A stretch of DNA of 64,000 nt from Catenuloplanes indicus (GTDB taxonomy: Bacteria; Actinomycetota; Actinomycetes; Mycobacteriales; Micromonosporaceae). Of the stretch, positions 1 through 64,000 are shown one piece after another. Position 1 is the stretch's first letter, and the number at the start of each line of letters is the position of its first letter. A program made the position numbers and the translations under genes. Location: positions 9,034,501 to 9,098,500 of the forward strand of contig NZ_JAUSUZ010000001.1 of NCBI RefSeq assembly GCF_030813715.1. Direction: 5' to 3'. The notes beneath the pieces were generated by a model. It was not told where the DNA came from. It ran no database searches and worked only from the letters and a program-made list of their open reading frames with translations.

Positions 1-2160
1 GAGTTCGGCATCCCGCACGTGCTCGCGTCCAGCTATCGCACGGCCGGTGTCGGCGCCGGTTATGCGTTCGCCGAGGACAATCTGTGCCTGCTCGCGCCGC
101 AGATCGTCGCGCTCGACGGCGAGCAGTCCCGGTGGTTCGGCCCGGCCGGCGGCAACCTGGAGGACGACCTCTACCACCGCTGGCTCAAGCAGAACCGCGT
201 CGTCGAGCGGGCACTGGCCGCTCCCGGCGGGCCGTCCCGTGACGCGCGCGAGCTGGCGCGTGGCTACGCCGAGGGCTACAACCGTTACCTGTCCTCGGTC
301 GGCGTCGACAACCTGCCCGAGTCCGTCTGCCGAGGCGCCGAGTGGGTCCGTCCGATCACCGAGCTGGACGTCTGGCGGCGCGTGCTGCAGATCTCGGACA
401 TGGGCGGCGCCGAGGGCGTCACCGGCCTGATCGCGGCCGCCCAGCCGCCCGGCACACCGGCCGTCGCGTCCCGCACCGCCCCGACCGGCCTGCCCGACGT
501 GCTCGGCGGCGGCATCGGCAGCAACGCGGTCGGGCTCGGCGCCGACGGCACCACCGGCCGCACCGGCATGCTGCTGGCCAACCCGCACTTCCCCTGGCAG
601 TGTGATCGCCGCTTCCACCAGATCCACCTGACCATCCCCGGCGAGCTGAACGTCTCCGGCGTCTCGCTCCCCGGCCTCCCCGGCGTGGCGATCGGTCACA
701 CCGACCGGGTCGCCTGGAGTCACACCGTCTCCACCGCGGTCACGGTCACGCTGCACCGGCTCGCACTCACCCCCGGCGACCCCACGCGGTACGTGGTGGA
801 CGGTCAGACCCGCGTGCTGCGCAACGACCCGGTTACGGTGACCGTGCGGCAGGACGACGGCACGCTCACCACGGTCACCCAGTCGGTGTGGAGCACGCCG
901 GACGGCCCGATCGTGTCCATCCCCGGCGCGCTGCCGTGGGACGCCACCCAGGCCTTCCAACTGCGCAGCGCGAACGCGACCAACCTCCGCACGGTCGACC
1001 AGTGGATCGGCATGGCGAAGGCGCGCGACGTGCGGCAGCTCCGCGACGTCCAGGCCCGGCTGCTCGCCTCGCCCTGGGTCAACACCACCGCCGCCGACGT
1101 CACCGGCACCGCGTTCTACGGTGACCTGCAGGTCGTCCCGCACGTGACGAATGAGCAGGAGGAGCGGTGCGGGCTCGCCGACTTCGACGGCATCCCGGTG
1201 CTGGACGGCTCCCGCGCCGACTGCGCCTGGGGCTCGGACGCGGACGCGCCCGTGCCCGGCCTGTTCGGCGCCGGCAACCTGCCCACGCTGTTCCGCCGCG
1301 ACGTGGTCAGCAACATGAACGACAGCCCGTGGCTGGCCAACCCGGCCGCGCCGCTGGTCAGCTATCCCGCGATCGTCGGAGACACCGGGACGCCACGGTC
1401 CTACCGGACGCGGATGGGCCTCGAGATGATCGCCGAGGGCATCGCAGACTCCGGGTTCACGCTGGCCGAACTGCAGGCGATGCAGCTCAACAACCGCAAC
1501 TTCACAGCCGAGCGCGGCCTGCCGTCCGTGCTGGCCTGGTGCCGGTCCGGCGCACCCGCCCCGTCCGCGGTCGCCACCGACGGCCGCACCGTCGACCTGA
1601 CCGCCGCCTGCGCCGCGCTGGCCGGCTGGAACACGCGCGGCGACCTCGAAGCGCGCGGCGCCGCGCTCTGGCGCGTGTTCGTCCTGCGGCTGCGGACCGA
1701 TCCGTGGACCGTTCCCTTCGACCCGGCCGACCCGGTGAACACGCCACGTGGCTTCGACGCGACGCGCCCGGGCGTCAGCACCGCGCTGGCCGACGCGGTT
1801 CAGGCCTTCGCCGCGGCCAGCATCCCGGTCGACGTCCGCCTCGCCGACGTGCAGAAATACGAGAGTATCGGCGTGCACGGCTGCGACGGTCGCGAGGGCT
1901 GCTTCAACGTCATCACCGCCGACGTCACCCGTCCGGACTCCGGGGTGCAGCACGGCTCCAGCTTCATCATGGCCACCGAGCTGACCCGCTCCGGCCCGCG
2001 CACCCGCACGCTCCTGACGTACGGCCAGTCCGCGAACCCGACGTCGCCCCACCACACCGACCAGATCCACGTCTACAACGACAAGCGCTGGGTCACCGAG
2101 CGCTTCACCGAGCGCGAGATCGCCTCCGACCCGCACCTGACGATCCGCCACCTGCGCTGA
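1..2160 (+). CDS. Penicillin acylase family protein (N-terminal nucleophile amidohydrolase), 5' partial
   Basis: The reading frame is already open at base 1, so the true start and signal peptide lie outside the window. The first residues (EFGIPHVLASS) match the start of the family's mature alpha chain. The family hydrolyses amide bonds such as those in beta-lactams or acyl-homoserine lactones and is normally exported and autoprocessed. The expected beta-chain start is visible as GGGIGSNAVGLG, with the catalytic Ser codon at 520-522 after a Gly; the LLANPHFPW segment follows, as in family members. About 715 residues are present, close to a full-length enzyme lacking only its leader. The substrate cannot be told from sequence; cyclic lipopeptide or AHL acylase activity are the usual alternatives. 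A hairpin terminator follows and the next gene is convergent. Confidence 0.9.
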   Translation, partial: EFGIPHVLASSYRTAGVGAGYAFAEDNLCLLAPQIVALDGEQSRWFGPAGGNLEDDLYHRWLKQNRVVERALAAPGGPSRDARELARGYAEGYNRYLSSVGVDNLPESVCRGAEWVRPITELDVWRRVLQISDMGGAEGVTGLIAAAQPPGTPAVASRTAPTGLPDVLGGGIGSNAVGLGADGTTGRTGMLLANPHFPWQCDRRFHQIHLTIPGELNVSGVSLPGLPGVAIGHTDRVAWSHTVSTAVTVTLHRLALTPGDPTRYVVDGQTRVLRNDPVTVTVRQDDGTLTTVTQSVWSTPDGPIVSIPGALPWDATQAFQLRSANATNLRTVDQWIGMAKARDVRQLRDVQARLLASPWVNTTAADVTGTAFYGDLQVVPHVTNEQEERCGLADFDGIPVLDGSRADCAWGSDADAPVPGLFGAGNLPTLFRRDVVSNMNDSPWLANPAAPLVSYPAIVGDTGTPRSYRTRMGLEMIAEGIADSGFTLAELQAMQLNNRNFTAERGLPSVLAWCRSGAPAPSAVATDGRTVDLTAACAALAGWNTRGDLEARGAALWRVFVLRLRTDPWTVPFDPADPVNTPRGFDATRPGVSTALADAVQAFAAASIPVDVRLADVQKYESIGVHGCDGREGCFNVITADVTRPDSGVQHGSSFIMATELTRSGPRTRTLLTYGQSANPTSPHHTDQIHVYNDKRWVTERFTEREIASDPHLTIRHLR

Positions 2161-2172
2161 CCCACCCCGATG

Positions 2173-2204
2173 CCGGTGGCCGCGAGCCCACGCGCGGCCA
2201 CCGG
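2173..2204. terminator. Hairpin terminator between convergent genes
   Basis: A perfect 12 bp inverted repeat (ccggtggccgcg / cgcggccaccgg) with an 8 nt loop lies 12 bp after the acylase stop and 35 bp from the end of the convergent GNAT gene. There is no T tract, which is common for actinobacterial terminators. It could serve both genes. Confidence 0.6.
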
Positions 2205-2238
2205 TCCGCCCCACCCACGCAGTGTGTGCGTTGCCGGG

Positions 2239-2628
2239 TCAGTCCAGGCGGAGGAGTCCGGCGGCGGTCGGGCGAAAGCCCGCCGACTGGTAAAAGCCGC
2301 CGAGGTGCGGCTCGTAGTCCACGTGCAGCCATGATGCGCCAGCGGTCGTGGCGGCGGTCACGGCAGCCAGGACCAGGCGGCGGCCGAGGCCCCGTCGGCG
2401 ATGAGCCGGGTGCACCGTCGTGTCGAGCAGGAACGCATGGACGCCGCCGTCGGTGGCGACGTTGACGTAGCCGACGAGATCGCGATCGATGCGGGCCGTC
2501 ACCCAGGCGAGGCTGCGCGCGTGGAGCGCGGCCCACGACCGCGGGCGGTGCTCCGGCCAGGCCGCGGCGAACAGCTCATTCAGTTCCTCGTCGGTCACTT
2601 CATCGCCGACCGTCAACGTCTCCGGCAT
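2239..2628 (-). CDS. GNAT family N-acetyltransferase
   Basis: 129-residue single-domain acetyltransferase that would transfer an acetyl group from acetyl-CoA to an amine; the substrate is unknown. The acetyl-CoA pyrophosphate loop is visible as VHPAHRRRGLGRRLV at about residues 67-81, and the C-terminal FYQSAGFRP motif is typical of GNAT folds. The ATG at 2628 (MPETLTVGDE) is preferred to an upstream in-frame start because it starts the recognisable domain and has a TAGGGT box 7 nt upstream, suggesting a leaderless transcript. Confidence 0.85.
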   Translation of the reverse strand: MPETLTVGDEVTDEELNELFAAAWPEHRPRSWAALHARSLAWVTARIDRDLVGYVNVATDGGVHAFLLDTTVHPAHRRRGLGRRLVLAAVTAATTAGASWLHVDYEPHLGGFYQSAGFRPTAAGLLRLD

Positions 2629-2635
2629 GGCCGGC

Positions 2636-2641
2636 ACCCTA
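2636..2641 (-). promoter_or_regulatory. Putative leaderless -10 box for the GNAT gene
   Basis: Read on the minus strand the hexamer is TAGGGT, ending 7 nt before the ATG at 2628, the spacing expected if transcription starts at the start codon. No good -35 box is evident. Confidence 0.45.
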
Positions 2642-2888
2642 CGCGACTCGGCGACACAGCCCACCGCCATAGCGGGATCCGCGTCGCGTCCCGATCCGTG
2701 ATGCACGTGGTCCGTGGTGTGCCAGGCGACTCGTGGCGCGCGCCGTGGTGTGCGGGAGTCCGTGTTCCAAGGCGCTGAACGACGGCGGGGGCGGGGTGTG
2801 CGGGGGGATCGGGCGGTTGGGGTGGCCGGTGGAACCAGATCGGGTGGGTGGGGCGTCGAAGCGGGCGGATGTGACGGCGACGGGAGGC

Positions 2889-3863
2889 GTGGTGGGACAG
2901 CGGGTTGCGGCCGGAACGATGCTGGTGGTGGCGATGTCGGTGGGGGCGTGTGCGGCGCCGGGGGAGCGGCCCGGAGGCCGGGACGAGGCGCAACCGGTGG
3001 CGTCGCTCGCGGTGGGGTGGGACTCGTGCGCGGTGGCGGGAGCGCCGGTGCCGCAGGCCACGCCGGATGCGGGGGCGGGCATGATCCCGCCGGTCGGTGC
3101 GGATCAGAGCGAGGAACCGCGACTGCCGGCGGGATTCGCGGCGGTTGCGGTGACCACCTGCGGTGCCGGGTTGAGGCAGCGGTCGGACGGCGGTCGGGAC
3201 GTCGTGATGTCGGAGCAGCGCACGGAGGATCCGGCCGCGGTGGCGGCGCTGGTCGCGGCGTTGCGGCTGCCGAACCTGCCGGGAACGGCGGAGGCGTGCA
3301 CGGCGGACGCGGTCATACTGCCGTGGTTCGTGCTGCACGACGCGCACGGCGCCTGGGTGCGGCCCGGCGTGCCGCACGACGACTGCCGTAAGCCGCGGCG
3401 CGAGGTGCTCACCGCGTTGTCCGCACTCCGGGGGACCACCGTCGCCGAGACGCCGGTCGGCGAGTCGCAGTCGAGTCTGTCCGCGCGTACCGGCTGTGCG
3501 GACCGGCACGCAGACATGATCGCGGTGTCGGCCGGCTTCGGGACCGAAGCGCCGCCCGCCGCCGCGCCGCCGGCTGCGGACGCGTCGCTTCGACTGTGCG
3601 TCTACGACGTGCCAGCGACCGAGTTGGGCAGCGGCAAACCCGCGGGCACCCTGCGGTCCGGCGCCGTCCTGACCGCGGAGGCGTGGCAGGCGGTACGGGC
3701 CGCATTCCCGCCCGCCGCGAAGGCCGCGCCCTGTGCCGAGGCGTCGGAATCCTTTGCGCTGCTGCAGCCGGTGGACACCGGAGCGGCCATCTACGTCGAG
3801 CTTTCCGGTTGCCGGCGCACCATGCAGGACGGCGCCGGCCTCGCCGCGGGCGACCCGCGCTGA
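2889..3863 (+). CDS. Putative lipoprotein of unknown function
   Basis: The frame stays open upstream to 2733, but a GTG at 2889 (or 2892) gives a short leader with one Arg, a hydrophobic stretch (MLVVAMSV) and a lipobox-like SVGAC, so lipid anchoring at the outer face of the membrane is likely. The mature part of about 300 residues contains several Cys residues (for example VTTCGAG, EACTAD, HDDCRK, RTGCADR), suggesting disulfides. I do not recognise a domain. Codon use looks genuine (GC-rich third positions). It stands alone, followed by the convergent DUF559 gene 44 bp away. Confidence 0.7.
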   Translation: MVGQRVAAGTMLVVAMSVGACAAPGERPGGRDEAQPVASLAVGWDSCAVAGAPVPQATPDAGAGMIPPVGADQSEEPRLPAGFAAVAVTTCGAGLRQRSDGGRDVVMSEQRTEDPAAVAALVAALRLPNLPGTAEACTADAVILPWFVLHDAHGAWVRPGVPHDDCRKPRREVLTALSALRGTTVAETPVGESQSSLSARTGCADRHADMIAVSAGFGTEAPPAAAPPAADASLRLCVYDVPATELGSGKPAGTLRSGAVLTAEAWQAVRAAFPPAAKAAPCAEASESFALLQPVDTGAAIYVELSGCRRTMQDGAGLAAGDPR

Positions 3864-3907
3864 CCGCCGCCGTTCGGGCCGCCGTGGGCTGAGCGACCCA
3901 AGTGGCT

Positions 3908-4837
3908 CTACGTACCGCTGATCGCTTTTGTCCGGGTCATCGCGGCCATGGCTCGCCGTACCTCCTCGATGATCTTCTGCGGTCGTGTGAACACGTCGTC
4001 CGCGGTGAACCTCAGCGCCAGCCAGCCCGTCTCCTGGATGCGGTTGAACCGTGCGATGTCCTTCCGGTAGGTCGCCGGGTCCCGATGGTGGTCGCCCTCG
4101 TACTCCAGCACGATTCTCAGCTCCGGGTACGCCAGGTCCACGCGCCCGACGGATCGTCCGTCGGGCGTCCGGACCAGGTGCTGGGCCACCGGACGGGGCA
4201 GACCGCCGTCCACGATGATCAGGCGCAGGCGCGTCTCCATCGGCGATTCCGACTTCGGCTCGGCCAGCGCCAGCACCTCCCGTAACCTGGACACGCCGGG
4301 CCAGCCGGGGTGCCGATTCGCGAGCGCGGCTATCTCGTCGGCGGTGATCAGCCGCCGATGGAGCATCGCGTCGACGGCGATGACCGCGCCGGTCCGGTCC
4401 GGCCCACGGCCGAGGTCGAAAGCGGTCCGCGCCGCCGTGGTCAGCCGCAAGCCGCCGAAGCCGTCCACCTGATCCGCGGGTAGCGCGGCCCGTACGACGG
4501 ACAGTCGCACCTGCTCCCGCGTACGCCGGCCGGGTGGGACGATCACCGTCACCGGGTCTCCGGGCTGCAGCAGGTCGACGCTCCACAGACGGGCCGCGCT
4601 GAGCCCGCCGACCGCGGATCCCTCCGGCGCCGCCAGCAGCGCGGCCTCGCACCACATACGATGATCATCGGGCCGGTACCAATCCGCCTCTACGTAAATC
4701 CCCTGGTAGAGACGCTTCCAGGCAGGTCCCTTGAGCTGTGCCAGGGTGACCAGGCCCGCCGCGATCGCATCCCGCCCGCGAAACGGCCGGCCCCGTAGCT
4801 GCCGGTGCACGTCCGCTCGCGTCATGCCGCCCAGCAT
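3908..4837 (-). CDS. DUF559 (very-short-patch-repair-like) domain protein with N-terminal AbiEi-like region
   Basis: 309 residues. The C-terminal 110 residues show the DUF559 / Vsr-like endonuclease fold core: SPMETRLRL, GRVDLAYPELRIVLEYEGDH and FNRIQETGWLALRFT. The Asp of VDLAYP and the Glu of LEYEGDHH are the likely metal ligands. The N-terminal half (for example FRGRDAIAAGLVTLAQL, LYQGIYV) looks like the winged-helix region of AbiEi-type antitoxin-like proteins, a common actinobacterial fusion. Nuclease activity is inferred only. The start at 4837 has a purine-rich aaggggc just upstream; an ATG four codons later is an alternative. No partner toxin gene is adjacent. Confidence 0.8.
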   Translation of the reverse strand: MLGGMTRADVHRQLRGRPFRGRDAIAAGLVTLAQLKGPAWKRLYQGIYVEADWYRPDDHRMWCEAALLAAPEGSAVGGLSAARLWSVDLLQPGDPVTVIVPPGRRTREQVRLSVVRAALPADQVDGFGGLRLTTAARTAFDLGRGPDRTGAVIAVDAMLHRRLITADEIAALANRHPGWPGVSRLREVLALAEPKSESPMETRLRLIIVDGGLPRPVAQHLVRTPDGRSVGRVDLAYPELRIVLEYEGDHHRDPATYRKDIARFNRIQETGWLALRFTADDVFTRPQKIIEEVRRAMAAMTRTKAISGT

Positions 4838-4891
4838 GCCCCTTCCTCACTCACTTCCGCTGCCCCGTCCGGTCGACGCGGCCAATCGGCG

Positions 4892-4972
4892 CTGAGTGAT
4901 CAATCAGTGGAGCAAAAAGGAGGTCAACTTCGATTTTTGATCTCCTTTTCGCTCCACTGATTGATCACTCAG
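4892..4972. repeat. Long AT-rich inverted repeat (36 bp arms, 9 bp loop)
   Basis: Arms 4892-4927 and 4937-4972 are complementary over 36 bp with two mismatches, separated by 9 nt. The base composition is far poorer in GC than the flanks. The outer 16 bp of each arm is itself a near-palindrome (CTGA-g-TGATCA-a-TCAG), so there are two palindromic sites in mirror orientation. It lies 54 bp upstream of the DUF559 gene and far downstream of the SnoaL-like gene. Possible roles are a strong terminator, a double operator or a structured RNA; nothing in the sequence decides. Confidence 0.85.
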
Positions 4973-5032
4973 GGGGTGGAGGCGGGGAGGGGGTCAGATG
5001 GTCTGTGGCTTGCAGCCTGTTTATAGCAGGAT

Positions 5033-5153
5033 ATTTCGGGCGCGAAGTGCCTGAGCGGTTTTCGGAGCTGATCGCCGGGTCAGTGTGCCCTTTGAACCGC
5101 GTGACGCCAGGAGCTAACTTAATACGAAATTTCGGGCGCGTGGCGCCCGAGCC
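5033..5153 (+). repeat. Two copies of a short hairpin-forming repeat
   Basis: The 12-mer atttcgggcgcg occurs at 5033-5044 and 5129-5140. In the second copy it is followed by a perfect complement (cgggcgc-gtg-gcgcccg). In the first the distal arm is gtgcctg, which still pairs with cgggcgc through G-U wobbles. Two diverged copies that keep pairing suggest an RNA hairpin element. Between the copies I see nothing recognisable. Confidence 0.5.
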
Positions 5154-5164
5154 GGACTGAACGG

Positions 5165-5640
5165 CTCCGCTGCCGCTGCTGCCCTGTGCTCGACGCCGCA
5201 GACGCTGCGGCGTCGATGTTGGCCTTGCTACCGCCAGCGTGCGTTGCCGCTATGCCCGCTGCCCCGCTGTCCGGAGCCTGCCTGCGTTGACCGGTGATGC
5301 TGCTGCTGCCCTGCGGATGTCGATGCTGGCCTTGCTGCTGCTCGTTGCCCGCTGCTGCCCGCTGCCGCTTCCGCTGCGGCCTCTGCGCTGCTGTTGCGCC
5401 GCTTCCGCTGCCGTTGCCGCCTCTGCGCTGCTGTTGCGCCGCTGCTGTTGCGCCGCTTCCGCTGCTGCTGCCGTTGCGGCTGCGCCACTTCCGCTGCTGC
5501 TGCCGCTTCCGTTGCTGCTGCCCGCTGCCGCTGCCCGCTGCCGCTGCCCGCTGCCGTTCGCTGCCGTGGCCGCTGGCCGCTGGCCGTTGCGCTGTCCCGC
5601 TGCCGCTGCTGCGGCTTGTGTGTCGGCGTGCTGCGCTGGA
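5165..5640. repeat. Low-complexity CTG/CCG-rich degenerate repeat tract
   Basis: About 475 bp built of degenerate gctgcc / gctgttgcgcc / gccgctt units with strong strand asymmetry (pyrimidine-rich T/C on the plus strand). Several frames stay open across it, giving only compositionally trivial Ala/Leu/Cys-rich or Gln/Arg/Ser-rich peptides with no domain. I treat it as non-coding repeat sequence, although a minus-strand frame (5228-5704) cannot be strictly excluded. Confidence 0.6.
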
Positions 5641-5658
5641 GGGGGTGTGCAGGTGGGG

Positions 5659-6057
5659 TCAGGTGATCTGGTGCATCAGGGAGAGCATGTCGGGGGAGAC
5701 CCACTCCTCGGCGATCAGAGCGTTGTGGATGCGGTAGATCTCGATGCTGGTGAAGGTGACCGGGCGATGGGTGGCAGGGATGCCCTGGAACGGCCCGGTG
5801 TGGGTGCCGTGGAAGCGGACCCGGACCGCGATCCGGTCACCCTCCGTGACCGTGTCCTCGATCGTGATGCGCAGGTCGGGGAAGGCCGCCAGCATCTGGC
5901 GGACACCCGCCGCCCACGCCTCGCGGCCGTGCAGCGGGGTGGGCAGGCCGGGAAGGTTGGCGATGAAGTCGTCGGTCAGCAGGGTGGCGGCGGCGTCCAC
6001 GCCGTCGCGGGTGAGCGTCTCGAAGGCCCGCGTCATCAGGGCGGCGTGCGATTCCAT
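5659..6057 (-). CDS. SnoaL-like / ester cyclase family protein (NTF2 fold)
   Basis: 132 residues with the pattern of SnoaL-like polyketide-cyclase relatives: an N-terminal helix (HAALMTRAFETLTRDGV), LLTDDFIANLPG, HGREAWAAGVRQMLAAFPDL, then beta strands ITIEDTVTEGDRIAVRVRFHGTH is the central sheet and EIYRIHNALIAEEWV closes the cone. This NTF2-like fold binds small hydrophobic molecules; the ligand is unknown. The start at 6057 is chosen because the domain begins there, although the frame is open to 6591. It lies alone between the repeat tract and glgC. Confidence 0.8.
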   Translation of the reverse strand: MESHAALMTRAFETLTRDGVDAAATLLTDDFIANLPGLPTPLHGREAWAAGVRQMLAAFPDLRITIEDTVTEGDRIAVRVRFHGTHTGPFQGIPATHRPVTFTSIEIYRIHNALIAEEWVSPDMLSLMHQIT

Positions 6058-6221
6058 CCATTCAGTGTGACCGATGCGCGCACGCGGGACCGGCGGGTGA
6101 GCCCGGCGGCGGCGTGCGGAGGGTGAGCGGGCCGGAACCGGGAACGCCGGGCCGTCCAGCGCCCGGACCGCGAAGCGTCCGAGGCGGTGGACGCGCCCGG
6201 CGCGTACCGCTGATCGGTGTT

Positions 6222-7454
6222 CTATCGCTCGATGCGCTGGTTCTTGCCGATGACGACGATGCCGTTGTCGGAGACCGTGAAACGCTGACGGTCGCGTTCC
6301 AGGTCGACGCCGATCTCCGCGCCTTCCGGGATGCGGACGTTCTTGTCGATGATGGCGTTGCGGACCACCGCGTGCCGGCCGACGTCGACGCCGTCGAGCA
6401 GGACGGAGCCGGTGACGTTGGCCCAGGAGTGGACGCGGACGCCGGGGGAGAGGATCGAGTTCTCCACCAGGGAGCCGGAGACGACCACGCCGGGTGAGAT
6501 CATCGAGCCGACCGCGCGGCCGATCCGCTCCTCCCAGCCGTGCACGAACTTCGCCGGCGGGTACGGGGCGTGGTCGGTCAGGATCGGCCACTTCATGTTG
6601 TACAGGTTGAAGATCGGGTGGATCGCGATGAGGTCCATGTTGGCCTCGTAGTACGAGTCGAGCGTGCCCACGTCCCGCCAGTACGCGCGGTCACGCTCGG
6701 TCGACCCCGGAATGACGTTGTCCCGGAAATCGTAGACGTTCGCGGTGCCGCGTGCGACGAAGTTGGGGATGATGTTGCCGCCCATGTCGTGCTTGCTGGA
6801 CAGGTCCATCCCGTCCGCGGTCACGGCCTCGCAGAGCGCCTTCGTGGTGAAGACGTAGTTGCCCATCGACGCGTAGATCTCGTCGGGGGCGTCCGGCAGG
6901 CCGATCGCGTCGGTCGGCTTCTCCCGGAAGGCGGAGATCCGCCGGCCGCTCTCGTCGACCTCGATCACGCCGAACTGGTTCGCCATCGACAGCGGCTGGC
7001 GGATGCCGGCCACGGTGACGTCCGCGCCGGAGTCGATGTGGTCCTGCACCATCTGCTGCGGGTCCATCCGGTAGATGTGGTCCGCGCCGAAGACGATGAC
7101 GTAGTCGGGGTTCTCGTCGTTGATCAGGTTCAGGCTCTGGTAGATCGCGTCGGCCGATCCGGCGAACCAGCGGGGGCCCAGCCGCTGCTGTGCCGGTACC
7201 GGCGTGACGTAGTTGCCGAGCAGGTTGGACATCCGCCAGGTCTGCGTGATGTGCCGGTCCAGCGAGTGCGATTTGTACTGGGTGAGCACGACGATCTTGA
7301 GGAAGCCGGCGTTCGCCAGGTTCGACAGGACGAAGTCGATCAGCCGGTAGATGCCCCCGAAGGGCACACCGGGTTTGGCGCGGTCGGCGGTGAGCGGCAT
7401 GAGCCGCTTGCCCTCACCTCCGGCCAGCACGATGGCGAGAACTTTGGGCGTCAT
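6222..7454 (-). CDS. glgC: Glucose-1-phosphate adenylyltransferase GlgC
   Basis: 410 residues, full length. It makes ADP-glucose from ATP and glucose 1-phosphate, the committed step for glycogen and maltose-1-phosphate synthesis. The N-terminal nucleotide-binding signature [17 protein letters not shown] with AKPGVPFGG is intact. Family motifs [28 protein letters not shown] and [18 protein letters not shown] are all present, and the C-terminal left-handed beta-helix ends in GKNQRIER. It is divergent from glgM with 65 bp between them, the usual actinobacterial arrangement, so both supply one pathway completed by glgE and glgB 4 kb away. A TAACGT box 6 nt before the ATG suggests a leaderless transcript. 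Confidence 0.97.
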
Positions 7455-7460
7455 AACAGG

Positions 7461-7466
7461 ACGTTA
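7461..7466 (-). promoter_or_regulatory. Putative leaderless -10 box for glgC
   Basis: On the minus strand the hexamer reads TAACGT and ends 6 nt before the glgC ATG at 7454. The whole glgC-glgM divergent promoter region is only 65 bp, so control of the two genes is probably linked. Confidence 0.45.
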
Positions 7467-7519
7467 TCCAGGTCGGGGGCGCTCCGCCAGCCGAGAACTC
7501 AATCTTTGATTAGGGTGCG

Positions 7520-8713
7520 ATGGTGGGCACAGACAGGTTTAGAATCGACCTTCTCACGCGGGAGTTCCCGCCTGCCGTCTACGGCGGCGCCGGCGTGCAC
7601 GTGGAATATCTGGCGGCCGCGCTGCGCGCGCTGACGCCGGTCCAGGTGCACTGTTTCGGCACGCCCCGTCCCGACGCGTCGGCCTACGCCGACCTGTCCG
7701 AACTGAAGGATGCGAACCCGGCGCTCCAGGTGCTCGGCGTCGACCTCGCGATCGCGGCCGGCGTCGCCGGCACGGACCTGGTGCACAGCCACACATGGTA
7801 CGCGAACATGGCCGGTCATCTGGCCAAACTCCTGCACGGCGTGCCGCACGTGGCGACCACGCACAGCCTGGAACCGTTGCGCCCGTGGAAGGCCGAGCAG
7901 CTCGGCGGCGGCTATGCGCTGTCCTCCTGGGCGGAGCGCACCGCGCTGGAGGCGGCCGACGCGATCATCGCGGTCTCCGACGGCATGCGGCGCGACGTGC
8001 TGGCCGCCTATCCGGCGATCGACCCCGCGCGGGTACGGGTGGTGCACAACGGCATCGACACCGCGCAGTACGCGCCGGACCCGGAGACCGGCGTGCTGGA
8101 GCGGCTCGGCATCGCGACCGGCGTGCCGACGCTGACGTTCGTCGGCCGGATCACCCGGCAGAAGGGCCTGCCCTACCTGCTGCGCGCGGCCCGGCAGGTG
8201 GACCCGGCCGCGCAGCTGGTGTTCCTGGCCGGTGCGCCGGACACGCCGGAGATCGCGGCCGAGGTGTCCGCGCTCGTCGACGAGCTGCGCGCCACCCGGG
8301 ACAACGTGGTCTGGATCCCGGAGATGGTGACCAAGCCGGAGGTCATCCAGGTCCTCACGCACAGCACGGTGTTCGTCTGCCCGTCGATCTACGAGCCGAT
8401 GGGCATCGTCAACCTGGAGGCGATGGCCTGCGAGACCGCGGTGGTGGCGACCGCGACCGGCGGCATCCCGGAGGTGGTCGACGACGGCGTGACCGGCCTG
8501 CTGGTGCCGATCGCGCAGGTCTCGGACGGCAGCGGCACACCGGTCGACCCGGACCGCTTCGTGGCCGATCTGGCCGCCGCGATCAACTCGCTGATCGCCG
8601 ACCCGGACCGGGCGCGGCGGATGGGCCTGGCCGGCCGGCAGCGCGCGGTCGACCACTTCTCCTGGCCTGCGATCGCCGAGGCCACGATGGAGGTCTACCG
8701 CTCGGTGCTCTGA
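7520..8713 (+). CDS. glgM: GT4 glycogen / alpha-maltose-1-phosphate synthase (GlgA/GlgM type)
   Basis: 397 residues, GT-B fold. It begins with RIDLLTREFPPAVYGGAGVHVEYLA, containing the family's sugar-nucleotide loop, and the C-terminal donor-site E-x7-E motif is EPMGIVNLEA. Members next to glgC in actinobacteria (as Rv1212c in Mycobacterium) combine ADP-glucose with glucose 1-phosphate to make alpha-maltose 1-phosphate, the substrate of GlgE. The presence of glgE nearby supports that role over a classical glycogen synthase, but sequence alone does not separate the two. The start ATG at 7520 gives the normal N-terminus with about 7 extra residues. Confidence 0.93.
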   Translation: MVGTDRFRIDLLTREFPPAVYGGAGVHVEYLAAALRALTPVQVHCFGTPRPDASAYADLSELKDANPALQVLGVDLAIAAGVAGTDLVHSHTWYANMAGHLAKLLHGVPHVATTHSLEPLRPWKAEQLGGGYALSSWAERTALEAADAIIAVSDGMRRDVLAAYPAIDPARVRVVHNGIDTAQYAPDPETGVLERLGIATGVPTLTFVGRITRQKGLPYLLRAARQVDPAAQLVFLAGAPDTPEIAAEVSALVDELRATRDNVVWIPEMVTKPEVIQVLTHSTVFVCPSIYEPMGIVNLEAMACETAVVATATGGIPEVVDDGVTGLLVPIAQVSDGSGTPVDPDRFVADLAAAINSLIADPDRARRMGLAGRQRAVDHFSWPAIAEATMEVYRSVL

Positions 8714-8733
8714 TGTCGATCTATGGACTGGCA

Positions 8734-8739
8734 TAGGAT
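8734..8739 (+). promoter_or_regulatory. Putative leaderless promoter of the DUF5829 gene
   Basis: TAGGAT ends 7 nt before the ATG at 8747; TGATGT at 8711-8716 gives a -35-like element with a 17 bp spacer. It overlaps the end of glgM, so the downstream gene probably has its own leaderless transcript. Confidence 0.4.
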
Positions 8740-8746
8740 CGGGCGC

Positions 8747-9628
8747 ATGACGACGCTACGGGGGACGTTGCGAAAGCTCCTGGTGGTCACGGCGGCGCTG
8801 GTCGTCGTCGTGACCACGGCCGGCGCGGGTGCGGGCCGGCAACTGCTCTTCTACAACCACGCGTGGGCCAACGTCGACCGCGTGACGGCCGACGCGATCG
8901 CGGACTCGGCGTACCTGCGTGAGTTCGCGAACTTCCAGATCCGTTCCGCGACCGGCGCCGGCGGCGTGACCTGGACCGGGCGCTACCTGATCGGCCGGGA
9001 GACCTACCTGGAGCTGTTCGGCGTCGGTGACCTGCCGGGGCAGGACGGGCAGCCGGGTGCGGCCGGGCTCGGCGTGTCCGCCGAGCGGGAGGGCGACCTG
9101 GCGACCGTGATCGCCCGGCTGACCGACCCGATCGAGTTCACCCAGACCCGCGACTTCGGCGACGGCGTGCCGGTGCCGTGGTTCGACGCGGTGTTCACCA
9201 CGACCACGTACGACGCGTTCGGCGCCTGGGGCATGGAGTACCGGCCGGAGTACCTGGCCGACCCGCGGGCGAACGTGGAGCCGGCCGCGTTCCCCGGCGA
9301 CGTCGGGCGCGAGCGCTACCTGAACGACGGTTACGCGGACAAGCTGATGCGGGACGTCACCGAGGTCCACCTCGCGGTGACCGCGACCGACCTGGCCGCG
9401 ACGCTGCCGCTGCTGCGGGCCGGCGGGTTCGCGGTGCGGGAGCTGCCGGCCGGTGCGGTGGTCACCCGCGGTGGGACCACGCTCCGGTTCGACGCGGTGG
9501 CGCGGGCCGACGCGGGGCTGCGCGAGGTCGAGTTCGCGCTCAACCGGCCGGCGGCCCGGCACGTGGAGCAGATCGGCACCTCCACGCTGACGGTCGGTCC
9601 GGGCAAGCACGCGGTCTGGACGTTCTAG
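8747..9628 (+). CDS. Secreted DUF5829-like protein
   Basis: 293 residues. An N-terminal signal segment (RKLLVVTAALVVVVTTAGAGAG) precedes LLFYNHAWANVDRVTADAI, which matches what I remember of the DUF5829 opening motif; the family is uncharacterised. The rest resembles a glyoxalase-like alpha/beta protein (GRYLIGRETYLELFG, VTATDLAATLPLLRAGGF). The start at 8747 is preferred to 8723 because it gives a proper basic n-region and has a -10 box in front. It sits 33 bp after glgM but probably is not part of glycogen metabolism. Confidence 0.75.
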   Translation: MTTLRGTLRKLLVVTAALVVVVTTAGAGAGRQLLFYNHAWANVDRVTADAIADSAYLREFANFQIRSATGAGGVTWTGRYLIGRETYLELFGVGDLPGQDGQPGAAGLGVSAEREGDLATVIARLTDPIEFTQTRDFGDGVPVPWFDAVFTTTTYDAFGAWGMEYRPEYLADPRANVEPAAFPGDVGRERYLNDGYADKLMRDVTEVHLAVTATDLAATLPLLRAGGFAVRELPAGAVVTRGGTTLRFDAVARADAGLREVEFALNRPAARHVEQIGTSTLTVGPGKHAVWTF

Positions 9629-9807
9629 ACACGTCGCCGCCACGTCGAAGGCGAAGAGCCGTCAAGCGATTTCCCGCTTCCGGCGTGGTGCGGCCCGCAT
9701 GCTCCCGCGGGCCCCGGTCGGCCGCGGGCGGCCTCCCTGCCGGTTTCGCGGTGGCCGGAAGACCTGGGGCCGGTGTCGAAGTGGGATGCCGGGCTTCGAT
9801 ACCGGCT

Positions 9808-10782
9808 CTAGCCGGTGGCGCCGCCGGCCGGGTAGTGGCCGGCGGCGGCGCGCAGTTCGGCGGCGATCCGCTCGCGCAACCGCGGCGGGCCGAGCACCTC
9901 GACGGCCGCGCCCAGGCCGAGCAGCGCGGTGAACGCCCACTCGACGCTCTCGTACGGGACGGTGACCTCGACGGGATCGGCGGCGATCGTGGCCGGCAGC
10001 CGGTCGTGGCCGTGCACCGGCAGCGTCTCCCGGAGGCGGCCGAGCGCGTGTGCGGCGATCCGGAGCGTGACCTCGACCGCGGTCCGTTCGCGTTCCAGCT
10101 CCGCCCGCGCGGCCGTCCAGGTCTCGGCCAGGTCGAAGTCGTGCGGGCGGCGTACCGGTGCGGGCAGCTCGTCCACGGACCGGACCCGGGACACCCGGTA
10201 GGTGCGGCGCGCGCCGTCGCGCAGCGCGACCAGGTACCAGACGCCGGCCGCGAGGACCAGGCCGAGCGGGTCGATCTCGCGGGTCGCGGTCTCGCCGGAA
10301 CGCACGGTGTAGACGATCCGGGCGCGGCGGTCCGACCAGACGGCGCGGGCCAGCGCGGACAGGCACGGCACCGGCTCCGGCGTGCCGAAGAACCGCACCG
10401 GGTCGAGGTGGAACCGGGCCGCGGTGCTCATCGCGCGGTCCCGGGCCGCACCGGTCAGCCCGGCCCACAGCTTCACCCGCGCGCCTTCCAGCAACGACCC
10501 GAGGCCGAGGTCGTCCGCCGGGCCGGCCAGGCCGAGGAACGCCAGCGCGCCCGCCTCGTCCAGCCCCATGCCGGTCAGCCGGGTCCGGTAGCCGCCGTCC
10601 AGCCGGTAGCCACCGGCCGGGCCGCGCGTCGACCGGATCGGCACACCGGACGCGGCCAGCGCCTCCGCGTCCCGCTGCACGGTGCGCTCGCTGACCTCCA
10701 GCAGCCGGGCCAGCTCCGCGCCGGTGGCCTGACCGCGCACCTGGAGGTGCAGCAGGAGTGACATCATCCGGGACGCGCGCAC
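9808..10782 (-). CDS. YafY-type HTH/WYL-domain transcriptional regulator
   Basis: 324 residues. An N-terminal winged HTH (residues about 1-60: RMMSLLLHLQVRGQATGAELARLLEVSERTVQRD contains the helix-turn-helix) is followed by a WYL domain near 130-220 (the WYL core appears as GVWYLVALRDG, preceded by REIDPLGLVLAA) and a WCX C-terminal domain. WYL proteins sense small ligands or nucleic acids. It starts at a GTG with a TAGCGT box 6 nt upstream. It is divergent from a small hydrolase and a perfect inverted repeat lies between them, so autoregulation and control of the hydrolase are likely. Confidence 0.92.
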   Translation of the reverse strand: MRASRMMSLLLHLQVRGQATGAELARLLEVSERTVQRDAEALAASGVPIRSTRGPAGGYRLDGGYRTRLTGMGLDEAGALAFLGLAGPADDLGLGSLLEGARVKLWAGLTGAARDRAMSTAARFHLDPVRFFGTPEPVPCLSALARAVWSDRRARIVYTVRSGETATREIDPLGLVLAAGVWYLVALRDGARRTYRVSRVRSVDELPAPVRRPHDFDLAETWTAARAELERERTAVEVTLRIAAHALGRLRETLPVHGHDRLPATIAADPVEVTVPYESVEWAFTALLGLGAAVEVLGPPRLRERIAAELRAAAGHYPAGGATG

Positions 10783-10788
10783 ACCGGG

Positions 10789-10794
10789 ACGCTA
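10789..10794 (-). promoter_or_regulatory. Putative leaderless -10 box for the WYL regulator
   Basis: On the minus strand TAGCGT ends 6 nt before the GTG start at 10782. Its last two bases overlap the left arm of the 10793-10817 inverted repeat, so a protein bound there would block this promoter. Confidence 0.45.
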
Positions 10795-10817
10795 TCCCGA
10801 CATGCGTTGTCGGGATA
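10793..10817. promoter_or_regulatory. Probable operator: perfect 10 bp inverted repeat
   Basis: TATCCCGACA-tgcgt-TGTCGGGATA lies in the 54 bp between the divergent WYL regulator and the hydrolase gene. It overlaps the regulator's -10 box and sits just upstream of the hydrolase start. Position and symmetry fit a dimeric regulator's binding site, most simply that of the adjacent WYL protein. Confidence 0.7.
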
Positions 10818-10836
10818 ACCGTGCAGGATGGTACGC

Positions 10837-11409
10837 ATGACCGAGATCGTGCTGTTCCACCATGTTCACGGCCTGACCGACGGCGTGCGGGCGCTCGCCG
10901 CCCGCTTCGAGGCCGCCGGCCACACCGTGCACCTGCCCGACCTGTTCGAGGGCCGGACGTTCCCGACCCTGGAGCAGGGCCTCGCCTACGCGCAGGAGGT
11001 CGGCTTCTCCCGGATCGCCGAGCGGGGCCGGGTGGCCGCGGACGCGCTGCCCGAGGACGTGGTCTACGCCGGCATCTCGCTCGGCGTGTCGCCCGCGCAG
11101 ATGCTCGCCCAGACCCGGCCCCGTGCCCGCGGCGCGCTGCTGCTGGAGGGCTGCCTGCCGCACGGCGAGTTCGGCCCGTGGCCGCGCGGCGTGCCGGTCC
11201 AGGTGCACGGCATGGCCGACGACCCGATCTTCGCGGCCGAGGGAGACCTGGACGCGGCCCGCGCGCTGGTCAAGGAGGCCGACGACGGCGAGGTCTTCAC
11301 GTATCCGGGCAGCGTCCACCTGTTCACCGACGAGGGCCTGCCCGGGTACGACGCGGACGCGACCGCGCAGGTCGTGGCGCGCGCACTGACCATGATCGGG
11401 AGACACTGA
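10837..11409 (+). CDS. Dienelactone hydrolase family alpha/beta hydrolase
   Basis: 190 residues with the compact dienelactone hydrolase fold: TEIVLFHHVHGLTDGVRALA, AGHTVHLPDLFEG, then the nucleophile elbow YAGISLGVSPA (G-x-S-x-G, Ser instead of the classical Cys), PVQVHGMADDPIF with the likely catalytic Asp, and PGSVHLFTD with the catalytic His. The substrate is unknown. The start is placed at 10837 (MTEIVLF) rather than 10828 because the strand begins there. It is divergent from the WYL regulator and probably its target. Confidence 0.85.
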   Translation: MTEIVLFHHVHGLTDGVRALAARFEAAGHTVHLPDLFEGRTFPTLEQGLAYAQEVGFSRIAERGRVAADALPEDVVYAGISLGVSPAQMLAQTRPRARGALLLEGCLPHGEFGPWPRGVPVQVHGMADDPIFAAEGDLDAARALVKEADDGEVFTYPGSVHLFTDEGLPGYDADATAQVVARALTMIGRH

Positions 11410-11442
11410 TCTTCTCGGCGCGCGGATCGGGCCGGTCTGGTC

Positions 11443-11448
11443 TAGGTT
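11443..11448 (+). promoter_or_regulatory. Putative leaderless -10 box for glgE
   Basis: TAGGTT ends 6 nt before the glgE GTG at 11455 and no Shine-Dalgarno sequence is present, which fits a leaderless mRNA for the glgE-glgB operon. Confidence 0.45.
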
Positions 11449-11454
11449 TGCAGA

Positions 11455-13527
11455 GTGACCGGACGGTTCTCCATCGAAGAGGTCGCCCCCACCGTGGACG
11501 GGGGCCGTTATCCGGCGAAGGCGGTCGTCGGTGAGCTGATGCCGGTGACGGTGACGGCGTACCGGGAGGGCCACCACGCGCTCGGCGTCAACGTCGTGTG
11601 GCAGGGGCCGGACGGCACCGACCGGCCGTTCACGCGACTGCGCCCGCTCGGCGTCGGGCTGGACCGCTGGGAGGCGTTCGTCCGGCCCGACGAGCCGGGG
11701 GAGTGGACGTTCCGGATCGAGGCGTTCGACGATCCGTACCTCACCTGGCACAACGCGGTCACGAAGAAGCTCGCGGCCGGGCAGGGCCTCGCCGACCTGG
11801 CCAACGACCTGGCCGAGGGCGCTTCGCTGCTGACCGAGGCCGCGCGGAGCCTGCCGCTCAACGCGGAGAGCCGGGCCGGCATCCAGCTGACCGACCGGGG
11901 GTACGCGTACGGCCGCGGCTCCGTGATCACCGAGTCCGGCGAGATCCCCGAGGCCGCGATGCCCACGCCACGGGCGGAGCGGGCCCGGATCTTCGCGGCG
12001 GCCGAGGCGCTGCGCGACGAGGAGCTGTCCCTGGTCGAGCGGACCACGCCGGCGCTGCAGCTGGAGGACCTGCTGTGGGACAAGCCGATCCGCCGCTACC
12101 CGACCGCCTCCGACACGTACCGTGTCTGGGTCGATCGCCGTAAGGCGCTCTTCAGCTCGTGGTACGAGTTCTTCCCCCGCTCCGAGGGCGCGGTGCTGCC
12201 GCATCAGTCCGGCACGTTCCAGACCGCGGCGAAGCGGCTGCCCGCGGTCGCCGAGATGGGCTTCGACGTGCTCTACCTGCCACCGATCCACCCGATCGGC
12301 CGCACCTGGCGCAAGGGCCGCAACAACTCGCTGATGGCGCGCGCGGAGGACGTCGGCTCGCCGTGGGCGATCGGCGCGGACGAGGGCGGCCACGACGCCA
12401 TCCACCCGGACCTGGGTACCGCGTCCGACTTCCGGGAGTTCGTCGCCGCGGCGAACGAGCTGGGCGTCGAGGTCGCGATGGACCTGGCGTTGCAGTGCTC
12501 GCCGGACCACCCGTGGGTCACCGAGCACCCGGAGTGGTTCACCCACCGCGCGGACGGCACGATCGCGTACGCGGAGAACCCGCCGAAGAAGTACCAGGAC
12601 ATCTACCCGCTCAACTTCGACAACGACCCGGAGGGCATCCGCGCGGAGATGCTGCGGATCGTCCGGCACTGGATGGGCGAGGGCATCCGCGCGTTCCGGG
12701 TGGACAACCCGCACACCAAGCCGCTGGACTTCTGGCACTGGCTGATCGGCGAGGTGAAGAAGACCGACCCGGACGTGATCTTCCTGGCCGAGGCGTTCAC
12801 CCGGCCGGCCGTCATGCACGGGCTCGGCAAGATCGGCTTCACCCAGTCGTACACGTACTTCACCTGGCGGACCAGCGCGGACGAGATGCGGGATTACTGC
12901 CAGGAGCTGGTCGCGTCCGCGCACTACATGACGCCGAACTTCTGGCCGAACACGCCGGACATCCTGCACGAGACGCTGCAGCACGGCGGGCCGCCGATGT
13001 TCAAGATCCGCGCGGTGCTGGCGAGCATGCTGTCGCCGTCGTGGGGGCTCTACAGCGGGTACGAGCTGTTCGAGCACGAGCCGCGGCCGGGTGCGGAGGA
13101 GTATCTCGACAACGAGAAGTTCGAGCTGCGGCCGCGTGACTGGGAGCGGGCGGAGATCGAGGGACGCTCGCTGAAGGGCTTCCTGACGAGGCTGAACGAG
13201 ATCCGGAAGCAGAACCCGGCACTGCACTGGCTGCGGAACCTGCGATTCCAAAACTCCGACAATCCGGGCATACTGGTGTGGTCGAAGAAGGATCCGGACT
13301 CGGCGAACACGATCCTGGTCGCCTGCTCGTTCGACGCGACCGCGGTGCAGTGGTCGACCGTCGACCTGGACATGCCGTCGCTGGGACTGGACTGGGGGGA
13401 CCGGATCAGGGTGCACGACCTGCTCAGCGGCGCCAACTACGTGTGGGGCGCGTCCGGCAACGCGGTCCGGCTGGACCCGATCTTCAGCCCCGCCCACATC
13501 TTCACCGTCGAGCGGATCGGAGCGTGA
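11455..13527 (+). CDS. glgE: Alpha-1,4-glucan:maltose-1-phosphate maltosyltransferase GlgE
   Basis: 690 residues, a GH13_3 enzyme that transfers maltosyl units from alpha-maltose 1-phosphate onto growing alpha-1,4-glucan in the cytoplasm. The N-terminal beta-sandwich domain (about 1-190) is followed by the (beta/alpha)8 barrel with [16 protein letters not shown], the nucleophile region [10 protein letters not shown] (Asp) and the acid/base region FLAEAFTRP (Glu). The [11 protein letters not shown] and [12 protein letters not shown] stretches are typical of GlgE. Its substrate would come from GlgC and GlgM encoded at 6222-8713. glgB follows immediately: a GTG in the glgB frame at 13524 overlaps the glgE stop. 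Confidence 0.97.
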
Positions 13528-13532
13528 GTGCC

Positions 13533-15638
<2,106 letters not shown>

Positions 15639-15907
15639 ATCAAGACCATCCGCGGGTACGGGCGTCCGGGGTCCTCTGCCGAAGACGCTGCGCGGTCCGG
15701 GCGCGCGACGGCTCGGCGGCCGCGGCTTCTCGCCCCGGCCCCGGCCCCGGCCGCGGGTTCCGGCCCGTGGGGCGGCGCAAAAAATCAGGCGCTGTGCCCC
15801 GCATGAAGGGGCGGACTTCGTCGTCGGCGCGGTGGCGAGGTGGCCGTGATCGGGCGCCGCCGCCCGATATCTCACGATGAGGTGGCCGCCGTGGCTCCGC
15901 TGTGGTG

Positions 15908-16339
15908 TCAGCGGTGGAAGCGGGTGAAGTGGGCGGTGGCGTCGGTGGCGGTGCAGACGACGGCGTCGGTCTGCGTGCCGGCGGCGTCGAGGAGGATCAG
16001 GTAGCCGCCGCGGTTGCCGAGCTGGACGTCGGCGCCGTCCAGGCGGACCAGCGCGGACGCGCCCGGGCCGACGGTGCCGGTCAGCGTCGTGGCGCGGCCG
16101 TTGCGGTCGATGATGCGCCAGCCGTCCAGCGTGGCGGGGGCGCTCGCGAGGTCGCCGAGCACGAGCACCTCGCGGCCCTGGTTCGGGCCGGCCGGGTCGA
16201 TCAGCGCGAGACCGTGCCGCCGCGGCCGCCGGGCCACCCTTGATCAGCTCGCGGATGAGGCGCGATGCGGCGTGGACTCGCCGTCCTCGCGCACCCACCG
16301 GTCCAGCGTGCCGCGTAGCACGCCGTACGCATCGATCAT
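15908..16339 (-). pseudogene. Remnant of a DUF2278 (YukJ-like) protein with lamin-tail domain
   Basis: An ATG at 16339 with a good aaggag site opens MIDAYGVLRGTLDRWVREDG, the normal N-terminus of DUF2278/YukJ-like proteins (AYGVLKG). About 30 codons on there is an in-frame TGA at 16244-16246. The same frame then runs from 16237 to 15908 and encodes the C-terminal lamin-tail-like part (ALIDPAGPNQGREVLVLGD, GWRIIDRNGRATTL, VQLGNRGGYLILLD). The central region of roughly 200 residues that normally carries the DUF2278 catalytic-like motifs is missing. I read this as an internal deletion plus a stop. The family assignment rests on remembered family patterns. Confidence 0.6.
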
Positions 16340-16440
16340 GATCTGCTCCTTCCGCGTACCCGTTGACATGTCGCCGCAGCTGACGGCGGCCGCCGGATCG
16401 ACGACGGTGCGCGGGCCGGATTCTTGTCGTACCTGTGTTC

Positions 16441-16446
16441 TAAGGT
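16441..16446 (+). promoter_or_regulatory. Putative leaderless -10 box for the DUF1877 gene
   Basis: TAAGGT ends 8 nt before the ATG at 16455; no Shine-Dalgarno sequence is visible. Confidence 0.35.
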
Positions 16447-16454
16447 CTGCGGCC

Positions 16455-16925
16455 ATGGGACTCTTTGGAGAGTGGATGCGGGCCGCGCCCGCCGACCTGA
16501 AACCGTTGCGCGGTGACCTGACCGCGGTCCGCAAGTTCATCGCCGACGGCGAGGGGCCACGCTGCGGCCTTGAGGGTGACTGGGCCGGCATCGACTTCCT
16601 GCTGCGCCGCCGGGACTTCCCGGTCGACATCGTGTTCGGCGAGGAGCCGTTCGCGGCACCCTCCGCGGAGGACAAGGAGTGGGATTCCGACCCGCCCTGC
16701 TACCTCACGCCCGCCCAGGTGCGCACGGCCGCGGCCGCGCTGCGCGACCTGACCGTGGCGGAGCTCGTCCACGGCGTCACCGCGGCCGACCTGCGCCGCG
16801 CCGGGCTGTATCACCTGTACACCCCGGCCACGCTACCCACGCTCGCCGGTCGCCTGCCGGCCGTCCGTGACTACTTCACCCGCGCCGCGGCCTGCGGCGA
16901 TGCCATCATCTGCTGGCTGTCGTGA
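16455..16925 (+). CDS. DUF1877 (YfbM-like) family protein
   Basis: 156 residues. The pattern matches DUF1877: a Trp/Asp core LEGDWAGIDFLL, then DPPCYLTPAQVRTAAAALRDLTVAEL, and the C-terminal GLYHLYTPATLPTL.. VRDYFTRAAACGDAIICWLS. The family's molecular role is unknown; members occur in many bacteria as single cytoplasmic proteins. The last 55 bp overlap the convergent EAD-like gene on the other strand. Confidence 0.85.
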   Translation: MGLFGEWMRAAPADLKPLRGDLTAVRKFIADGEGPRCGLEGDWAGIDFLLRRRDFPVDIVFGEEPFAAPSAEDKEWDSDPPCYLTPAQVRTAAAALRDLTVAELVHGVTAADLRRAGLYHLYTPATLPTLAGRLPAVRDYFTRAAACGDAIICWLS

Positions 16926-17842
16926 CCGCTGCCCGCCGCCTCGCCGGTGTCGTGCACCCACGCGCCCGCATTCGCGCCGGCCCGTGCCTCGGCGGCCCCG
17001 GTCCGCCGGGTGCCGGTGCCGGCCGTGCCCGCGGCCTGCCGAACTCGGGCCGCAGGGAAGCGGGCGGCCTGCTGATGATCGGTGTCCGCGGGTGCGGCCC
17101 GCCGCACGGCGGCGACGGGGAAGTCGGCGGCCTGCCGGTCACCGGCGTCCACGGCATGCCGCTTTTCGGCGGTACGGGAGTCCGCGGTGTTCCGGTCGCC
17201 GGCGGCACCTGAGTCCGCGGCCCCGCGCGGCCCGGTGGCCCGGTGGCTGTCGGCGGTAGATGGCTCTGTGGTCTGCCGCGCGCCGGCAGCCGGGTGCCCG
17301 GTCCGCGGTGCGCCGGGAGTAGGCGGGTCCCCGGGTTTCCGCGCGCCGGCCACCGGATGCGCGGTCGGTGCCGGGGTTGTGGGCCGTGTCCCGGTCTGCG
17401 GCACGGCTGGCGCCGGGACGGTGGCCTGTGGCACGGCTGGGGTCAGGTCCGCGGCCTTGGTTCCGCCCGGCGGCGTGGCCGGTGCCGGGTCCGTGGCCCG
17501 GGTGGCGGCCGCGCCGGACGGTGAGCGGCCGAACATGGAGTCGTGCAGCCAGGTCAGGTCGTCGTGGTCGGGGAAGCGTTCGTGGGCGGCCTTGAGCAGC
17601 GCGCGGACCTTGCCGGCGCGGCGGGCGCGGCGGAGGAGGCGTTCCAGGAGATCGCCGCCACGGATGTCGATCATGTTGATGCGAACGTCGGCGGCCAGGT
17701 CGAGGATGTCCTGGGCGGTGCGGCACGCGTCCGCGAGGCAGTCGTCGAGCACCACGACCCGCAGCTCCGGCGGCAGGTCACGGTGGTCGTCGGTGCGGTC
17801 CCGGCGCGGCTGCCGGCCGGACTCGTCTGGCGAGGGGATCAT
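16871..17842 (-). CDS. Protein with N-terminal effector-associated-domain-like helical bundle and long Pro/Ala/Thr tail
   Basis: 323 residues. Residues about 25-105 (LRVVVLDDCLADACRTAQDIL, INMIDIRGGDLLERLLRRARR, KVRALLKAAHERFPDHDDL) have the spacing of EAD1-like domains: a helical core, a G-x-x-L turn and a closing AAxxxxPxxxxL helix. EADs are adaptor domains described in bacterial conflict and apoptosis-like signalling systems that recruit effectors through shared domains. The remaining 215 residues are low-complexity Pro/Ala/Thr/Arg with loosely repeated PA.P.. TG blocks and no visible effector. The ATG at 17842 has ggaagga about 10 nt upstream. The 3' end overlaps the convergent DUF1877 gene; a frameshift could make the tail shorter or longer than shown. 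Confidence 0.6.
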   Translation of the reverse strand: MIPSPDESGRQPRRDRTDDHRDLPPELRVVVLDDCLADACRTAQDILDLAADVRINMIDIRGGDLLERLLRRARRAGKVRALLKAAHERFPDHDDLTWLHDSMFGRSPSGAAATRATDPAPATPPGGTKAADLTPAVPQATVPAPAVPQTGTRPTTPAPTAHPVAGARKPGDPPTPGAPRTGHPAAGARQTTEPSTADSHRATGPRGAADSGAAGDRNTADSRTAEKRHAVDAGDRQAADFPVAAVRRAAPADTDHQQAARFPAARVRQAAGTAGTGTRRTGAAEARAGANAGAWVHDTGEAAGSGHDSQQMMASPQAAARVK

Positions 17843-18195
17843 CGGTGCGGGTCCTTCCGAACGTCACCCGACGCATGCGCTGCCGGTGGACGCCCAACGA
17901 GCGTTACGCGGCACGGTAGCGGCCGTCCCGGACGCGTCCGTCGCGCGGGTGGCCCGATCACGCCACCGGTGTACGCGGAACGCGCGCGGTGACCGTTGCG
18001 GCGTGGCACCGTGCTCAGCCGCACACGCGACAGGGGCGACCGCACACCGCGTCGCCGCGGCATAGGTGGATCGTGGCACTGAACGGCCTCCGGGTCGTAC
18101 CCCCGACTTCGGTCTATCGTGCGCATAGGCACGGCTGGTGACCGCACGAAAGACGGATTGTGAACAGCCCGCCGCCGGCCGCGGGCTTCACCGGG
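17843..18195. other. Intergenic, no gene recognised
   Basis: This 353 bp holds the upstream region of the EAD-like gene and the downstream region of yccF. A 7 bp hairpin (agcccgc / gcgggct, 18166-18187) just beyond the yccF stop may act as its terminator. No RNA gene or coding frame with plausible codon bias was seen. Confidence 0.5.
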
Positions 18196-18585
18196 TCACG
18201 CCCGGTCGTCGATGTCGACGATCTCCTGACCGAGAGGCCAGAACGCCGCCGGTACCAGCTTGAAGTTCGCGATGCCGAACGGGATGCCGATGATGGTCAC
18301 GCACTGCGCGATACCGGCGGTGATGTGGGTCAGCGCCAGCCACCAGCCCGCCACGATCACCCAGAGCACGTTCGCCACGCCGGAGGCCACGCCCGCGCCG
18401 GGCTTCGGGACGATCGTCCGGCCGAACGGCCACAGTGAGTAGACGGCCAGACGGAGCGAGGCCACGCCGAACGGGATCGTCACGATCAGTGCGAAGCAGA
18501 TCAGTGCGGCGATGCCGTAGCCGATGGCGAGCAGGATGCCGCTGCCGAAGATCAGCCACAGGGCGTTGAGCAAAAAGCGGATCAT
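18196..18585 (-). CDS. yccF: YccF-domain inner membrane protein
   Basis: 129 residues with two copies of the YccF repeat. Each has a hydrophobic segment followed by a P-F-G loop: ICFALIVTIPFGVASLRLAVYSLWPFGR and TIIGIPFGIANFKLVPAAFWPLG together span both halves. There are about four membrane segments. The family's function is unknown. The start MIRFLLNALWLIFGSG is the normal family N-terminus. A CACAAT box 7 nt upstream of the ATG may be a leaderless -10. Confidence 0.9.
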   Translation of the reverse strand: MIRFLLNALWLIFGSGILLAIGYGIAALICFALIVTIPFGVASLRLAVYSLWPFGRTIVPKPGAGVASGVANVLWVIVAGWWLALTHITAGIAQCVTIIGIPFGIANFKLVPAAFWPLGQEIVDIDDRA

Positions 18586-18799
18586 GTGGTCGATTGTGGT
18601 ACCCCGTGTCCACCGGCCGGCAACTCACCGAAGCAGGCCTCAGGAGCGATTCTGATTGTCATGTAACTGACATATCGCTGAGCGTGTACCGTCAAGCCGT
18701 CCGGAAAGACTTGCCGCTGTCATCGTTCGGCGCCGGGTGGCGCGTTCGCCACCCGCAGCGCGGGTGCGGCGCGCATCCGGCACGACCCCCGGGGGGCCC

Positions 18800-21619
18800 G
18801 TGCTCGTTCTGCTGGTGATTCACGCCGTTGTGGCCGCCGCCGCGCCGTGGCTGGTGCGCGCGATCGGTGGACGTGGTCTCTACCTGGTCGCGCTGGCGCC
18901 CGCGGGTGCCGCGCTCTGGGCCGCGACGCAGACCGGGCGCACCGCCGCCGAGACGATCGAGTGGATCCCGCAGCTCGGGCTGGAGCTGGCGTTCCGGCTG
19001 AACGCGCTGTCCTGGCTGCTGGTGCTGCTGGTCGGCGGCGTCGGCGCGCTGGTGCTGGCCTACTCCGCCCACTACTTCGGCGACCGTGCCGAGCAGGCGC
19101 GGCACGCGGGCCTGCTGGTCGCGTTCGCCGGTGCGATGCTCGGGCTGGTGCTCGCGGACGACCTGCTGCTGCTCTACGTGTTCTGGGAGCTGACCAGCGT
19201 CCTGTCGTACCTGCTGATCGCGAACGACCCGGGCCGGCGGGCCGCCCGCCGCGCGGCCATGCAGGCGCTACTGGTCACCACGCTCGGCGGTCTCGCCATG
19301 CTGGTCGGCATCGTCATGCTCGGCACCGGCACCGGCACGCACCGGTGGTCGCAGCTGGCGCAGGACCCGCCGGCCGGTGCATGGGGCACGGCCGCGGTCG
19401 TGCTGATCCTGGCCGGTGCGCTGGCGAAGTCCGCGATCCTGCCGTTCGGCGCGTGGCTGCCGGCCGCGATGGCCGCACCCACACCGGTCAGCGCGTACCT
19501 GCACGCGGCCGCGATGGTCAAGGCGGGCGTGTTCCTCGTCGCGCTGCTCGCGCCCGCGTTCGCCGGTGTGCTCGCCTGGCAGCTGCTCACGGTCGGCGCC
19601 GGCCTGGCCACGCTCCTGCTGGCCGGCCTCGCCGCACTACGCCAGCACGACCTGAAACTGCTGCTGGCCTACGGTACGGTCAGCCAGCTGGGCCTGCTGG
19701 TCGCCGTGCTGGGCGCCGGCACCCGCGCCGCCGCGCTGGCCGGCCTGACGCTGCTGCTCGCGCACGCGCTGTTCAAGTCCGCGCTGTTCCTCACGGTCGG
19801 CGCGGTCGATCACGCCACCGGCACCCGCGACCTGCGGGCGCTGTCCGGCCTCGGCAAGCGGCTGCCGGTGCTGGCGGTCGCGGCCACGCTCGCGGCCGCG
19901 TCCATGGCCGGTGTGCCGCCGCTGCTCGGCTTCCTCGGCAAGGAGGCGATGTTCGCCGCGTTCGCCACCGGCGAGCCCGCGGACACGCTCGCGCTGATCG
20001 CGATGGTCGCCGGCGCCTCTCTCACGGTCGCCTACAGCCTGCGCTTCCTCTGGGGCGCCTTCGGCACCAAGAACATCGGGACCACCACGACGACGGTCCA
20101 CGCTCCCGGCCCCGGCCTGCTCGCCGCCCCGGTGCTGCTCGGCCTGGTCGGACTCGCGGGCGGCCTGGCCGCGCCGACCGTGGAGCGCGCACTCACCACG
20201 TACCCCCGGGGGCTTGCGGGGTTCGAGGTGCATCTGGCGCTCTGGCACGGGCTGAGCCTGCCGCTGGGACTGACCGTGCTGGCGATCGTGGCGGGCGCGG
20301 GGATCTTCCGGCTCACCCGCGATCGTACCCACGCGGAGGACCGGATCAGCGCCGGCGCCTGGGTCTACGAGCGGTCGCTGCGCGGCGTCGACCGGCTCTC
20401 CGTCGAGCTGACCGGCGCCACCCAGCGCGGTTCGCTGCCCGTGCACCTCGGCGTGATTCTGGTCGTGCTGGTGGTGATCGCCGGGACCGCGCTGGTGGCC
20501 GGCGCACCGTGGCCCACGGACTACCGCGTCTGGGACACGCCGTTGCAGGCGGTCGCCGGGGTCGCGATCGTCGCGGCCGCGATCGGCGCGGTCCGGGCGC
20601 AGCGGCGGCTGGCCGCGTTCGTGCTGGCCGGTGTCGCGGGCTACGCCGTGTCGGTACTGTTCATCCTGCACGGCGCGCCGGATCTGGCGCTCACCCAGGC
20701 GCTGGTCGAGACGGCCAGCATCGTGATGGCCGTGCTGGTGCTGCGCCGGCTGCCGGCGAAGTTCTCCGAGCGTCCGCTGCGCGTCTCCCGGCACTGGCGG
20801 GTCGTGCTCGGCGTGGCGGTCGGGCTGGCCGCGGCCGGGATGGCCTTCGTGGCCGGTGGCGGCCGGGTGGCCGCACCGATCTCGGCGGGCTTCCCGGAGC
20901 TGTCGGTCAGCTACGGCGGCGGCACGAACATCGTGAACGTGATCCTGGTCGACATCCGCGCCTGGGACACGATGGGTGAGATCTCGGTGCTGGTGGTGGC
21001 CGCGACCGGCGTCGCCAGCCTGATCTTCCAGCGCACGTCCGCGCTGCGCCGCCGTGCCGAGACGCCGGCGCCGAAACGGCCGCCGCTGACGGTGTGGACC
21101 GGCAAGGAGGACAGCGTGATCCTTCGGGTCGTCACCCGGCTTATCTTCCACACGATCGTGCTGTTCTCGGTGTACCTGCTGCTCTCCGGCCACAACGCGC
21201 CGGGCGGCGGGTTCGCCGGTGGGCTGGTCGCGGCGCTCGCGCTGACCGTGCGCTACCTGGCCGGCGGGCGCCGCGAGCTGAACCGGGCCGCGCCGGTCGA
21301 CGCGGGCGCGGTGCTCGGCACCGGGCTGCTGATCGCGGTCGGCACCGGCGTGACCGCGATGTTCCTCGGCGGGCAGGTGCTGCAGACCGCGATCGTGGAC
21401 ATCCACGCACCGGTGCTCGGTGACCTGCACGTCGCCACGTCCACGATCTTCGACGTGGGTGTCTACCTGATCGTCATCGGGCTCGTGCTGGACATCCTGC
21501 GCAGCCTCGGTGCGGAGCCGCAGGAGCCGCGGGGGCCGCAGGAGTCACCGCTGGAAGAGGAATCAGATCAAGACGTTGCCCAGCAGCAAGATCAAGATCG
21601 GGAGAAGGTGACCGCGTGA
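18800..21619 (+). CDS. mnhA: Mnh/Mrp Na+/H+ antiporter subunit A, fused to an MnhB domain
   Basis: About 939 residues from the GTG at 18800; the frame is open back to 18737, but the upstream part lacks a membrane segment. This is the large NuoL-like subunit with many transmembrane helices. Conserved proton-path regions are visible, such as FWELTSVLSYLLIAN, GALAKSAILPFGAWLPAAM and APTPVSAYLHAAAMVKAGVF. The C-terminal part carries a DUF4040-like stretch (ILHGAPDLALTQALVETASIV) and then an MnhB domain (VLFSVYLLLSGHNAPGGGFAGG), so subunit B is fused and no separate mnhB exists. The extreme C-terminus is a charged, Gln/Glu/Asp-rich tail. mnhC starts at a GTG overlapping its stop. Confidence 0.95.
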   Translation: MLVLLVIHAVVAAAAPWLVRAIGGRGLYLVALAPAGAALWAATQTGRTAAETIEWIPQLGLELAFRLNALSWLLVLLVGGVGALVLAYSAHYFGDRAEQARHAGLLVAFAGAMLGLVLADDLLLLYVFWELTSVLSYLLIANDPGRRAARRAAMQALLVTTLGGLAMLVGIVMLGTGTGTHRWSQLAQDPPAGAWGTAAVVLILAGALAKSAILPFGAWLPAAMAAPTPVSAYLHAAAMVKAGVFLVALLAPAFAGVLAWQLLTVGAGLATLLLAGLAALRQHDLKLLLAYGTVSQLGLLVAVLGAGTRAAALAGLTLLLAHALFKSALFLTVGAVDHATGTRDLRALSGLGKRLPVLAVAATLAAASMAGVPPLLGFLGKEAMFAAFATGEPADTLALIAMVAGASLTVAYSLRFLWGAFGTKNIGTTTTTVHAPGPGLLAAPVLLGLVGLAGGLAAPTVERALTTYPRGLAGFEVHLALWHGLSLPLGLTVLAIVAGAGIFRLTRDRTHAEDRISAGAWVYERSLRGVDRLSVELTGATQRGSLPVHLGVILVVLVVIAGTALVAGAPWPTDYRVWDTPLQAVAGVAIVAAAIGAVRAQRRLAAFVLAGVAGYAVSVLFILHGAPDLALTQALVETASIVMAVLVLRRLPAKFSERPLRVSRHWRVVLGVAVGLAAAGMAFVAGGGRVAAPISAGFPELSVSYGGGTNIVNVILVDIRAWDTMGEISVLVVAATGVASLIFQRTSALRRRAETPAPKRPPLTVWTGKEDSVILRVVTRLIFHTIVLFSVYLLLSGHNAPGGGFAGGLVAALALTVRYLAGGRRELNRAAPVDAGAVLGTGLLIAVGTGVTAMFLGGQVLQTAIVDIHAPVLGDLHVATSTIFDVGVYLIVIGLVLDILRSLGAEPQEPRGPQESPLEEESDQDVAQQQDQDREKVTA

Positions 21620-22035
21620 CCCCCAACCTCGTGTACATCGTGCTCGTCGGCGTGCTCTTCGCGGCCGGCGTGGTGCTGCTGCTGGAACGCAGCCTGACCC
21701 GCATCCTGGTCGGCGTCATCCTGCTCGGCCACGGCGCGAACGTGCTCATCCTGTCCGGCGGCACGGCCGGCGGCACGCCGATCGTCGGCACGGTCCCGGC
21801 GGAGGAGATGAGCGATCCGCTGCCGCAGGCCATGATCCTGACCGCCATCGTGATCACCCTGGCGGTGACCGCGTTCCTGCTCGCGCTCGCGTACCGCAGC
21901 CGGGACATCACCGGCCACGACGAGGTCCAGGACGACGCCGAGGACCGCCGGATCGTGGTGCTCGCCGAGCGCGACGACGTCCAGGTCGGCGACGACCAGG
22001 ACCAGGACCAGGCCACCCCGGCGGTACGGGCATGA
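21616..22035 (+). CDS. mnhC: Mnh antiporter subunit C (NuoK-like)
   Basis: 139 residues. Three transmembrane helices with the NuoK/MnhC signature: LVGVLFAAGVVLLLERSLTRILVGVILLGHGANVLIL spans the first two, and PLPQAMILTAIVITLAVTAF the third. A 45-residue acidic C-terminal tail (rich in Asp, Glu and Gln) extends past the usual end of about 110-115 residues. The GTG start overlaps the mnhA stop by 4 nt, and its own stop overlaps the mnhD start, implying coupled translation and fixed stoichiometry. Confidence 0.94.
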   Translation: MTPNLVYIVLVGVLFAAGVVLLLERSLTRILVGVILLGHGANVLILSGGTAGGTPIVGTVPAEEMSDPLPQAMILTAIVITLAVTAFLLALAYRSRDITGHDEVQDDAEDRRIVVLAERDDVQVGDDQDQDQATPAVRA

Positions 22036-23714
22036 CGTTCCTGGTACCGCTGCCGGTCGTCGTCCCGCTGCTCGGCGCGGCCGTCACGCTGCTGCTCACC
22101 CGGCGCCCGCGCGCCCAGCGGACGGTCAGCCTGACCGCGCTCTCCACCACGCTGATCGTGTCCCTCGCGCTGCTGGTGCTCGCCACGCAGGACGGCGCGC
22201 TCGCGGTCGCGGTCGGCGGCTGGGGGCCGCTCGGCATCGTGCTGGTCGCGGACCAGCTGGCCGCGCTGATGCTGGTGGTGTCGTCCGCGGTGACGCTGTG
22301 CGTGCTGATCTACTCGATCGGGCAGGGCATGGTCGACGGCGTGGAGGACACGCCGCTGTCCGTCTACCACCCCACGTACCTGATCCTCACCGCGGGCGTG
22401 ACCAACGCGTTCCTGTCCGGGGACCTGTTCAACCTCTACGTCGGCTTCGAGATCCTGCTGGTCGCGTCGTACGTGCTGCTCACGCTGGGCAGCACGGAGA
22501 ACCGGATCCGCGCGGGTACGACGTACGTGGTGGTCTCGCTGCTGTCGTCGTTGATCTTCCTGACCGCGCTCGGCCTGGTCTATGCGGCGACCGGCACGCT
22601 CAACATGGCGCAGCTGGTGACGCGCCTGGACGCGCTGCCGGACAACCTGCGCCTGGTGCTGCAGGGCATGCTGCTGCTCGCGTTCGGCATCAAGGCCGCG
22701 GTCTTCCCGCTGTCCTCCTGGCTGCCGGACAGCTACCCGACCGCGCCCGCGCCGGTCACCGCGGTCTTCGCCGGGCTGCTCACCAAGGTCGGCGTGTACG
22801 CGATCATCCGGACCGAGACGCTGCTGTTCCCGGAGGGGCGGGTGGCGGACCTGCTGCTGGTCGTGGCGCTGCTGACCATGGTGGTCGGCATCCTCGGCGC
22901 GGTCGCGCAGTCGGACATCAAGCGCCTGCTGTCCTTCACGCTGATCAGTCACATCGGCTACCTGCTGCTCGGCATCGGGCTGGCCACACCGGCCGGCCTG
23001 TCCGCGTCGATCTTCTACACCGCGCACCACATCGTCGTGCAGACCACGTTGTTCCTGGTCGCGGGCCTGATCGAGATGCGTGGCGGCTCGACCGCGCTGG
23101 ACCGGCTGGGCGGGCTCGCCCGGCTGTCGCCGATCCTCGGCCTGCTGTTCCTGGTACCGGCGCTGAACCTGGCCGGCATCCCGCCGTTCTCCGGCTTCCT
23201 CGGCAAGGTCGGGCTGTTCCAGGCCGCGGCCGGCGTGGGCGGGTGGCTGGCCTGGGCCCTGGTCGCCGGCGGCGCGATCACCAGCCTGCTGACGCTGTAC
23301 GCGGTCGCGCGCGTGTGGAACCTGGCGTTCTGGCGTAACCCGAACCCGGCGATGCCCGGCGTCGCGCCGGACGAGGTGAACCCGGTCGACCGCGTGCCCG
23401 CGGTCACGCTGTCCGTCACCGGCCGGTCGGTACCGGTCTCCGCGGGCGACGAACGTGGCGCGTACGCCGCGGGGCGTACGGTCGCGCCGCGGTCGTCCGC
23501 CGTACCGCTGGATGATCGTGATGCGGCGGACGAGTCCGCGGTGCGCCTGCCCGGGATGATGGTCGGCCCGACGATCGCGCTGGTCGCGCTCGGCACGGCG
23601 CTGACCGTGGCGGCCGGGCCGCTGTTCAGCATCGCGGCCACGTCCGCGGCAGACCTGATCGGACGCGACGCGTACGTGCGGACCGTCGCCGACCTGCCGG
23701 AGGTGGGGGAGTGA
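22032..23714 (+). CDS. mnhD: Mnh antiporter subunit D (NuoN-like)
   Basis: 560 residues with about 14 transmembrane helices. Family motifs include NLYVGFEILLVASYVLL (with the conserved Glu), FGIKAAVFPLSSWLPDSYPTAP (conserved Lys) and NLAGIPPFSGFLGKVGLF. A hydrophilic insertion of about 85 residues lies near residues 440-525, before the last helix. The start overlaps mnhC and the stop overlaps mnhE, each by 4 nt. Confidence 0.95.
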   Translation: MTFLVPLPVVVPLLGAAVTLLLTRRPRAQRTVSLTALSTTLIVSLALLVLATQDGALAVAVGGWGPLGIVLVADQLAALMLVVSSAVTLCVLIYSIGQGMVDGVEDTPLSVYHPTYLILTAGVTNAFLSGDLFNLYVGFEILLVASYVLLTLGSTENRIRAGTTYVVVSLLSSLIFLTALGLVYAATGTLNMAQLVTRLDALPDNLRLVLQGMLLLAFGIKAAVFPLSSWLPDSYPTAPAPVTAVFAGLLTKVGVYAIIRTETLLFPEGRVADLLLVVALLTMVVGILGAVAQSDIKRLLSFTLISHIGYLLLGIGLATPAGLSASIFYTAHHIVVQTTLFLVAGLIEMRGGSTALDRLGGLARLSPILGLLFLVPALNLAGIPPFSGFLGKVGLFQAAAGVGGWLAWALVAGGAITSLLTLYAVARVWNLAFWRNPNPAMPGVAPDEVNPVDRVPAVTLSVTGRSVPVSAGDERGAYAAGRTVAPRSSAVPLDDRDAADESAVRLPGMMVGPTIALVALGTALTVAAGPLFSIAATSAADLIGRDAYVRTVADLPEVGE

Positions 23715-24562
23715 GGCGTGCGACGCTGCTCGAACGCGCGGTGGCCGTGGCCGGCATGGTGGCGGTCTGGCTGCTGCTATGGGGCAACGCCGGCCCGTTC
23801 ACGATCCTCGGCGGCGTGGTGGTCGCGATCCTGGCGCTGACGATGTTCCCGCTGCCGTCCGTGCCGTTCGGCGGCCGGATCAGCGTGGCCGGGATCGTGC
23901 TGTTCGCCGCCTGCTTCCTGCGCGACCTGCTGCTGGCCAGTGTGCAGGTCGCGTGGCTGGCGATCCGGCCCGGCCGGGTGCCGGCCAGCGCGATCATCGC
24001 GGTGCCGCTGCGGGCCGGGACCGACCTGCACATCACGCTGACCGCGGCCGCGCTGTCCCTGATCCCCGGCAGCCTGATCGTGGAGGCCGACCGGGCCCGG
24101 GCGATCCTGTACGTGCACGTCATCGGCGTGTCCACCGCGGAGGACGTGGAGCGGGCGCGCGCGGCCGTGATCCGCCTGGAGACGCGGATCCTGCACGCCA
24201 CGGGCGTGCCGCGGACGACCGGCGCGGGCGAGCCGGCCGTGCCTGCTCCGGCCGGTGCCACGGCCGTCCATGTTGACGACATGAGTCATGTTGACGGTGC
24301 GCCGTCAACTCATGCTGCCGGTGCGCTGGCAACTCAGGGTGCCGGCGCGTCGGCACGTGCCGACGGCGCGTCGGTACACCGTGACGACGCGACCGGTCGC
24401 GTCGGCGGCCGGCCCGGTTCCGGTGCGGCCCGGGCGACCCCGGGTGAGAAGGCGGGCCGGCGTTTCGGCGCCGGGCGCGACGTCCAGGCGCGGCGGGTGA
24501 CCCCGGCCGCCGAACCGGTGATCGACACCGAGGTCCGCACCGACGAGGAGGAGCGCGCATGA
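23711..24562 (+). CDS. mnhE: Mnh antiporter subunit E with long disordered C-terminal extension
   Basis: 283 residues, longer than the usual 160-200. Residues 1-165 are the MnhE domain (LLWGNAGPFTILGGVVVAIL, then PLRAGTDLHITLTAAALSLIPGSLIVE). The remaining 115 residues are Ala/Gly/His/Asp-rich with no domain and contain a locally repetitive stretch encoded around 24265-24350. It starts with GTG overlapping the mnhD stop; its stop overlaps mnhF. Confidence 0.93.
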   Translation: MRRATLLERAVAVAGMVAVWLLLWGNAGPFTILGGVVVAILALTMFPLPSVPFGGRISVAGIVLFAACFLRDLLLASVQVAWLAIRPGRVPASAIIAVPLRAGTDLHITLTAAALSLIPGSLIVEADRARAILYVHVIGVSTAEDVERARAAVIRLETRILHATGVPRTTGAGEPAVPAPAGATAVHVDDMSHVDGAPSTHAAGALATQGAGASARADGASVHRDDATGRVGGRPGSGAARATPGEKAGRRFGAGRDVQARRVTPAAEPVIDTEVRTDEEERA

Positions 24563-24903
24563 CCGTCTCCGGCGTGATCCTGACCCTGCTGCTCTGCGCG
24601 GCCGCCGGGCTGACGCTCTACCGGATCCTGCGCGGGCCGGCCGTGCTCGACCGGGTGATCGCGACCGACGTGCTGCTCGCGGTCGTGGTGGCCGCGATCG
24701 CCGCGGAGGCCGCGCTCAGCCGGGACGCGACCGCGCTGCCGGTGCTGGTGGTGCTGTCCATCCTCGGCTTCGTCGGCTCGGTCAGCGTGGCCCGCCTCGG
24801 CTCGTCCACCGCCGAGCCGGACACCGCCGCGTCCGCCGCGGCCGCGCAGTCCGACACCGATCCGGCCGCGCTGAACGTCCCGGCCCACGGAGGCCGGTCA
24901 TGA
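24559..24903 (+). CDS. mnhF: Mnh antiporter subunit F
   Basis: 114 residues, three transmembrane helices with the MnhF signature LTLYRILRGPAVLDRVIATDVLLAVVVA. A short Ala/Asp/Ser-rich tail follows the third helix. Four-nucleotide overlaps link it to mnhE and mnhG. Confidence 0.94.
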   Translation: MTVSGVILTLLLCAAAGLTLYRILRGPAVLDRVIATDVLLAVVVAAIAAEAALSRDATALPVLVVLSILGFVGSVSVARLGSSTAEPDTAASAAAAQSDTDPAALNVPAHGGRS

Positions 24904-25238
24904 TCGACGTCATCGCGGTCGTCCTGATGATCGGCGGCGCGCTGCTCTGCCTCGCCGCCGGTATCGCGCTGCTCCGCTTCCCCGACCTGCTCAGCCGCAT
25001 GCACGCCACCGCGAAACCCCAGGTCCTCGGCCTGCTGCTGATCCTGATCGGCTGCGGCCTGCGGTTGCGCGACCCGGTCGACGTGACCACGCTGGTGCTC
25101 GTCGCCGTGTTCCAGCTGGCCACCGCGCCGGTCGCCGCGCACATGGTGGCCCGCTCCGCCTACCGCACCAACCGTTTCCGCGCAGACCTGCTCGTCGTGG
25201 ACGAACTCGCCCCCGCCATCGACACACCCCAGCAGTGA
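24900..25238 (+). CDS. mnhG: Mnh antiporter subunit G
   Basis: 112 residues, three transmembrane helices. The MnhG motif LLRFPDLLSRMHATAKPQVLGLLLILIGCGL is split across the second helix and the loop before it. It is the last gene of the antiporter operon; two hairpins follow its stop. Confidence 0.94.
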   Translation: MIDVIAVVLMIGGALLCLAAGIALLRFPDLLSRMHATAKPQVLGLLLILIGCGLRLRDPVDVTTLVLVAVFQLATAPVAAHMVARSAYRTNRFRADLLVVDELAPAIDTPQQ

Positions 25239-25240
25239 CC

Positions 25241-25335
25241 GGTGCGGAAGGGGCAACGGCCCGGCCCGGGCCGGTTCCGCACCACCGGCCCGGGTGCCCG
25301 GCACGCTCCCCAGCGGGTGTGCCGGGCGCCCGGGC
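25241..25335 (+). terminator. Tandem hairpin terminator of the mnh operon
   Basis: The first hairpin (25241-25283) pairs ggtgcggaa with ttccgcacc, with further internal pairing. The second (25288-25335) pairs 17 nt arms with one mismatch and is followed by tgttt. It sits directly after the mnhG stop. Confidence 0.65.
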
Positions 25336-25351
25336 TGTTTGAATCGGGCGC

Positions 25352-25813
<462 letters not shown>

Positions 25814-25871
25814 CGCCGGCCGCGCGGTGCGGGCGCGCGGGCGCCCGCACCGCGTACCCCCGGAAGGGGTG

Positions 25872-26660
25872 TCAGGGTGTGGTCAGGAAGTCCAGTGTGA
25901 CCTGCGCGAACAGCGGCGAGTCGACCAGGTTGTAGTGGGTCAGGCCGGGCAGGATCGCCAGCGCGTGGCCGCCCTTCGGGCGGCCGGAGCCGTCCCAGCC
26001 GCCGTCCCGGACGCCGCCGTCGAGCAGCGCGAAGACCTCGGCGAAGTGGCTGACCGGGCACATGTCGGCGTCCGCCGCCACGATCAGCGTGGGCACCTGG
26101 AGACCGCGGACCTCCTCGGTGAAGTCGTAGTCGACCGCCATCGACTCGCCGATCTTGTCGAGCAGGCGCGGGAAGTCCTCCGGGCGCGGCGCGACGCGCT
26201 GGTACAGCTCGTACATCGGTGTGTCCTTCATGAACTCCACCGCGGCGCCGGTCACCTGGCCCTGCTGGGCGAGGATCTCCGGGTCGGTGGCGTCCCGGCG
26301 GATGCCGGCCGACGCGGCGACCAGACGGCCGACCTTGCCCGGGTGCCGGATCGCGAGTTGCAGCGCGACGCCGCCGCCGAGCGAGTAGCCGGCCACGTCC
26401 GGCCGGTCCAGCCCGAGGTGGTCGATGAGCGCGGCGATGTCGTCCGCCATCGTGCGGACGTCGATCGGCCGGTCGATGTCCGCGGTCCGGCCGTGGCCCT
26501 GCAGGTCCGGCAGGATGACACGGTGCCGCGCGGTCAGCGCCGGCAGGATCGCCCCGAACATCTCGCCGCTGCCGAGACCGCCGTGCAACAGGACCAGCGG
26601 GCTGCCCTCGCCGATCTCCTCGAAGTACAGGTTGATGCCGTTGACCTCGGCGTACGTCAT
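25872..26660 (-). CDS. Alpha/beta hydrolase
   Basis: 262 residues with a complete alpha/beta hydrolase pattern: NLYFEEIGEGSPLVLLHGGLG (oxyanion-hole HGG), the nucleophile elbow VAGYSLGGGVA (G-x-S-x-G), LIVAADADMCP as the acid-loop region and a late GGHALAILPGLTHY providing the catalytic His. The substrate is unknown. A strong gaggagg lies 6-8 nt upstream of the ATG at 26660. It is divergent from an ECF sigma factor gene with 86 bp between starts, a pairing seen for SigG-type sigma factors, so co-regulation is plausible. Confidence 0.92.
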   Translation of the reverse strand: MTYAEVNGINLYFEEIGEGSPLVLLHGGLGSGEMFGAILPALTARHRVILPDLQGHGRTADIDRPIDVRTMADDIAALIDHLGLDRPDVAGYSLGGGVALQLAIRHPGKVGRLVAASAGIRRDATDPEILAQQGQVTGAAVEFMKDTPMYELYQRVAPRPEDFPRLLDKIGESMAVDYDFTEEVRGLQVPTLIVAADADMCPVSHFAEVFALLDGGVRDGGWDGSGRPKGGHALAILPGLTHYNLVDSPLFAQVTLDFLTTP

Positions 26661-26732
26661 GTGATGCCTCCTCGTGAACGCTGTCTACACGTCTAGGACC
26701 GGGCGGATGCCGCAGACTCATCGGCCCGCGGA

Positions 26733-26738
26733 TAGATT
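26733..26738 (+). promoter_or_regulatory. Putative leaderless -10 box for the ECF sigma gene
   Basis: TAGATT ends 8 nt before the ATG at 26747 with no Shine-Dalgarno in between. Its -35 region is not clearly vegetative. Confidence 0.4.
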
Positions 26739-26746
26739 TCTCGTTC

Positions 26747-27688
26747 ATGACCGACGTGGTGACCGAGCTGGAGGCCTACCGGCCCGAGCTGACCGGGTAC
26801 TGCTACCGCATGCTGGGCTCCGCGTTCGAGGCCGACGACGCCGTGCAGGACACGATGGTCCGGGCCTGGCGCGGCTTCGACCGCTTCGAGGGACGGTCAG
26901 CGGTGCGATCGTGGCTCTACCGGATCGCCACGAACGTGTGCCTGAGCATGCTCACCGGCGCGCAGCGGCGCGTCCGCCCGATGGACCTCGGGCCGGCCGG
27001 CTCCGGGCACGCCACGTCACCGGGCGCTCCGCTCGCGGACGCCACCTGGCTCGGCCCGATCCCGGACGACCCGGCCGTGGTCGTCGCCGGGCGGGAGACC
27101 GTGCGGCTCGCGTTCGTCGCCGCGCTCCAGCACCTGCCGCCCCGCCAGCGCGCCGTGCTGATCCTGCGCGAGGTGCTGGCCTGGTCCGCCGCCGAGGTCG
27201 CCGACCTGCTCGACATGACCGTCGCCGGCGTCAACAGCGCGCTCCAGCGCGCCCGCGCCACGCTGGCCGGCACCACGCCCGGCGACGTCCGCACGGTCAC
27301 CGACACCGCGCAGAACGCGCTGCTCGACCGCTACGTGCGCGCGTTCGAGGCGTACGACATGGACGCGCTCACCGCGTTGCTGCACGAGGACGCGACGCTG
27401 TCCATGCCCCCGGTTCCGCTCTGGCTGCGCGGCCCGGCCGACATCCGCGCCTGGATGACCGGCACCGGCGCCGGGTGCCGCGGCTCCCGCCTCGTCCCGA
27501 TCACGATCAACGGCCTTCCCGGGTACGCCCAGTACCGTACGACCGGCCCGTGGTCGCTCATCGCCCTGGAGATCACTGACGGCCGGATCGCCGCGGTCAC
27601 GAACTTCCTCGACGTCGCGCGCCTGTTCCCCCGCTTCGGCCTGCCGATGACCGGGCCGGCCGGCTCCGGCGTGCCGTCCGTGAGCTGA
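26747..27688 (+). CDS. ECF RNA polymerase sigma factor of the SigG/SigJ type with SnoaL-like C-terminal domain
   Basis: 313 residues. Region 2 is at about residues 8-75 ([26 protein letters not shown], then [12 protein letters not shown]) and region 4 at about 125-180 ([40 protein letters not shown]). A SnoaL-like NTF2 domain fills residues 195-300 ([24 protein letters not shown]). ECF factors of this design have no classical anti-sigma factor and are thought to be controlled through the C-terminal domain. No anti-sigma gene is adjacent, in agreement. It is divergent from an alpha/beta hydrolase that may be its target. Confidence 0.92.
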
Positions 27689-27805
27689 CGTCGGGAACGG
27701 AGACTCCGCGATGCTCCGGTCCGGCGTCGCCTGACGCACCGGCTGACCGCGGCATTGCGCGACGGCCGGCCGCGGCGTTGTGCATTAGCCGGTGCTGCGT
27801 GCGGG

Positions 27806-28528
27806 TCAGGCGTGGGTGAGCATGAAGGCGAGGAGGAAGCCCGCGCAGGTGACGATGCCGACCAGCGGGCCGGAGTATTTGACCGCGACCGGGACCATCG
27901 TGTCGGCCAGCATGGTGAGGATCGCGCCGGCCGCGAAGGCCTGCACCACCGCGATCGTGGCCGCGCCCGCGCCGCCGAGCAGCGCGTAACCGAGCGCGGC
28001 CGCCACGGCGGAGACGACGGCGACGCCGGCCCACAGGCCGAGGATCCAGCGCACGGACCGCCCGGACGCGCGCAGCCCGACCGCGGCGGACAGCGACTCC
28101 GGCACGTTGGACAGGAACACGCCGGCGACCACCGCGGTGCTGACCGCGCCGCCGCCGAGCAGCGAGACACCGATCGCGGCCGATTCCGGGATGCCGTCCA
28201 GCATCGCGCCGAGGACCAGCGCGAGCGCGGCGCCGCCGGCGTTCGCGGCCGGATGTTTGCGCCTGTCGCCGCCGCGCCGGTCGACGATCGCGTCCCCGGC
28301 GAAGAACGTGATCGCGCCGGCCAGGATGCCGATGCCGACCGGCACCGCACCCGCCTCGAGGAACGCCTCCTCGACCAGGTCGAACGAGACGGTGGAGATC
28401 AGCACACCGGCGCCGAACGCCATCACCACGCCGACCACCCGGTCCGGCACCGGCCGGACCATGCCGAGCACCGCGCCGACCAGCAGCGCGAACCCGCCGA
28501 CGAAACCCCAGAACGCCGCTTCCAGCAT
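27806..28528 (-). CDS. ZIP family metal transporter
   Basis: 240 residues with about eight transmembrane helices. The ZIP signature is in helices IV-V: LGAMLDGIPESAAIGVSLLGG (His replaced, DGIPE core kept) and FLSNVPESLSAAVGL. Members usually import divalent metals such as Zn2+, but the absence of His in the HNxPEG-type motif makes the substrate uncertain; annotation as a ZIP-like permease is safest. The ATG at 28528 is supported by a TAACAT box 7 nt upstream, a likely leaderless start. The frame is open to 29218, but that part is the shadow of the next gene. Confidence 0.87.
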   Translation of the reverse strand: MLEAAFWGFVGGFALLVGAVLGMVRPVPDRVVGVVMAFGAGVLISTVSFDLVEEAFLEAGAVPVGIGILAGAITFFAGDAIVDRRGGDRRKHPAANAGGAALALVLGAMLDGIPESAAIGVSLLGGGAVSTAVVAGVFLSNVPESLSAAVGLRASGRSVRWILGLWAGVAVVSAVAAALGYALLGGAGAATIAVVQAFAAGAILTMLADTMVPVAVKYSGPLVGIVTCAGFLLAFMLTHA

Positions 28529-28535
28529 CGGGCCG

Positions 28536-28541
28536 ATGTTA
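28536..28541 (-). promoter_or_regulatory. Putative leaderless -10 box for the ZIP gene
   Basis: On the minus strand TAACAT ends 7 nt before the ATG at 28528. Confidence 0.45.
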
Positions 28542-28596
28542 GTCCGCCGCGGGTGGGTCCGCCCGTCGAGCGCCGGCGCGGTTCGTGCCCAGCGGG

Positions 28597-29880
28597 TCAG
28601 CGGACGGCGAAGACGGTCTGGTCGTCGCCCGGCTTCAGATCCGGGACGGGGGCGCCGCCGAGCGCCCGCCGGTAGGCCACGACCGTCCCCTGCGGCGCGG
28701 ACCCGCCGTCGCGGCGGACCACGAGCAGCAGGCTGCGCTCCTCGCCGGGACCGAGGTCGGCGAGTCGGCACTGCACCGGGAACCCGCCGTCCGGCGTCTC
28801 CACGGCCGCTGTCGCGCCGGGCGTGGCGACGGCCGCGCCCGGAACCGCCGGTGCGCCGGGCGTCGCTTCCGGTGCCCCGGAGGACAGCGGAACCGATCGG
28901 CCGGCCGCGGTCGGCACCGCCCACGGCGCGGTCGTGCGGACCTCCAGGCACGCGTCCCATCCCTGGACGCGGGCGCTCAGCGGGCCGCCCGGGTCGAGCG
29001 TCAGCCAGACGTCGTCCGCCACGACCGGCCCGCGATTGCCCACGGTGAGCGAGATCGTGCCCGCACCGTCCGCGTCGTAGGTGAGGTTCCCACTCCGTAC
29101 CCACAGATCGGCTCTTGATCTTCCGGACGGGTTCGCCAGCGGCGTGAACGTCGGCAGCGAGCCGGTGAACTGGCCGTTCCCGGTGTACCAGAAATCCGCG
29201 TCCTGGTGGCGGGTCCACTCCACGGGCTGATCCGCGTACGGCTGGAGGTCACCGAACGTCACGGTGATCGCGCCGCCCTCCGCCACCCGGACCGCGGTCA
29301 GCCACTGCACGGTCGTCCCGGTCGTCACCGTCACCACGCCGATCGGCACCACGTCCGCCCCGAGCCGGGTGAACGCGACCGCGGCCTCCGGCCCCGCCGA
29401 CTCCTTCAGCACGCACCGCAGCACGACCACGGCGTCCGCCGCCCCGTCACCGTCCACGTCACCGTGCGCGACCGAGGTGGCCCAGACCGCCCCCACGGCC
29501 GGCTCCTCCGCGGCCGTGACACCGCTGGACGGGCACGTCCAGCCGGCCGGCACCTGCGGCAGCGCGAAGTCCCGCAGCTCGTCCACGGTGATCGGCCCGG
29601 ACCTCGGCGCCGGCGTGGCCGGGACCGGGCTGGCTGGCACGTCCACGCCGGCCGGCACCACGCCCTCCGGCTCGGCCCGCGGCCCGTCCGGCAGCATGCC
29701 CGCGTAGACGATCGCGGGCGACGCTATCAACGCGGCCGTGAGCAGCACCGCCGCCACCATCCCGGTCTGCCGCCCCGCCCGCCGGCGCCGCGGCCGCCGC
29801 CCGACGGTGAGGACCTGCGTGTCCAGGTTGTGGTAGACCACGCCCAGACCGCTGTCCCGCTCATCCTCCCGCTGCGCCAT
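28597..29880 (-). CDS. Membrane-anchored extracellular protein with VCBS-like calcium motif
   Basis: 427 residues. A cytoplasmic N-terminus of about 40 residues with an Arg-rich cluster (RRPRRRRAGRQ) precedes one membrane helix (VAAVLLTAALIASPAIVYAG). A Pro/Ala linker follows, then an extracellular part. HGDVDGDGAADAVVVLRC is a D-x-D-G-D-G calcium-binding repeat as in VCBS/FG-GAP proteins, and the C-terminal half resembles a beta-sandwich (ISLTVGNRGPVVADDVWLTLDPGG). The cellular role is unknown. The start at 29880 is preferred to 29937 because it is preceded by gggg and gives a sensible cytoplasmic tail. Confidence 0.75.
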   Translation of the reverse strand: MAQREDERDSGLGVVYHNLDTQVLTVGRRPRRRRAGRQTGMVAAVLLTAALIASPAIVYAGMLPDGPRAEPEGVVPAGVDVPASPVPATPAPRSGPITVDELRDFALPQVPAGWTCPSSGVTAAEEPAVGAVWATSVAHGDVDGDGAADAVVVLRCVLKESAGPEAAVAFTRLGADVVPIGVVTVTTGTTVQWLTAVRVAEGGAITVTFGDLQPYADQPVEWTRHQDADFWYTGNGQFTGSLPTFTPLANPSGRSRADLWVRSGNLTYDADGAGTISLTVGNRGPVVADDVWLTLDPGGPLSARVQGWDACLEVRTTAPWAVPTAAGRSVPLSSGAPEATPGAPAVPGAAVATPGATAAVETPDGGFPVQCRLADLGPGEERSLLLVVRRDGGSAPQGTVVAYRRALGGAPVPDLKPGDDQTVFAVR

Positions 29881-30175
29881 CCCCCGACTCTGCCAGCCCG
29901 AGGTTGCGACCCGGCCACACCCACCCGGGAATGTCACGAGAACAACACCTTCGGCGAATCACGTACCGGCGACCGGCGGCGCACCAATAGTCCCGCTCGG
30001 CGACGGCGAGCGAGGTTCCACCGTCCTCCGCAATCGCGGCGGCCCGGTGGGGACGCGGCGATCGTTACCCCGGAAGAGCTGGACGTCCGCGGTCACCGTC
30101 GACGACCTGGTCCGCCACCTCACCGACGACGGCGTCCGGCTCGACCTGCGCTGATCAGGGTGCGGCGGCGGATCG
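29881..30175. other. Intergenic with a possible short gene remnant
   Basis: No complete gene. The plus-strand frame ending at the TGA 30152-30154 reads VTVDDLVRHLTDDGVRLDLR, and the neighbouring frame just upstream reads AIVTPEELDVRG, so a frameshifted 3' remnant of an older gene is possible but not identifiable. Confidence 0.35.
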
Positions 30176-32305
30176 TCAGCCGACCGGGACCGGGGCCTGG
30201 CGGGCGCGTTCGTGGTCGGTGTGTTCGGAGACCAGGGGGCCGACGTCCAGGATGAGGGCCACGTCGCCGTTGCCGAGGATGGTGGAGCCGCTGACGCCCT
30301 TCAGGTTGGCGAAGAGCGGGCCCAGTGGCTTGATGACGGTCTGGAACTCGCCCATCAGCGCGTCCACCACCAGGCCGGTGCGCTGGCCGGACTGTTCGAC
30401 CACCACCACGTTCTGGCGGCGTGCCGGGGTGCCGGGGATGCCGAAGATCTGGCGCAGCCGGATGAACGGCAGCACCTCGCCGCGCAGGTTCATGCAGTCC
30501 CGGCCCTGCGGGCCCGGTGGCAGCTCCACGCACTCGGTGACCCGGTCCAGCGGCACGATGAACGACGACGGGCCGACGCCGACCAGGAAGCCGTCGATGA
30601 TGGCGAGGGTCAGCGGCAGCCGGATGCGGATCGTGGCGCCGTGGCCGCGGACCGATTCCACCTCGATGCTGCCGCGCAGCGCGGCCACGTTGCGGCGGAC
30701 CACGTCCATGCCGACGCCGCGGCCGGACAGGTTGGACACCGTCTCCGCGGTGGAGAAGCCGGGCTCGAAGATCAGGTCGTAGACCTCGGCGTCGGTCAGC
30801 GTGGCGGTGGCCGGGACCAGGCCGCGGTCGACGGCCTTGGCGAGGATCCGGTCGCGGTCCAGGCCGCGGCCGTCGTCGGCGACCTCGATGACGATGTTGC
30901 CGGCGTCGTGGTAGGCGTGCAGCCGCAGCGAGCCGTCCGCGGGCTTGCCGCAGCGGACCCGTTCGGCCGGGGGTTCGATGCCGTGGTCGAGCGAGTTGCG
31001 GACCAGGTGCAGCAGCGGGTCGCTGATCCGCTCGACCAGCGCCTTGTCCATCTCGGCGTCGCCGCCGGTGATCGTCAGCTGCACCTGTTTGCCGAGGTCG
31101 ACGCAGACGTCGCGGACCACGCGTTCGAAGCGGCGCAGCGTCATGCCGATCGGGACCATGCGCAGCGACAGCGCGCTGTGCCGGACCTCGTCGATCAGCC
31201 GGGTGACCTCACCCTGCGCCTCGGCGCCGGCGGCGAGCATGGTGGTGCTGGCCTGCGCGATGACCAGCTCGCCGACCAGGTCGATGAGCCGGTCGAGGCG
31301 TCCGGCGTCGATCCGGATCGTCTGGGTGTCGCCGGAGCGGCTGTCCGCGACCTTGCGCTGGCGGCTGAGCGCGGCCTCGACCACGGCCGGGTCCGCGAGG
31401 CCCTCCTCGATCAGCACCTGGCCGATGGGTACGGACAGCGAGCGCTCACGCTGGATGCGCAGCGCGGTGTCGATCTCGGTCGGGGTGACCGCGCCGCTCT
31501 CCAGCAGCACGTCGCCGAGCCGGTCCCGCTGCGGCATCGCCTCGATGTAGTCCACGTAGGACGCGGCGGCGAGCGGCGTGATCCGGATGTCGCTGTCCTC
31601 GCGGACGAACTCGAAGACCGACTCGATCTCCGGCTTGGGCGCGTCGGTGAGCAGGTCGATCTCGAACGCGAGGTAGCTGGTCTCCGGGTCCATGTCGGCC
31701 GCTTCCGGCAGCGCGGAGTCGTCGATCGTGACCCGGTCGAGCGTGCCCAGCGTGCCGAGGTAGCGCACGAAGGACAGCGGGTCCATGCCGTTGCGCAGGC
31801 AATCCGGCCCGAACCGCAGGCTCAGCCGCCAGCCGCGCGCGCCGGGACCGGCCGGCGCGGCGGCGTCGTCCGGTGCGGGAGCGGCGGCGGCGAACGACCC
31901 CGGCAGGAACGGCGTCAGCCGGGCCAGCAGCGCCGACCCGGCGGTCTCCTCCTCCGGCGTGGCCGACAGCCGGCCGGCCGCGACCCCCTCGATCACCCCG
32001 GCGATGTGGTCCGCGCACGGCAGCAGCGCGCTGATCAGCTCCGGCGTGACCCGCACCTCGCCCTCGCGTACGTGCCCCAGCAGCGTCTCCACCACGTGCG
32101 TGAAGCTGACCAGGTGCGACAGGCCGAACAGGCCGGCCGAGCCCTTGAGCGTGTGCGCGGACCGGAACACCGCGTTCACGGTCTCCGCCGCGTCCGGGTC
32201 CGCCTCCAGCCCGAGCAGGCCCTCCTCCAGCGACTCCAGCAGCTCGCGGGCCTCGGTGATGAAGATGTCCAGCGCTTCCGTCGCGTCATCGTCGGTGAAA
32301 CTCAC
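30176..32305 (-). CDS. cheA: Chemotaxis histidine kinase CheA with MshEN-like insert
   Basis: 709 residues. The P1 Hpt domain (residues 1-105) carries the phosphorylated His51 in SAHTLKGSAGLFG. After a linker and a P2-like region (158-255), residues 262-316 contain two tandem MshEN-like motifs (RLGDVLLESGAVT... and PIGQVLIEEGLAD...). The dimerisation domain follows (about 328-395: RLDRLIDLVGELVIAQ), then the HATPase domain with HLVRNSLDHGIE (N box), EVADDGRGLD (G1) and GRGVGMDVVRRN (G2), and a C-terminal CheW-like P5 domain. It phosphorylates CheY and CheB under receptor control. It is the last gene of the che operon, its ATG overlapping the STAS gene by 4 nt. Confidence 0.96.
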   Translation of the reverse strand: MSFTDDDATEALDIFITEARELLESLEEGLLGLEADPDAAETVNAVFRSAHTLKGSAGLFGLSHLVSFTHVVETLLGHVREGEVRVTPELISALLPCADHIAGVIEGVAAGRLSATPEEETAGSALLARLTPFLPGSFAAAAPAPDDAAAPAGPGARGWRLSLRFGPDCLRNGMDPLSFVRYLGTLGTLDRVTIDDSALPEAADMDPETSYLAFEIDLLTDAPKPEIESVFEFVREDSDIRITPLAAASYVDYIEAMPQRDRLGDVLLESGAVTPTEIDTALRIQRERSLSVPIGQVLIEEGLADPAVVEAALSRQRKVADSRSGDTQTIRIDAGRLDRLIDLVGELVIAQASTTMLAAGAEAQGEVTRLIDEVRHSALSLRMVPIGMTLRRFERVVRDVCVDLGKQVQLTITGGDAEMDKALVERISDPLLHLVRNSLDHGIEPPAERVRCGKPADGSLRLHAYHDAGNIVIEVADDGRGLDRDRILAKAVDRGLVPATATLTDAEVYDLIFEPGFSTAETVSNLSGRGVGMDVVRRNVAALRGSIEVESVRGHGATIRIRLPLTLAIIDGFLVGVGPSSFIVPLDRVTECVELPPGPQGRDCMNLRGEVLPFIRLRQIFGIPGTPARRQNVVVVEQSGQRTGLVVDALMGEFQTVIKPLGPLFANLKGVSGSTILGNGDVALILDVGPLVSEHTDHERARQAPVPVG

Positions 32306-32574
32306 GACATCGCCTCCAGAGCGGGGTCCAGGTGCACGATCGCCAGCGCCTCGCGTACCGCCGGGCTCGCGTCCCGGAACTCGACCGTCGACCCGATCCG
32401 GGCCGCCTCGCGCCGGGTCAGCAGCAGGATCTGCAGCCCGGCCGTGTCGATCTCGGTGACGTCCGCCAGCCGTACCCGCAGCACGCTCTTCTCCTCCAGC
32501 GCGGCGAGCAGCCGCGGCGCCTGCTCGGCCGCCGCGTGAATGGTCAGCTCACCGGCCAGCTCCACGGTGCTCAT
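32302..32574 (-). CDS. STAS-domain protein in the chemotaxis operon
   Basis: 90 residues, a single STAS domain (MSTVELAGELTIHAAAEQ, then VRLADVTEIDTAGLQILLLTRREA). In anti-sigma-factor antagonists the conserved phosphorylatable residue is Ser in the D-S-A-G loop; here the loop is DTAG, so Thr replaces Ser. The start is set at 32574, the normal domain start, although an in-frame ATG lies at 32607. It stands between cheY and cheA and overlaps the cheA start, so it is probably a scaffold or modulator of this pathway rather than of a sigma factor. Confidence 0.85.
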   Translation of the reverse strand: MSTVELAGELTIHAAAEQAPRLLAALEEKSVLRVRLADVTEIDTAGLQILLLTRREAARIGSTVEFRDASPAVREALAIVHLDPALEAMS

Positions 32575-32647
32575 GCCGCCTCCTCCGCTGCGCTCCCCCG
32601 GCGACATTCGTCCGGCACTGAGCTGGCGAATTCGCTCGCAAGCTCGC

Positions 32648-33016
32648 TCATGGCGCGATCAGCTTGCTGACGGCCGCGAGCATCTGCTCGGGCTGGAACG
32701 GTTTCGTCACCCACGCCTTCGCGCCCGCGGCCTGCGCCTGGCGTTTCTTGTCCTCCTGCGACTCGGTGGTCAGCATGATGATCGGCGTGAACTTGTACGC
32801 GGGCAGCTTCTTCGCCTCGGTCACGAACGTGATGCCGTCCATGTTCGGCATGTTCACATCGGAGATGATCAGGTGGACGCGGCGGCCGTCCAGCTTCGCC
32901 AGCGCGTCCTTGCCGTCCGTGCCGACCAGCACGTCGTAGCCCGCGCCCTTGAGCGCGATGCTGACCACCTGCCGCACCGACGCGGAGTCGTCGACCACGA
33001 GAATGGTCTTCCCCAT
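32648..33016 (-). CDS. cheY: Chemotaxis response regulator CheY
   Basis: 122 residues, a lone receiver domain. The acidic pocket (LVVDDSAS), the phospho-acceptor Asp in LIISDVNMPNMDG, the switch Thr in IIMLTTES and the Lys in WVTKPF are all present. It would carry the signal from CheA to the flagellar motor. It starts 9 bp after the upstream receptor gene's stop. Confidence 0.96.
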   Translation of the reverse strand: MGKTILVVDDSASVRQVVSIALKGAGYDVLVGTDGKDALAKLDGRRVHLIISDVNMPNMDGITFVTEAKKLPAYKFTPIIMLTTESQEDKKRQAQAAGAKAWVTKPFQPEQMLAAVSKLIAP

Positions 33017-33025
33017 CTCATCCCC

Positions 33026-34069
33026 CTAGAAGAACGTGATCTCCGAGTCGCGGACCTGCGCGCCGCTGCCGGAGCGATGCGCGTCCACCTCCTCGGCCAT
33101 GGTGTAGCTGGCCTCCATCTCGCCGAGGACCGCGTCCGGGTCGATCGGCGGCGCGTCCGTGCGCGCGCGTTCGCCTGCCTCCTCGACCACGGCCGGCAGC
33201 CGGTCGATGCTGGCCTGCAGGTGTTCCAGCACCTGGCAGACCCGGTCCTGGAACTGGAGGTTGACCAGGGAGGCGCTGATGTCGCCGCGGATGCCGGTGG
33301 CGGCACGGGACAGCGTGGCGGACGAGTCGCGGAACCCGGCGACCACGCCCTGCAGGTCGTCGAGCACGGCCTGGACCTCCGCGTTCGCGCCGGCGACCGC
33401 CTCGTCCTCGCGCTCCGCGGTCTCCTCCGCGTGGCTGAGCAGCGTCCTGATCGTCGACTCGACGTGACCGACCTTGGAGGCCATCCGTTCGCTGGTGCCG
33501 GCGGACCGGTCGGCGAGCTGCCGCACCTCGTCCGCGACCACGCCGAACGCGGCACCGGCCCGGCCGATCCGGGCCGCCTCGATCGACGCGTTCAGCGCCA
33601 GCAGGTTCGTCTGCGCCGCGATCGCGGTGACCTCGCCGGACATCTGGCGTAGCTCGTCGTTGAACGCGAGCAGCGTGCGCAGCTCCGCGACGGTCGCGCG
33701 CTTGGAGGAGAGCGCGTCGTCGAGCGTGCCGACCACGCCGCCGAGCCGTTCCCGGCTGCGGTCGAACGTGCCGCCCTGGCCCTCGTCGAGCACGCCGGTG
33801 GACGACTCGAGCACGGTGTCCAGGTTCTCCACGATCTCGGCGAACCGTTCGGTGAGCGTGCCGACCGCGGTCTCCATCTGCGTCCGCGACGACGTGATCT
33901 GCGCGGACCAGACCGGCGCCAGCGAGCCGGCGAGCCGGCTGATGCTGTGCAGGTGCGGATCCTCGGCCCGGGACGGTGCGAGGGTGGTGGGCCCGCGCCG
34001 CCGCCCGAGACCGAAACCGGCCGCACCGCCCACGGCCACGCCCAGCAGAACCCAGAGCATCTCAGCCAT
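33026..34069 (-). CDS. Methyl-accepting chemotaxis protein-like signal transducer without periplasmic domain
   Basis: 347 residues. A single short N-terminal hydrophobic segment ([19 protein letters not shown]) leads straight into a coiled coil and the MCP hairpin tip ([24 protein letters not shown], residues about 145-170, with [15 protein letters not shown]). There is no external sensor or HAMP domain, so it must sense a cytoplasmic or membrane signal or act as a partner for other receptors. The region after the tip is short and carries [20 protein letters not shown]-like helices. It overlaps cheB by 8 nt. Confidence 0.9.
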
Positions 34070-35402
34070 ACCGGTGGATCACCTCCGCGATGGATCCGAG
34101 CGGCGCCTCCCGGTCGACGGCGCCGAGCGTGACAGCCTCGTGCGGCATACCGTGCACCACGCACGTCGCCTCGTCCTGCGCGACCGTGAACGCACCGGCC
34201 TGGCGCATCTCCAGCAGGCCGCGGGCGCCGTCGTCGCCCATGCCCGTCATGATCACGCCGAGCGCCGCGTTGCCGGCCGCCCGCGCGACGGACCGGAACA
34301 GTACGTCGACCGAGGGCCGGTGCCGGTTGACCGGCGGCGCGTCGAACACGCGCACCCGGTAGCCACTGCCCATCTTGATCAACTCCATGTGCCGCCCGCC
34401 CGGCGCGACCAGCACGGTCCCGGACAGCACCTCGTCGCCGTCCGCGGCCTCGCGCACGTGCACCCGGCACATCGAGTCCAGCCGCCGCGCGAACGCGGCC
34501 GTGAACCGCTCCGGCATGTGCTGCACGATGACCACGCCGGGCACCGACCGCGGCAGCGCGGGCAGCACCACCTCCAGCGCCTTCGTCCCGCCGGTCGACG
34601 TCCCGATGGCCACGACTCGCTCCGCGCTGACGACCGCTTTATTGCCTTTGTGTGCGGACAGGTCGGGCAGGGCGCTCTCGTCCGGCGCGGCCTGCGGTGA
34701 CCCGAGCCGCGCGGTCGGGGCCGGCTGCGGCACGAGGCGCGTGGCCGACGCCGGCGTGAGCGGAGCGGGCGACGGAGCCGAGGGCGGCGCGAGTGGCGTG
34801 GCCGGCGGGCCGAGGTGCGGCCTGAACCGCGGGGCCGAGGGCGGCGCAAGTCGCGTGGCCGGCTGCGGAAAGGGTCGCGCGAGTCGCGTGGTGGGTGCGG
34901 CCGGGTGCGGCCGGAGCGCCGCGCGCTCCGCGCCGGACGGCGCGAGAGCCAGATCCAGGACATGCGGCGGTACGGATGCCCGTCCCGGCTGCGCACAGAG
35001 TGCCGCGGAGCGCACCGCCGCCACGATGTCGCCGGACTGCGACTCCACGAACTGTTTCAGCCCGGTGACCGGCCGTGGGATCACCGCCACCGCACCGGCC
35101 GCGAGCGCCTGGACCCCGGTCTCGGCGCCGCGTGCGGTCAGCGCGGAGCAGACGACGACCGGCGTCGGCCGTACCGCCATGATCTTCTTGAGGAACGTCA
35201 GCCCGTCCATCCGGGGCATCTCCAGGTCCAGCACCACCACGTCCGGCCATTCCCGGTTCATGTGGGCCATCGCGAAGACCGGGTCGGCGACCGCACCGAT
35301 CACCTCGATCCCGGGGCTGGCCGCGAGCCGCGCGGTCAGCACCTGCCGCACCACCGCGGAGTCGTCCACGATCAGCACGCCGATGCCGCCGCCCGGAGTC
35401 AT
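34062..35402 (-). CDS. cheB: Chemotaxis protein-glutamate methylesterase/deamidase CheB with long linker
   Basis: 446 residues, about 100 more than usual. The receiver domain (residues 1-125) has [11 protein letters not shown] and the phospho-acceptor [13 protein letters not shown]. The catalytic domain (about 265-446) has the Ser of [12 protein letters not shown], the His of [10 protein letters not shown] and the Asp of [14 protein letters not shown]. Between them lies a linker of about 120 residues rich in Pro and Ala with repeated (T)RLAPPSAP-like units. CheB removes methyl groups from receptors to reset adaptation. The ATG at 35402 overlaps the cheD stop (atga). Confidence 0.96.
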
Positions 35403-35887
35403 GACGCCTGCCGGGACGTCGCGTGCAGCTCGACCTCGCCGGTGGCGACGTCGAACGAGAGCCGGCGCGCGCCACGCCCGCCGAGGTGTGTCTCGGCGAG
35501 GCGGAACCCGTGCCGGTCGAGCAGCGCGAGCCCGGCCTCGATGTTGTCCCGCGCGACGTCCGGCGCGCGGCCGCGGCGCTGCGCGGGTGGGAACTGGTTG
35601 CCGCCGCCGAACATCCGGGCCACGTACTCCGACGGGCGGGTGCCGTGCCGGCCGACCTCGCGCAGGAACATCTGTACCGCATGGTCGGCGTACCGTCCGT
35701 CGAGCTGCCCGGCCCGGCCGGGCAGCCGTCGCGTGGGCAGCATGTAATGGCACATCCCGCCGACCCGCCGCCGCGGGTGCCAGAGCGTGATCGACACGCA
35801 CGACCCCAGCAGCGTGTGGATGCGGGTGTCGGCGTCGCCGAAGCAGAACTCGCCCGGGTTCAGCACCACCTCCATGAGGCTAGCCAC
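35399..35887 (-). CDS. cheD: Chemoreceptor glutamine deamidase CheD
   Basis: 162 residues. The catalytic Cys lies in [11 protein letters not shown], the catalytic His in GGMCHYMLP, and the conserved FGGGNQF segment is present. CheD deamidates receptor glutamines and, in other Gram-positives, binds CheC/CheY; no cheC is in the window. It overlaps cheR (8 nt) and cheB (4 nt). Confidence 0.95.
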
Positions 35888-36716
35888 GCTGCTGCCCGGG
35901 GATCCGGTAAATCGACGGTTCCACCATGACCAGCTTCGACGGGATCGAGTTCAGCGACTCGGACCGGCCGACGATCAGGTGCCCGCCGGGCTGCAGCATC
36001 TCCTGCAGGCGGGCGATCAGCCGCCGCTTCGTCTCCGGGTCGAAATAGATCATGACGTTGCGCAGCATGATCACGTCGAACCGGCCGAGGTGCCCGAGGT
36101 TCTCCATCAGGTTGTGCCGGTGGAAGCTGACCCGCTGGCGCAGCGGGCGGGCGACCGCCATGCTGCCGTCGTACTCGTCCCGGCCGCGCAGGCAGTATTT
36201 ACGCAGCATCTGGTGCGGGATCTTGTCGGCCGCGGTGAGCGGGTAGATGCCGAGCTGCGCACCCTCGACCACGCGGGTGGAGATGTCCGTGCCGACGATC
36301 TCCCACCGCTGGTCCGGCAGCGCCTCGGACAGCACCATGGCCGCGGTGTACGCCTCCTCGCCGGTGGAGCTGGCCGCGCTCCACAGCCGGAACGGCCGGG
36401 CCCGGTCGCGCTCCGGCAGCACCGTGTCCCGGATGAACTCGAAGTGCTGCTGCTCGCGGAAGAAGAACGTCTCGTTCGTGGTGAGCAGGTTGATCAGTTG
36501 ACGCACTTCCGGGCCGTTGTCCGCCTGGCCGCGCAGGTAGCGTACGTACTCGCCGTAGCCGTTCAGGCCGAGCGCGCGCAGCCGCTTGTCCAGGCGGCCG
36601 GTGACCAGCGCCTCCTTGCCGGGCGTCATCCGGATGCCGGTCTCGCGGTAGAGCAGGCCGGTGATGTAGGCGAACTCGTCCGGGCCGATGGGCCGGCTGG
36701 TGAGCGACTGCTGCAT
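35880..36716 (-). CDS. cheR: Chemotaxis protein methyltransferase CheR
   Basis: 278 residues. N-terminal all-helical domain (DEFAYITGLLYRETGIRMTP, LLTTNETFFFRE) and the SAM-binding domain (RLWSAASSTGEEAYTAAM, VGTDISTRVVEGAQ, FDVIMLRNVMIYFD, GGHLIVGRSESL). It methylates receptor glutamates using SAM, opposed by CheB. Its ATG overlaps the cheW stop in a tgatg arrangement. Confidence 0.96.
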   Translation of the reverse strand: MQQSLTSRPIGPDEFAYITGLLYRETGIRMTPGKEALVTGRLDKRLRALGLNGYGEYVRYLRGQADNGPEVRQLINLLTTNETFFFREQQHFEFIRDTVLPERDRARPFRLWSAASSTGEEAYTAAMVLSEALPDQRWEIVGTDISTRVVEGAQLGIYPLTAADKIPHQMLRKYCLRGRDEYDGSMAVARPLRQRVSFHRHNLMENLGHLGRFDVIMLRNVMIYFDPETKRRLIARLQEMLQPGGHLIVGRSESLNSIPSKLVMVEPSIYRIPGQQRG

Positions 36717-37303
36717 CAGACTCCTTCGTCGGATGGTTCGTCGGGGTCGGGCTCGATGGCACGGCCACGCGCGCGGGCCGCTTCGCCCAGGCTGACCATG
36801 TCACTGATCGACAGAACGTTGCCGACATCCAGCAGAATCAGGAAGTCTCCGTCGCGGCGTGCCATGCCGCTGATGTAGTCGGCCCGGATCCCGGAGCCGA
36901 AGCTGGGCGCCGGTTCGATGTCGTCCTCGCCCAGCGCCACCACCTTGTTGACGGAGTCGACCAGGATGCCGATGTCCTGACCGCCGTCGCCGTCGGTGCC
37001 GCCCGGGCCGGGTTCCAGGCCGGTCTCGTCGATGTGCACGATGATGATGCTGGTCCGGCGCCGGACCGTGGTGGTGCCGCGGTCGAAGCGGATGGCCAGG
37101 TCGATCACCGGCACCGCGCGGCCGCGCAGGTTGATCACTCCGCGGATGAACGGCGGCATCATCGGCACCACCGTGAGGTTCCGGTACTCGAGGATCTCCA
37201 GCACGTGGAAGATGTCCAGCGCGTACGCCTCGTCGTTGAGCGTGAACGTCAGATAGCGGCCGGACCCGGCCCGGGTCGCCGGCATGGTGGACACGTCGCT
37301 CAC
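36716..37303 (-). CDS. cheW: Chemotaxis coupling protein CheW
   Basis: 195 residues, slightly longer than usual. The CheW fold is clear: YLTFTLNDEAYALDIFHVLEI, PPFIRGVINLRGRAVPVIDLAIRF and GILVDSVNKVVALGEDDIEP. An insertion of about 15 Gly/Asp residues lies near residue 100 and an acidic tail closes the protein. The GTG at 37303 is chosen because gagagga stands 8 nt upstream; the frame is open far beyond. First gene of the che operon, divergent from a receptor gene over a 150 bp control region. Confidence 0.94.
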   Translation of the reverse strand: MSDVSTMPATRAGSGRYLTFTLNDEAYALDIFHVLEILEYRNLTVVPMMPPFIRGVINLRGRAVPVIDLAIRFDRGTTTVRRRTSIIIVHIDETGLEPGPGGTDGDGGQDIGILVDSVNKVVALGEDDIEPAPSFGSGIRADYISGMARRDGDFLILLDVGNVLSISDMVSLGEAARARGRAIEPDPDEPSDEGV

Positions 37304-37453
37304 CGCCGCTCCTCTCGATCTGTGGTGCGAGAACCAGCTCATCCGATCATGTCGTCGCCGCCTAAGACACCGATATGAGCTTTTGTCGGATAAAGGCGGA
37401 TGTTGCTGCCTACGCTGGGACTCCGAGGCGAAGATCAACCGAGGAGCCCCCTC

Positions 37454-39187
37454 ATGGCGAACACGTCCCACGCGCGGCCACCGTCCACCGGTTTCGGGTT
37501 GAAGAACCTGTCGGTCGCCTGGAAACTGCGTTGGCTCGCGCTGATCAGCGGCCTGCTGCTGCTGGTGGTGGGGGTGGTCGGCATCGTGCAACTGGCCAGC
37601 GCCCAGGACCGCCTGTCGACCATGTACGACGTGCATCTGCACAACACCAGGTCGCTCGACCAGGTGGCGATCGCCTACCGCGACGTCCGGATCTCCACCC
37701 GGGTACTGGGCATGGCGCAGACCGCGGAGGAGAACGAGACCGCGACTGTCCGGGTGAACGACACCCTGGCGGCGTTGACGGCTGCCTGGTCCCAGGTCGA
37801 CGGCCGGGACGTGGCCGGCGCCGACGCCGACCGCGACCGGATCGACGCGGACTTCGTCGCCTACCAGGCGGTGGTGCGGGACGAACTGATCCCGGCCGGC
37901 GCCAGGAACAACTACGCGCAGTTCAACCAGATCGTGGACGACAAGGTCGCGCCGATCACCAACTCGATCGACGAGGCGCTCACCCGCATGCTCGACGCGG
38001 AGAACATGGCCGCGAAGTCCTCCACCGAGGCCTCCGCCACCGCCTACGAGACCGCGCGGATCGTGCTGATCGGCCTGATCGTGTTCGCGCTGATCTTCAT
38101 GCTCGTCATGGTCCAGCTGATCACCCGGTCGATCTCCCGCCCGCTGGAGCGTACGGTCGCGGTGCTGTCCGGGCTCGCGGCCGGCCGGCTCGACCAGCGC
38201 CTCGAGGTGGACAGCCGGGACGAGGTCGGCCGGATGGGCGTGGCGCTCAACAGCGCGCTGGACCGGCTGTCCGAGACCGTGAGCACCGTGATCGACTCGT
38301 CCGCGCAGATCAACAACGCGGCCAGCCAGATCAGCGGCGCGTCGCAGAGCCTCTCCCAGGCCGCGACCGAGCAGGCGTCCAGCATCGAGGAGACCACGTC
38401 CAGCCTCGAGCAGATGACCGCCGGCATCGCGCAGAACAGCGACAACGCGCGCGCGACCGAGGAGATGGCCGCGCAGGCGCGCGCGGAGGCGCTGGAGGGC
38501 GGCGAGGCGGTGCAGAAGACCGTGGACGCGATGAAGGAGATCACCAGCAAGATCGGGATCATCGACGACATCGCGTTCCAGACCAACATGCTCGCGCTGA
38601 ACGCCACCATCGAGGCCGCGCGCGCCGGTGAGCACGGCAAGGGCTTCGCCGTGGTCGCCACCGAGGTCGGCAAGCTGGCCGAGCGCAGCCAGGTCGCGGC
38701 GCAGGAGATCAGCGAGCTGGCGTCCGGCAGCGTGCAGACCGCGGAGCGGGCCGGTTCGCTGCTCAACACCATCATCCCGAGCATCATCCGCACGTCCGAC
38801 CTGGTGCAGGAGATCGCGGCGGCCAGCGGCGAGCAGTCCACCGGCGTACGCCAGATCAACATCGCGATGAACCAGATCGGCAAGGTCACCGAGCAGACCG
38901 CGTCGTCCAGCGAGCAGCTGGCCGCGACCGCGGAGGAGATGTCCGCGCAGACCACGCAGCTGCAGACGATGATGGACTTCTTCCAGGTCGGTGCGCCGGT
39001 GCGGCGGGCCCGCACGGACTACGCCGGCGCCGACTACGCCGGGCGCGAGCACGCGGGCCGGATGGGCGGCAACGGCACCGGCTACTACTCCGCACAGGGC
39101 GCGTCGGTCGCCGGCGGCCCGTCCTACTCGCGGCGCGACCAGGACTCGTTCGCGCCGGAGATCGAGGCCAAGTTCGACCGATTCTAA
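37454..39187 (+). CDS. Transmembrane methyl-accepting chemotaxis protein with C-terminal CheR tether
   Basis: 577 residues. TM1 at about 25-48, a four-helix-bundle sensor domain (about 49-200), TM2 at about 202-222 (VLIGLIVFALIFMLVMVQLI), HAMP (RSISRPLERTVAVLSGLAAG) and the signalling coiled coil. The hairpin tip is IDDIAFQTNMLALNATIEAA and the adaptation regions flank it (ATEQASSIEETTSSLEQM, EQTASSSEQLAATAEEMS). A flexible Gly/Tyr/Arg-rich linker of about 55 residues ends in the pentapeptide KFDRF, matching the x-aromatic-x-x-aromatic CheR-binding consensus. ATG 37454 follows ggagcc. A strong terminator follows. Confidence 0.95.
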   Translation: MANTSHARPPSTGFGLKNLSVAWKLRWLALISGLLLLVVGVVGIVQLASAQDRLSTMYDVHLHNTRSLDQVAIAYRDVRISTRVLGMAQTAEENETATVRVNDTLAALTAAWSQVDGRDVAGADADRDRIDADFVAYQAVVRDELIPAGARNNYAQFNQIVDDKVAPITNSIDEALTRMLDAENMAAKSSTEASATAYETARIVLIGLIVFALIFMLVMVQLITRSISRPLERTVAVLSGLAAGRLDQRLEVDSRDEVGRMGVALNSALDRLSETVSTVIDSSAQINNAASQISGASQSLSQAATEQASSIEETTSSLEQMTAGIAQNSDNARATEEMAAQARAEALEGGEAVQKTVDAMKEITSKIGIIDDIAFQTNMLALNATIEAARAGEHGKGFAVVATEVGKLAERSQVAAQEISELASGSVQTAERAGSLLNTIIPSIIRTSDLVQEIAAASGEQSTGVRQINIAMNQIGKVTEQTASSSEQLAATAEEMSAQTTQLQTMMDFFQVGAPVRRARTDYAGADYAGREHAGRMGGNGTGYYSAQGASVAGGPSYSRRDQDSFAPEIEAKFDRF

Positions 39188-39197
39188 GATCAGGATT

Positions 39198-39238
39198 CTT
39201 CGGGGGTACGGCGTTCACGCCGTACCCCCGAAGTTTTT
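39198..39238 (+). terminator. Intrinsic terminator after the receptor gene
   Basis: A perfect 16 bp stem (cttcgggggtacggcg / cgccgtacccccgaag), a 4 nt loop ttca and a T5 tract. It lies 10 bp after the MCP stop. Confidence 0.95.
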
Positions 39239-39334
39239 GGATCTTGCTGGTGGGAGCGCTGAGCACCAGTAGCTTTCGGGGTGGCCCGCCATGATCCACG
39301 TGGCGGGCGACGCCTGTGACATGGGGGAAAAGAC

Positions 39335-39772
39335 ATGCAGAAGGCACGGATCGGCGGCCTCGCGACGGCCGCCGTCATGGCACTCACCGGCGGCGCGTTA
39401 GCGGCACCGACGGCGGCACGGGCCGCCGAGGCCGCCTACTTCGGCGTACGGACCCACGGCAGCTATCACGACCTGGTCCTCAAGCTGACCGACCCGGAGA
39501 AGATCGCGAAGGCGCGCGCGATCCTCTCCGGCGAGGAGAAGAACACCACGCACCTGCTCGGCCGGATCAAGAAGACCCCGGCGGACTACAACCCGCACTA
39601 CAGCTTCCACGTCGACCCGGACACCGTCTCGTTCTTCGAGGTTGCGATCGAGGTCTGTGACGCCACGCTGCCGTACGTCGAGGACCACCTGGACGAGGTC
39701 GGTGGCGCGTTCCTGCCCGGCGCGTACTTCTGCCCGTGGAGCTCGCAGCTGACCGGGGAAATCAAGGTCTGA
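39335..39772 (+). CDS. Secreted BP74-related protein
   Basis: 145 residues. A signal peptide (basic QKARIG, hydrophobic LATAAVMALTGGALAAP, ARA-A cleavage near residue 30) precedes a single domain: YHDLVLKLTDPEKIAKAR, GRIKKTPADYNPHYSFHVDP, FFEVAIEVCDAT and VGGAFLPGAYFCPWSS. This matches the BP74 N-terminal domain family, named from a Dictyostelium calmodulin-binding protein and common in secreted actinobacterial proteins; the function here is unknown. Two Cys probably form a disulfide. gggggaaaag precedes the ATG. Confidence 0.8.
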   Translation: MQKARIGGLATAAVMALTGGALAAPTAARAAEAAYFGVRTHGSYHDLVLKLTDPEKIAKARAILSGEEKNTTHLLGRIKKTPADYNPHYSFHVDPDTVSFFEVAIEVCDATLPYVEDHLDEVGGAFLPGAYFCPWSSQLTGEIKV

Positions 39773-39887
39773 TCCGCCGTACGGCGCTCGACCGGACGCC
39801 GCCCCCGGGTGGCGTCCAGTCGGCGTCCAGCGCGCGTCCCGTACCCCCGCATAGCTTCTGCGAGTCACTCGAACTGGGGGAGGAACC

Positions 39888-40745
39888 ATGACAGCGCGCC
39901 TCAAGAAGATTCTCGCGGCCGCGGCCGTGATGGCGGCCGCGACGACCGGGATCGTCGTGTCCCAGCCGGCCGCGAGCCAGGCTGCCACGCCGAGCCTGAT
40001 GGCCTACGGGCTGCTCACCGACGGCCAGCGCATGCTGACCTGGAAGACGGACAACCCGGGCCAGAACGACTGGGTGCGGCGGGTCGTCGGGCTGTCCACC
40101 GACACCTCGCTGATCGGCCTCGACTTCCGGGTGCTGGACGGCCAGCTCTACGGCGTCGGCAACTACGGCGGCATCTACAAGATCACGCTCCCGCCGGCCG
40201 TCGCGGCGCCGACCCTGGCGAAGGTCGGGCAGCTCAGCGTCGCGCTGAGCGGCCAGTCGTTCGGCGTGGACTTCAACCCGGCCGCGGACCGGCTGCGGAT
40301 CGTCGGCAACCACGGGCAGAACCTCAGCTACGACCTGAACACCAACACCACCACGGCGCAGACCGGGCTGACCGACGGGAACACCGGCCAGACCGCCACC
40401 GGCATCACCGGCGTCGCGTACACCAACAACGACCTGTCGAACACCACCGCCACGCTGCTGTCCGACGTCGACACGGTGAAGAACCAGCTGTCGCTGCAGA
40501 ACCCGCCGGCCGGCGGCATGCTGTTCCCGATCGGCCAGTTCGGCGTGGATCCGTCGCTGAACAGCGGCTTCGACATCAACACCACGGTCAGCAACGGCCG
40601 CGCGGTGGCCAACACCGGGTTCGCGGTGTTCGTCGACCCGATCACCCTGATCTCCACCGAGTACCAGATCGACCTGACCTCGGGGCTCGCCACGCGGGTG
40701 GACGACTTCCCGCTGGACGTCGTCGAGATCGCGATCGCGCTCTGA
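39888..40745 (+). CDS. Secreted DUF4394 domain protein
   Basis: 285 residues. Signal peptide (LKKILAAAAVMAAATTGIVV, cleavage near ASQAA), then a beta-propeller-like DUF4394 domain: GLDFRVLDGQLYGVGNYGGIYKI, SFGVDFNPAADRLRIVGNHGQN, TGVAYTNND and FAVFVDPITL. The function of DUF4394 is unknown. A clear gggggagg precedes the ATG. The gene ends at a bidirectional hairpin shared with fliA. Confidence 0.9.
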   Translation: MTARLKKILAAAAVMAAATTGIVVSQPAASQAATPSLMAYGLLTDGQRMLTWKTDNPGQNDWVRRVVGLSTDTSLIGLDFRVLDGQLYGVGNYGGIYKITLPPAVAAPTLAKVGQLSVALSGQSFGVDFNPAADRLRIVGNHGQNLSYDLNTNTTTAQTGLTDGNTGQTATGITGVAYTNNDLSNTTATLLSDVDTVKNQLSLQNPPAGGMLFPIGQFGVDPSLNSGFDINTTVSNGRAVANTGFAVFVDPITLISTEYQIDLTSGLATRVDDFPLDVVEIAIAL

Positions 40746-40752
40746 GGGAACC

Positions 40753-40794
40753 GGCAAGGCCCGCCACCTCAACGGGAGGGTGGCGGGCCTTGCC
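40753..40794. terminator. Bidirectional hairpin terminator
   Basis: A perfect 16 bp stem (ggcaaggcccgccacc / ggtggcgggccttgcc) with a 10 nt loop between the convergent DUF4394 and fliA genes, 7 bp from each stop. Confidence 0.85.
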
Positions 40795-40801
40795 TCGTAC
40801 G

Positions 40802-41662
40802 CTATGCGGCCAGGTGCGTCGGCAGCCCCTGGTGGTTGGTGAACGCGAGGCGGCTGCTCAGGTTGCCCTTGCTCGCGATCTGCGCGAAGTAGGTGGCTCG
40901 GCGGCGTGCCACGCACCCGTCCGGCCGGCCCGGAGCCTGGACCTGCTCCGGGTCCAGGTGCGTGTTCAGGCCGTCCTTGAGCAGCGTCAGCGCCTCCGCG
41001 CGCAGCTGCGAGATGCGCGACTCGGTCACGCCCAGCTCCGCCGCGATGACCGCCATCGGCTCCTCGTTCAGGAAGTACCGAGTGATCACGATCCGCAGCC
41101 GCTCCGGCAGCGCATCGATCGCGTTGTGCAGGTAGCCGATCCGCTCCCGGTGGACCAGCATCTCCTCCGGTCCCATGGTCGACTCGGTGACCATGTCGTC
41201 CGCGCTGCCGGTGGTGAAGCCCTGCAGCGACAGCACGACCGCGCGCTGTACGTCGTCCTCGGTCGAGTTGATCTCCGCGACCGGGACGCCCAGGTACTCG
41301 GCCAGCTCCTGCGGCGTGGGCGTGCGGCCCAGCGTCGCGGTCAGGTGCTGCCGGCCGGTGTCCGCGGCCCGGGCCCGGCTGCGCACCGAGCGCGACGCCC
41401 AGTCCAGGCCGCGCAGCTCGTCCAGCAACGCGCCGCGGATCCGGGTCGCGGCGAACCGGTGGAACGGGATGCCGCGCTCCGGGTCGAACCCGCGGGCCGC
41501 CGTGACCAGCGCGGCCAGGCCGGCCGAGGTCAGGTCGTCGCGGTTGACGTGCGCCGGGACCCGGCCGAGCATGTCCCGGACCAGGTGGCCGACCAGAGCC
41601 ATGTTCGCGCGGATCATGTCCTCGCGCTCGCGGTCGGTCAGCGTGGAAGTGGTGATGCTCAT
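40802..41662 (-). CDS. fliA: FliA/WhiG-type (sigma-28) RNA polymerase sigma factor
   Basis: 286 residues. Region 2: ANMALVGHLVRDMLGRVPAHVNRDDLTSAG and GIPFHRFAATRIRGALLDELR. Region 3: RARAADTGRQHLTATLGRTPTPQELAEYLGV. Region 4: IDALPERLRIVITRYFLNEEP and MAVIAAELGVTESRISQLRAEAL. Together this is the FliA/WhiG subfamily that directs flagellar, chemotaxis or sporulation genes. With the che operon 3.5 kb away and no vegetative features, a flagellar/motility role is the best reading. About 50 residues beyond region 4 (ending in HQGLPTHLAA) are extra. gggggaac stands upstream of the ATG. Confidence 0.93.
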   Translation of the reverse strand: MSITTSTLTDREREDMIRANMALVGHLVRDMLGRVPAHVNRDDLTSAGLAALVTAARGFDPERGIPFHRFAATRIRGALLDELRGLDWASRSVRSRARAADTGRQHLTATLGRTPTPQELAEYLGVPVAEINSTEDDVQRAVVLSLQGFTTGSADDMVTESTMGPEEMLVHRERIGYLHNAIDALPERLRIVITRYFLNEEPMAVIAAELGVTESRISQLRAEALTLLKDGLNTHLDPEQVQAPGRPDGCVARRRATYFAQIASKGNLSSRLAFTNHQGLPTHLAA

Positions 41663-41793
41663 CTGCGGTTCCCCCCGTGGAAGTCAGCACGTCGCTGGCC
41701 AGGGAGAACTCTCCGGTCCGCCGGGTGCACCGCCGGTTGCCGAAAGTTGCGATCCGGTTGAACCGATCCGGGAAACCCTCAGCCCTCGGCACC

Positions 41794-42834
41794 ATGGAGG
41801 AACACCCGGACCTCAGGGGGTACGTCACGGAGCGCTCGGCCGTCCGCCGCTGGGCCCGGCCGGCACTGCTCGCGGTGCCGGCCGTGGCCGCGCTGGTGCT
41901 GCTGCGCGACCGGCTGCCGGACGCCGGTGACGTCTGGACCGCGATCACCACGGCCGACCCGTGGTGGCTGCTGCTCGGGCTGGTCGCGGAGTGGGTGTCG
42001 CTGGCGATGTTCGCCCGCCAGCAGCTGTGGCTGCTGCGCGGGCTCGGCGTACCGGTCGGGCTCGGGCAGGCGCTCGCCATGACGTACAGCCGGTCCGCGA
42101 TCGCGATCACCATGCCGGCCGGGTCCGCGATGTCGGCCGGGTTCGCGTTCCGGACGTTCCGCCGGTGGGGTGCGAGCCGCGCGGCCGCGACCACCGCGAT
42201 GGCACTGTCCGGGGTCTTCTCCGTGCTCGGACTGGTGGTGCTGTACCTGCTCGGCTACCTGGTGATCGTGCTGGAGGACCCGGCGGCCGCGTGGTCGGCG
42301 CACCCGGCCGGGACCGTGGCGGCCGGTGCCGGTGCGCTGGCGCTGGTCGCCCTGCTGACGGCCAGCGTGCTGCACGACCGGCACCGCACGCCCACGCCCG
42401 CGGCCGATTTCGATCCGCCGGACGGCGGGTTCCTCGCCACGCTGCGGGCGGTCCGTCCGGTAGCGGCCGGCATGCACGGGCGGTACCGGCGGCTCGCGCT
42501 GCTGTTCGCGGTGGTCAACTGGTTCACCGACCTGTGCTGCCTGGCCGCGGTCGCGTACGCGTTCCACCTGCCGCTGACGTTCGTGCAGCTCGGCGCGGTC
42601 TACGTGGTGGTGCAGCTGGTGCGGCAGATCCCGATCACACCGGGCGGCATCGGCGTGATCGAGGCCAGCCTGCTCGCCGCGCTGGTCTCGGCCGGCGCCG
42701 GTCAGGCACCCGCGGCGGCGGCCGTGCTCGGCTACCGCCTCTTCTCCTGCTGGCTGATCATCCCGGCCGGGTTGTTCACCTGGACGCTGCTGCGCCGTCC
42801 GTCGCCGGTGCCGTCTGAGACGCGCTTCACGTGA
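41794..42834 (+). CDS. Lysylphosphatidylglycerol-synthase-like transmembrane protein (UPF0104/AglD type)
   Basis: 346 residues with about eight membrane helices. Family features include WWLLLGLVAEWVSLAMFARQQLWLL, a Ser/Ala-rich SRSAIAITMPAGSAMSAGFAFR, and the conserved PITPGGIGVIEASLLAAL near the C-terminus. These proteins are the flippase-like membrane half of LPG synthases, here without the soluble transferase domain. The substrate is unknown. The start at 41794 is used; the frame is open upstream to 41677 but those residues are hydrophilic. Confidence 0.85.
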   Translation: MEEHPDLRGYVTERSAVRRWARPALLAVPAVAALVLLRDRLPDAGDVWTAITTADPWWLLLGLVAEWVSLAMFARQQLWLLRGLGVPVGLGQALAMTYSRSAIAITMPAGSAMSAGFAFRTFRRWGASRAAATTAMALSGVFSVLGLVVLYLLGYLVIVLEDPAAAWSAHPAGTVAAGAGALALVALLTASVLHDRHRTPTPAADFDPPDGGFLATLRAVRPVAAGMHGRYRRLALLFAVVNWFTDLCCLAAVAYAFHLPLTFVQLGAVYVVVQLVRQIPITPGGIGVIEASLLAALVSAGAGQAPAAAAVLGYRLFSCWLIIPAGLFTWTLLRRPSPVPSETRFT

Positions 42835-42904
42835 CGATTCCTCAGGGTGATGGCCGCGTCGCCGAAAAGGCGTCTCGTACCCACGTGCGGGGAGGAGGAT
42901 GGCC

Positions 42905-44371
42905 ATGGTGGCTGCCACGATGAACGACGCGACGCGCCTGAAGGCGCTGGTCGGGATCGCCCGGGCCGCGAACAGCGCGCTCGCCGACCCCGCACGGCTG
43001 GCCGCCGTGATCGTCCACGCCGCCACGCTGATCGCGGACAGCGCCACGGTCTGGACCCAGTCCAGCACGCACCGGATGCTGACCCGGATCGGGGCCACCC
43101 ACCGCGACCCGGCCGCCGAGCAGGTGCTGCGCGCGGCGCCCGGCAGCATGACGATCGGCGCGTACGACGGGTTCGTCACCGCCGTCTCGATCAGCGGCGT
43201 CGGCGCCGTGCTCGATCCGGCGGAGATCCGCACCAACCTGGACGCGCTCGACCCCGCCGTGGTCGCCGGCCTGACCGCGCGGGGCATCGGCGCCGCCGCC
43301 GTGCAGCCGCTGCGCGCCGAGGGCCACCCGACCGGCATCCTGGTCGTCACCCGGGACGCCGGCGGGAACGCGTTCACCGAGGACGAACTCGCCTATCTGC
43401 AGGCCGTCGCGGAGATGGCCGCCACCAGCTTCTCCACGGTCGACCTGCTCAACGGCTCCGCCGTCGCGTTCGAGGAGATGCGCGCCCAGGCCGAGATCGT
43501 CAACCAGGTCTCCGACGTGATCGTCTCCTGGGACGGCGACGGCCGCATCGTCACCTGGAACACCGCGGCCGAGGGCGTGTACCTCTACAGCCTCGCGGAC
43601 GCGGTCGGCTGCGACGCACACGCGCTGCTCGACACCCGCTTCCTGGACGAGGACGGCGAGCCGCTCACGTTCGAGGACGTCATCCCGCACATCAGGGAGA
43701 CCGGCGTGTGGAACGGCGAACTGCGCCAGCGCCGCGCCGACGGCGAAGAGGTCGAGATCAAATGCTCGCTGACCGGCCTGCCCGAGCAGTCCGGCAGCTC
43801 GTTCGCCGCGATCATGGTCAACCACGACGTGACCGAGCAGCGCCGCAAGGAACGGCTCGCGCTCAACGACGCGCTCACCGGCCTGCCGAACCGCCGTTTC
43901 CTCACCCACCACCTGGCCCAGACGCTGAAGCGCTGGCGGCCCGGCACGCCGCCGATGGGCGTGTTCTTCCTCGACCTGGACGGCTTCAAGAAGGTCAACG
44001 ACACGATGGGCCACGACGCCGGCGACGAGGTGCTGCGCGTCACCGCCGGCCGGCTCACCGAGGTGCTGCGCGGCGGCGACGTGGTCGCCCGCCTCGGCGG
44101 CGACGAGTTCGTCGTCATCTGCCACGCGGTCGGCGACCGCGAATCGGCCCGCTCGGTCGCCCAACGGATGATCGACAACTGCGCGGTCCCGATCCCGGTC
44201 GGCGGCGACGAGCCGGCCCGCGTCGTACCCAGCATCGGCATCGCCATGGTCGACGACGACGGCGCCCCCGCCGACGGCCAGGAGTACGAGGCCGACGAGG
44301 TCCTCAAGCTCGCCGACGGCGCGATGTACGAGGCGAAACGCAACAAGGGGACCGGCCCGGTCTTCGCGTGA
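42905..44371 (+). CDS. GAF/PAS-GGDEF diguanylate cyclase
   Basis: 488 residues. An N-terminal GAF-like domain (about 10-175: LVGIARAANSALADPARLA, HPTGILVVTRD), a PAS domain (about 200-320: IVNQVSDVIVSWDGDGRIVTWNTAAEGVY) and a GGDEF domain (330-488) with DALTGLPNRRFL, FFLDLDGFKKVNDTMGHDAGD and an intact GGDEF active site near residue 397. No RxxD inhibitory site is evident before it. It would make cyclic di-GMP in response to a ligand or redox signal. ATG 42905 has ggaggagg 6 nt upstream; ATG 42899 is too close to that site. Confidence 0.94.
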   Translation: MVAATMNDATRLKALVGIARAANSALADPARLAAVIVHAATLIADSATVWTQSSTHRMLTRIGATHRDPAAEQVLRAAPGSMTIGAYDGFVTAVSISGVGAVLDPAEIRTNLDALDPAVVAGLTARGIGAAAVQPLRAEGHPTGILVVTRDAGGNAFTEDELAYLQAVAEMAATSFSTVDLLNGSAVAFEEMRAQAEIVNQVSDVIVSWDGDGRIVTWNTAAEGVYLYSLADAVGCDAHALLDTRFLDEDGEPLTFEDVIPHIRETGVWNGELRQRRADGEEVEIKCSLTGLPEQSGSSFAAIMVNHDVTEQRRKERLALNDALTGLPNRRFLTHHLAQTLKRWRPGTPPMGVFFLDLDGFKKVNDTMGHDAGDEVLRVTAGRLTEVLRGGDVVARLGGDEFVVICHAVGDRESARSVAQRMIDNCAVPIPVGGDEPARVVPSIGIAMVDDDGAPADGQEYEADEVLKLADGAMYEAKRNKGTGPVFA

Positions 44372-44390
44372 CGTCGTTGCCGCCGGTCCC

Positions 44391-44396
44391 TACTGT
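44391..44396 (+). promoter_or_regulatory. Putative leaderless promoter of the 44403 gene
   Basis: TACTGT ends 6 nt before the ATG at 44403, and GTGACG at 44368-44373 gives a -35-like box with a 17 bp spacer. No Shine-Dalgarno is visible. Confidence 0.5.
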
Positions 44397-44402
44397 GACG
44401 GT

Positions 44403-45224
44403 ATGGCAGACGGACCCGTGGGCCTGCTCCGCAGATCCTTCGACGAGCGGCTGGCCGCGGCCGGCGTGGCCGGCTCGACCGCGCTGGGCGTCCTGCTCAA
44501 CCTCGTCGACTGGGCCGGTCCCGGCGAGGCGATCATCGTGGCGCTGCTCGGCTCGACGCTCACGTTCGTGGTCGGGGCCGGCCTGCGGGCGGAACGCCGC
44601 GCCGAGACGCACGACCTGGTCGGCGCCGTGCCCGCGCTGCGCCCCGAACTGACCCGGATCCTCGCGCTGACCGCGCAGATCTCCGCGCAGTACCGGGACC
44701 GCAATGCTCGCGAGGAACTGCGCCGCCGCTGCCGCCGGTTCGTGGACGAGCTGGACGGCCTGTCCCGCGGCCAGTTGCGCACCGACGCCTGGGACGCGGG
44801 CCAGCTGGTGTCACGGACCGAACAGTGCCGGCGCCGCATGCAGGCCGTCACCAACATCACCGCGGTCGGCCCCGGCTGGTGGACCGCCACGCTCGGCCGC
44901 GACTACTGGCGGGCCAACACCGCCGCGATCGCCCGGGGCGTCCAGATCACCCGGGTCTTCATCGTCGCCGACCGCACCGAGCCCGCGTTCGCCGCACTGC
45001 TGGCCGAGCAGCGCGCCGCCGGCGTCCGCACGCTCGTCCTCGACCACGCGGACGCCCCCCGCGACCTGCTGGTCAACATGGTCATCTGGGACGACAACCA
45101 CGCCTGGCAGGCCGAGATGAACCCGTTCGGCGGCATCAGCGGCAACATCTTCCACCACGACCCCGGCACCGTACGCCGCCTGCGCGACCTGGCCGACGCC
45201 TGCATCGAGCGGGCCCACCCGTGA
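44403..45224 (+). CDS. Unknown two-helix membrane protein with conserved cytosolic C-terminal domain
   Basis: 273 residues. Two N-terminal membrane helices (VAGSTALGVLLNLVDWAG, EAIIVALLGSTLTFVVGAGL) are followed by a charged helical segment (LTRILALTAQISAQYRDRN). The C-terminal domain reads WWTATLGRDYWRANTAAI, VQITRVFIVAD and LVNMVIWDDNHAWQAEM. That C-terminal block, with a GRDYWRAN motif and alternating strands, looks like a conserved module, but I cannot name it. Its start region looks leaderless. The next gene starts inside its stop codon. Confidence 0.75.
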   Translation: MADGPVGLLRRSFDERLAAAGVAGSTALGVLLNLVDWAGPGEAIIVALLGSTLTFVVGAGLRAERRAETHDLVGAVPALRPELTRILALTAQISAQYRDRNAREELRRRCRRFVDELDGLSRGQLRTDAWDAGQLVSRTEQCRRRMQAVTNITAVGPGWWTATLGRDYWRANTAAIARGVQITRVFIVADRTEPAFAALLAEQRAAGVRTLVLDHADAPRDLLVNMVIWDDNHAWQAEMNPFGGISGNIFHHDPGTVRRLRDLADACIERAHP

Positions 45225-45964
45225 CGGTCGCCACCGCGCTGCTCATCGCGGCCGTGGTGGTCGCGGTCCGGCTCATCCCGTCGGTGCGGTGGAAGGCCGT
45301 GGTCTACGCGCTGCCGCTGCCGATGACGCTGGCCCTCGTCGCCTCCGGCGCACCGGTGGACGCCCGCCACCTGATCGGGGTGGTGCTGCTGGTGCTGTTC
45401 TTCGTGCTGGCCGGCCTGCTGCACCACCGGTTCGGCCTGCACATCCTGCTCGCCGACACGCTGGCGATCGTGGCGTACCTGCTGGTCGCCTGGCCGCTCA
45501 CCACCCTCGGTGACCTGCCGTTCCTGCCGGTGCTGGCCGCGGTGTGCGTGCTGTGGGCGGCCATCGGCCTGCGCCGCCCACCGCCACCCGAAGCGGGCCC
45601 ACCCCAGCCGCGCCGCCGCCCGACCCTGCCGCAGGTGGCGCTGGTGGTGGCCGCGGCACTGCTGATCGCGCAGTTCGCGGGCGTGCTGCAGGCGTTCGTG
45701 GTCACGTTCCCGTACTCCGGCGTGCTCGTGGTCATCGAGACCCGCCGGTCGCTGCCCGCCTTCACCCGCCAGTTCGCCCGCGCGTCGCTGGCCCTGGTCG
45801 CCTTCCTCACCGCCTTCCACCTGGCCGCCCCGCTCGGCACCGGCTGGGCACTCGCCGCGGCCTGGGCCGCCCACGTGACGATCACAACCGCGCTGCTCCT
45901 GACGGGCGCCCGGCCGGCCCGCCGCCCCGACGCGCTCACGTCCGGAGCGGAAGCCGGTCACTGA
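45221..45964 (+). CDS. Polytopic membrane protein of unknown function
   Basis: 247 residues with about seven membrane helices. A Pro/Arg-rich cytosolic loop splits them in the middle. No family recognised. The GTG at 45221 overlaps the stop of the preceding membrane protein (gtga), so the two form a translationally coupled pair. Confidence 0.8.
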   Translation: MTVATALLIAAVVVAVRLIPSVRWKAVVYALPLPMTLALVASGAPVDARHLIGVVLLVLFFVLAGLLHHRFGLHILLADTLAIVAYLLVAWPLTTLGDLPFLPVLAAVCVLWAAIGLRRPPPPEAGPPQPRRRPTLPQVALVVAAALLIAQFAGVLQAFVVTFPYSGVLVVIETRRSLPAFTRQFARASLALVAFLTAFHLAAPLGTGWALAAAWAAHVTITTALLLTGARPARRPDALTSGAEAGH

Positions 45965-46162
45965 GGTGCCCGGAGCCGTGAAACCGCCCACCGATCCGTC
46001 CTTCCGGTGGGATGATCAACGCGACGGCTCGGGCGGGCGCCACGTCAATGGATCACTCTTTCGTGGCTGTGCGGCGTGGCGGCGCTGACGTGTTCATGCC
46101 GGAGCAATACCCTCCGGGGGGTCATTTTCAGGGCGACATTTGGGACAAAAGGACCGGTTCGC

Positions 46163-46357
46163 GTGGTTGTTGATCGTTTGGCCTGGGTGCGGTCCTCGGC
46201 GTGCCGGGACGGCTACTGCGTGGAAGTCGCAGCGTCGCCGTCCGGCATTCTGGTCCGGGACGCCAAGGACGAAGGGCGCGGTGCGGTGCTCGGTTTCCGA
46301 GCCGGCGCCTGGAACGCCTTCATCGCCGGCGTGCGGAGCGGTACCGTCCGCGCCTGA
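46163..46357 (+). CDS. Small DUF397 protein
   Basis: 64 residues matching DUF397: LAWVRSSACRDGYCVEVA, GILVRDAKDEGRGAVLGF and AWNAFIAGVRSG. The GTG at 46163 has aagga about 10 nt upstream and gives the normal family length; the frame is open to 46076. DUF397 proteins usually pair with an XRE-type DUF5753 regulator and control development or antibiotic genes; no such partner is next to it. Its last 38 bp overlap the convergent DUF6082 gene. Confidence 0.8.
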   Translation: MVVDRLAWVRSSACRDGYCVEVAASPSGILVRDAKDEGRGAVLGFRAGAWNAFIAGVRSGTVRA

Positions 46358-47036
46358 CCGTCGCGCCGACCGCGAGCCAGATCGCGACGCGGAGCAGTTG
46401 CAGGCAGGTCGACAGGACCGCCCGCCGGGGCCGGGGCGGCAGCAGCCCGGCCACGTCGAGGGTGTCGAACTGCCAGCGATGACCGTCACCGGCCGTGGCC
46501 GGCTCGCTCGACGAGGATTCGATCTCCGCGTACTCCACGACGTTCCTGTAGTGTCGTTCCGCGATTCGGGCGAGGCTGCCGGCCGACTGATCTCCCGACT
46601 CGAGGTACACGATCCGGGACTCCCGCCAGAAGTCTCGTACCGTGGAGATCTGGAACATTCGGGCGAGCATTCTCTCCAACTCGAGCTCCGTCATCCGGCC
46701 GTGCCGCAATGCGGTCTCGAAGTAGCTGAACTCCATGCCTAGATAGGCATGCAGCGTCATCTCTCTGTTGCTCAGAGCGTGTGGAAATCCCCAGAGCGGG
46801 AGGTATTCCTCGTTCTCCAGCGCCACCAGCATGAGGTCATTCCGCATGCCGCGGACGACCTCCTCCTCGGATGCTCGCGCCTGCCGGTGCTGCAAGCGCA
46901 GCGAGTGCACCACGCCGACCAGCGCTAGTGCGGAGATCACGGTGCCGAGCGCGCCGACCGCCTGACCGATGTCACTGATGGTCTGCCAGTCGATCGACGT
47001 GACGAACGCGTTCACCGCCTCATGGACGATTCGCAT
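46320..47036 (-). CDS. DUF6082-like membrane protein
   Basis: 238 residues. One N-terminal hydrophobic segment (AVGALGTVISALALVGVVHSL) is followed by a cytosolic helical domain: VRGMRNDLMLVALENEEYLPLW, LGMEFSYFETALRHGRMTELELERML and FWRESRIVYLESGDQSAG. This matches the pattern I know for DUF6082, common in Streptomyces and Micromonosporaceae; the function is unknown. A second hydrophobic stretch near the C-terminus (LQLLRVAIWLAVGATV) may be a second membrane helix. Lower GC than its neighbours (more A/T at third positions) hints at transfer. Convergent overlap with the DUF397 gene. Confidence 0.7.
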   Translation of the reverse strand: MRIVHEAVNAFVTSIDWQTISDIGQAVGALGTVISALALVGVVHSLRLQHRQARASEEEVVRGMRNDLMLVALENEEYLPLWGFPHALSNREMTLHAYLGMEFSYFETALRHGRMTELELERMLARMFQISTVRDFWRESRIVYLESGDQSAGSLARIAERHYRNVVEYAEIESSSSEPATAGDGHRWQFDTLDVAGLLPPRPRRAVLSTCLQLLRVAIWLAVGATVRRGRYRSARRR

Positions 47037-47210
47037 AAGGGCATGAGAGCACACCCTCGCAATGTCACTGCCGGCCGTGAATGTGAATCCGCGGTTCATT
47101 CGTGAAAGCTGGGTGATCGGCTGACGTCGTTCCGGATCGGAAACCACTCAAACGAGTGAGTGCGCAATTTGCCGTTGTGGAATGTGTGCATCGGGCACCG
47201 GCCCGTATCC

Positions 47211-47247
47211 GGTTCCCGGGGCCGGTGAAGGGCTGGCCCCGGGAACC
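47211..47247 (-). terminator. Terminator of the polysaccharide operon
   Basis: A perfect 13 bp stem (ggttcccggggcc / ggccccgggaacc) with an 11 nt loop begins 5 bp after the stop of the last gene of the minus-strand operon. There is no T tract. Confidence 0.75.
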
Positions 47248-47252
47248 GTGGG

Positions 47253-47948
47253 TCACACGCGGGACAATGCGCGGTCGCTGACCACGCACTGCATGCCGAA
47301 CTGGCGGGCCCGGCGGATGGCGAAGTCCGTCAGGCCCTGGGTGTCGGCGTAGTCCAGGGCGATGAGGTCCAGTTCCAGCTGGAGCAGCTGCTCGGCGATC
47401 TGGGCGTGGAACTCCAGGGTGTCAGCGGGCCAGGGGGCGTAGCCCTCGTCGGTCCAGCGGGCCGAGAAGGACTCGAAGACGACGCCGTCGACGATCTCGG
47501 CGAGGCGGGGGAGCATGCCGAAGCCGCGGTTCGCCAGCAGGTAGGCCGGCTGAGCCTCCTCGCGGATCGCGCCGACCAGCGTGAGCAGGTGCGGCACGTC
47601 CTCGGGGTAGGTCAGCTCGACGTTCAGCGTGTCCAGGAACAGGCCGTGGAAGCCCTGTTTCATCGCCGCCTTGGCCTGGCCGACCACGTGCTCGACCCAG
47701 AGCGGGTGTCCGACGTGGACGAACGCGCCGCCCCAGTCGGGGTTGCGTTCCTGGCGCTGCCACGGGGCCGGGGGGCCGGTGTCCTCGGACAGCGACAGGT
47801 AGCCGAGCGTCTGCACGCCGGCCTCGGCCAGGTAGGTCAGTTCGGCCGGTTTGTAGAAGTCGGGCTGCAGCACCACGCGCGGGTACTCGGCCAGCTCGAC
47901 GAGCTTGCCGTTGCCGTAGTAGAAGCAGATCGGGGCCTTCGCGCTCAT
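47253..47948 (-). CDS. GH114-like protein (endo-alpha-1,4-polygalactosaminidase family) without signal peptide
   Basis: 231 residues with a TIM-barrel GH114 pattern: VLQPDFYKPAELTYLAEAGVQTLGYLSLSE spans the early strands, FHGLFLDTLNVELTYPED holds the catalytic-type Asp, and VVFESFSARW the catalytic-type Glu, followed by LDLIALDYADTQGL. GH114 enzymes cleave alpha-1,4-linked galactosamine polymers. There is no leader, so it would act in the cytoplasm, unlike the secreted paralogue at 50256. Last gene of the operon; its ATG overlaps the stop of the epimerase upstream by 4 nt. Confidence 0.8.
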   Translation of the reverse strand: MSAKAPICFYYGNGKLVELAEYPRVVLQPDFYKPAELTYLAEAGVQTLGYLSLSEDTGPPAPWQRQERNPDWGGAFVHVGHPLWVEHVVGQAKAAMKQGFHGLFLDTLNVELTYPEDVPHLLTLVGAIREEAQPAYLLANRGFGMLPRLAEIVDGVVFESFSARWTDEGYAPWPADTLEFHAQIAEQLLQLELDLIALDYADTQGLTDFAIRRARQFGMQCVVSDRALSRV

Positions 47949-48916
47949 TGCGGCCGTCCGTGCTCCTTGTACCACGCGAACGTGGTCCGGACGCCTTCCT
48001 CCAGCGGTACGGTCGGCTCGTACCCGGTCAGCGAGCGCAGCAGCGTCAGGTCGGGGCAGCGGCGCTTGACCGAGCCGGGCGGCGCGTCCGACGGCGCCAG
48101 CGTGGCGGACGTGCCGGCGACCCGAAGGACCAGCTTGGCGAGGTCGCCGATGTTGGTCTCCTCGCGGTCGTTGCCGATGTGCACGATCCGGCCGGCGGCG
48201 CCGGGGGAGCGCATGAGCAGCAGGATCGCCGTCACCGCGTCGTCGACGTGGCAGAACGCGCGGAACTGGTCGGCGCCCGGGACTGCGAACGTGTCCGCGC
48301 CGGACAGCGCGCGCAGCGACATCTCCGGGATGACGTGGTCGGCGCCCATCCGCGGGCCGTACACGTTGTGGAACCGGCCGACCACGGCGTCGAAGCCCTT
48401 CGCCCGGGACGTGTGGACGAACGCGGCCTCGCCGAGGAGCTTGCTGACCGCGTACGCGAAGCGCGGCGCGGTCACGTCGGAGATCTGCGCCGGGATGTTC
48501 TCCGGCGTCGGCACCGGCACGATCCCGGCGTCGACACCGCCCGCGTAGACCTCGCTGGTCGACGCGAAGAACACGCGCGAGCCGGGGGCGACCCAGTCGA
48601 GCAGGTGCATCGCGGAGAGCGTGTTGACCCGGACCACGCGCGCCGGGTCCTTCTCCACGTTGCGCACGCCCACCACGGCCGCGAGCAGGTAGATCTCGTC
48701 CCAGCCGGTCGCGGGCAGCGCGGCCCACACGGCGGGGTCGGTCAGGTCGCCGGAGACGACGTCCACCAGCGGGGACGCACGCACCTCGGAGAGGAACGCG
48801 TCCTCGCGGCCGCGCGAGAAGTCGTCCACGATGGTCACCGAGTGACCCTCGGAGACGAGACGACGGGCCAGGTGCAGGCCGATGAAACCGGCACCGCCGA
48901 GCAGGAGAGCCTTCAC
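47945..48916 (-). CDS. NAD-dependent nucleotide-sugar epimerase/dehydratase
   Basis: 323 residues, extended SDR family. The NAD-binding glycine motif is GGAGFIGLHLARRL and the active-site signature is STSEVYAGG with YAVSK (Tyr-x-x-x-Lys). IYLLAAVVGVRNVEKDPARV and FCHVDDAVTAILLL are as in UDP-glucose 4-epimerase and UDP-xylose synthase relatives. The exact reaction cannot be assigned. Overlaps both neighbours by 4 nt. Confidence 0.9.
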   Translation of the reverse strand: MKALLLGGAGFIGLHLARRLVSEGHSVTIVDDFSRGREDAFLSEVRASPLVDVVSGDLTDPAVWAALPATGWDEIYLLAAVVGVRNVEKDPARVVRVNTLSAMHLLDWVAPGSRVFFASTSEVYAGGVDAGIVPVPTPENIPAQISDVTAPRFAYAVSKLLGEAAFVHTSRAKGFDAVVGRFHNVYGPRMGADHVIPEMSLRALSGADTFAVPGADQFRAFCHVDDAVTAILLLMRSPGAAGRIVHIGNDREETNIGDLAKLVLRVAGTSATLAPSDAPPGSVKRRCPDLTLLRSLTGYEPTVPLEEGVRTTFAWYKEHGRPQ

Positions 48917-50226
48917 GCCGAAACCGCCTCAGGTGCAGAAGGAAGGTAGCCGAGACCCGCGTACCGGATGCCCGCGGCACGGACCGCGGACTCGTCCAGC
49001 ACCCGCCACGAGTCGTAGATGAACGCCGGCTGTGCGCCGCCCAGGATCTCGGGTATCCGGATCGCCCGGTAGTCCGGGTGGTCGTTGATGATCAGCACGG
49101 CGTCCGCGTCGGTGAACGCCTTGTCCAGCGACACCGGCTCGCCGCCGTACTGCCGGATCACGTCGTCGCTGACCAGCGGGTCGTGCCCGATCACGGTCAC
49201 GCCCGCGGCGGAGAACACGCGCATCATGGTGGCGATCGGCGTGCCGCGCATGTCGTCGGTGGCCGGCCAGCCCTTGTACGCCCAGCCGAGCACCGCCAGC
49301 CGCGCCCCGAGGCTGCGGCCGCGCGCCTCCTTGAGCATCTTCACGATCGTCTCGCCGACGTGGATCGGCAGGTACTCGTTGAGCTCGCGTGCCTTGCCGA
49401 CCAGGAACGGCGGCCGGTCACCGGCGGAGTCGATCAGGATGTACGGGTCCTTGGACAGGCAGCCGCCGCCGACGTACCCGGGCTTGGCGATGTCCGGCCG
49501 CGGGTAGTCCACGTTCGTGGCCCGGATGACCTCCAGCGGGTCCAGCCCGTGCCGCTCCGCGATCAGCGCGATCTCGTTGCCGAACGAGTAGATCAGGTCG
49601 GTGTGGCAGTTGTTGGTCAGCTTGACCAGCTCCGCCGTCTCCAGGCCGGACACGGTCTGGATCGTCTGCGCCAGCCCGGAGAAGAACTCCACGCCGGCCG
49701 CCAGCGACGCGTCGTCCAGGCCGCCGATCACCTGCGGCAACTCGACCAGTTCGCGCAGCGCCTGACCCTGGATGGTGCGTTCCGGCGCCATCACCAGCTT
49801 GACGTCGTCGCCCCACGCGGCCTGCAGCTCCGGCAGCACCACGTTGCGGGACGTGCCGACCGGCACGGTGCTGCGCACCACGACCAGCGTGCCCGGGCGG
49901 CAGGACGCGGCGACCCCGCGCGCGGCCGCGGCCAGGTTAGCCAGGTTCGGGCGGCGGGTGATGTCGTCGACCGGCGTGGACACGCTGATCACCGCGACCT
50001 CGACGTCGGACGGCAGCTCCGTGGAGACGAAGATGTCCTTGCCGATCCGGTTCGCGAAGATGTCGTCGATGCCCGGCTCGAAGATGTGCGGCCGGCCGCG
50101 GGACAGCGAGTCCAGGATCGCCGGCGACACGTCCGCGCCGTACACGGTGAAGCCCTTCTCGGCGAGGGCGGCGGTGAGCGTGAGGCCCACGTAGCCGAGG
50201 CCCACGACCCCGATCTTGCTTGGCAT
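48913..50226 (-). CDS. Nucleotide-sugar dehydrogenase (UDP-glucose/UDP-ManNAc dehydrogenase family)
   Basis: 437 residues. N-terminal Rossmann domain (KIGVVGLGYVGLTLTAALA), the central KLTNNCHTDLIYSFGNEIA with substrate-binding residues, the catalytic Cys in GGGCLSKDPYIL and a C-terminal UDP-binding domain (VLGWAYKGWPATDDMRGTP). It oxidises the C6 of a nucleotide sugar to a uronic acid using two NAD+. With epimerases and a nucleotidyltransferase in the same operon it supplies an acidic sugar donor or primer. agaggag lies 8-10 nt upstream of the ATG; gap of 29 bp to the gene before. Confidence 0.93.
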   Translation of the reverse strand: MPSKIGVVGLGYVGLTLTAALAEKGFTVYGADVSPAILDSLSRGRPHIFEPGIDDIFANRIGKDIFVSTELPSDVEVAVISVSTPVDDITRRPNLANLAAAARGVAASCRPGTLVVVRSTVPVGTSRNVVLPELQAAWGDDVKLVMAPERTIQGQALRELVELPQVIGGLDDASLAAGVEFFSGLAQTIQTVSGLETAELVKLTNNCHTDLIYSFGNEIALIAERHGLDPLEVIRATNVDYPRPDIAKPGYVGGGCLSKDPYILIDSAGDRPPFLVGKARELNEYLPIHVGETIVKMLKEARGRSLGARLAVLGWAYKGWPATDDMRGTPIATMMRVFSAAGVTVIGHDPLVSDDVIRQYGGEPVSLDKAFTDADAVLIINDHPDYRAIRIPEILGGAQPAFIYDSWRVLDESAVRAAGIRYAGLGYLPSAPEAVSA

Positions 50227-50255
50227 TGCGTTGTGCTCCTCTCGGATGTGAGCGG

Positions 50256-51329
50256 TCAGCCGCAGATCGCGGCGGGCCGGTCGAGATCGCGTACGGTGAC
50301 CGTGCCGGCGAAGCGTTCGGCCCGGTAGCGGCCGCAGGCGGACGACACCGCGTCCCTGCGGACCGCGTAGTCGACGGCGAGCACGAACTTGCCCGCGTCG
50401 CGCAGTGCCCGGGTGTTCGCCAGGTTCTCCGTGCACCAGTCCTCGGTGCACGGTTCGTCGGTGGCCAGGTAGAACAGCTCCTCCATCGCGATCCCGTCGA
50501 TGGCGGCCGTGTAGCCGGGGTGTTCGCGCAGCTCCGGCGAGTTCTGCGGGACGATGAGGAAGCCGGGCTTGCGCTCCTTCGCGTACTTGCTGATCCGCAC
50601 GATCAGGTTCGTCATCTCCCGGCCGAGCGCGTCCCGGTCCTTGCCCTGTGCGGCGCCGAGGTCGATCTCCTCGTACGCGAGCGGGGTGTCCAGGTAGACG
50701 CCGTCGAACCCGGCCGCGATGGCCTGGTCGACGCGCGGCTTGACCACCCGGTCCCACCAGCGCGGGTCCCAGTAGCGCACGAAGTACTCGCCGGGCCAGT
50801 CGCCCCACTCGTTGGCGAACATCTCCGGTGCGTCCTTGCGCAGGCCCGGGTACTCCGGCCGGAAGTCCTCGAGGCTGCCGATCTCGAAGTAGGACAGCAC
50901 CCGCTTGCCGGTCCTCTGCACCGCGCCGATCTCGTCCTTGCGGAAGAAGTCGCGGTGCGCGTCCCGAGCAAGATCGATGACCACCATCTGGTACGGCCCG
51001 GCCGCCAGCTGCTGCAGGCCGCCCGACGGATAGTCCTGCAACTGGTACGCCCAGGTGGTGATCTTCCCCGGAGCGGGCGGCGGAGGAACGGCGGTGGCCG
51101 ACGGGGACGGCGAGGGCGAGCCGGGCGGCGCCGACCCGGCACCCGCGTCCGAGGACGGCCCGGCCGAGCCGGAAGCGGCGGCCGACGGGGACGGGGACCC
51201 CTGGGACAGGTCAGGCGGGGTGGTGCGGGGACCCTCGGCAACGAGCCCCCACACCCCGGCCACGAGCAGCACCAGGACCACGGCCGTGACCGGGATCCAC
51301 CAGCGCCGCCGCCACCATGCCTGGTTCAC
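50256..51329 (-). CDS. Secreted/anchored GH114 endo-alpha-1,4-polygalactosaminidase family protein
   Basis: 357 residues. A signal-anchor (RRRWWIPVTAVVLVLLVAGVWGLV) and a 55-residue Ser/Pro/Ala linker lead to a GH114 TIM barrel. TTWAYQLQDYPSG is the first strand, VLSYFEIGSLEDFRPEY the third, GFDGVYLDTPLAYEEIDL holds the Asp, and IDGIAMEELFYLA the Glu. Four Cys near the C-terminus may form disulfides. It would cut galactosamine-type polymer at the cell surface for length control or release. The GTG at 51329 overlaps the epimerase stop. Confidence 0.88.
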   Translation of the reverse strand: MNQAWWRRRWWIPVTAVVLVLLVAGVWGLVAEGPRTTPPDLSQGSPSPSAAASGSAGPSSDAGAGSAPPGSPSPSPSATAVPPPPAPGKITTWAYQLQDYPSGGLQQLAAGPYQMVVIDLARDAHRDFFRKDEIGAVQRTGKRVLSYFEIGSLEDFRPEYPGLRKDAPEMFANEWGDWPGEYFVRYWDPRWWDRVVKPRVDQAIAAGFDGVYLDTPLAYEEIDLGAAQGKDRDALGREMTNLIVRISKYAKERKPGFLIVPQNSPELREHPGYTAAIDGIAMEELFYLATDEPCTEDWCTENLANTRALRDAGKFVLAVDYAVRRDAVSSACGRYRAERFAGTVTVRDLDRPAAICG

Positions 51330-52213
51330 CGGCGCTCCCCGGCGTTCCAGACGTCCTTGATCGTCGTTTCCAGATCTCGCACCGGCGTCCATCCCAGTTC
51401 GTTGCGTGCGCGGCTCACGTCCGCGCGGATCCATGTCACCGCCGCAGACCGGGACGGGCCGGCCCCGGCCTCGCGGATCGTCCCGGTCCAGCCGGCCTCG
51501 GCCGCGAGCAGCCCGACCGCCTCCCGCGCGGTCACCGCCCGGCCGCTGCCCGCGTTGTAGACCCGGCTCGGCACGTCCCGGGCCAGCACCACGGTGGCGA
51601 CCAGCGCGGCCAGGTCCCGTACGTCCACGAAGTCGCGGTGCGCGCCGAGCGGGCCGAGCTGGATCTCACCGGTGCCGCCGGCCAGCGCGGCCCGGATGCG
51701 CGCGGCGGCGCGGCCGAGCAGCGTCTCCTCGCTCATCCCGGGCCCGATCGGGTTGAACACGCGCAGTGAGACCGCGTCCAGCCCGTCAGCGATCGTGAAC
51801 AGCCGGGTGCCGGCGACGTGGCTGACGCCGTACGCGCCGACCGGCAGCAACGGGTCGTCCTCGCGCACCGACCGGCCGGGCTCGACCACGCCGTACTCAC
51901 CGGCCGAGCCCATCCGCACCAGCCGCGCTCGCGGTGCCGCGGCCGCGGACGCCTCCAGCAGCTTCGACGCGACCAGCGTGTTCGCGGCCAGCAGTTCGGT
52001 GGCGGTGCCGCCGAGCGCGCCCACGCAGCTGACGATCGCGTCCGGCGCGGTTGCGCGCAGCAGTGCGGTCAGCCCGTCCACGCCGCCGGCGACCAGATCG
52101 TGTTGCGCACGGCCGGGCGTGACCACCTCGGCGACGCGCGGGTCCGCGGCGAGCACGGATCGCACGTGCCCGCCGATGAACCCGGACGCGCCGAAGAGGA
52201 GAACCCGGGTCAC
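51326..52213 (-). CDS. NAD-dependent epimerase/dehydratase
   Basis: 295 residues, SDR fold. LLFGASGFIGGHVRSVLA is the NAD motif, VRMGSAGEYGVVEPGRSV and YGVSHVAGTRL contain the Tyr of the active site, though Lys of the usual YxxxK is replaced (YGVSHVAG), so catalysis may be altered or it may be a reductase-like member. FNPIGPGMSEETLLGR and HRDFVDVRDLAALV are typical. The GTG start at 52213 overlaps the nucleotidyltransferase stop. Confidence 0.85.
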   Translation of the reverse strand: MTRVLLFGASGFIGGHVRSVLAADPRVAEVVTPGRAQHDLVAGGVDGLTALLRATAPDAIVSCVGALGGTATELLAANTLVASKLLEASAAAAPRARLVRMGSAGEYGVVEPGRSVREDDPLLPVGAYGVSHVAGTRLFTIADGLDAVSLRVFNPIGPGMSEETLLGRAAARIRAALAGGTGEIQLGPLGAHRDFVDVRDLAALVATVVLARDVPSRVYNAGSGRAVTAREAVGLLAAEAGWTGTIREAGAGPSRSAAVTWIRADVSRARNELGWTPVRDLETTIKDVWNAGERR

Positions 52214-52992
52214 ACCGGCTCCCCGGTGACCGCGTCCGGCTTCGGCGACAGGATCGCCTCCGGCGTGGGCGGCACGACGATCCGCTCGCGCAGCAGGATC
52301 GGCTTCAGCTCCGCGAAGTTCCGGTTCGCCTCGTCGTAGTCCTCGGGGCGGCCGATGTCCAGCCAGAAGCCCTCGAACGGGTAGATCGCCGCGTGCTCGT
52401 TCTTCGCCAGCAGGTCCAGGACCAGCTGGTCGAAACCGAACGGCTGACCGGCCGGGTACGGCGCGATCGTCTTCCGGGACATGCCGTAGACGCCCATGCT
52501 GACCGAGTACGTCAGCGACGGCTTCTCCCGGAAACCGGTGATCCGCCCGTCCGCGTTGTCCAGCACGCCGAAGTCGATCCGGTGCACCCGCTCGGACGTG
52601 GCCACGGTGACCGCCGCACCGGAGTCCGCGTGCGTGCGCAGCAGGTGCCCGTAGTCCAGGTCGGTGAGCACGTCGCCGTTCATCACCAGGAACTCGTCCG
52701 GCAGGCTGTCCTTCAGCCCGAACAGCGGTCCCACCGTGTTGAGCGGCTTCTCCTCCTCCACGTAGTCGATCGTCAGTCCCCACTCGCTGCCGTCGCCGAC
52801 GAAGGCGCGGATCAGCGGGCCGAGATGGTTGATCGCGAGGGTCACCGAGGTGAACCCGCACGAGGCGAGCTGCTCCAGCACGATCTGCAGGATCGAGTGG
52901 CTGTCCCCGATGGGCATCAGGGGTTTCGGCAGGGCCGTCGTGTACGGACGGAGCCGCACACCCTTGCCCCCGGCGAGGATCACCGCGTGCAT
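52210..52992 (-). CDS. Sugar-1-phosphate nucleotidyltransferase
   Basis: 260 residues, nucleotidyl-transferase fold. HAVILAGGKGVRLRPYTTALPKPLMPIGD carries the nucleotide-binding loop and catalytic Lys, VMNGDVLTDLDYGHLL the metal-binding Asp, and FREKPSLTYSVSMGVYGMS and FWLDIGRPEDYDEANRNF complete the pattern. It makes an NDP-sugar from a sugar 1-phosphate; the base and sugar are not determinable. Start 33 bp downstream of the membrane protein gene. Confidence 0.92.
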   Translation of the reverse strand: MHAVILAGGKGVRLRPYTTALPKPLMPIGDSHSILQIVLEQLASCGFTSVTLAINHLGPLIRAFVGDGSEWGLTIDYVEEEKPLNTVGPLFGLKDSLPDEFLVMNGDVLTDLDYGHLLRTHADSGAAVTVATSERVHRIDFGVLDNADGRITGFREKPSLTYSVSMGVYGMSRKTIAPYPAGQPFGFDQLVLDLLAKNEHAAIYPFEGFWLDIGRPEDYDEANRNFAELKPILLRERIVVPPTPEAILSPKPDAVTGEPV

Positions 52993-53025
52993 CCAGACCT
53001 CCCCACGGTCGGTTGAGCTCGTGTC

Positions 53026-54561
53026 TTACCGGTAGTGCCGGGCCTGCCCGATGACCGGGACCAGGCCTGCGGCGAAGAGACCGAGCAGCGCGAGGACGCT
53101 GCCCAGGTAGAGCGAGGTGTCCAGGACCGGCCCGGCGCGCAGCACCGCGGCGGGCACCAGGTGCAGCGCGACGGCCACGGTCATGGTCGCGCACAGCCAG
53201 CCGAAGCGCGCCCTCCCGGCCAGCAGGAACGCCAGGTAGTACGCACCGGCCAGCGTCACGTGCGCGGCCGTCATCAGCACGCCGGCCGCGGTGAGCAGGC
53301 CGGTCAGCTCCAGGCAGATCAGCAGCAGCAGCGCGGCCACGGCCGGCACCGCGAGGCAGGTCAGTACCTCACGGGCGATCGCCCGCCAGACACCGGCGAC
53401 GAACGCGGCCGGCCGGTGCACCCGCCGGGTCAGCGCCACGGTCTCGGCCCAGAACCGGTTCGCCCGCCACTCCACCAGCCCCATGCACAGGATCAGCGGT
53501 ACCGCCGCGACCGCGACGTCCAGCCGGCCGAGCAGGTACGGCGCCTGCGCGTGGAACAGCAGCGCGGCCGAGGCCAGGCCGTACCCGGTGACGCCGATGA
53601 TCGCGCGGCGCTCCGGGCGCAGCGACGCCAGCAGCGGCGGCTCCGGCCGGGTCTGCTCGCCGGACCGGCGGGTGGTCGCCATCAGGCCGAGCGCGTACGC
53701 GGCCGCGACGCCGAGCACGGTCACCGCGACCGATGCCAGCCGCAGCCCGGCACCGCCGAGGCTCAGGTAGAGCGCGCCGAGCACGAACGCGGGCACCATG
53801 GACAGCGCCAGCCACAGCTCCCGGCGGTAGAAGACCAGGAGCGTCGAGGCCATCTGGTACGCGAGCTGGCCGGTCATCATCGCGACCAGCTCCGGCCCGC
53901 CGCCCCAGCCGAACGCCACCACCACGCCGAGCAGCAGGCCCAGCGGTGGCCCGGCGACCGCGGACCAGAACAGGACCCGCGCGGCCGAGCGGTCCCGGCC
54001 CAGACCCAGCATGCGGTACGCCGCGTGCGCGGCCGTGCCGGACAGCACCCAGCCGAGCGTGCCGGCCGCGACCAGCCCGATGACCAGCGCGCGCAGCCCC
54101 ACCATGGCCAGCACGGCCGGGAACGCGGCGGACGGCAGCACGTAGAGCGGGCCGTGCGCGAGCGTGCGCAGCGCGTCCTTGCGGCCCTGGGTGAGCACGA
54201 CCGGGTTCGGCTCGTCCGGCACCACCGGCGACGGCGGGCCCATCCGCTTGTAGACCTCGAGTGCGAGCGCGAACACGTCGGTGTAGCCGTACTCCACCCG
54301 GGCCGCGCGGTCGGTGTGCCCGTCCGACTCCAGCAGCGCCGCGACCTGCAGCGCGTCCACCGCCTTGCCGAGCTTCGGCCGTACCTTCTCGACCAGGTCG
54401 TCGATCGGGTCGGTGGAGATCCTCGGCAGCAGTACCGTGATGTCGGTGGCGGGTGCCCGGTCCTCGCTGGCCGCGCGGGCCGCGGCCATGATGCCGCCGC
54501 CGGCCGGGGACTTCCGTTTCCTGGTCGGGACCTCGTCGCCGACGTCACTGGAGAGCGTCAT
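53026..54561 (-). CDS. Polytopic membrane protein next to PelF (candidate polysaccharide translocase subunit)
   Basis: 511 residues. A cytosolic N-terminus of about 140 residues, then about 11-12 membrane helices. It has the size and helix number of a flippase (PelG, MATE/Wzx type), but clear PelG motifs are not visible, so this is positional inference. The N-terminal region contains ATDITVLLPRISTDP, resembling the repeated DETT-LPR segments at the C-terminus of the adjacent PelF-like protein, and a helical YGYTDVFALALEVYKRM. Its ATG overlaps the PelF-like stop by 4 nt. Confidence 0.8.
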   Translation of the reverse strand: MTLSSDVGDEVPTRKRKSPAGGGIMAAARAASEDRAPATDITVLLPRISTDPIDDLVEKVRPKLGKAVDALQVAALLESDGHTDRAARVEYGYTDVFALALEVYKRMGPPSPVVPDEPNPVVLTQGRKDALRTLAHGPLYVLPSAAFPAVLAMVGLRALVIGLVAAGTLGWVLSGTAAHAAYRMLGLGRDRSAARVLFWSAVAGPPLGLLLGVVVAFGWGGGPELVAMMTGQLAYQMASTLLVFYRRELWLALSMVPAFVLGALYLSLGGAGLRLASVAVTVLGVAAAYALGLMATTRRSGEQTRPEPPLLASLRPERRAIIGVTGYGLASAALLFHAQAPYLLGRLDVAVAAVPLILCMGLVEWRANRFWAETVALTRRVHRPAAFVAGVWRAIAREVLTCLAVPAVAALLLLICLELTGLLTAAGVLMTAAHVTLAGAYYLAFLLAGRARFGWLCATMTVAVALHLVPAAVLRAGPVLDTSLYLGSVLALLGLFAAGLVPVIGQARHYR

Positions 54562-56366
54562 CGCGCCTCACCGTCCAGCTTGGTGGTGTCGTCGGAGTCG
54601 AGCGGGAACCGGGGCAGCAGCGTGGTCTCGTCCGTGCCGGCCGGTGCGCCGAACGCACGGGGCAGCACCGTGGTCTCGTCCGTGCCGGTCGTCTCCACGG
54701 CCTCGTCGACGACCGCGGTGACCGGGACCGGCGGCAGCGGAGGCCACGCCGGGCGTACCCCCGGATCTCTGCGCGGCACCGCCGCCATGCCCTTGCGGGC
54801 CCGCTGCTTCGGCACCGGTGCCACGCCGGGACGGGTGCGCTTCTCCGGCACCAGGACCCGGCCCTTGGTCTGGCCGCGCAGGTGGCGCGGGGGAGCGGTC
54901 TGCTCGGCCGGCTTCGCCAGGCCCTCGTAGACGTTGCGGTACGCCTCCAGCGAGCGGCGCAGCGTGAAGTGCTCCAGCACCCGGGCGCGGGCCGCGGCGC
55001 CCAGCCGCAGCCGCCGCTCCCGGTCCTTGAGCAGCGTGATCGCAGCCTCGGCCACCGCCTCGAAGTCACGCGGCGCGACCACGATGCCGGTGTCCGCGAC
55101 CGCTTCCGCAACGCCGCCGACGTTCGTGCAGACCGTGGGCCGGCCGCACGCCATCGCCTCCACCACGGTGTACGGGAAGCCCTCGGAGATGCTGGTCAGC
55201 GCCACGATGTTGCCCGCGTGGTACGCCTCGACCGCGTTGCCGACCCGGCCCTCCAGCGTGGCGCAGTCGCTGAGCCCCAGCTCGTCGATCAGCTCCTGGC
55301 AGGAGGCGTGGTAGACGCGGTTCGCGACCGGCGTGCCGCCGAAGATGCGCAGCCGGGCGTCCGGTATCTCCTTGCGGACGATCGCGAACGCGCGGATCAG
55401 CGTGTGCAGGTCCTTGAGCGGGTCGACCCGGCCCATGAACGAGATGGTCGGCGCGTCCGGCTCACCGGTCGCGGCCGGGAACTCGTCCGGCTCGACGCCG
55501 TTGTACATCGTCCACATGCGCTCCGGGTCCGCGCCGTTGTGCAGCTGCCAGCGCCGGTTGTACGCGGAGTGCGGCGCCAGCACGTCGGAGATCAGGTAGG
55601 CCGCGCCGGCGAGCGACCGGAAGAAGCTGAGCACCAGCACCCGGACCGCGTGCGGTGCGCCGTCGTGCAGGTACGCGATGTACCGCTCGCGCAGGTAGAT
55701 GCCGTGCTCGGACATGACGATCGGCGTGCCGTACGCCCACTTCGACGCCATCCCGGTCAGCGTGGCCAGCCCGTTCATCGAGGCGTGCACGATGTCGGCC
55801 CGCACCGGCGGAGCGGACAGCGGGCGCATCATGTGCGAGATCAGCCAGGCAGCCTCCAGCGCGTCCGCGACCGTGGGCGCCGGCCCGGTCTCGTCGACGC
55901 GCAGCACGGACCATGCCTCCAGCATCATGTCCAGCGCCTCGTTGGAGACCAGTGCGGCGCTCAGGTCGCCGCCGTCGCTGGCGTACTCGAACAGGCCGCG
56001 CAGCGCCAGCAGGAACATGCTGCGGTTGACCGCGCCCTCCTCGGAGCGGGTCGACTCCAGCGGCGTCACCAGTGCGCGCAGGAACACCTCGTACGACTCG
56101 ACGAAGCCGGCGCCGGGCCGGCGGACCGGCACGAGCGCCCGGCCGAGGGGGCGGCGGCGCTCCGGCCGCGCGCCCCACAGCGGGATGTTGTGCACCCGGT
56201 CCAGGTTCTCCGGGTAGGCGAACGCCGGCTTCTCGGTGCCGTCGACGGTGAGCGCGACGACCTCCCACCGGTAGTCGGGCATGCCGCGGATGAGTTGCTC
56301 GCACCAGACGCTGACGCCACCCATCGCATAGGGGTAGGTGCCTTCCGACACCAGCGCGATCCTCAT
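54558..56366 (-). CDS. pelF: PelF-type GT4 glycosyltransferase with repeated C-terminal tail
   Basis: 602 residues. The N-terminus RIALVSEGTYPYAMGGVSVW is the PelF/DUF3492 opening, with WCEQLIRGMPDYRWEVVAL next. The central part (TGMASKWAYGTPIVMSEHGIYLRERY split across it) and the GT1 domain (ISFMGRVDPLKDLHTLIRAF, E-x7-E in SEGFPYTVVEAMACGRP) match the Pel polysaccharide polymerising glycosyltransferase, which uses UDP-GalNAc. Residues from about 505 are a disordered tail ending in two copies of GTDETT-LPR. Start 56366 is the family start; the frame open to 56672 is a shadow. Overlaps the next gene by 4 nt. Confidence 0.92.
   Translation of the reverse strand: MRIALVSEGTYPYAMGGVSVWCEQLIRGMPDYRWEVVALTVDGTEKPAFAYPENLDRVHNIPLWGARPERRRPLGRALVPVRRPGAGFVESYEVFLRALVTPLESTRSEEGAVNRSMFLLALRGLFEYASDGGDLSAALVSNEALDMMLEAWSVLRVDETGPAPTVADALEAAWLISHMMRPLSAPPVRADIVHASMNGLATLTGMASKWAYGTPIVMSEHGIYLRERYIAYLHDGAPHAVRVLVLSFFRSLAGAAYLISDVLAPHSAYNRRWQLHNGADPERMWTMYNGVEPDEFPAATGEPDAPTISFMGRVDPLKDLHTLIRAFAIVRKEIPDARLRIFGGTPVANRVYHASCQELIDELGLSDCATLEGRVGNAVEAYHAGNIVALTSISEGFPYTVVEAMACGRPTVCTNVGGVAEAVADTGIVVAPRDFEAVAEAAITLLKDRERRLRLGAAARARVLEHFTLRRSLEAYRNVYEGLAKPAEQTAPPRHLRGQTKGRVLVPEKRTRPGVAPVPKQRARKGMAAVPRRDPGVRPAWPPLPPVPVTAVVDEAVETTGTDETTVLPRAFGAPAGTDETTLLPRFPLDSDDTTKLDGEAR
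54611..54688 (-). repeat. Direct repeat coding the PelF tail motif
   Basis: Two near-identical copies of about 28-30 bp (54611-54638 and 54659-54688, one mismatch) with a 48 bp period encode the GTDETT[V/L]LPR repeats at the C-terminus of the PelF-like protein. Confidence 0.85.
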
Positions 56367-56419
56367 CCGCGGCCCCCGATTCCTCTCGCCTTGTTCCGTT
56401 TTTCTCGGTGGTGCCGGGG

Positions 56420-58552
56420 TTACAGCCGCGGCGCGGCGGCGACGACGACCGGCGTGCCGTTCGCCGCGACCGTGACCGGCGCGGTGACCGCGGTGCCGTA
56501 GGTGGTGGCGTTCGTGACCGTGGTGGCCACGCCGCCGACCTGGACGGTGCCGCCGTTCGGGACCGAGACCGTGATGGTCCCGGCGACCCGGTCGTAGACC
56601 GCGCTGGCGTTGGCGCTCAGCGCCGCGAAGTGCGCGTTCCGGGCGTCGGTGTAGGACGCGATCCCGGTCCACGACGAGTTGATCAGCGGCACGTTGAACG
56701 TGGCCTCGTACTTGTCCAGGATGGTGTCGACCCAGTCGGTGACCAGCGTGTTGCCGCTGCCGTAGTCACGCACGTTCGCGATGTGGAACGTGTGCGAGTA
56801 GATCGAGCCGGTGGCGACGTGCTGGAAGCCGATGACGCCAGCCTCGTAGTCGAGGATCTGCTGGTACGTCCGGTTGGTCGGCCAGTACGGGAACAGGCCG
56901 TTCGGGCCGTAGAAGGAGTTGTAGAAGTGCGTCTCCTCCGGCGGCGTGGTGGTGTGGTACGCGATGTTCGTCGGCCAGTCCGGCACCACCTTGATGCTGT
57001 TCTTCAGCGGGTGCACGATGCTGGTGTTGAAGTTCGCCGGCTTGTGGCTGTTGAACGACATGTTGCCGTGCACGTGCGTGACCCCGGCGAACGCGGCCGC
57101 GTCCAGGAACGCCTGGTTCGAGCCGGTCAGGCCGTAGTCGGTGGGCGGGCTGGTGTCGTCGTCCGGGTTCGGGTTGTAGACGCCCAGACCGGAGTACTCC
57201 GGCGTCTTGAGGATCGTCGCCGGCACGTTCAGCCCGATGTTCGCACCGCGGGTGGCGTTGTCCTGGATCTCGAACAGCGAGGTGTTGTAGTCGGTGTGGT
57301 TCAGCTCCGGGTGGTTCGTGGTGTGGTTGATCCACCGGAAGCTGTCCTTGAGGCACTTCGTGGTCGAGGTGAGCGTGGTCTCGTCACCGTTCGGGTAACA
57401 GGTGTCACCGGCGAACGTGTCGATGTCCGCGCCGTTGTAGGCCAGGTTGAACCTGAAGTCGCCGACCTTCGGGTGCGCGGTGCTCAGCGCGGTCTGCTGC
57501 GCGGCCAGGTTGACCGTGTCGTGGCCGCTGACCCGGAAACCGGGGTCGTACTCGACGGTGCCGTCCTCCTTGTAGTGGTCCGCGCTGTTGAACCAGTCGT
57601 CGATGTCGACGTTCAGGTGATGCTTGCGCTCGCCGAAGAACAGGCCCTTGGTCGCCCACTCGAACAGGCCGTAGACCAGCAGGTCGGACTGGATCAGGTT
57701 GACGTTCGAGGTGAACGTCAGCGCGATCTTCTCCCGGCCGCTGGTGGTCGCCTTGACCGCGAGCACGTTGCCGGTCGCGTCCTGCAGCAGCGCCTGGCCG
57801 TTGCAGCCGGCGACGAGCGAGGTCTTGTAGACCCACGACTCCTGGACCGGGATCTGCGCCGACGGGTTCAGGTAGTCGAACACGCCCGCGCCCGCGCTGG
57901 TCAGCGACGCCGGGAGCACCGTGCCGCCGGTGACGCCGCCCTCGGAGACGCCGTTCAGGCAGTACGTCTCCGGCCAGGTGCCGTAGCTGGTGTAGAGCGC
58001 GGCCTGCCGGACGCCGAAGTTCAGCTCGTAGTTCCAGAGCAGGTTCCACTCGGTGGCGTCGAGCGCCGACGAGAAGCTCGGCAGCAGCAGCATGCTGTTG
58101 GTCAGCAGGATCGCGTTGTAGTTGCCGACCGACCCGGTGGTCAGCGTGGCGGTGGTGATGGTCGTGGTCGCCGCGTCGAGCACGTCGTACTTGGCGCCGA
58201 CCCGGTCCAGCGTGGCCTTCCAGGTCGCGATGCCGAAGTCGTCGGTGCCGACGCCGATGATCAGCGCCTTCAGCGAGACCTGGTCGTTGACCAGCGCGGC
58301 GCGGGCGGCGGAGCCGGCCTTCGGCGCGACCTGCGGGATGCTGCCCGAGCGCTTCGGCAGCGGGCCCGGCACCTGGATCGCCGGTGTGTCGACCTGGCCG
58401 TAGCCGGGGACGGCCGGCGGCTGGGCGCCGGGCGCGGCCGGGAGCTGTGCGCTGCCCGGCGTCTGGCCGCCGAGCACGACCGCGAGCGCGGTCAGCCCGG
58501 CGAGTGCGATGCGCGCCGCGGCACGGCGGCGCGAGGGTCCGGTGAGGACCAT
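56420..58552 (-). CDS. Secreted Agd3/CE18-like polysaccharide deacetylase
   Basis: 710 residues. Signal peptide (RRRAAARIALAGLTALAVVLGG, cleavage near GSAQ) and a Pro/Ala linker. The first third is a Rossmann-like domain (LKALIIGVGTDDFGI). The catalytic part has HHLNVDIDDWF near residue 312 (Asp ligands) and SFRWINHTTNHPELNH near 408 (H-x3-H), the metal-binding pattern of NodB-like deacetylases. FQHVATGSIYSHTFHIANV follows. This domain order is that of Agd3 (CE18), which deacetylates alpha-1,4-GalNAc polymers in fungi. A C-terminal beta-sandwich ends the protein. A clear ggagg precedes the ATG at 58552. First gene of the operon. Confidence 0.85.
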   Translation of the reverse strand: MVLTGPSRRRAAARIALAGLTALAVVLGGQTPGSAQLPAAPGAQPPAVPGYGQVDTPAIQVPGPLPKRSGSIPQVAPKAGSAARAALVNDQVSLKALIIGVGTDDFGIATWKATLDRVGAKYDVLDAATTTITTATLTTGSVGNYNAILLTNSMLLLPSFSSALDATEWNLLWNYELNFGVRQAALYTSYGTWPETYCLNGVSEGGVTGGTVLPASLTSAGAGVFDYLNPSAQIPVQESWVYKTSLVAGCNGQALLQDATGNVLAVKATTSGREKIALTFTSNVNLIQSDLLVYGLFEWATKGLFFGERKHHLNVDIDDWFNSADHYKEDGTVEYDPGFRVSGHDTVNLAAQQTALSTAHPKVGDFRFNLAYNGADIDTFAGDTCYPNGDETTLTSTTKCLKDSFRWINHTTNHPELNHTDYNTSLFEIQDNATRGANIGLNVPATILKTPEYSGLGVYNPNPDDDTSPPTDYGLTGSNQAFLDAAAFAGVTHVHGNMSFNSHKPANFNTSIVHPLKNSIKVVPDWPTNIAYHTTTPPEETHFYNSFYGPNGLFPYWPTNRTYQQILDYEAGVIGFQHVATGSIYSHTFHIANVRDYGSGNTLVTDWVDTILDKYEATFNVPLINSSWTGIASYTDARNAHFAALSANASAVYDRVAGTITVSVPNGGTVQVGGVATTVTNATTYGTAVTAPVTVAANGTPVVVAAAPRL

Positions 58553-59302
58553 GTGGTGAACCTCCGATGAGGAGCCGATTGAGGAGTCCATCCAGGACTG
58601 TCCGGCCTGGCCGGGCCCGGGACGGCGGTGCCCGGCGAAAACAATGGAGAACGCTAGCAATGATCGCAAGGGGCCTTCGGGCCGCGAATTGCACATTGAC
58701 GCAGGCTCGCACGAGTGGTAGCGGAAAACGGCCGAAAAATCGTTTGCAGACATCGAGATCAATCCAGGTCTCTATGAAAGCGAGCCCTGTTCACGGCCCT
58801 GACGTGCGCTTTTCCGGGTGGCTGCGTAACGGTCGCCTAACACTTCGGACACGCGCGGCATGCAACTCCCGGTGCATGCGGCGGCCGGAGCGCCTCCGCC
58901 AAACGTCGCTAGATCGCTACGCAGAGCGTTCGCCGTGCCCGCACGGAGTGACGAAAACGACCGTCCGGGTCGCCAACCTAGTCCGTACGGTGGATGACCG
59001 AGTAGTCCGGACGGTCAGCCATGCTGCGGCACGCGTGAATCGGGCACAACCGGGCTTGATCATCCCATGTGGAGCTATCGGGTCTTGTCGTCCAAATGGC
59101 ACGCCGATGCTCGGTCGGAAATGGGCTGACCTCGGTAATCGTGGGAAACCGCGGGGGGCTGGTCCTCGACATTGAAACGGGCGTGTTGCCGGGAATTCAT
59201 CGCGCAGACGCCCAATGGTGCGCGATCGCGAATCCGGGCGCCATTTCCGGAGAAAAGTGCGGTCGGATATCCGGCACTACTGGTGGGGCGGCCGGGATGG
59301 GA
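58553..59302. other. Long regulatory/intergenic region upstream of the polysaccharide operon
   Basis: 750 bp without a supportable gene; open frames here have poor codon bias and no domain. It is less GC-rich than its surroundings. One vegetative-type promoter can be drawn on the plus strand (TTGACG 58696-58701, 17 bp, TAGCGG 58719-58724), pointing away from the operon. I found no convincing minus-strand promoter for the Agd3-like gene. The right end abuts the rearranged FHA gene. Confidence 0.5.
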
Positions 59303-60179
59303 CTATTGTGCTTCCCTCGCGGTCAGCGAGCTCGGCCAACGGCACCTACCTCAACGATCCGGCGAGCGCCGCGATCCCGCCCGAGATCCCGGTGCCGCTG
59401 CGCGCGGGCGACCGTGTCTACGTTGGAGCGTGGAGCTCAGGTCCACGATGGACCAGGTGCCGCGCTCGCGCAGCAGCAGCGCGTGGGTGTGCGAGACGCC
59501 GGGGTCCTCCGGCGGACCGGTCAGGTCGATGTCCGGGTGGATGCCGCGGGACCGGCTGCGGCGGCCGATCAGCAGCCGCTCGCCGGTCAGCGGAAAACGG
59601 CGCTCCGCGGCGAAGCGCGGGAATACCATGCCACCCGCGTCCGCCCCGCCCTGCGCGACGACACCGTCGAAGTAGGCCCGGTCCGCACCCACCACGATTT
59701 CCAGCCGCCCGGCCTCTGCCTCTGACCCGGCGCCCGCCTCGGTGCCTGCAGCGGCTGCTTCAGCGGTCCTGGAGCGCGCTCGCATGCCGGGGCCCGGTTG
59801 TGCGGCTGCGTTCGGCTGCGCGGCCGCGTTCGGCTGGGCGCCGGGGCCTGGCTGGGCGTCGCGGCCGCCGGCCGCGCCATGGCCGCCGGCCACGCCGGGT
59901 GCCGGCGAGCCCGGCGACACCGGCGGCGCCAGGACGAAGTCATACCCGTCCACCTCGCAGAACCGCCCACCCTGCGGCGTACCGCACCGCGGCACCCGGC
60001 CGGCACCCGCCGAGTCACCTCCGGGTCCGGACTGGCCGGGGGACCACCGGCACCACCGGATCCTCCCGAACTCCCACCGCCGGCGAATCCCGCGCCACGC
60101 CGTGCATCGGCGCACCGCACGTGTCGCAGTAGTCGTGCGTCCCGGAGTCGTGGCCTTTCGGGCAGGTCGCCGTCGTCAT
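59303..60179 (-). pseudogene. FHA-domain protein gene broken by an internal inversion and a frameshift
   Basis: ATG 60179 opens MTTATCPKGHDSGTHDYCDTCG, a zinc ribbon. A run of five G (60038-60042; C on the coding strand) carries one base too many; with four, the frame passes smoothly to RCGTPQGGRFCEVDGYDF (second Cys motif), an Ala/Pro/Gln linker and the FHA domain (LIGRRSRSRGIHPDIDLTGP, DPGVSHTHALLLRERGTWSIVDLSS). At 59438-59433 the frame runs into GAGCTC. The missing rest, NGTYLNDPASAAIPPEIPVP and VYVGAW, lies on the opposite strand up to a second GAGCTC at 59328-59333. Flipping the segment gives DLSSANGTYLND...VGAWSSLTAREAQ and a TAG at 59305-59303. The start overlaps the vWA stop by 4 nt. 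FHA domains bind phosphothreonine. Confidence 0.85.
59328..59438. repeat. Inverted segment bounded by GAGCTC sites
   Basis: The two GAGCTC hexamers at 59328-59333 and 59433-59438 flank 105 bp (centre to centre) whose coding sense is opposite to the surrounding gene. Homology at the ends is limited to the 6 bp palindrome itself; flanking bases differ. Confidence 0.85.
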
Positions 60180-60880
60180 GGCCGTCCTCGGCCCTCTCGC
60201 CGCACCCGGACCGTCTTCGTGGACCGGACGTTGATGATCTCGACGTTCTCGCCGGTTTCCCGCCGCTTCAGCCGTACCGTGCCGGTCCGCGCGTCCTCCA
60301 CGTCGACCACCCGGGCCAGCAGCCTCGCGGTGTCCGTGTGCCCGGTCTCCGCGGCCAGCTGCACCGCGCGGCCCAGCTTCGCGGTCGCGGTCTCCTCGTC
60401 GCCCGCGTCTCGGGCCCGCAGCCCCTCCTGGATCGCCACGGCCAGCTCGGCCTGTCCGGTGTAGTGCGCCACCAGCTCCAGCCAGCGGCCGATCGCGGTG
60501 CCGCCGTTGGCCCACAGCAGGTTCTCCGCCGCCCGGGCCTCGGCGCGGGTGCGCGCGCCCGCGACGACCGTGCCCGGCTCCCGCGGGTACACCATGGTCG
60601 CGGCGCCGTTCCCGGCGATCACCGCGAACGGCGTACCGTCCGGAAGCGTGTCGACCGCGGTGACGGTCGCCTTCTTCGCCTCGGTCATCTTCGTGGCCGG
60701 CGCGGCCATCGACCCGGACACGTCCACGATGATGATCTGCGCGATCCGCCCACCGACCGGTGCCGCCCCACCGGTCGCGGTCACGGTGAGGATCGCGTCC
60801 ACGGTCCGCCCGCCGGCCGGCAGGAACTCGTTCTGATCCACCTCCGCCTCGAACCGCACCCGCCCGCTCTCCTGCACCAT
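60176..60880 (-). CDS. von Willebrand factor A domain protein with an in-frame internal deletion
   Basis: 234 residues. The N-terminal half is a normal vWA protein start (RFEAEVDQNEFLPAGGRTVDAILTVTAT split over strands), with the MIDAS motif IIVDVSGSM and ANGGTAIGRWL. It then jumps directly to VAHYTGQAELAVAIQEGL and the C-terminal region (ARDAGDEETATAKLGRAVQLA, NVRSTKTVRVR). Relatives I know are about 420-430 residues and carry about 190 residues between these points, including the rest of the vWA fold. The frame is kept, so a shortened protein may be made, but a complete vWA domain is impossible. ATG 60880 is used; GTG 60883 is an alternative. Confidence 0.75.
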   Translation of the reverse strand: MVQESGRVRFEAEVDQNEFLPAGGRTVDAILTVTATGGAAPVGGRIAQIIIVDVSGSMAAPATKMTEAKKATVTAVDTLPDGTPFAVIAGNGAATMVYPREPGTVVAGARTRAEARAAENLLWANGGTAIGRWLELVAHYTGQAELAVAIQEGLRARDAGDEETATAKLGRAVQLAAETGHTDTARLLARVVDVEDARTGTVRLKRRETGENVEIINVRSTKTVRVRREGRGRP

Positions 60881-60888
60881 CACGCATC

Positions 60889-61867
60889 TCACCTCTCGCC
60901 GTGGCTTGCCGCTGACGGGATTTCCGTCTCCGGCACGGCCGCGCCCGGCGTGCCGCCGACCGGCAGGACCGCCACCGCGACGTTGTCGTCGCCGCCCGCA
61001 CGTACCGCCAGCGCGGTCAGCCCGCGGGCCAGCGTTGCCGGATCCGCGCCCGGGACCAGCGCCGCGGCCAGCGCCGACGGGGACGGCAGATAGCGGGACA
61101 GGCCGTCCGTGCACGCGACCACGTGCCCGGCCCGTACCGCCCGGGAGTGCCGGACCTGCGGCGCCGCCTCGCCCGCGTCCGCGCCGAGCCAGCGCACCAG
61201 TGCCCGCGAGCCCGGGTCCACGTCCGTCAGCCCGGCCGGGACCGCCCGCCCGGCCTCCCGGATCGCCGCGATCGAGTCGTCCACGGTCAGCTGCTGCACG
61301 TCGCCGTCCACGCCCACCCAGTAGGCGCGGCTGTCACCCACCCAGCCCACGGCCACCCCGTCCGCCGCCACCACCACGGACACGTAGGTACAGCCCGGCG
61401 GCGCGTCCCCGTCCTCGTCCCGCCCGGTGTCCGCGGCCGCGCGGGCCGCGGCCGACGCCGCGTGCCGGGTCGCCGTGGGCCCGTCGGCGCCGCGCACCAG
61501 CGCCTCCAGCAGTGCGGACACGCCCGCCTCGGCCGCGCCTACCGCGGCCACGTCCGCGCGCCGGGCGGTGGAGATCCCGTCACAGAACCACCGCCACCAC
61601 CGCGTCACCGGCACGTCCGACCGCGACCGCGTCCTCGTTGTGCCGCCGCCGCGCCCGATCGGTCACCGCCGCGACGCCGTCCAGCATCAGCTCGGCCCGC
61701 CCGCGTGCGACGCTGACCCGCCGCCCGCACACACCGCACCAGCCGCCGGCCGCCTCCGCGGCGGCGCCGCACGCGGCACGGATCCCCCGAGTCTCGCGCG
61801 CCGACCGCCACGCCCACCCGTCACCTTTCCCCAGGTCCGGCAAAGCCCACGGGGGTACGGCGCCCAC
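60889..61867 (-). pseudogene. Frameshifted PP2C-type serine/threonine phosphatase
   Basis: The first part, in the frame entering from upstream, has a degenerate zinc ribbon (CGAAAEAAGGWCGVCGRRV) and the PP2C start GVAAVTDRARRRHNEDAVAV. It hits a stop right after AGDAVVAVVL at about 61580. The +1 shifted frame then continues with CDGISTARRADVAAVGAAEA, VGWVGDSRAYWV, RAGHVVACTDGLSRYL and AGGDDNVAVAVL, the remaining PP2C metal-binding motifs. One extra base near 61585 separates VVAVV from CDGIS. The original start is uncertain; GTG 61867 is one candidate. PP2C would remove phosphates placed by a Ser/Thr kinase; no kinase is in the window. Confidence 0.8.
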
Positions 61868-61925
61868 GTCCTTGCCGCTCCTGACGGGTTGCCGGGCGGC
61901 CCCGTCCACGCCGGGCGCGCTCGTC

Positions 61926-62273
61926 TCACCGCCACGCCCGGCAGGGTTCTCCGGGCGGGTCTCCCGGGGCCGGCCGCCGCCTGCCGCCGGCACCCGCTCG
62001 CCGGCGGACCACGGTCGCGGGACGGGCCCCGGGAACGCATCGGCCCGGTGCGTGCTCTCCTCGCCGGGTCGCGGGCGCGGTCCTGGCCGCGGCAACGTGC
62101 CGGTCCGGCGCCGGCCCTCGTCGCCGGGTCGCGGGCGCGGGCGGGACTTCGGGAGCCGCGGCCAGGCCGGCCAGCAGCGCGAGCATGATCAGCGCGGTCA
62201 TCCACAGCGCGAGCCGGCCGGGCGTGTGCCGCAGTCCGGCCGTGAGCCGTTCCCGGGGTGGACTCTCCGTCAT
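61926..62273 (-). pseudogene. N-terminal fragment of a membrane protein
   Basis: MTESPPRERLTAGLRHTPGR followed by a membrane helix (LALWMTALIMLALLAGLAAA) matches the N-terminus of membrane proteins found next to kinase/PP2C/vWA/FHA operons in actinomycetes. After about 45 residues the frame becomes Arg/Pro/Ala-rich without resemblance to any domain and runs into the PP2C remnant. I read it as a gene truncated by deletion. An ATG two codons earlier (62279) is possible. Confidence 0.5.
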
Positions 62274-62427
62274 CACCATGGCCTCGGCCCCCTCGCTCGG
62301 TCGCATTCACGGCAGAAACCGTGTTCAACAGTGAGCGGAGCGTGATCGTGGCTGTGCGTCCGTACCTGATGGGGTGTGCAGCCCGGTTGGCGCGAGCGTG
62401 ACCGCACCAGGCATGATCGGTGACACC

Positions 62428-64000
62428 ATGACCACGCTGACCGACCGGCTGCCCGGCACCGCGGACCCCGACACGCTCTACGAGATCTTCAGTCTCTGGG
62501 CGCAGGAACGGGGTCTGAGCCTCTATCCGCACCAGGAGGAGGCGCTGATCGAGATCGTCTCCGGGGCGAACGTCATCCTCAACACGCCGACCGGGTCGGG
62601 GAAGAGCCTGGTCGCGACGGCCGCGCACTTCGCGGCGCTGGCGCGCAACGGGACCACGTTCTACACCGCGCCGATCAAGGCACTGGTCTCGGAGAAGTTC
62701 TTCGCGCTGATCGAGATCTTCGGTGCGGAGAACGTGGGCATGCTGACCGGCGACGCCTCGGTCAACGAGGACGCGCCGATCATCTGCTGTACGGCCGAGA
62801 TCCTGGCGAACATCGCGCTGCGCGAGGGCGCGGACGCGGACGTCGGCCAGGTGGTGATGGACGAGTTCCACTTCTACGCGGAGCCGGACCGCGGCTGGGC
62901 GTGGCAGGTGCCGCTGCTGGAGCTGACCCAGGCGCAGTTCATCCTGATGTCCGCGACGCTCGGTGACGTCTCCCGGTTCGAGAAGGACCTGACCCGGCGG
63001 ACCGGGCGGCCGACGTCCGTGGTGCGCTCGGTGGAACGGCCGGTGCCGCTGCTGTTCAGCTACGTCACCACGCCGATGCACGAGACCATCGAGGAGTTGC
63101 TGACCACCCATCAGGCCCCGGTGTACGTCGTGCACTTCACCCAGGCCGCGGCGCTGGAGCGCGCGCAGTCGCTGATGTCGGTGAACGTCTCCACCCGGGC
63201 GGAGAAGGACGCCATCGCCGAGATGATCGGCAACTTCCGGTTCGCGGCCGGGTTCGGGCGAACGCTGTCCCGGCTGGTCCGGCACGGCATCGGCGTGCAC
63301 CACGCGGGAATGCTGCCGAAGTACCGCCGGCTGGTGGAGACGCTCGCCCAGGCCGGCCTGCTGAAGATCATCTGCGGGACCGACACGCTCGGCGTCGGCA
63401 TCAACGTGCCGATCCGCACCGTGCTGTTCACCGGCCTGTCCAAGTACGACGGCGTGCGCACCCGGCTGCTGCGCGCCCGCGAGTTCCACCAGATCGCCGG
63501 CCGGGCCGGGCGTGCCGGGTTCGACACCATCGGCCGGGTCGTGGTGCAGGCGCCGGAGCACGTCATCGACAACGAGCGCGCGCTGGCGAAGGCCGGCGAC
63601 GACCCGAAGAAGCGCCGCAAGGTGGTCAAGAAGAAGCCGCCGGAGGGCACGATCGGCTGGGGCAAGCCCACGTTCGACCGGCTGGTCGAGGCGGAGCCGG
63701 AACCGCTCACGTCGTCGTTCCAGGTGTCGCACGCGATGCTGCTGAACGTCCTGGCCCGGCGCGGCGACCTGTTCACGCACATGCGCCGGCTGCTCACCGA
63801 GAACGACGAGGACCGCGCGTCGCAGCGCCGGCTGGTGCACCGCGGGATTCTCATCTACCGCGCGCTGCTGGCCGGTGGCGTGATCGAGCGCCTGCCGTCG
63901 CCGGACGAGGAGGGGCGCACGGTCCGGCTCACCATGGACCTGCAGCTCGACTTCGCGCTCAACCAGCCGCTGTCGCCGTTCGCGGTCGCGTCGCTGGAAC
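62428..64000 (+). CDS. DEAD/DEAH-box helicase with DUF3516-type C-terminus, 3' partial
   Basis: 524 codons are inside the window and the frame is still open at the end. Superfamily 2 helicase motifs in order: Q-like LYPHQEEAL, Walker A TPTGSGKSLVAT, Ia YTAPIKALVSEK, II MDEFHFYAE, III ILMSATLGD, IV VYVVHFTQAAAL, V CGTDTLGVGINVPI and VI FHQIAGRAGRAG. The region after motif VI (DPKKRRKVVKKKPPEGTIGW and on) is the DUF3516 extension found in actinobacterial helicases of unknown role. ATG 62428 is used because the domain starts at once; there is no strong ribosome binding site. Confidence 0.93.
   Translation, partial: MTTLTDRLPGTADPDTLYEIFSLWAQERGLSLYPHQEEALIEIVSGANVILNTPTGSGKSLVATAAHFAALARNGTTFYTAPIKALVSEKFFALIEIFGAENVGMLTGDASVNEDAPIICCTAEILANIALREGADADVGQVVMDEFHFYAEPDRGWAWQVPLLELTQAQFILMSATLGDVSRFEKDLTRRTGRPTSVVRSVERPVPLLFSYVTTPMHETIEELLTTHQAPVYVVHFTQAAALERAQSLMSVNVSTRAEKDAIAEMIGNFRFAAGFGRTLSRLVRHGIGVHHAGMLPKYRRLVETLAQAGLLKIICGTDTLGVGINVPIRTVLFTGLSKYDGVRTRLLRAREFHQIAGRAGRAGFDTIGRVVVQAPEHVIDNERALAKAGDDPKKRRKVVKKKPPEGTIGWGKPTFDRLVEAEPEPLTSSFQVSHAMLLNVLARRGDLFTHMRRLLTENDEDRASQRRLVHRGILIYRALLAGGVIERLPSPDEEGRTVRLTMDLQLDFALNQPLSPFAVASLE

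Follow-up and report, generated by a model that had tools for sequence, protein, structure and literature searches.

The FHA gene and its inverted segment

The window, meaning the whole stretch of 64,000 nucleotides that was analysed (G000:C1:9034501-9098500), belongs to the 9.25-Mb, two-contig genome of Catenuloplanes indicus, and it was compared with four genomes of the same genus (G001-G004), all of which hold the orthologous region. What was once the last gene of a cluster survives as an FHA pseudogene on the minus strand at 59303-60179, with its start codon region at 60179 and its old stop at 59303-59305. The two GAGCTC hexamers that the first-pass annotation had placed within it are found at 59328-59333 and 59433-59438. 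The minus-strand reading IVDLSS breaks at the second of these, and the missing part of the protein (ANGTYLND...GAW) is read from the plus strand between the two hexamers. It is the last third of the FHA domain, on its C-terminal side, that stands on the wrong strand (59330-59434, plus strand). Within the longest open piece of the gene, Pfam FHA matches profile positions 2-41 of 67 only.

Comparison of the window with the four genus genomes by blastn gives one opposite-strand match nested inside a collinear alignment, ungapped and 84-86% identical. In three of the genomes the match covers 59330-59434 (105 bp), in the remaining one 59335-59434 (100 bp), which bears out the earlier claim of a segment of about 105 bp inverted in a minus-strand FHA gene. 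Aligned with G004, the segment reaches 84% identity when inverted and 56% when collinear; its self-complementarity is 57%. The genus relatives read IVDLGSANGTYVND...GAWTSL across the joints, with a run-on to a stop in G001, G003 and G004. The joints of G001 and G003 read IVDLGSANGTYVND...GAWTSLTVREAQ-stop, the G004 reading ends GAWTSLTVRNTQ-stop at the joint position, and the joints of G002 read DLGSANGTYVND...GAWTSL.

The comparison with orthologues of related genomes, proposed earlier as a check, gives the same answer. In 98 of 98 related loci (the window's own locus, L078, being excluded) tblastn aligns the segment in direct orientation, at an identity to G004 of at least 0.34 (median 0.5) and free of stops in 97; the arrangement of the window, an inverted copy, occurs in none. 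As it stands, the window segment has an identity to G004 of 0.22 and contains a stop. The key Asn-Gly and Trp residues are kept without a stop in 90 of the loci, with a substitution there in seven and a stop in one (L051). In the search that gathered the related loci, the best named matches among those listed are Micromonospora and Virgisporangium records. As in a microinversion, the segment matches the relatives only as its reverse complement, and this state is the derived one; judged by these alignments, the inversion is real and arose in the window relative to its kin. The FHA orthologue of Fodinicola feengrottensis (L051) has a frame break and is the sole exception among the 98 loci tested.

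Flipping the segment had been said to restore the reading in frame. The flip does regain the reading across both joints, but two frame breaks further upstream (59990-60110, minus strand) stay in place. These are seen in a three-frame translation compared visually with G001, G003 and G004, each of which has one open frame. From the native start at 60179 up to the FHA domain, the homologous residues move through each of the three minus frames. One holds the cysteine-rich start, a second a short linker, and the third the stretch from CGTPQGGRFCEVDGYDF onward. With the segment flipped back the native start is still unconnected to the FHA domain, and a working gene is not recovered, although a shortened protein could begin at an internal start. 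The two frame breaks are independent of the inversion downstream of them.

Decay of the surrounding PknG cluster

The order of the cluster in the relatives is glnX, a gene for a GlnH-like binding protein, a third gene, pknG, PP2C, VWA and FHA, as assembled from G003 and G004, with G001 and G002 showing it only in part. GlnX is named by NF058618 (390.9 bits for the G004 protein, cut-off 250), and the third gene, 427 aa in G003, has no family match. The other labels are PF00497 (GlnH-like), PF16918 PknG_TPR, PF13672 PP2C_2, PF13519 VWA_2 and PF00498 FHA. Published work links PknG, GlnX and GlnH with an FHA substrate (PMC8546545) and presents a glnX-glnH-pknG signalling cluster whose FHA substrate is OdhI/GarA (PMC8546545, PMC9769921, PMC6069109). 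The relatives' cluster resembles that system in holding GlnX, a GlnH-like binding protein, PknG with its TPR region and an FHA protein. It differs in its added PP2C and VWA genes and in an FHA protein that is not OdhI: the G004 copy fails the cut-off of the OdhI/GarA family NF041660, at 41.4 bits against 200. This cluster FHA protein would be a partner of PknG. In the window, unlike the published system, the cluster is wrecked, and a separate OdhI remains in the genome.

The orthologous cluster is intact in the relatives and carries several lesions in the window, the pattern of a decayed cluster. The VWA-domain gene (60176-60880, minus strand) has a frame-keeping deletion of 597 bp at 60472-60477; its VWA_2 score is 25.8 bits (cut-off 27), compared with 45.8 for the G004 copy. 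Despite the deletion it retains an open frame of 312 aa, and on the strength of that frame it may still make a protein. The 597-bp deletion is in none of the four genus relatives. The PP2C phosphatase gene (60889-62095, minus strand) has a frame break near 61580-61614 and reads as two overlapping ORFs, versus one in G003 and G004. A large deletion has left a scar at 61941-62155 (coordinates from the G004 comparison), where the relatives have approximately 5.9-6.9 kb: the interval stands for about 6.6 kb of G004, and similar short intervals stand for about 6.9 kb in the comparison with G003 and 5.9 kb in those with G001 and G002. Most of glnX, glnH, the third gene (in G003) and pknG are lost at the scar, and probably the start of PP2C as well. 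What remains of glnX (62196-62279, minus strand) is its first 28-30 residues, with 7% of the relatives' protein matched.

These losses are not made good elsewhere in the genome by any close copy found with our queries. The C-terminal TPR region of PknG has no match anywhere in the window's own genome. The kinase region of G004, used as a query, finds at best 34% identity there and 79-86% in G001-G003, and the own-genome matches to the GlnH-like protein are 37% identical or weaker. Each of the four genus relatives has a PknG TPR match, and such matches occur in 50 of the 101 genomes searched. The FHA query has matches in 78 of 150 genomes, the window's own included, some of them weak and possibly other FHA genes. 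An FHA match accompanies the TPR match in 45 of the 50 genomes and is missing from five; the two lie within 4 kb of each other in 42 of the 45 and on different contigs in three. Given this proximity, joint loss of the two makes sense. A second, diverged PknG-like kinase (~44-46% identical) is encoded at G003:C1:3193038 and G004:C1:9123559; the window's own genome has no match as strong as these.

Substitutions between the window and G003 number 7, 3 and 16 at the first, second and third codon positions of the FHA domain, and 5, 1 and 10 in the inverted piece. This third-position bias resembles that seen in comparisons among the intact relatives, and so the decay must be recent. The codon pattern suggests that the FHA gene was under selection until recently, which fits a recent loss but would be expected equally of a switch or of an error in the assembly.

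The GAGCTC hexamers and the breakpoints

The inverted repeat at the ends of the segment is 6 bp only, without outward extension, and the GAGCTC pair thus provides the short edge repeat of a microinversion. When breakpoints 105 bp apart were placed at random (200,000 draws in 464 kb of the window's own genome), inverted identity of at least 6 bases occurred at a frequency of 0.0046. The pair is therefore more than chance, and short homology probably took part in the inversion. A close parallel is provided by human-chimpanzee microinversions, every one of which has inverted repeats at its ends, 3-75 nt long and in half of the cases 4-8 nt; template switching or break repair is proposed for them (PMC8755829). 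A 6-bp repeat fits within this range. The FHA inversion shares with them a reverse-complement segment, the short inverted repeat that borders it and a single derived event. It departs from them in its length (105 bp, compared with the 17-33 nt given there), in its bacterial host and in its repeat, a 6-bp palindrome that is missing from the joints of the relatives read.

The joints could be read by regular expression in 45 of the 98 related loci, orientation being taken from tblastn in all 98. None of these 45 relatives has GAGCTC at either joint, and all 45 have TGGAC at the right joint (the Thr codon after Trp). The hexamers may therefore be products of the event. By this account an unclean inversion or a template switch would have made them, and the two palindromes would be identical in part by coincidence or through conversion by template switching. 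An earlier GAGCTC at the right joint would have required altering a codon that does not otherwise vary, the left joint is without the hexamer in every relative read, and template switching is said to turn imperfect inverted repeats perfect (PMC8755829). But identical 6-bp repeats at both joints, with a chance of ~0.005, favor a role for short homology. We consider that the hexamers are quite possibly a product, though somewhat more readily a cause, and this weighting applies as a share within the explanation preferred below. When clean reciprocal breakpoints are placed by hand within the hexamers, every one of them leaves a sequence that differs from the G003 state at three bases; parsimony therefore leaves the exact exchange point unfixed.

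Origin of the inversion

The inversion is very probably a fixed, lineage-specific microinversion inside a recent pseudogene, and not an ON/OFF switch. Of the three readings offered by the first-pass annotation, it is the second, a fixed inactivating inversion, that fits best. In this lineage a large deletion has taken away the kinase and sensor genes of a PknG-type cluster, PP2C and VWA have been damaged, and the FHA gene has gained its two frame breaks and the 105-bp inversion. The sequence itself shows the deletions, the frame breaks, the inversion and its derived state; the order of events, the repair route and the lack of switching are inferred. The inversion most likely came about once, through a slip of copying or repair at very short inverted repeats, for which a template switch or microhomology-mediated break repair is a candidate route. 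It would have been tolerated since the pathway had by then failed or was failing, and no switching would be involved. Among the titles listed on invertons, on microinversions and on PknG/von Willebrand factor/FHA/phosphatase in Actinoplanes, none names this locus; the one on the last subject is, to judge from its title and the opening of its abstract, a survey of kinase domains.

The possibility that the chromosome is really in direct order, and that the inversion is an artefact of assembly or of the library at two SacI sites, is unlikely. Both joints carry GAGCTC, the SacI site, and the segment still shows unbroken coding constraint, as an artefact would have it. Lesions of several kinds nevertheless cluster here, and most of the remaining window is clean, which disfavors the assembly or cloning error suggested earlier. 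To gauge frame integrity across the window, GC3-filtered ORFs of the relatives served as queries. Among 88 from G004, 43 were matched above 60% identity, and 37 of these 43 are full length in one frame (coverage of at least 0.96), which counters an error-rich assembly; this test detects frame breaks, and a tblastn match can bridge a small inversion, as it does in the window's own FHA gene. The six that are not intact comprise one running off the window edge, three in the cluster (glnX, VWA and FHA), G004_102690 with a frame change and gaps, and one covered to 84%. With G003 as the source of queries, 32 of 78 were matched; G003_87503 (121 aa), outside the cluster, is spread over several frames and is possibly no true gene. 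At 18682-21616 the window aligns with a 1074-aa gene of G004, with a gap of ~100 residues and a frame change near the start.

SacI artefacts would also have had other places to arise. There are 96 GAGCTC in the 464 kb, with seven adjacent pairs within 200 bp (the FHA pair included), yet the aligned part holds no other clear inversion. This survey set 464 kb of the window's own genome (the window together with 400 kb flanking it on one side, ~5% of the genome) against 518 kb of G004, with 274,272 bases aligned and with an E-value limit that inversions under roughly 40 bp would escape. Of the four opposite-strand candidates that it yielded, only the FHA segment stands as a clear inversion. Those of 50, 28 and 41 bp were rejected as hairpins, being 80-93% self-complementary and matching at 90-95% when collinear and 84-100% when inverted. 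The 28-bp candidate matches slightly better inverted (100 vs 93%), but it is a near-perfect hairpin and carries little weight. An inversion system specific for GAGCTC was likewise rejected, as no second clear microinversion is found among the 274,272 aligned bases.

A switch, with a recombinase turning the segment over at the GAGCTC sites so that the FHA protein goes on and off, is highly improbable. Intragenic invertons are a known class. The FHA segment resembles them in being small, invertible-looking and intragenic, such that a flip alters the reading; on flipping, the FHA reading is regained across both joints, and coding constraint is still visible in the inverted piece. Against this stand the two upstream frame breaks within the same gene and the deletion of its partner genes (pknG, glnH and most of glnX). 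Described invertons have repeats of 10-40 nt and an invertase (PMC11892184), and their switching is driven by a recombinase (PMC11868660); the FHA segment has 6 bp only, in a host gene that is otherwise broken. A dedicated invertase usually lies nearby. The two families searched for, the resolvase and integrase families PF00239 and PF00589, have no match in the window; elsewhere in the genome they have 3 and 12, one of the 12 PF00589 matches being below its cut-off, and an enzyme of another family or one encoded at a distance may act. GAGCTC is absent from the joints of the 45 relatives read, and none of the 98 loci has an inverted copy. The least credible version, to which we give hardly any weight, is a living micro-inverton at 6-bp palindromes that works without a dedicated recombinase and toggles a shortened, internally started FHA protein in a lineage devoid of PknG.

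As a switch, the FHA inversion would have mattered more. As a microinversion in a bacterium, located nearly to the base and with four same-genus genomes alongside, it is a usable case of short-repeat rearrangement. The locus also marks a genome from which the PknG/GlnH/GlnX cluster was lost naturally and in which OdhI/GarA is retained. The orthologue of the latter, above its family cut-off, is at G000:C1:8123007-8123390 (L178), in this genome without a PknG TPR match.
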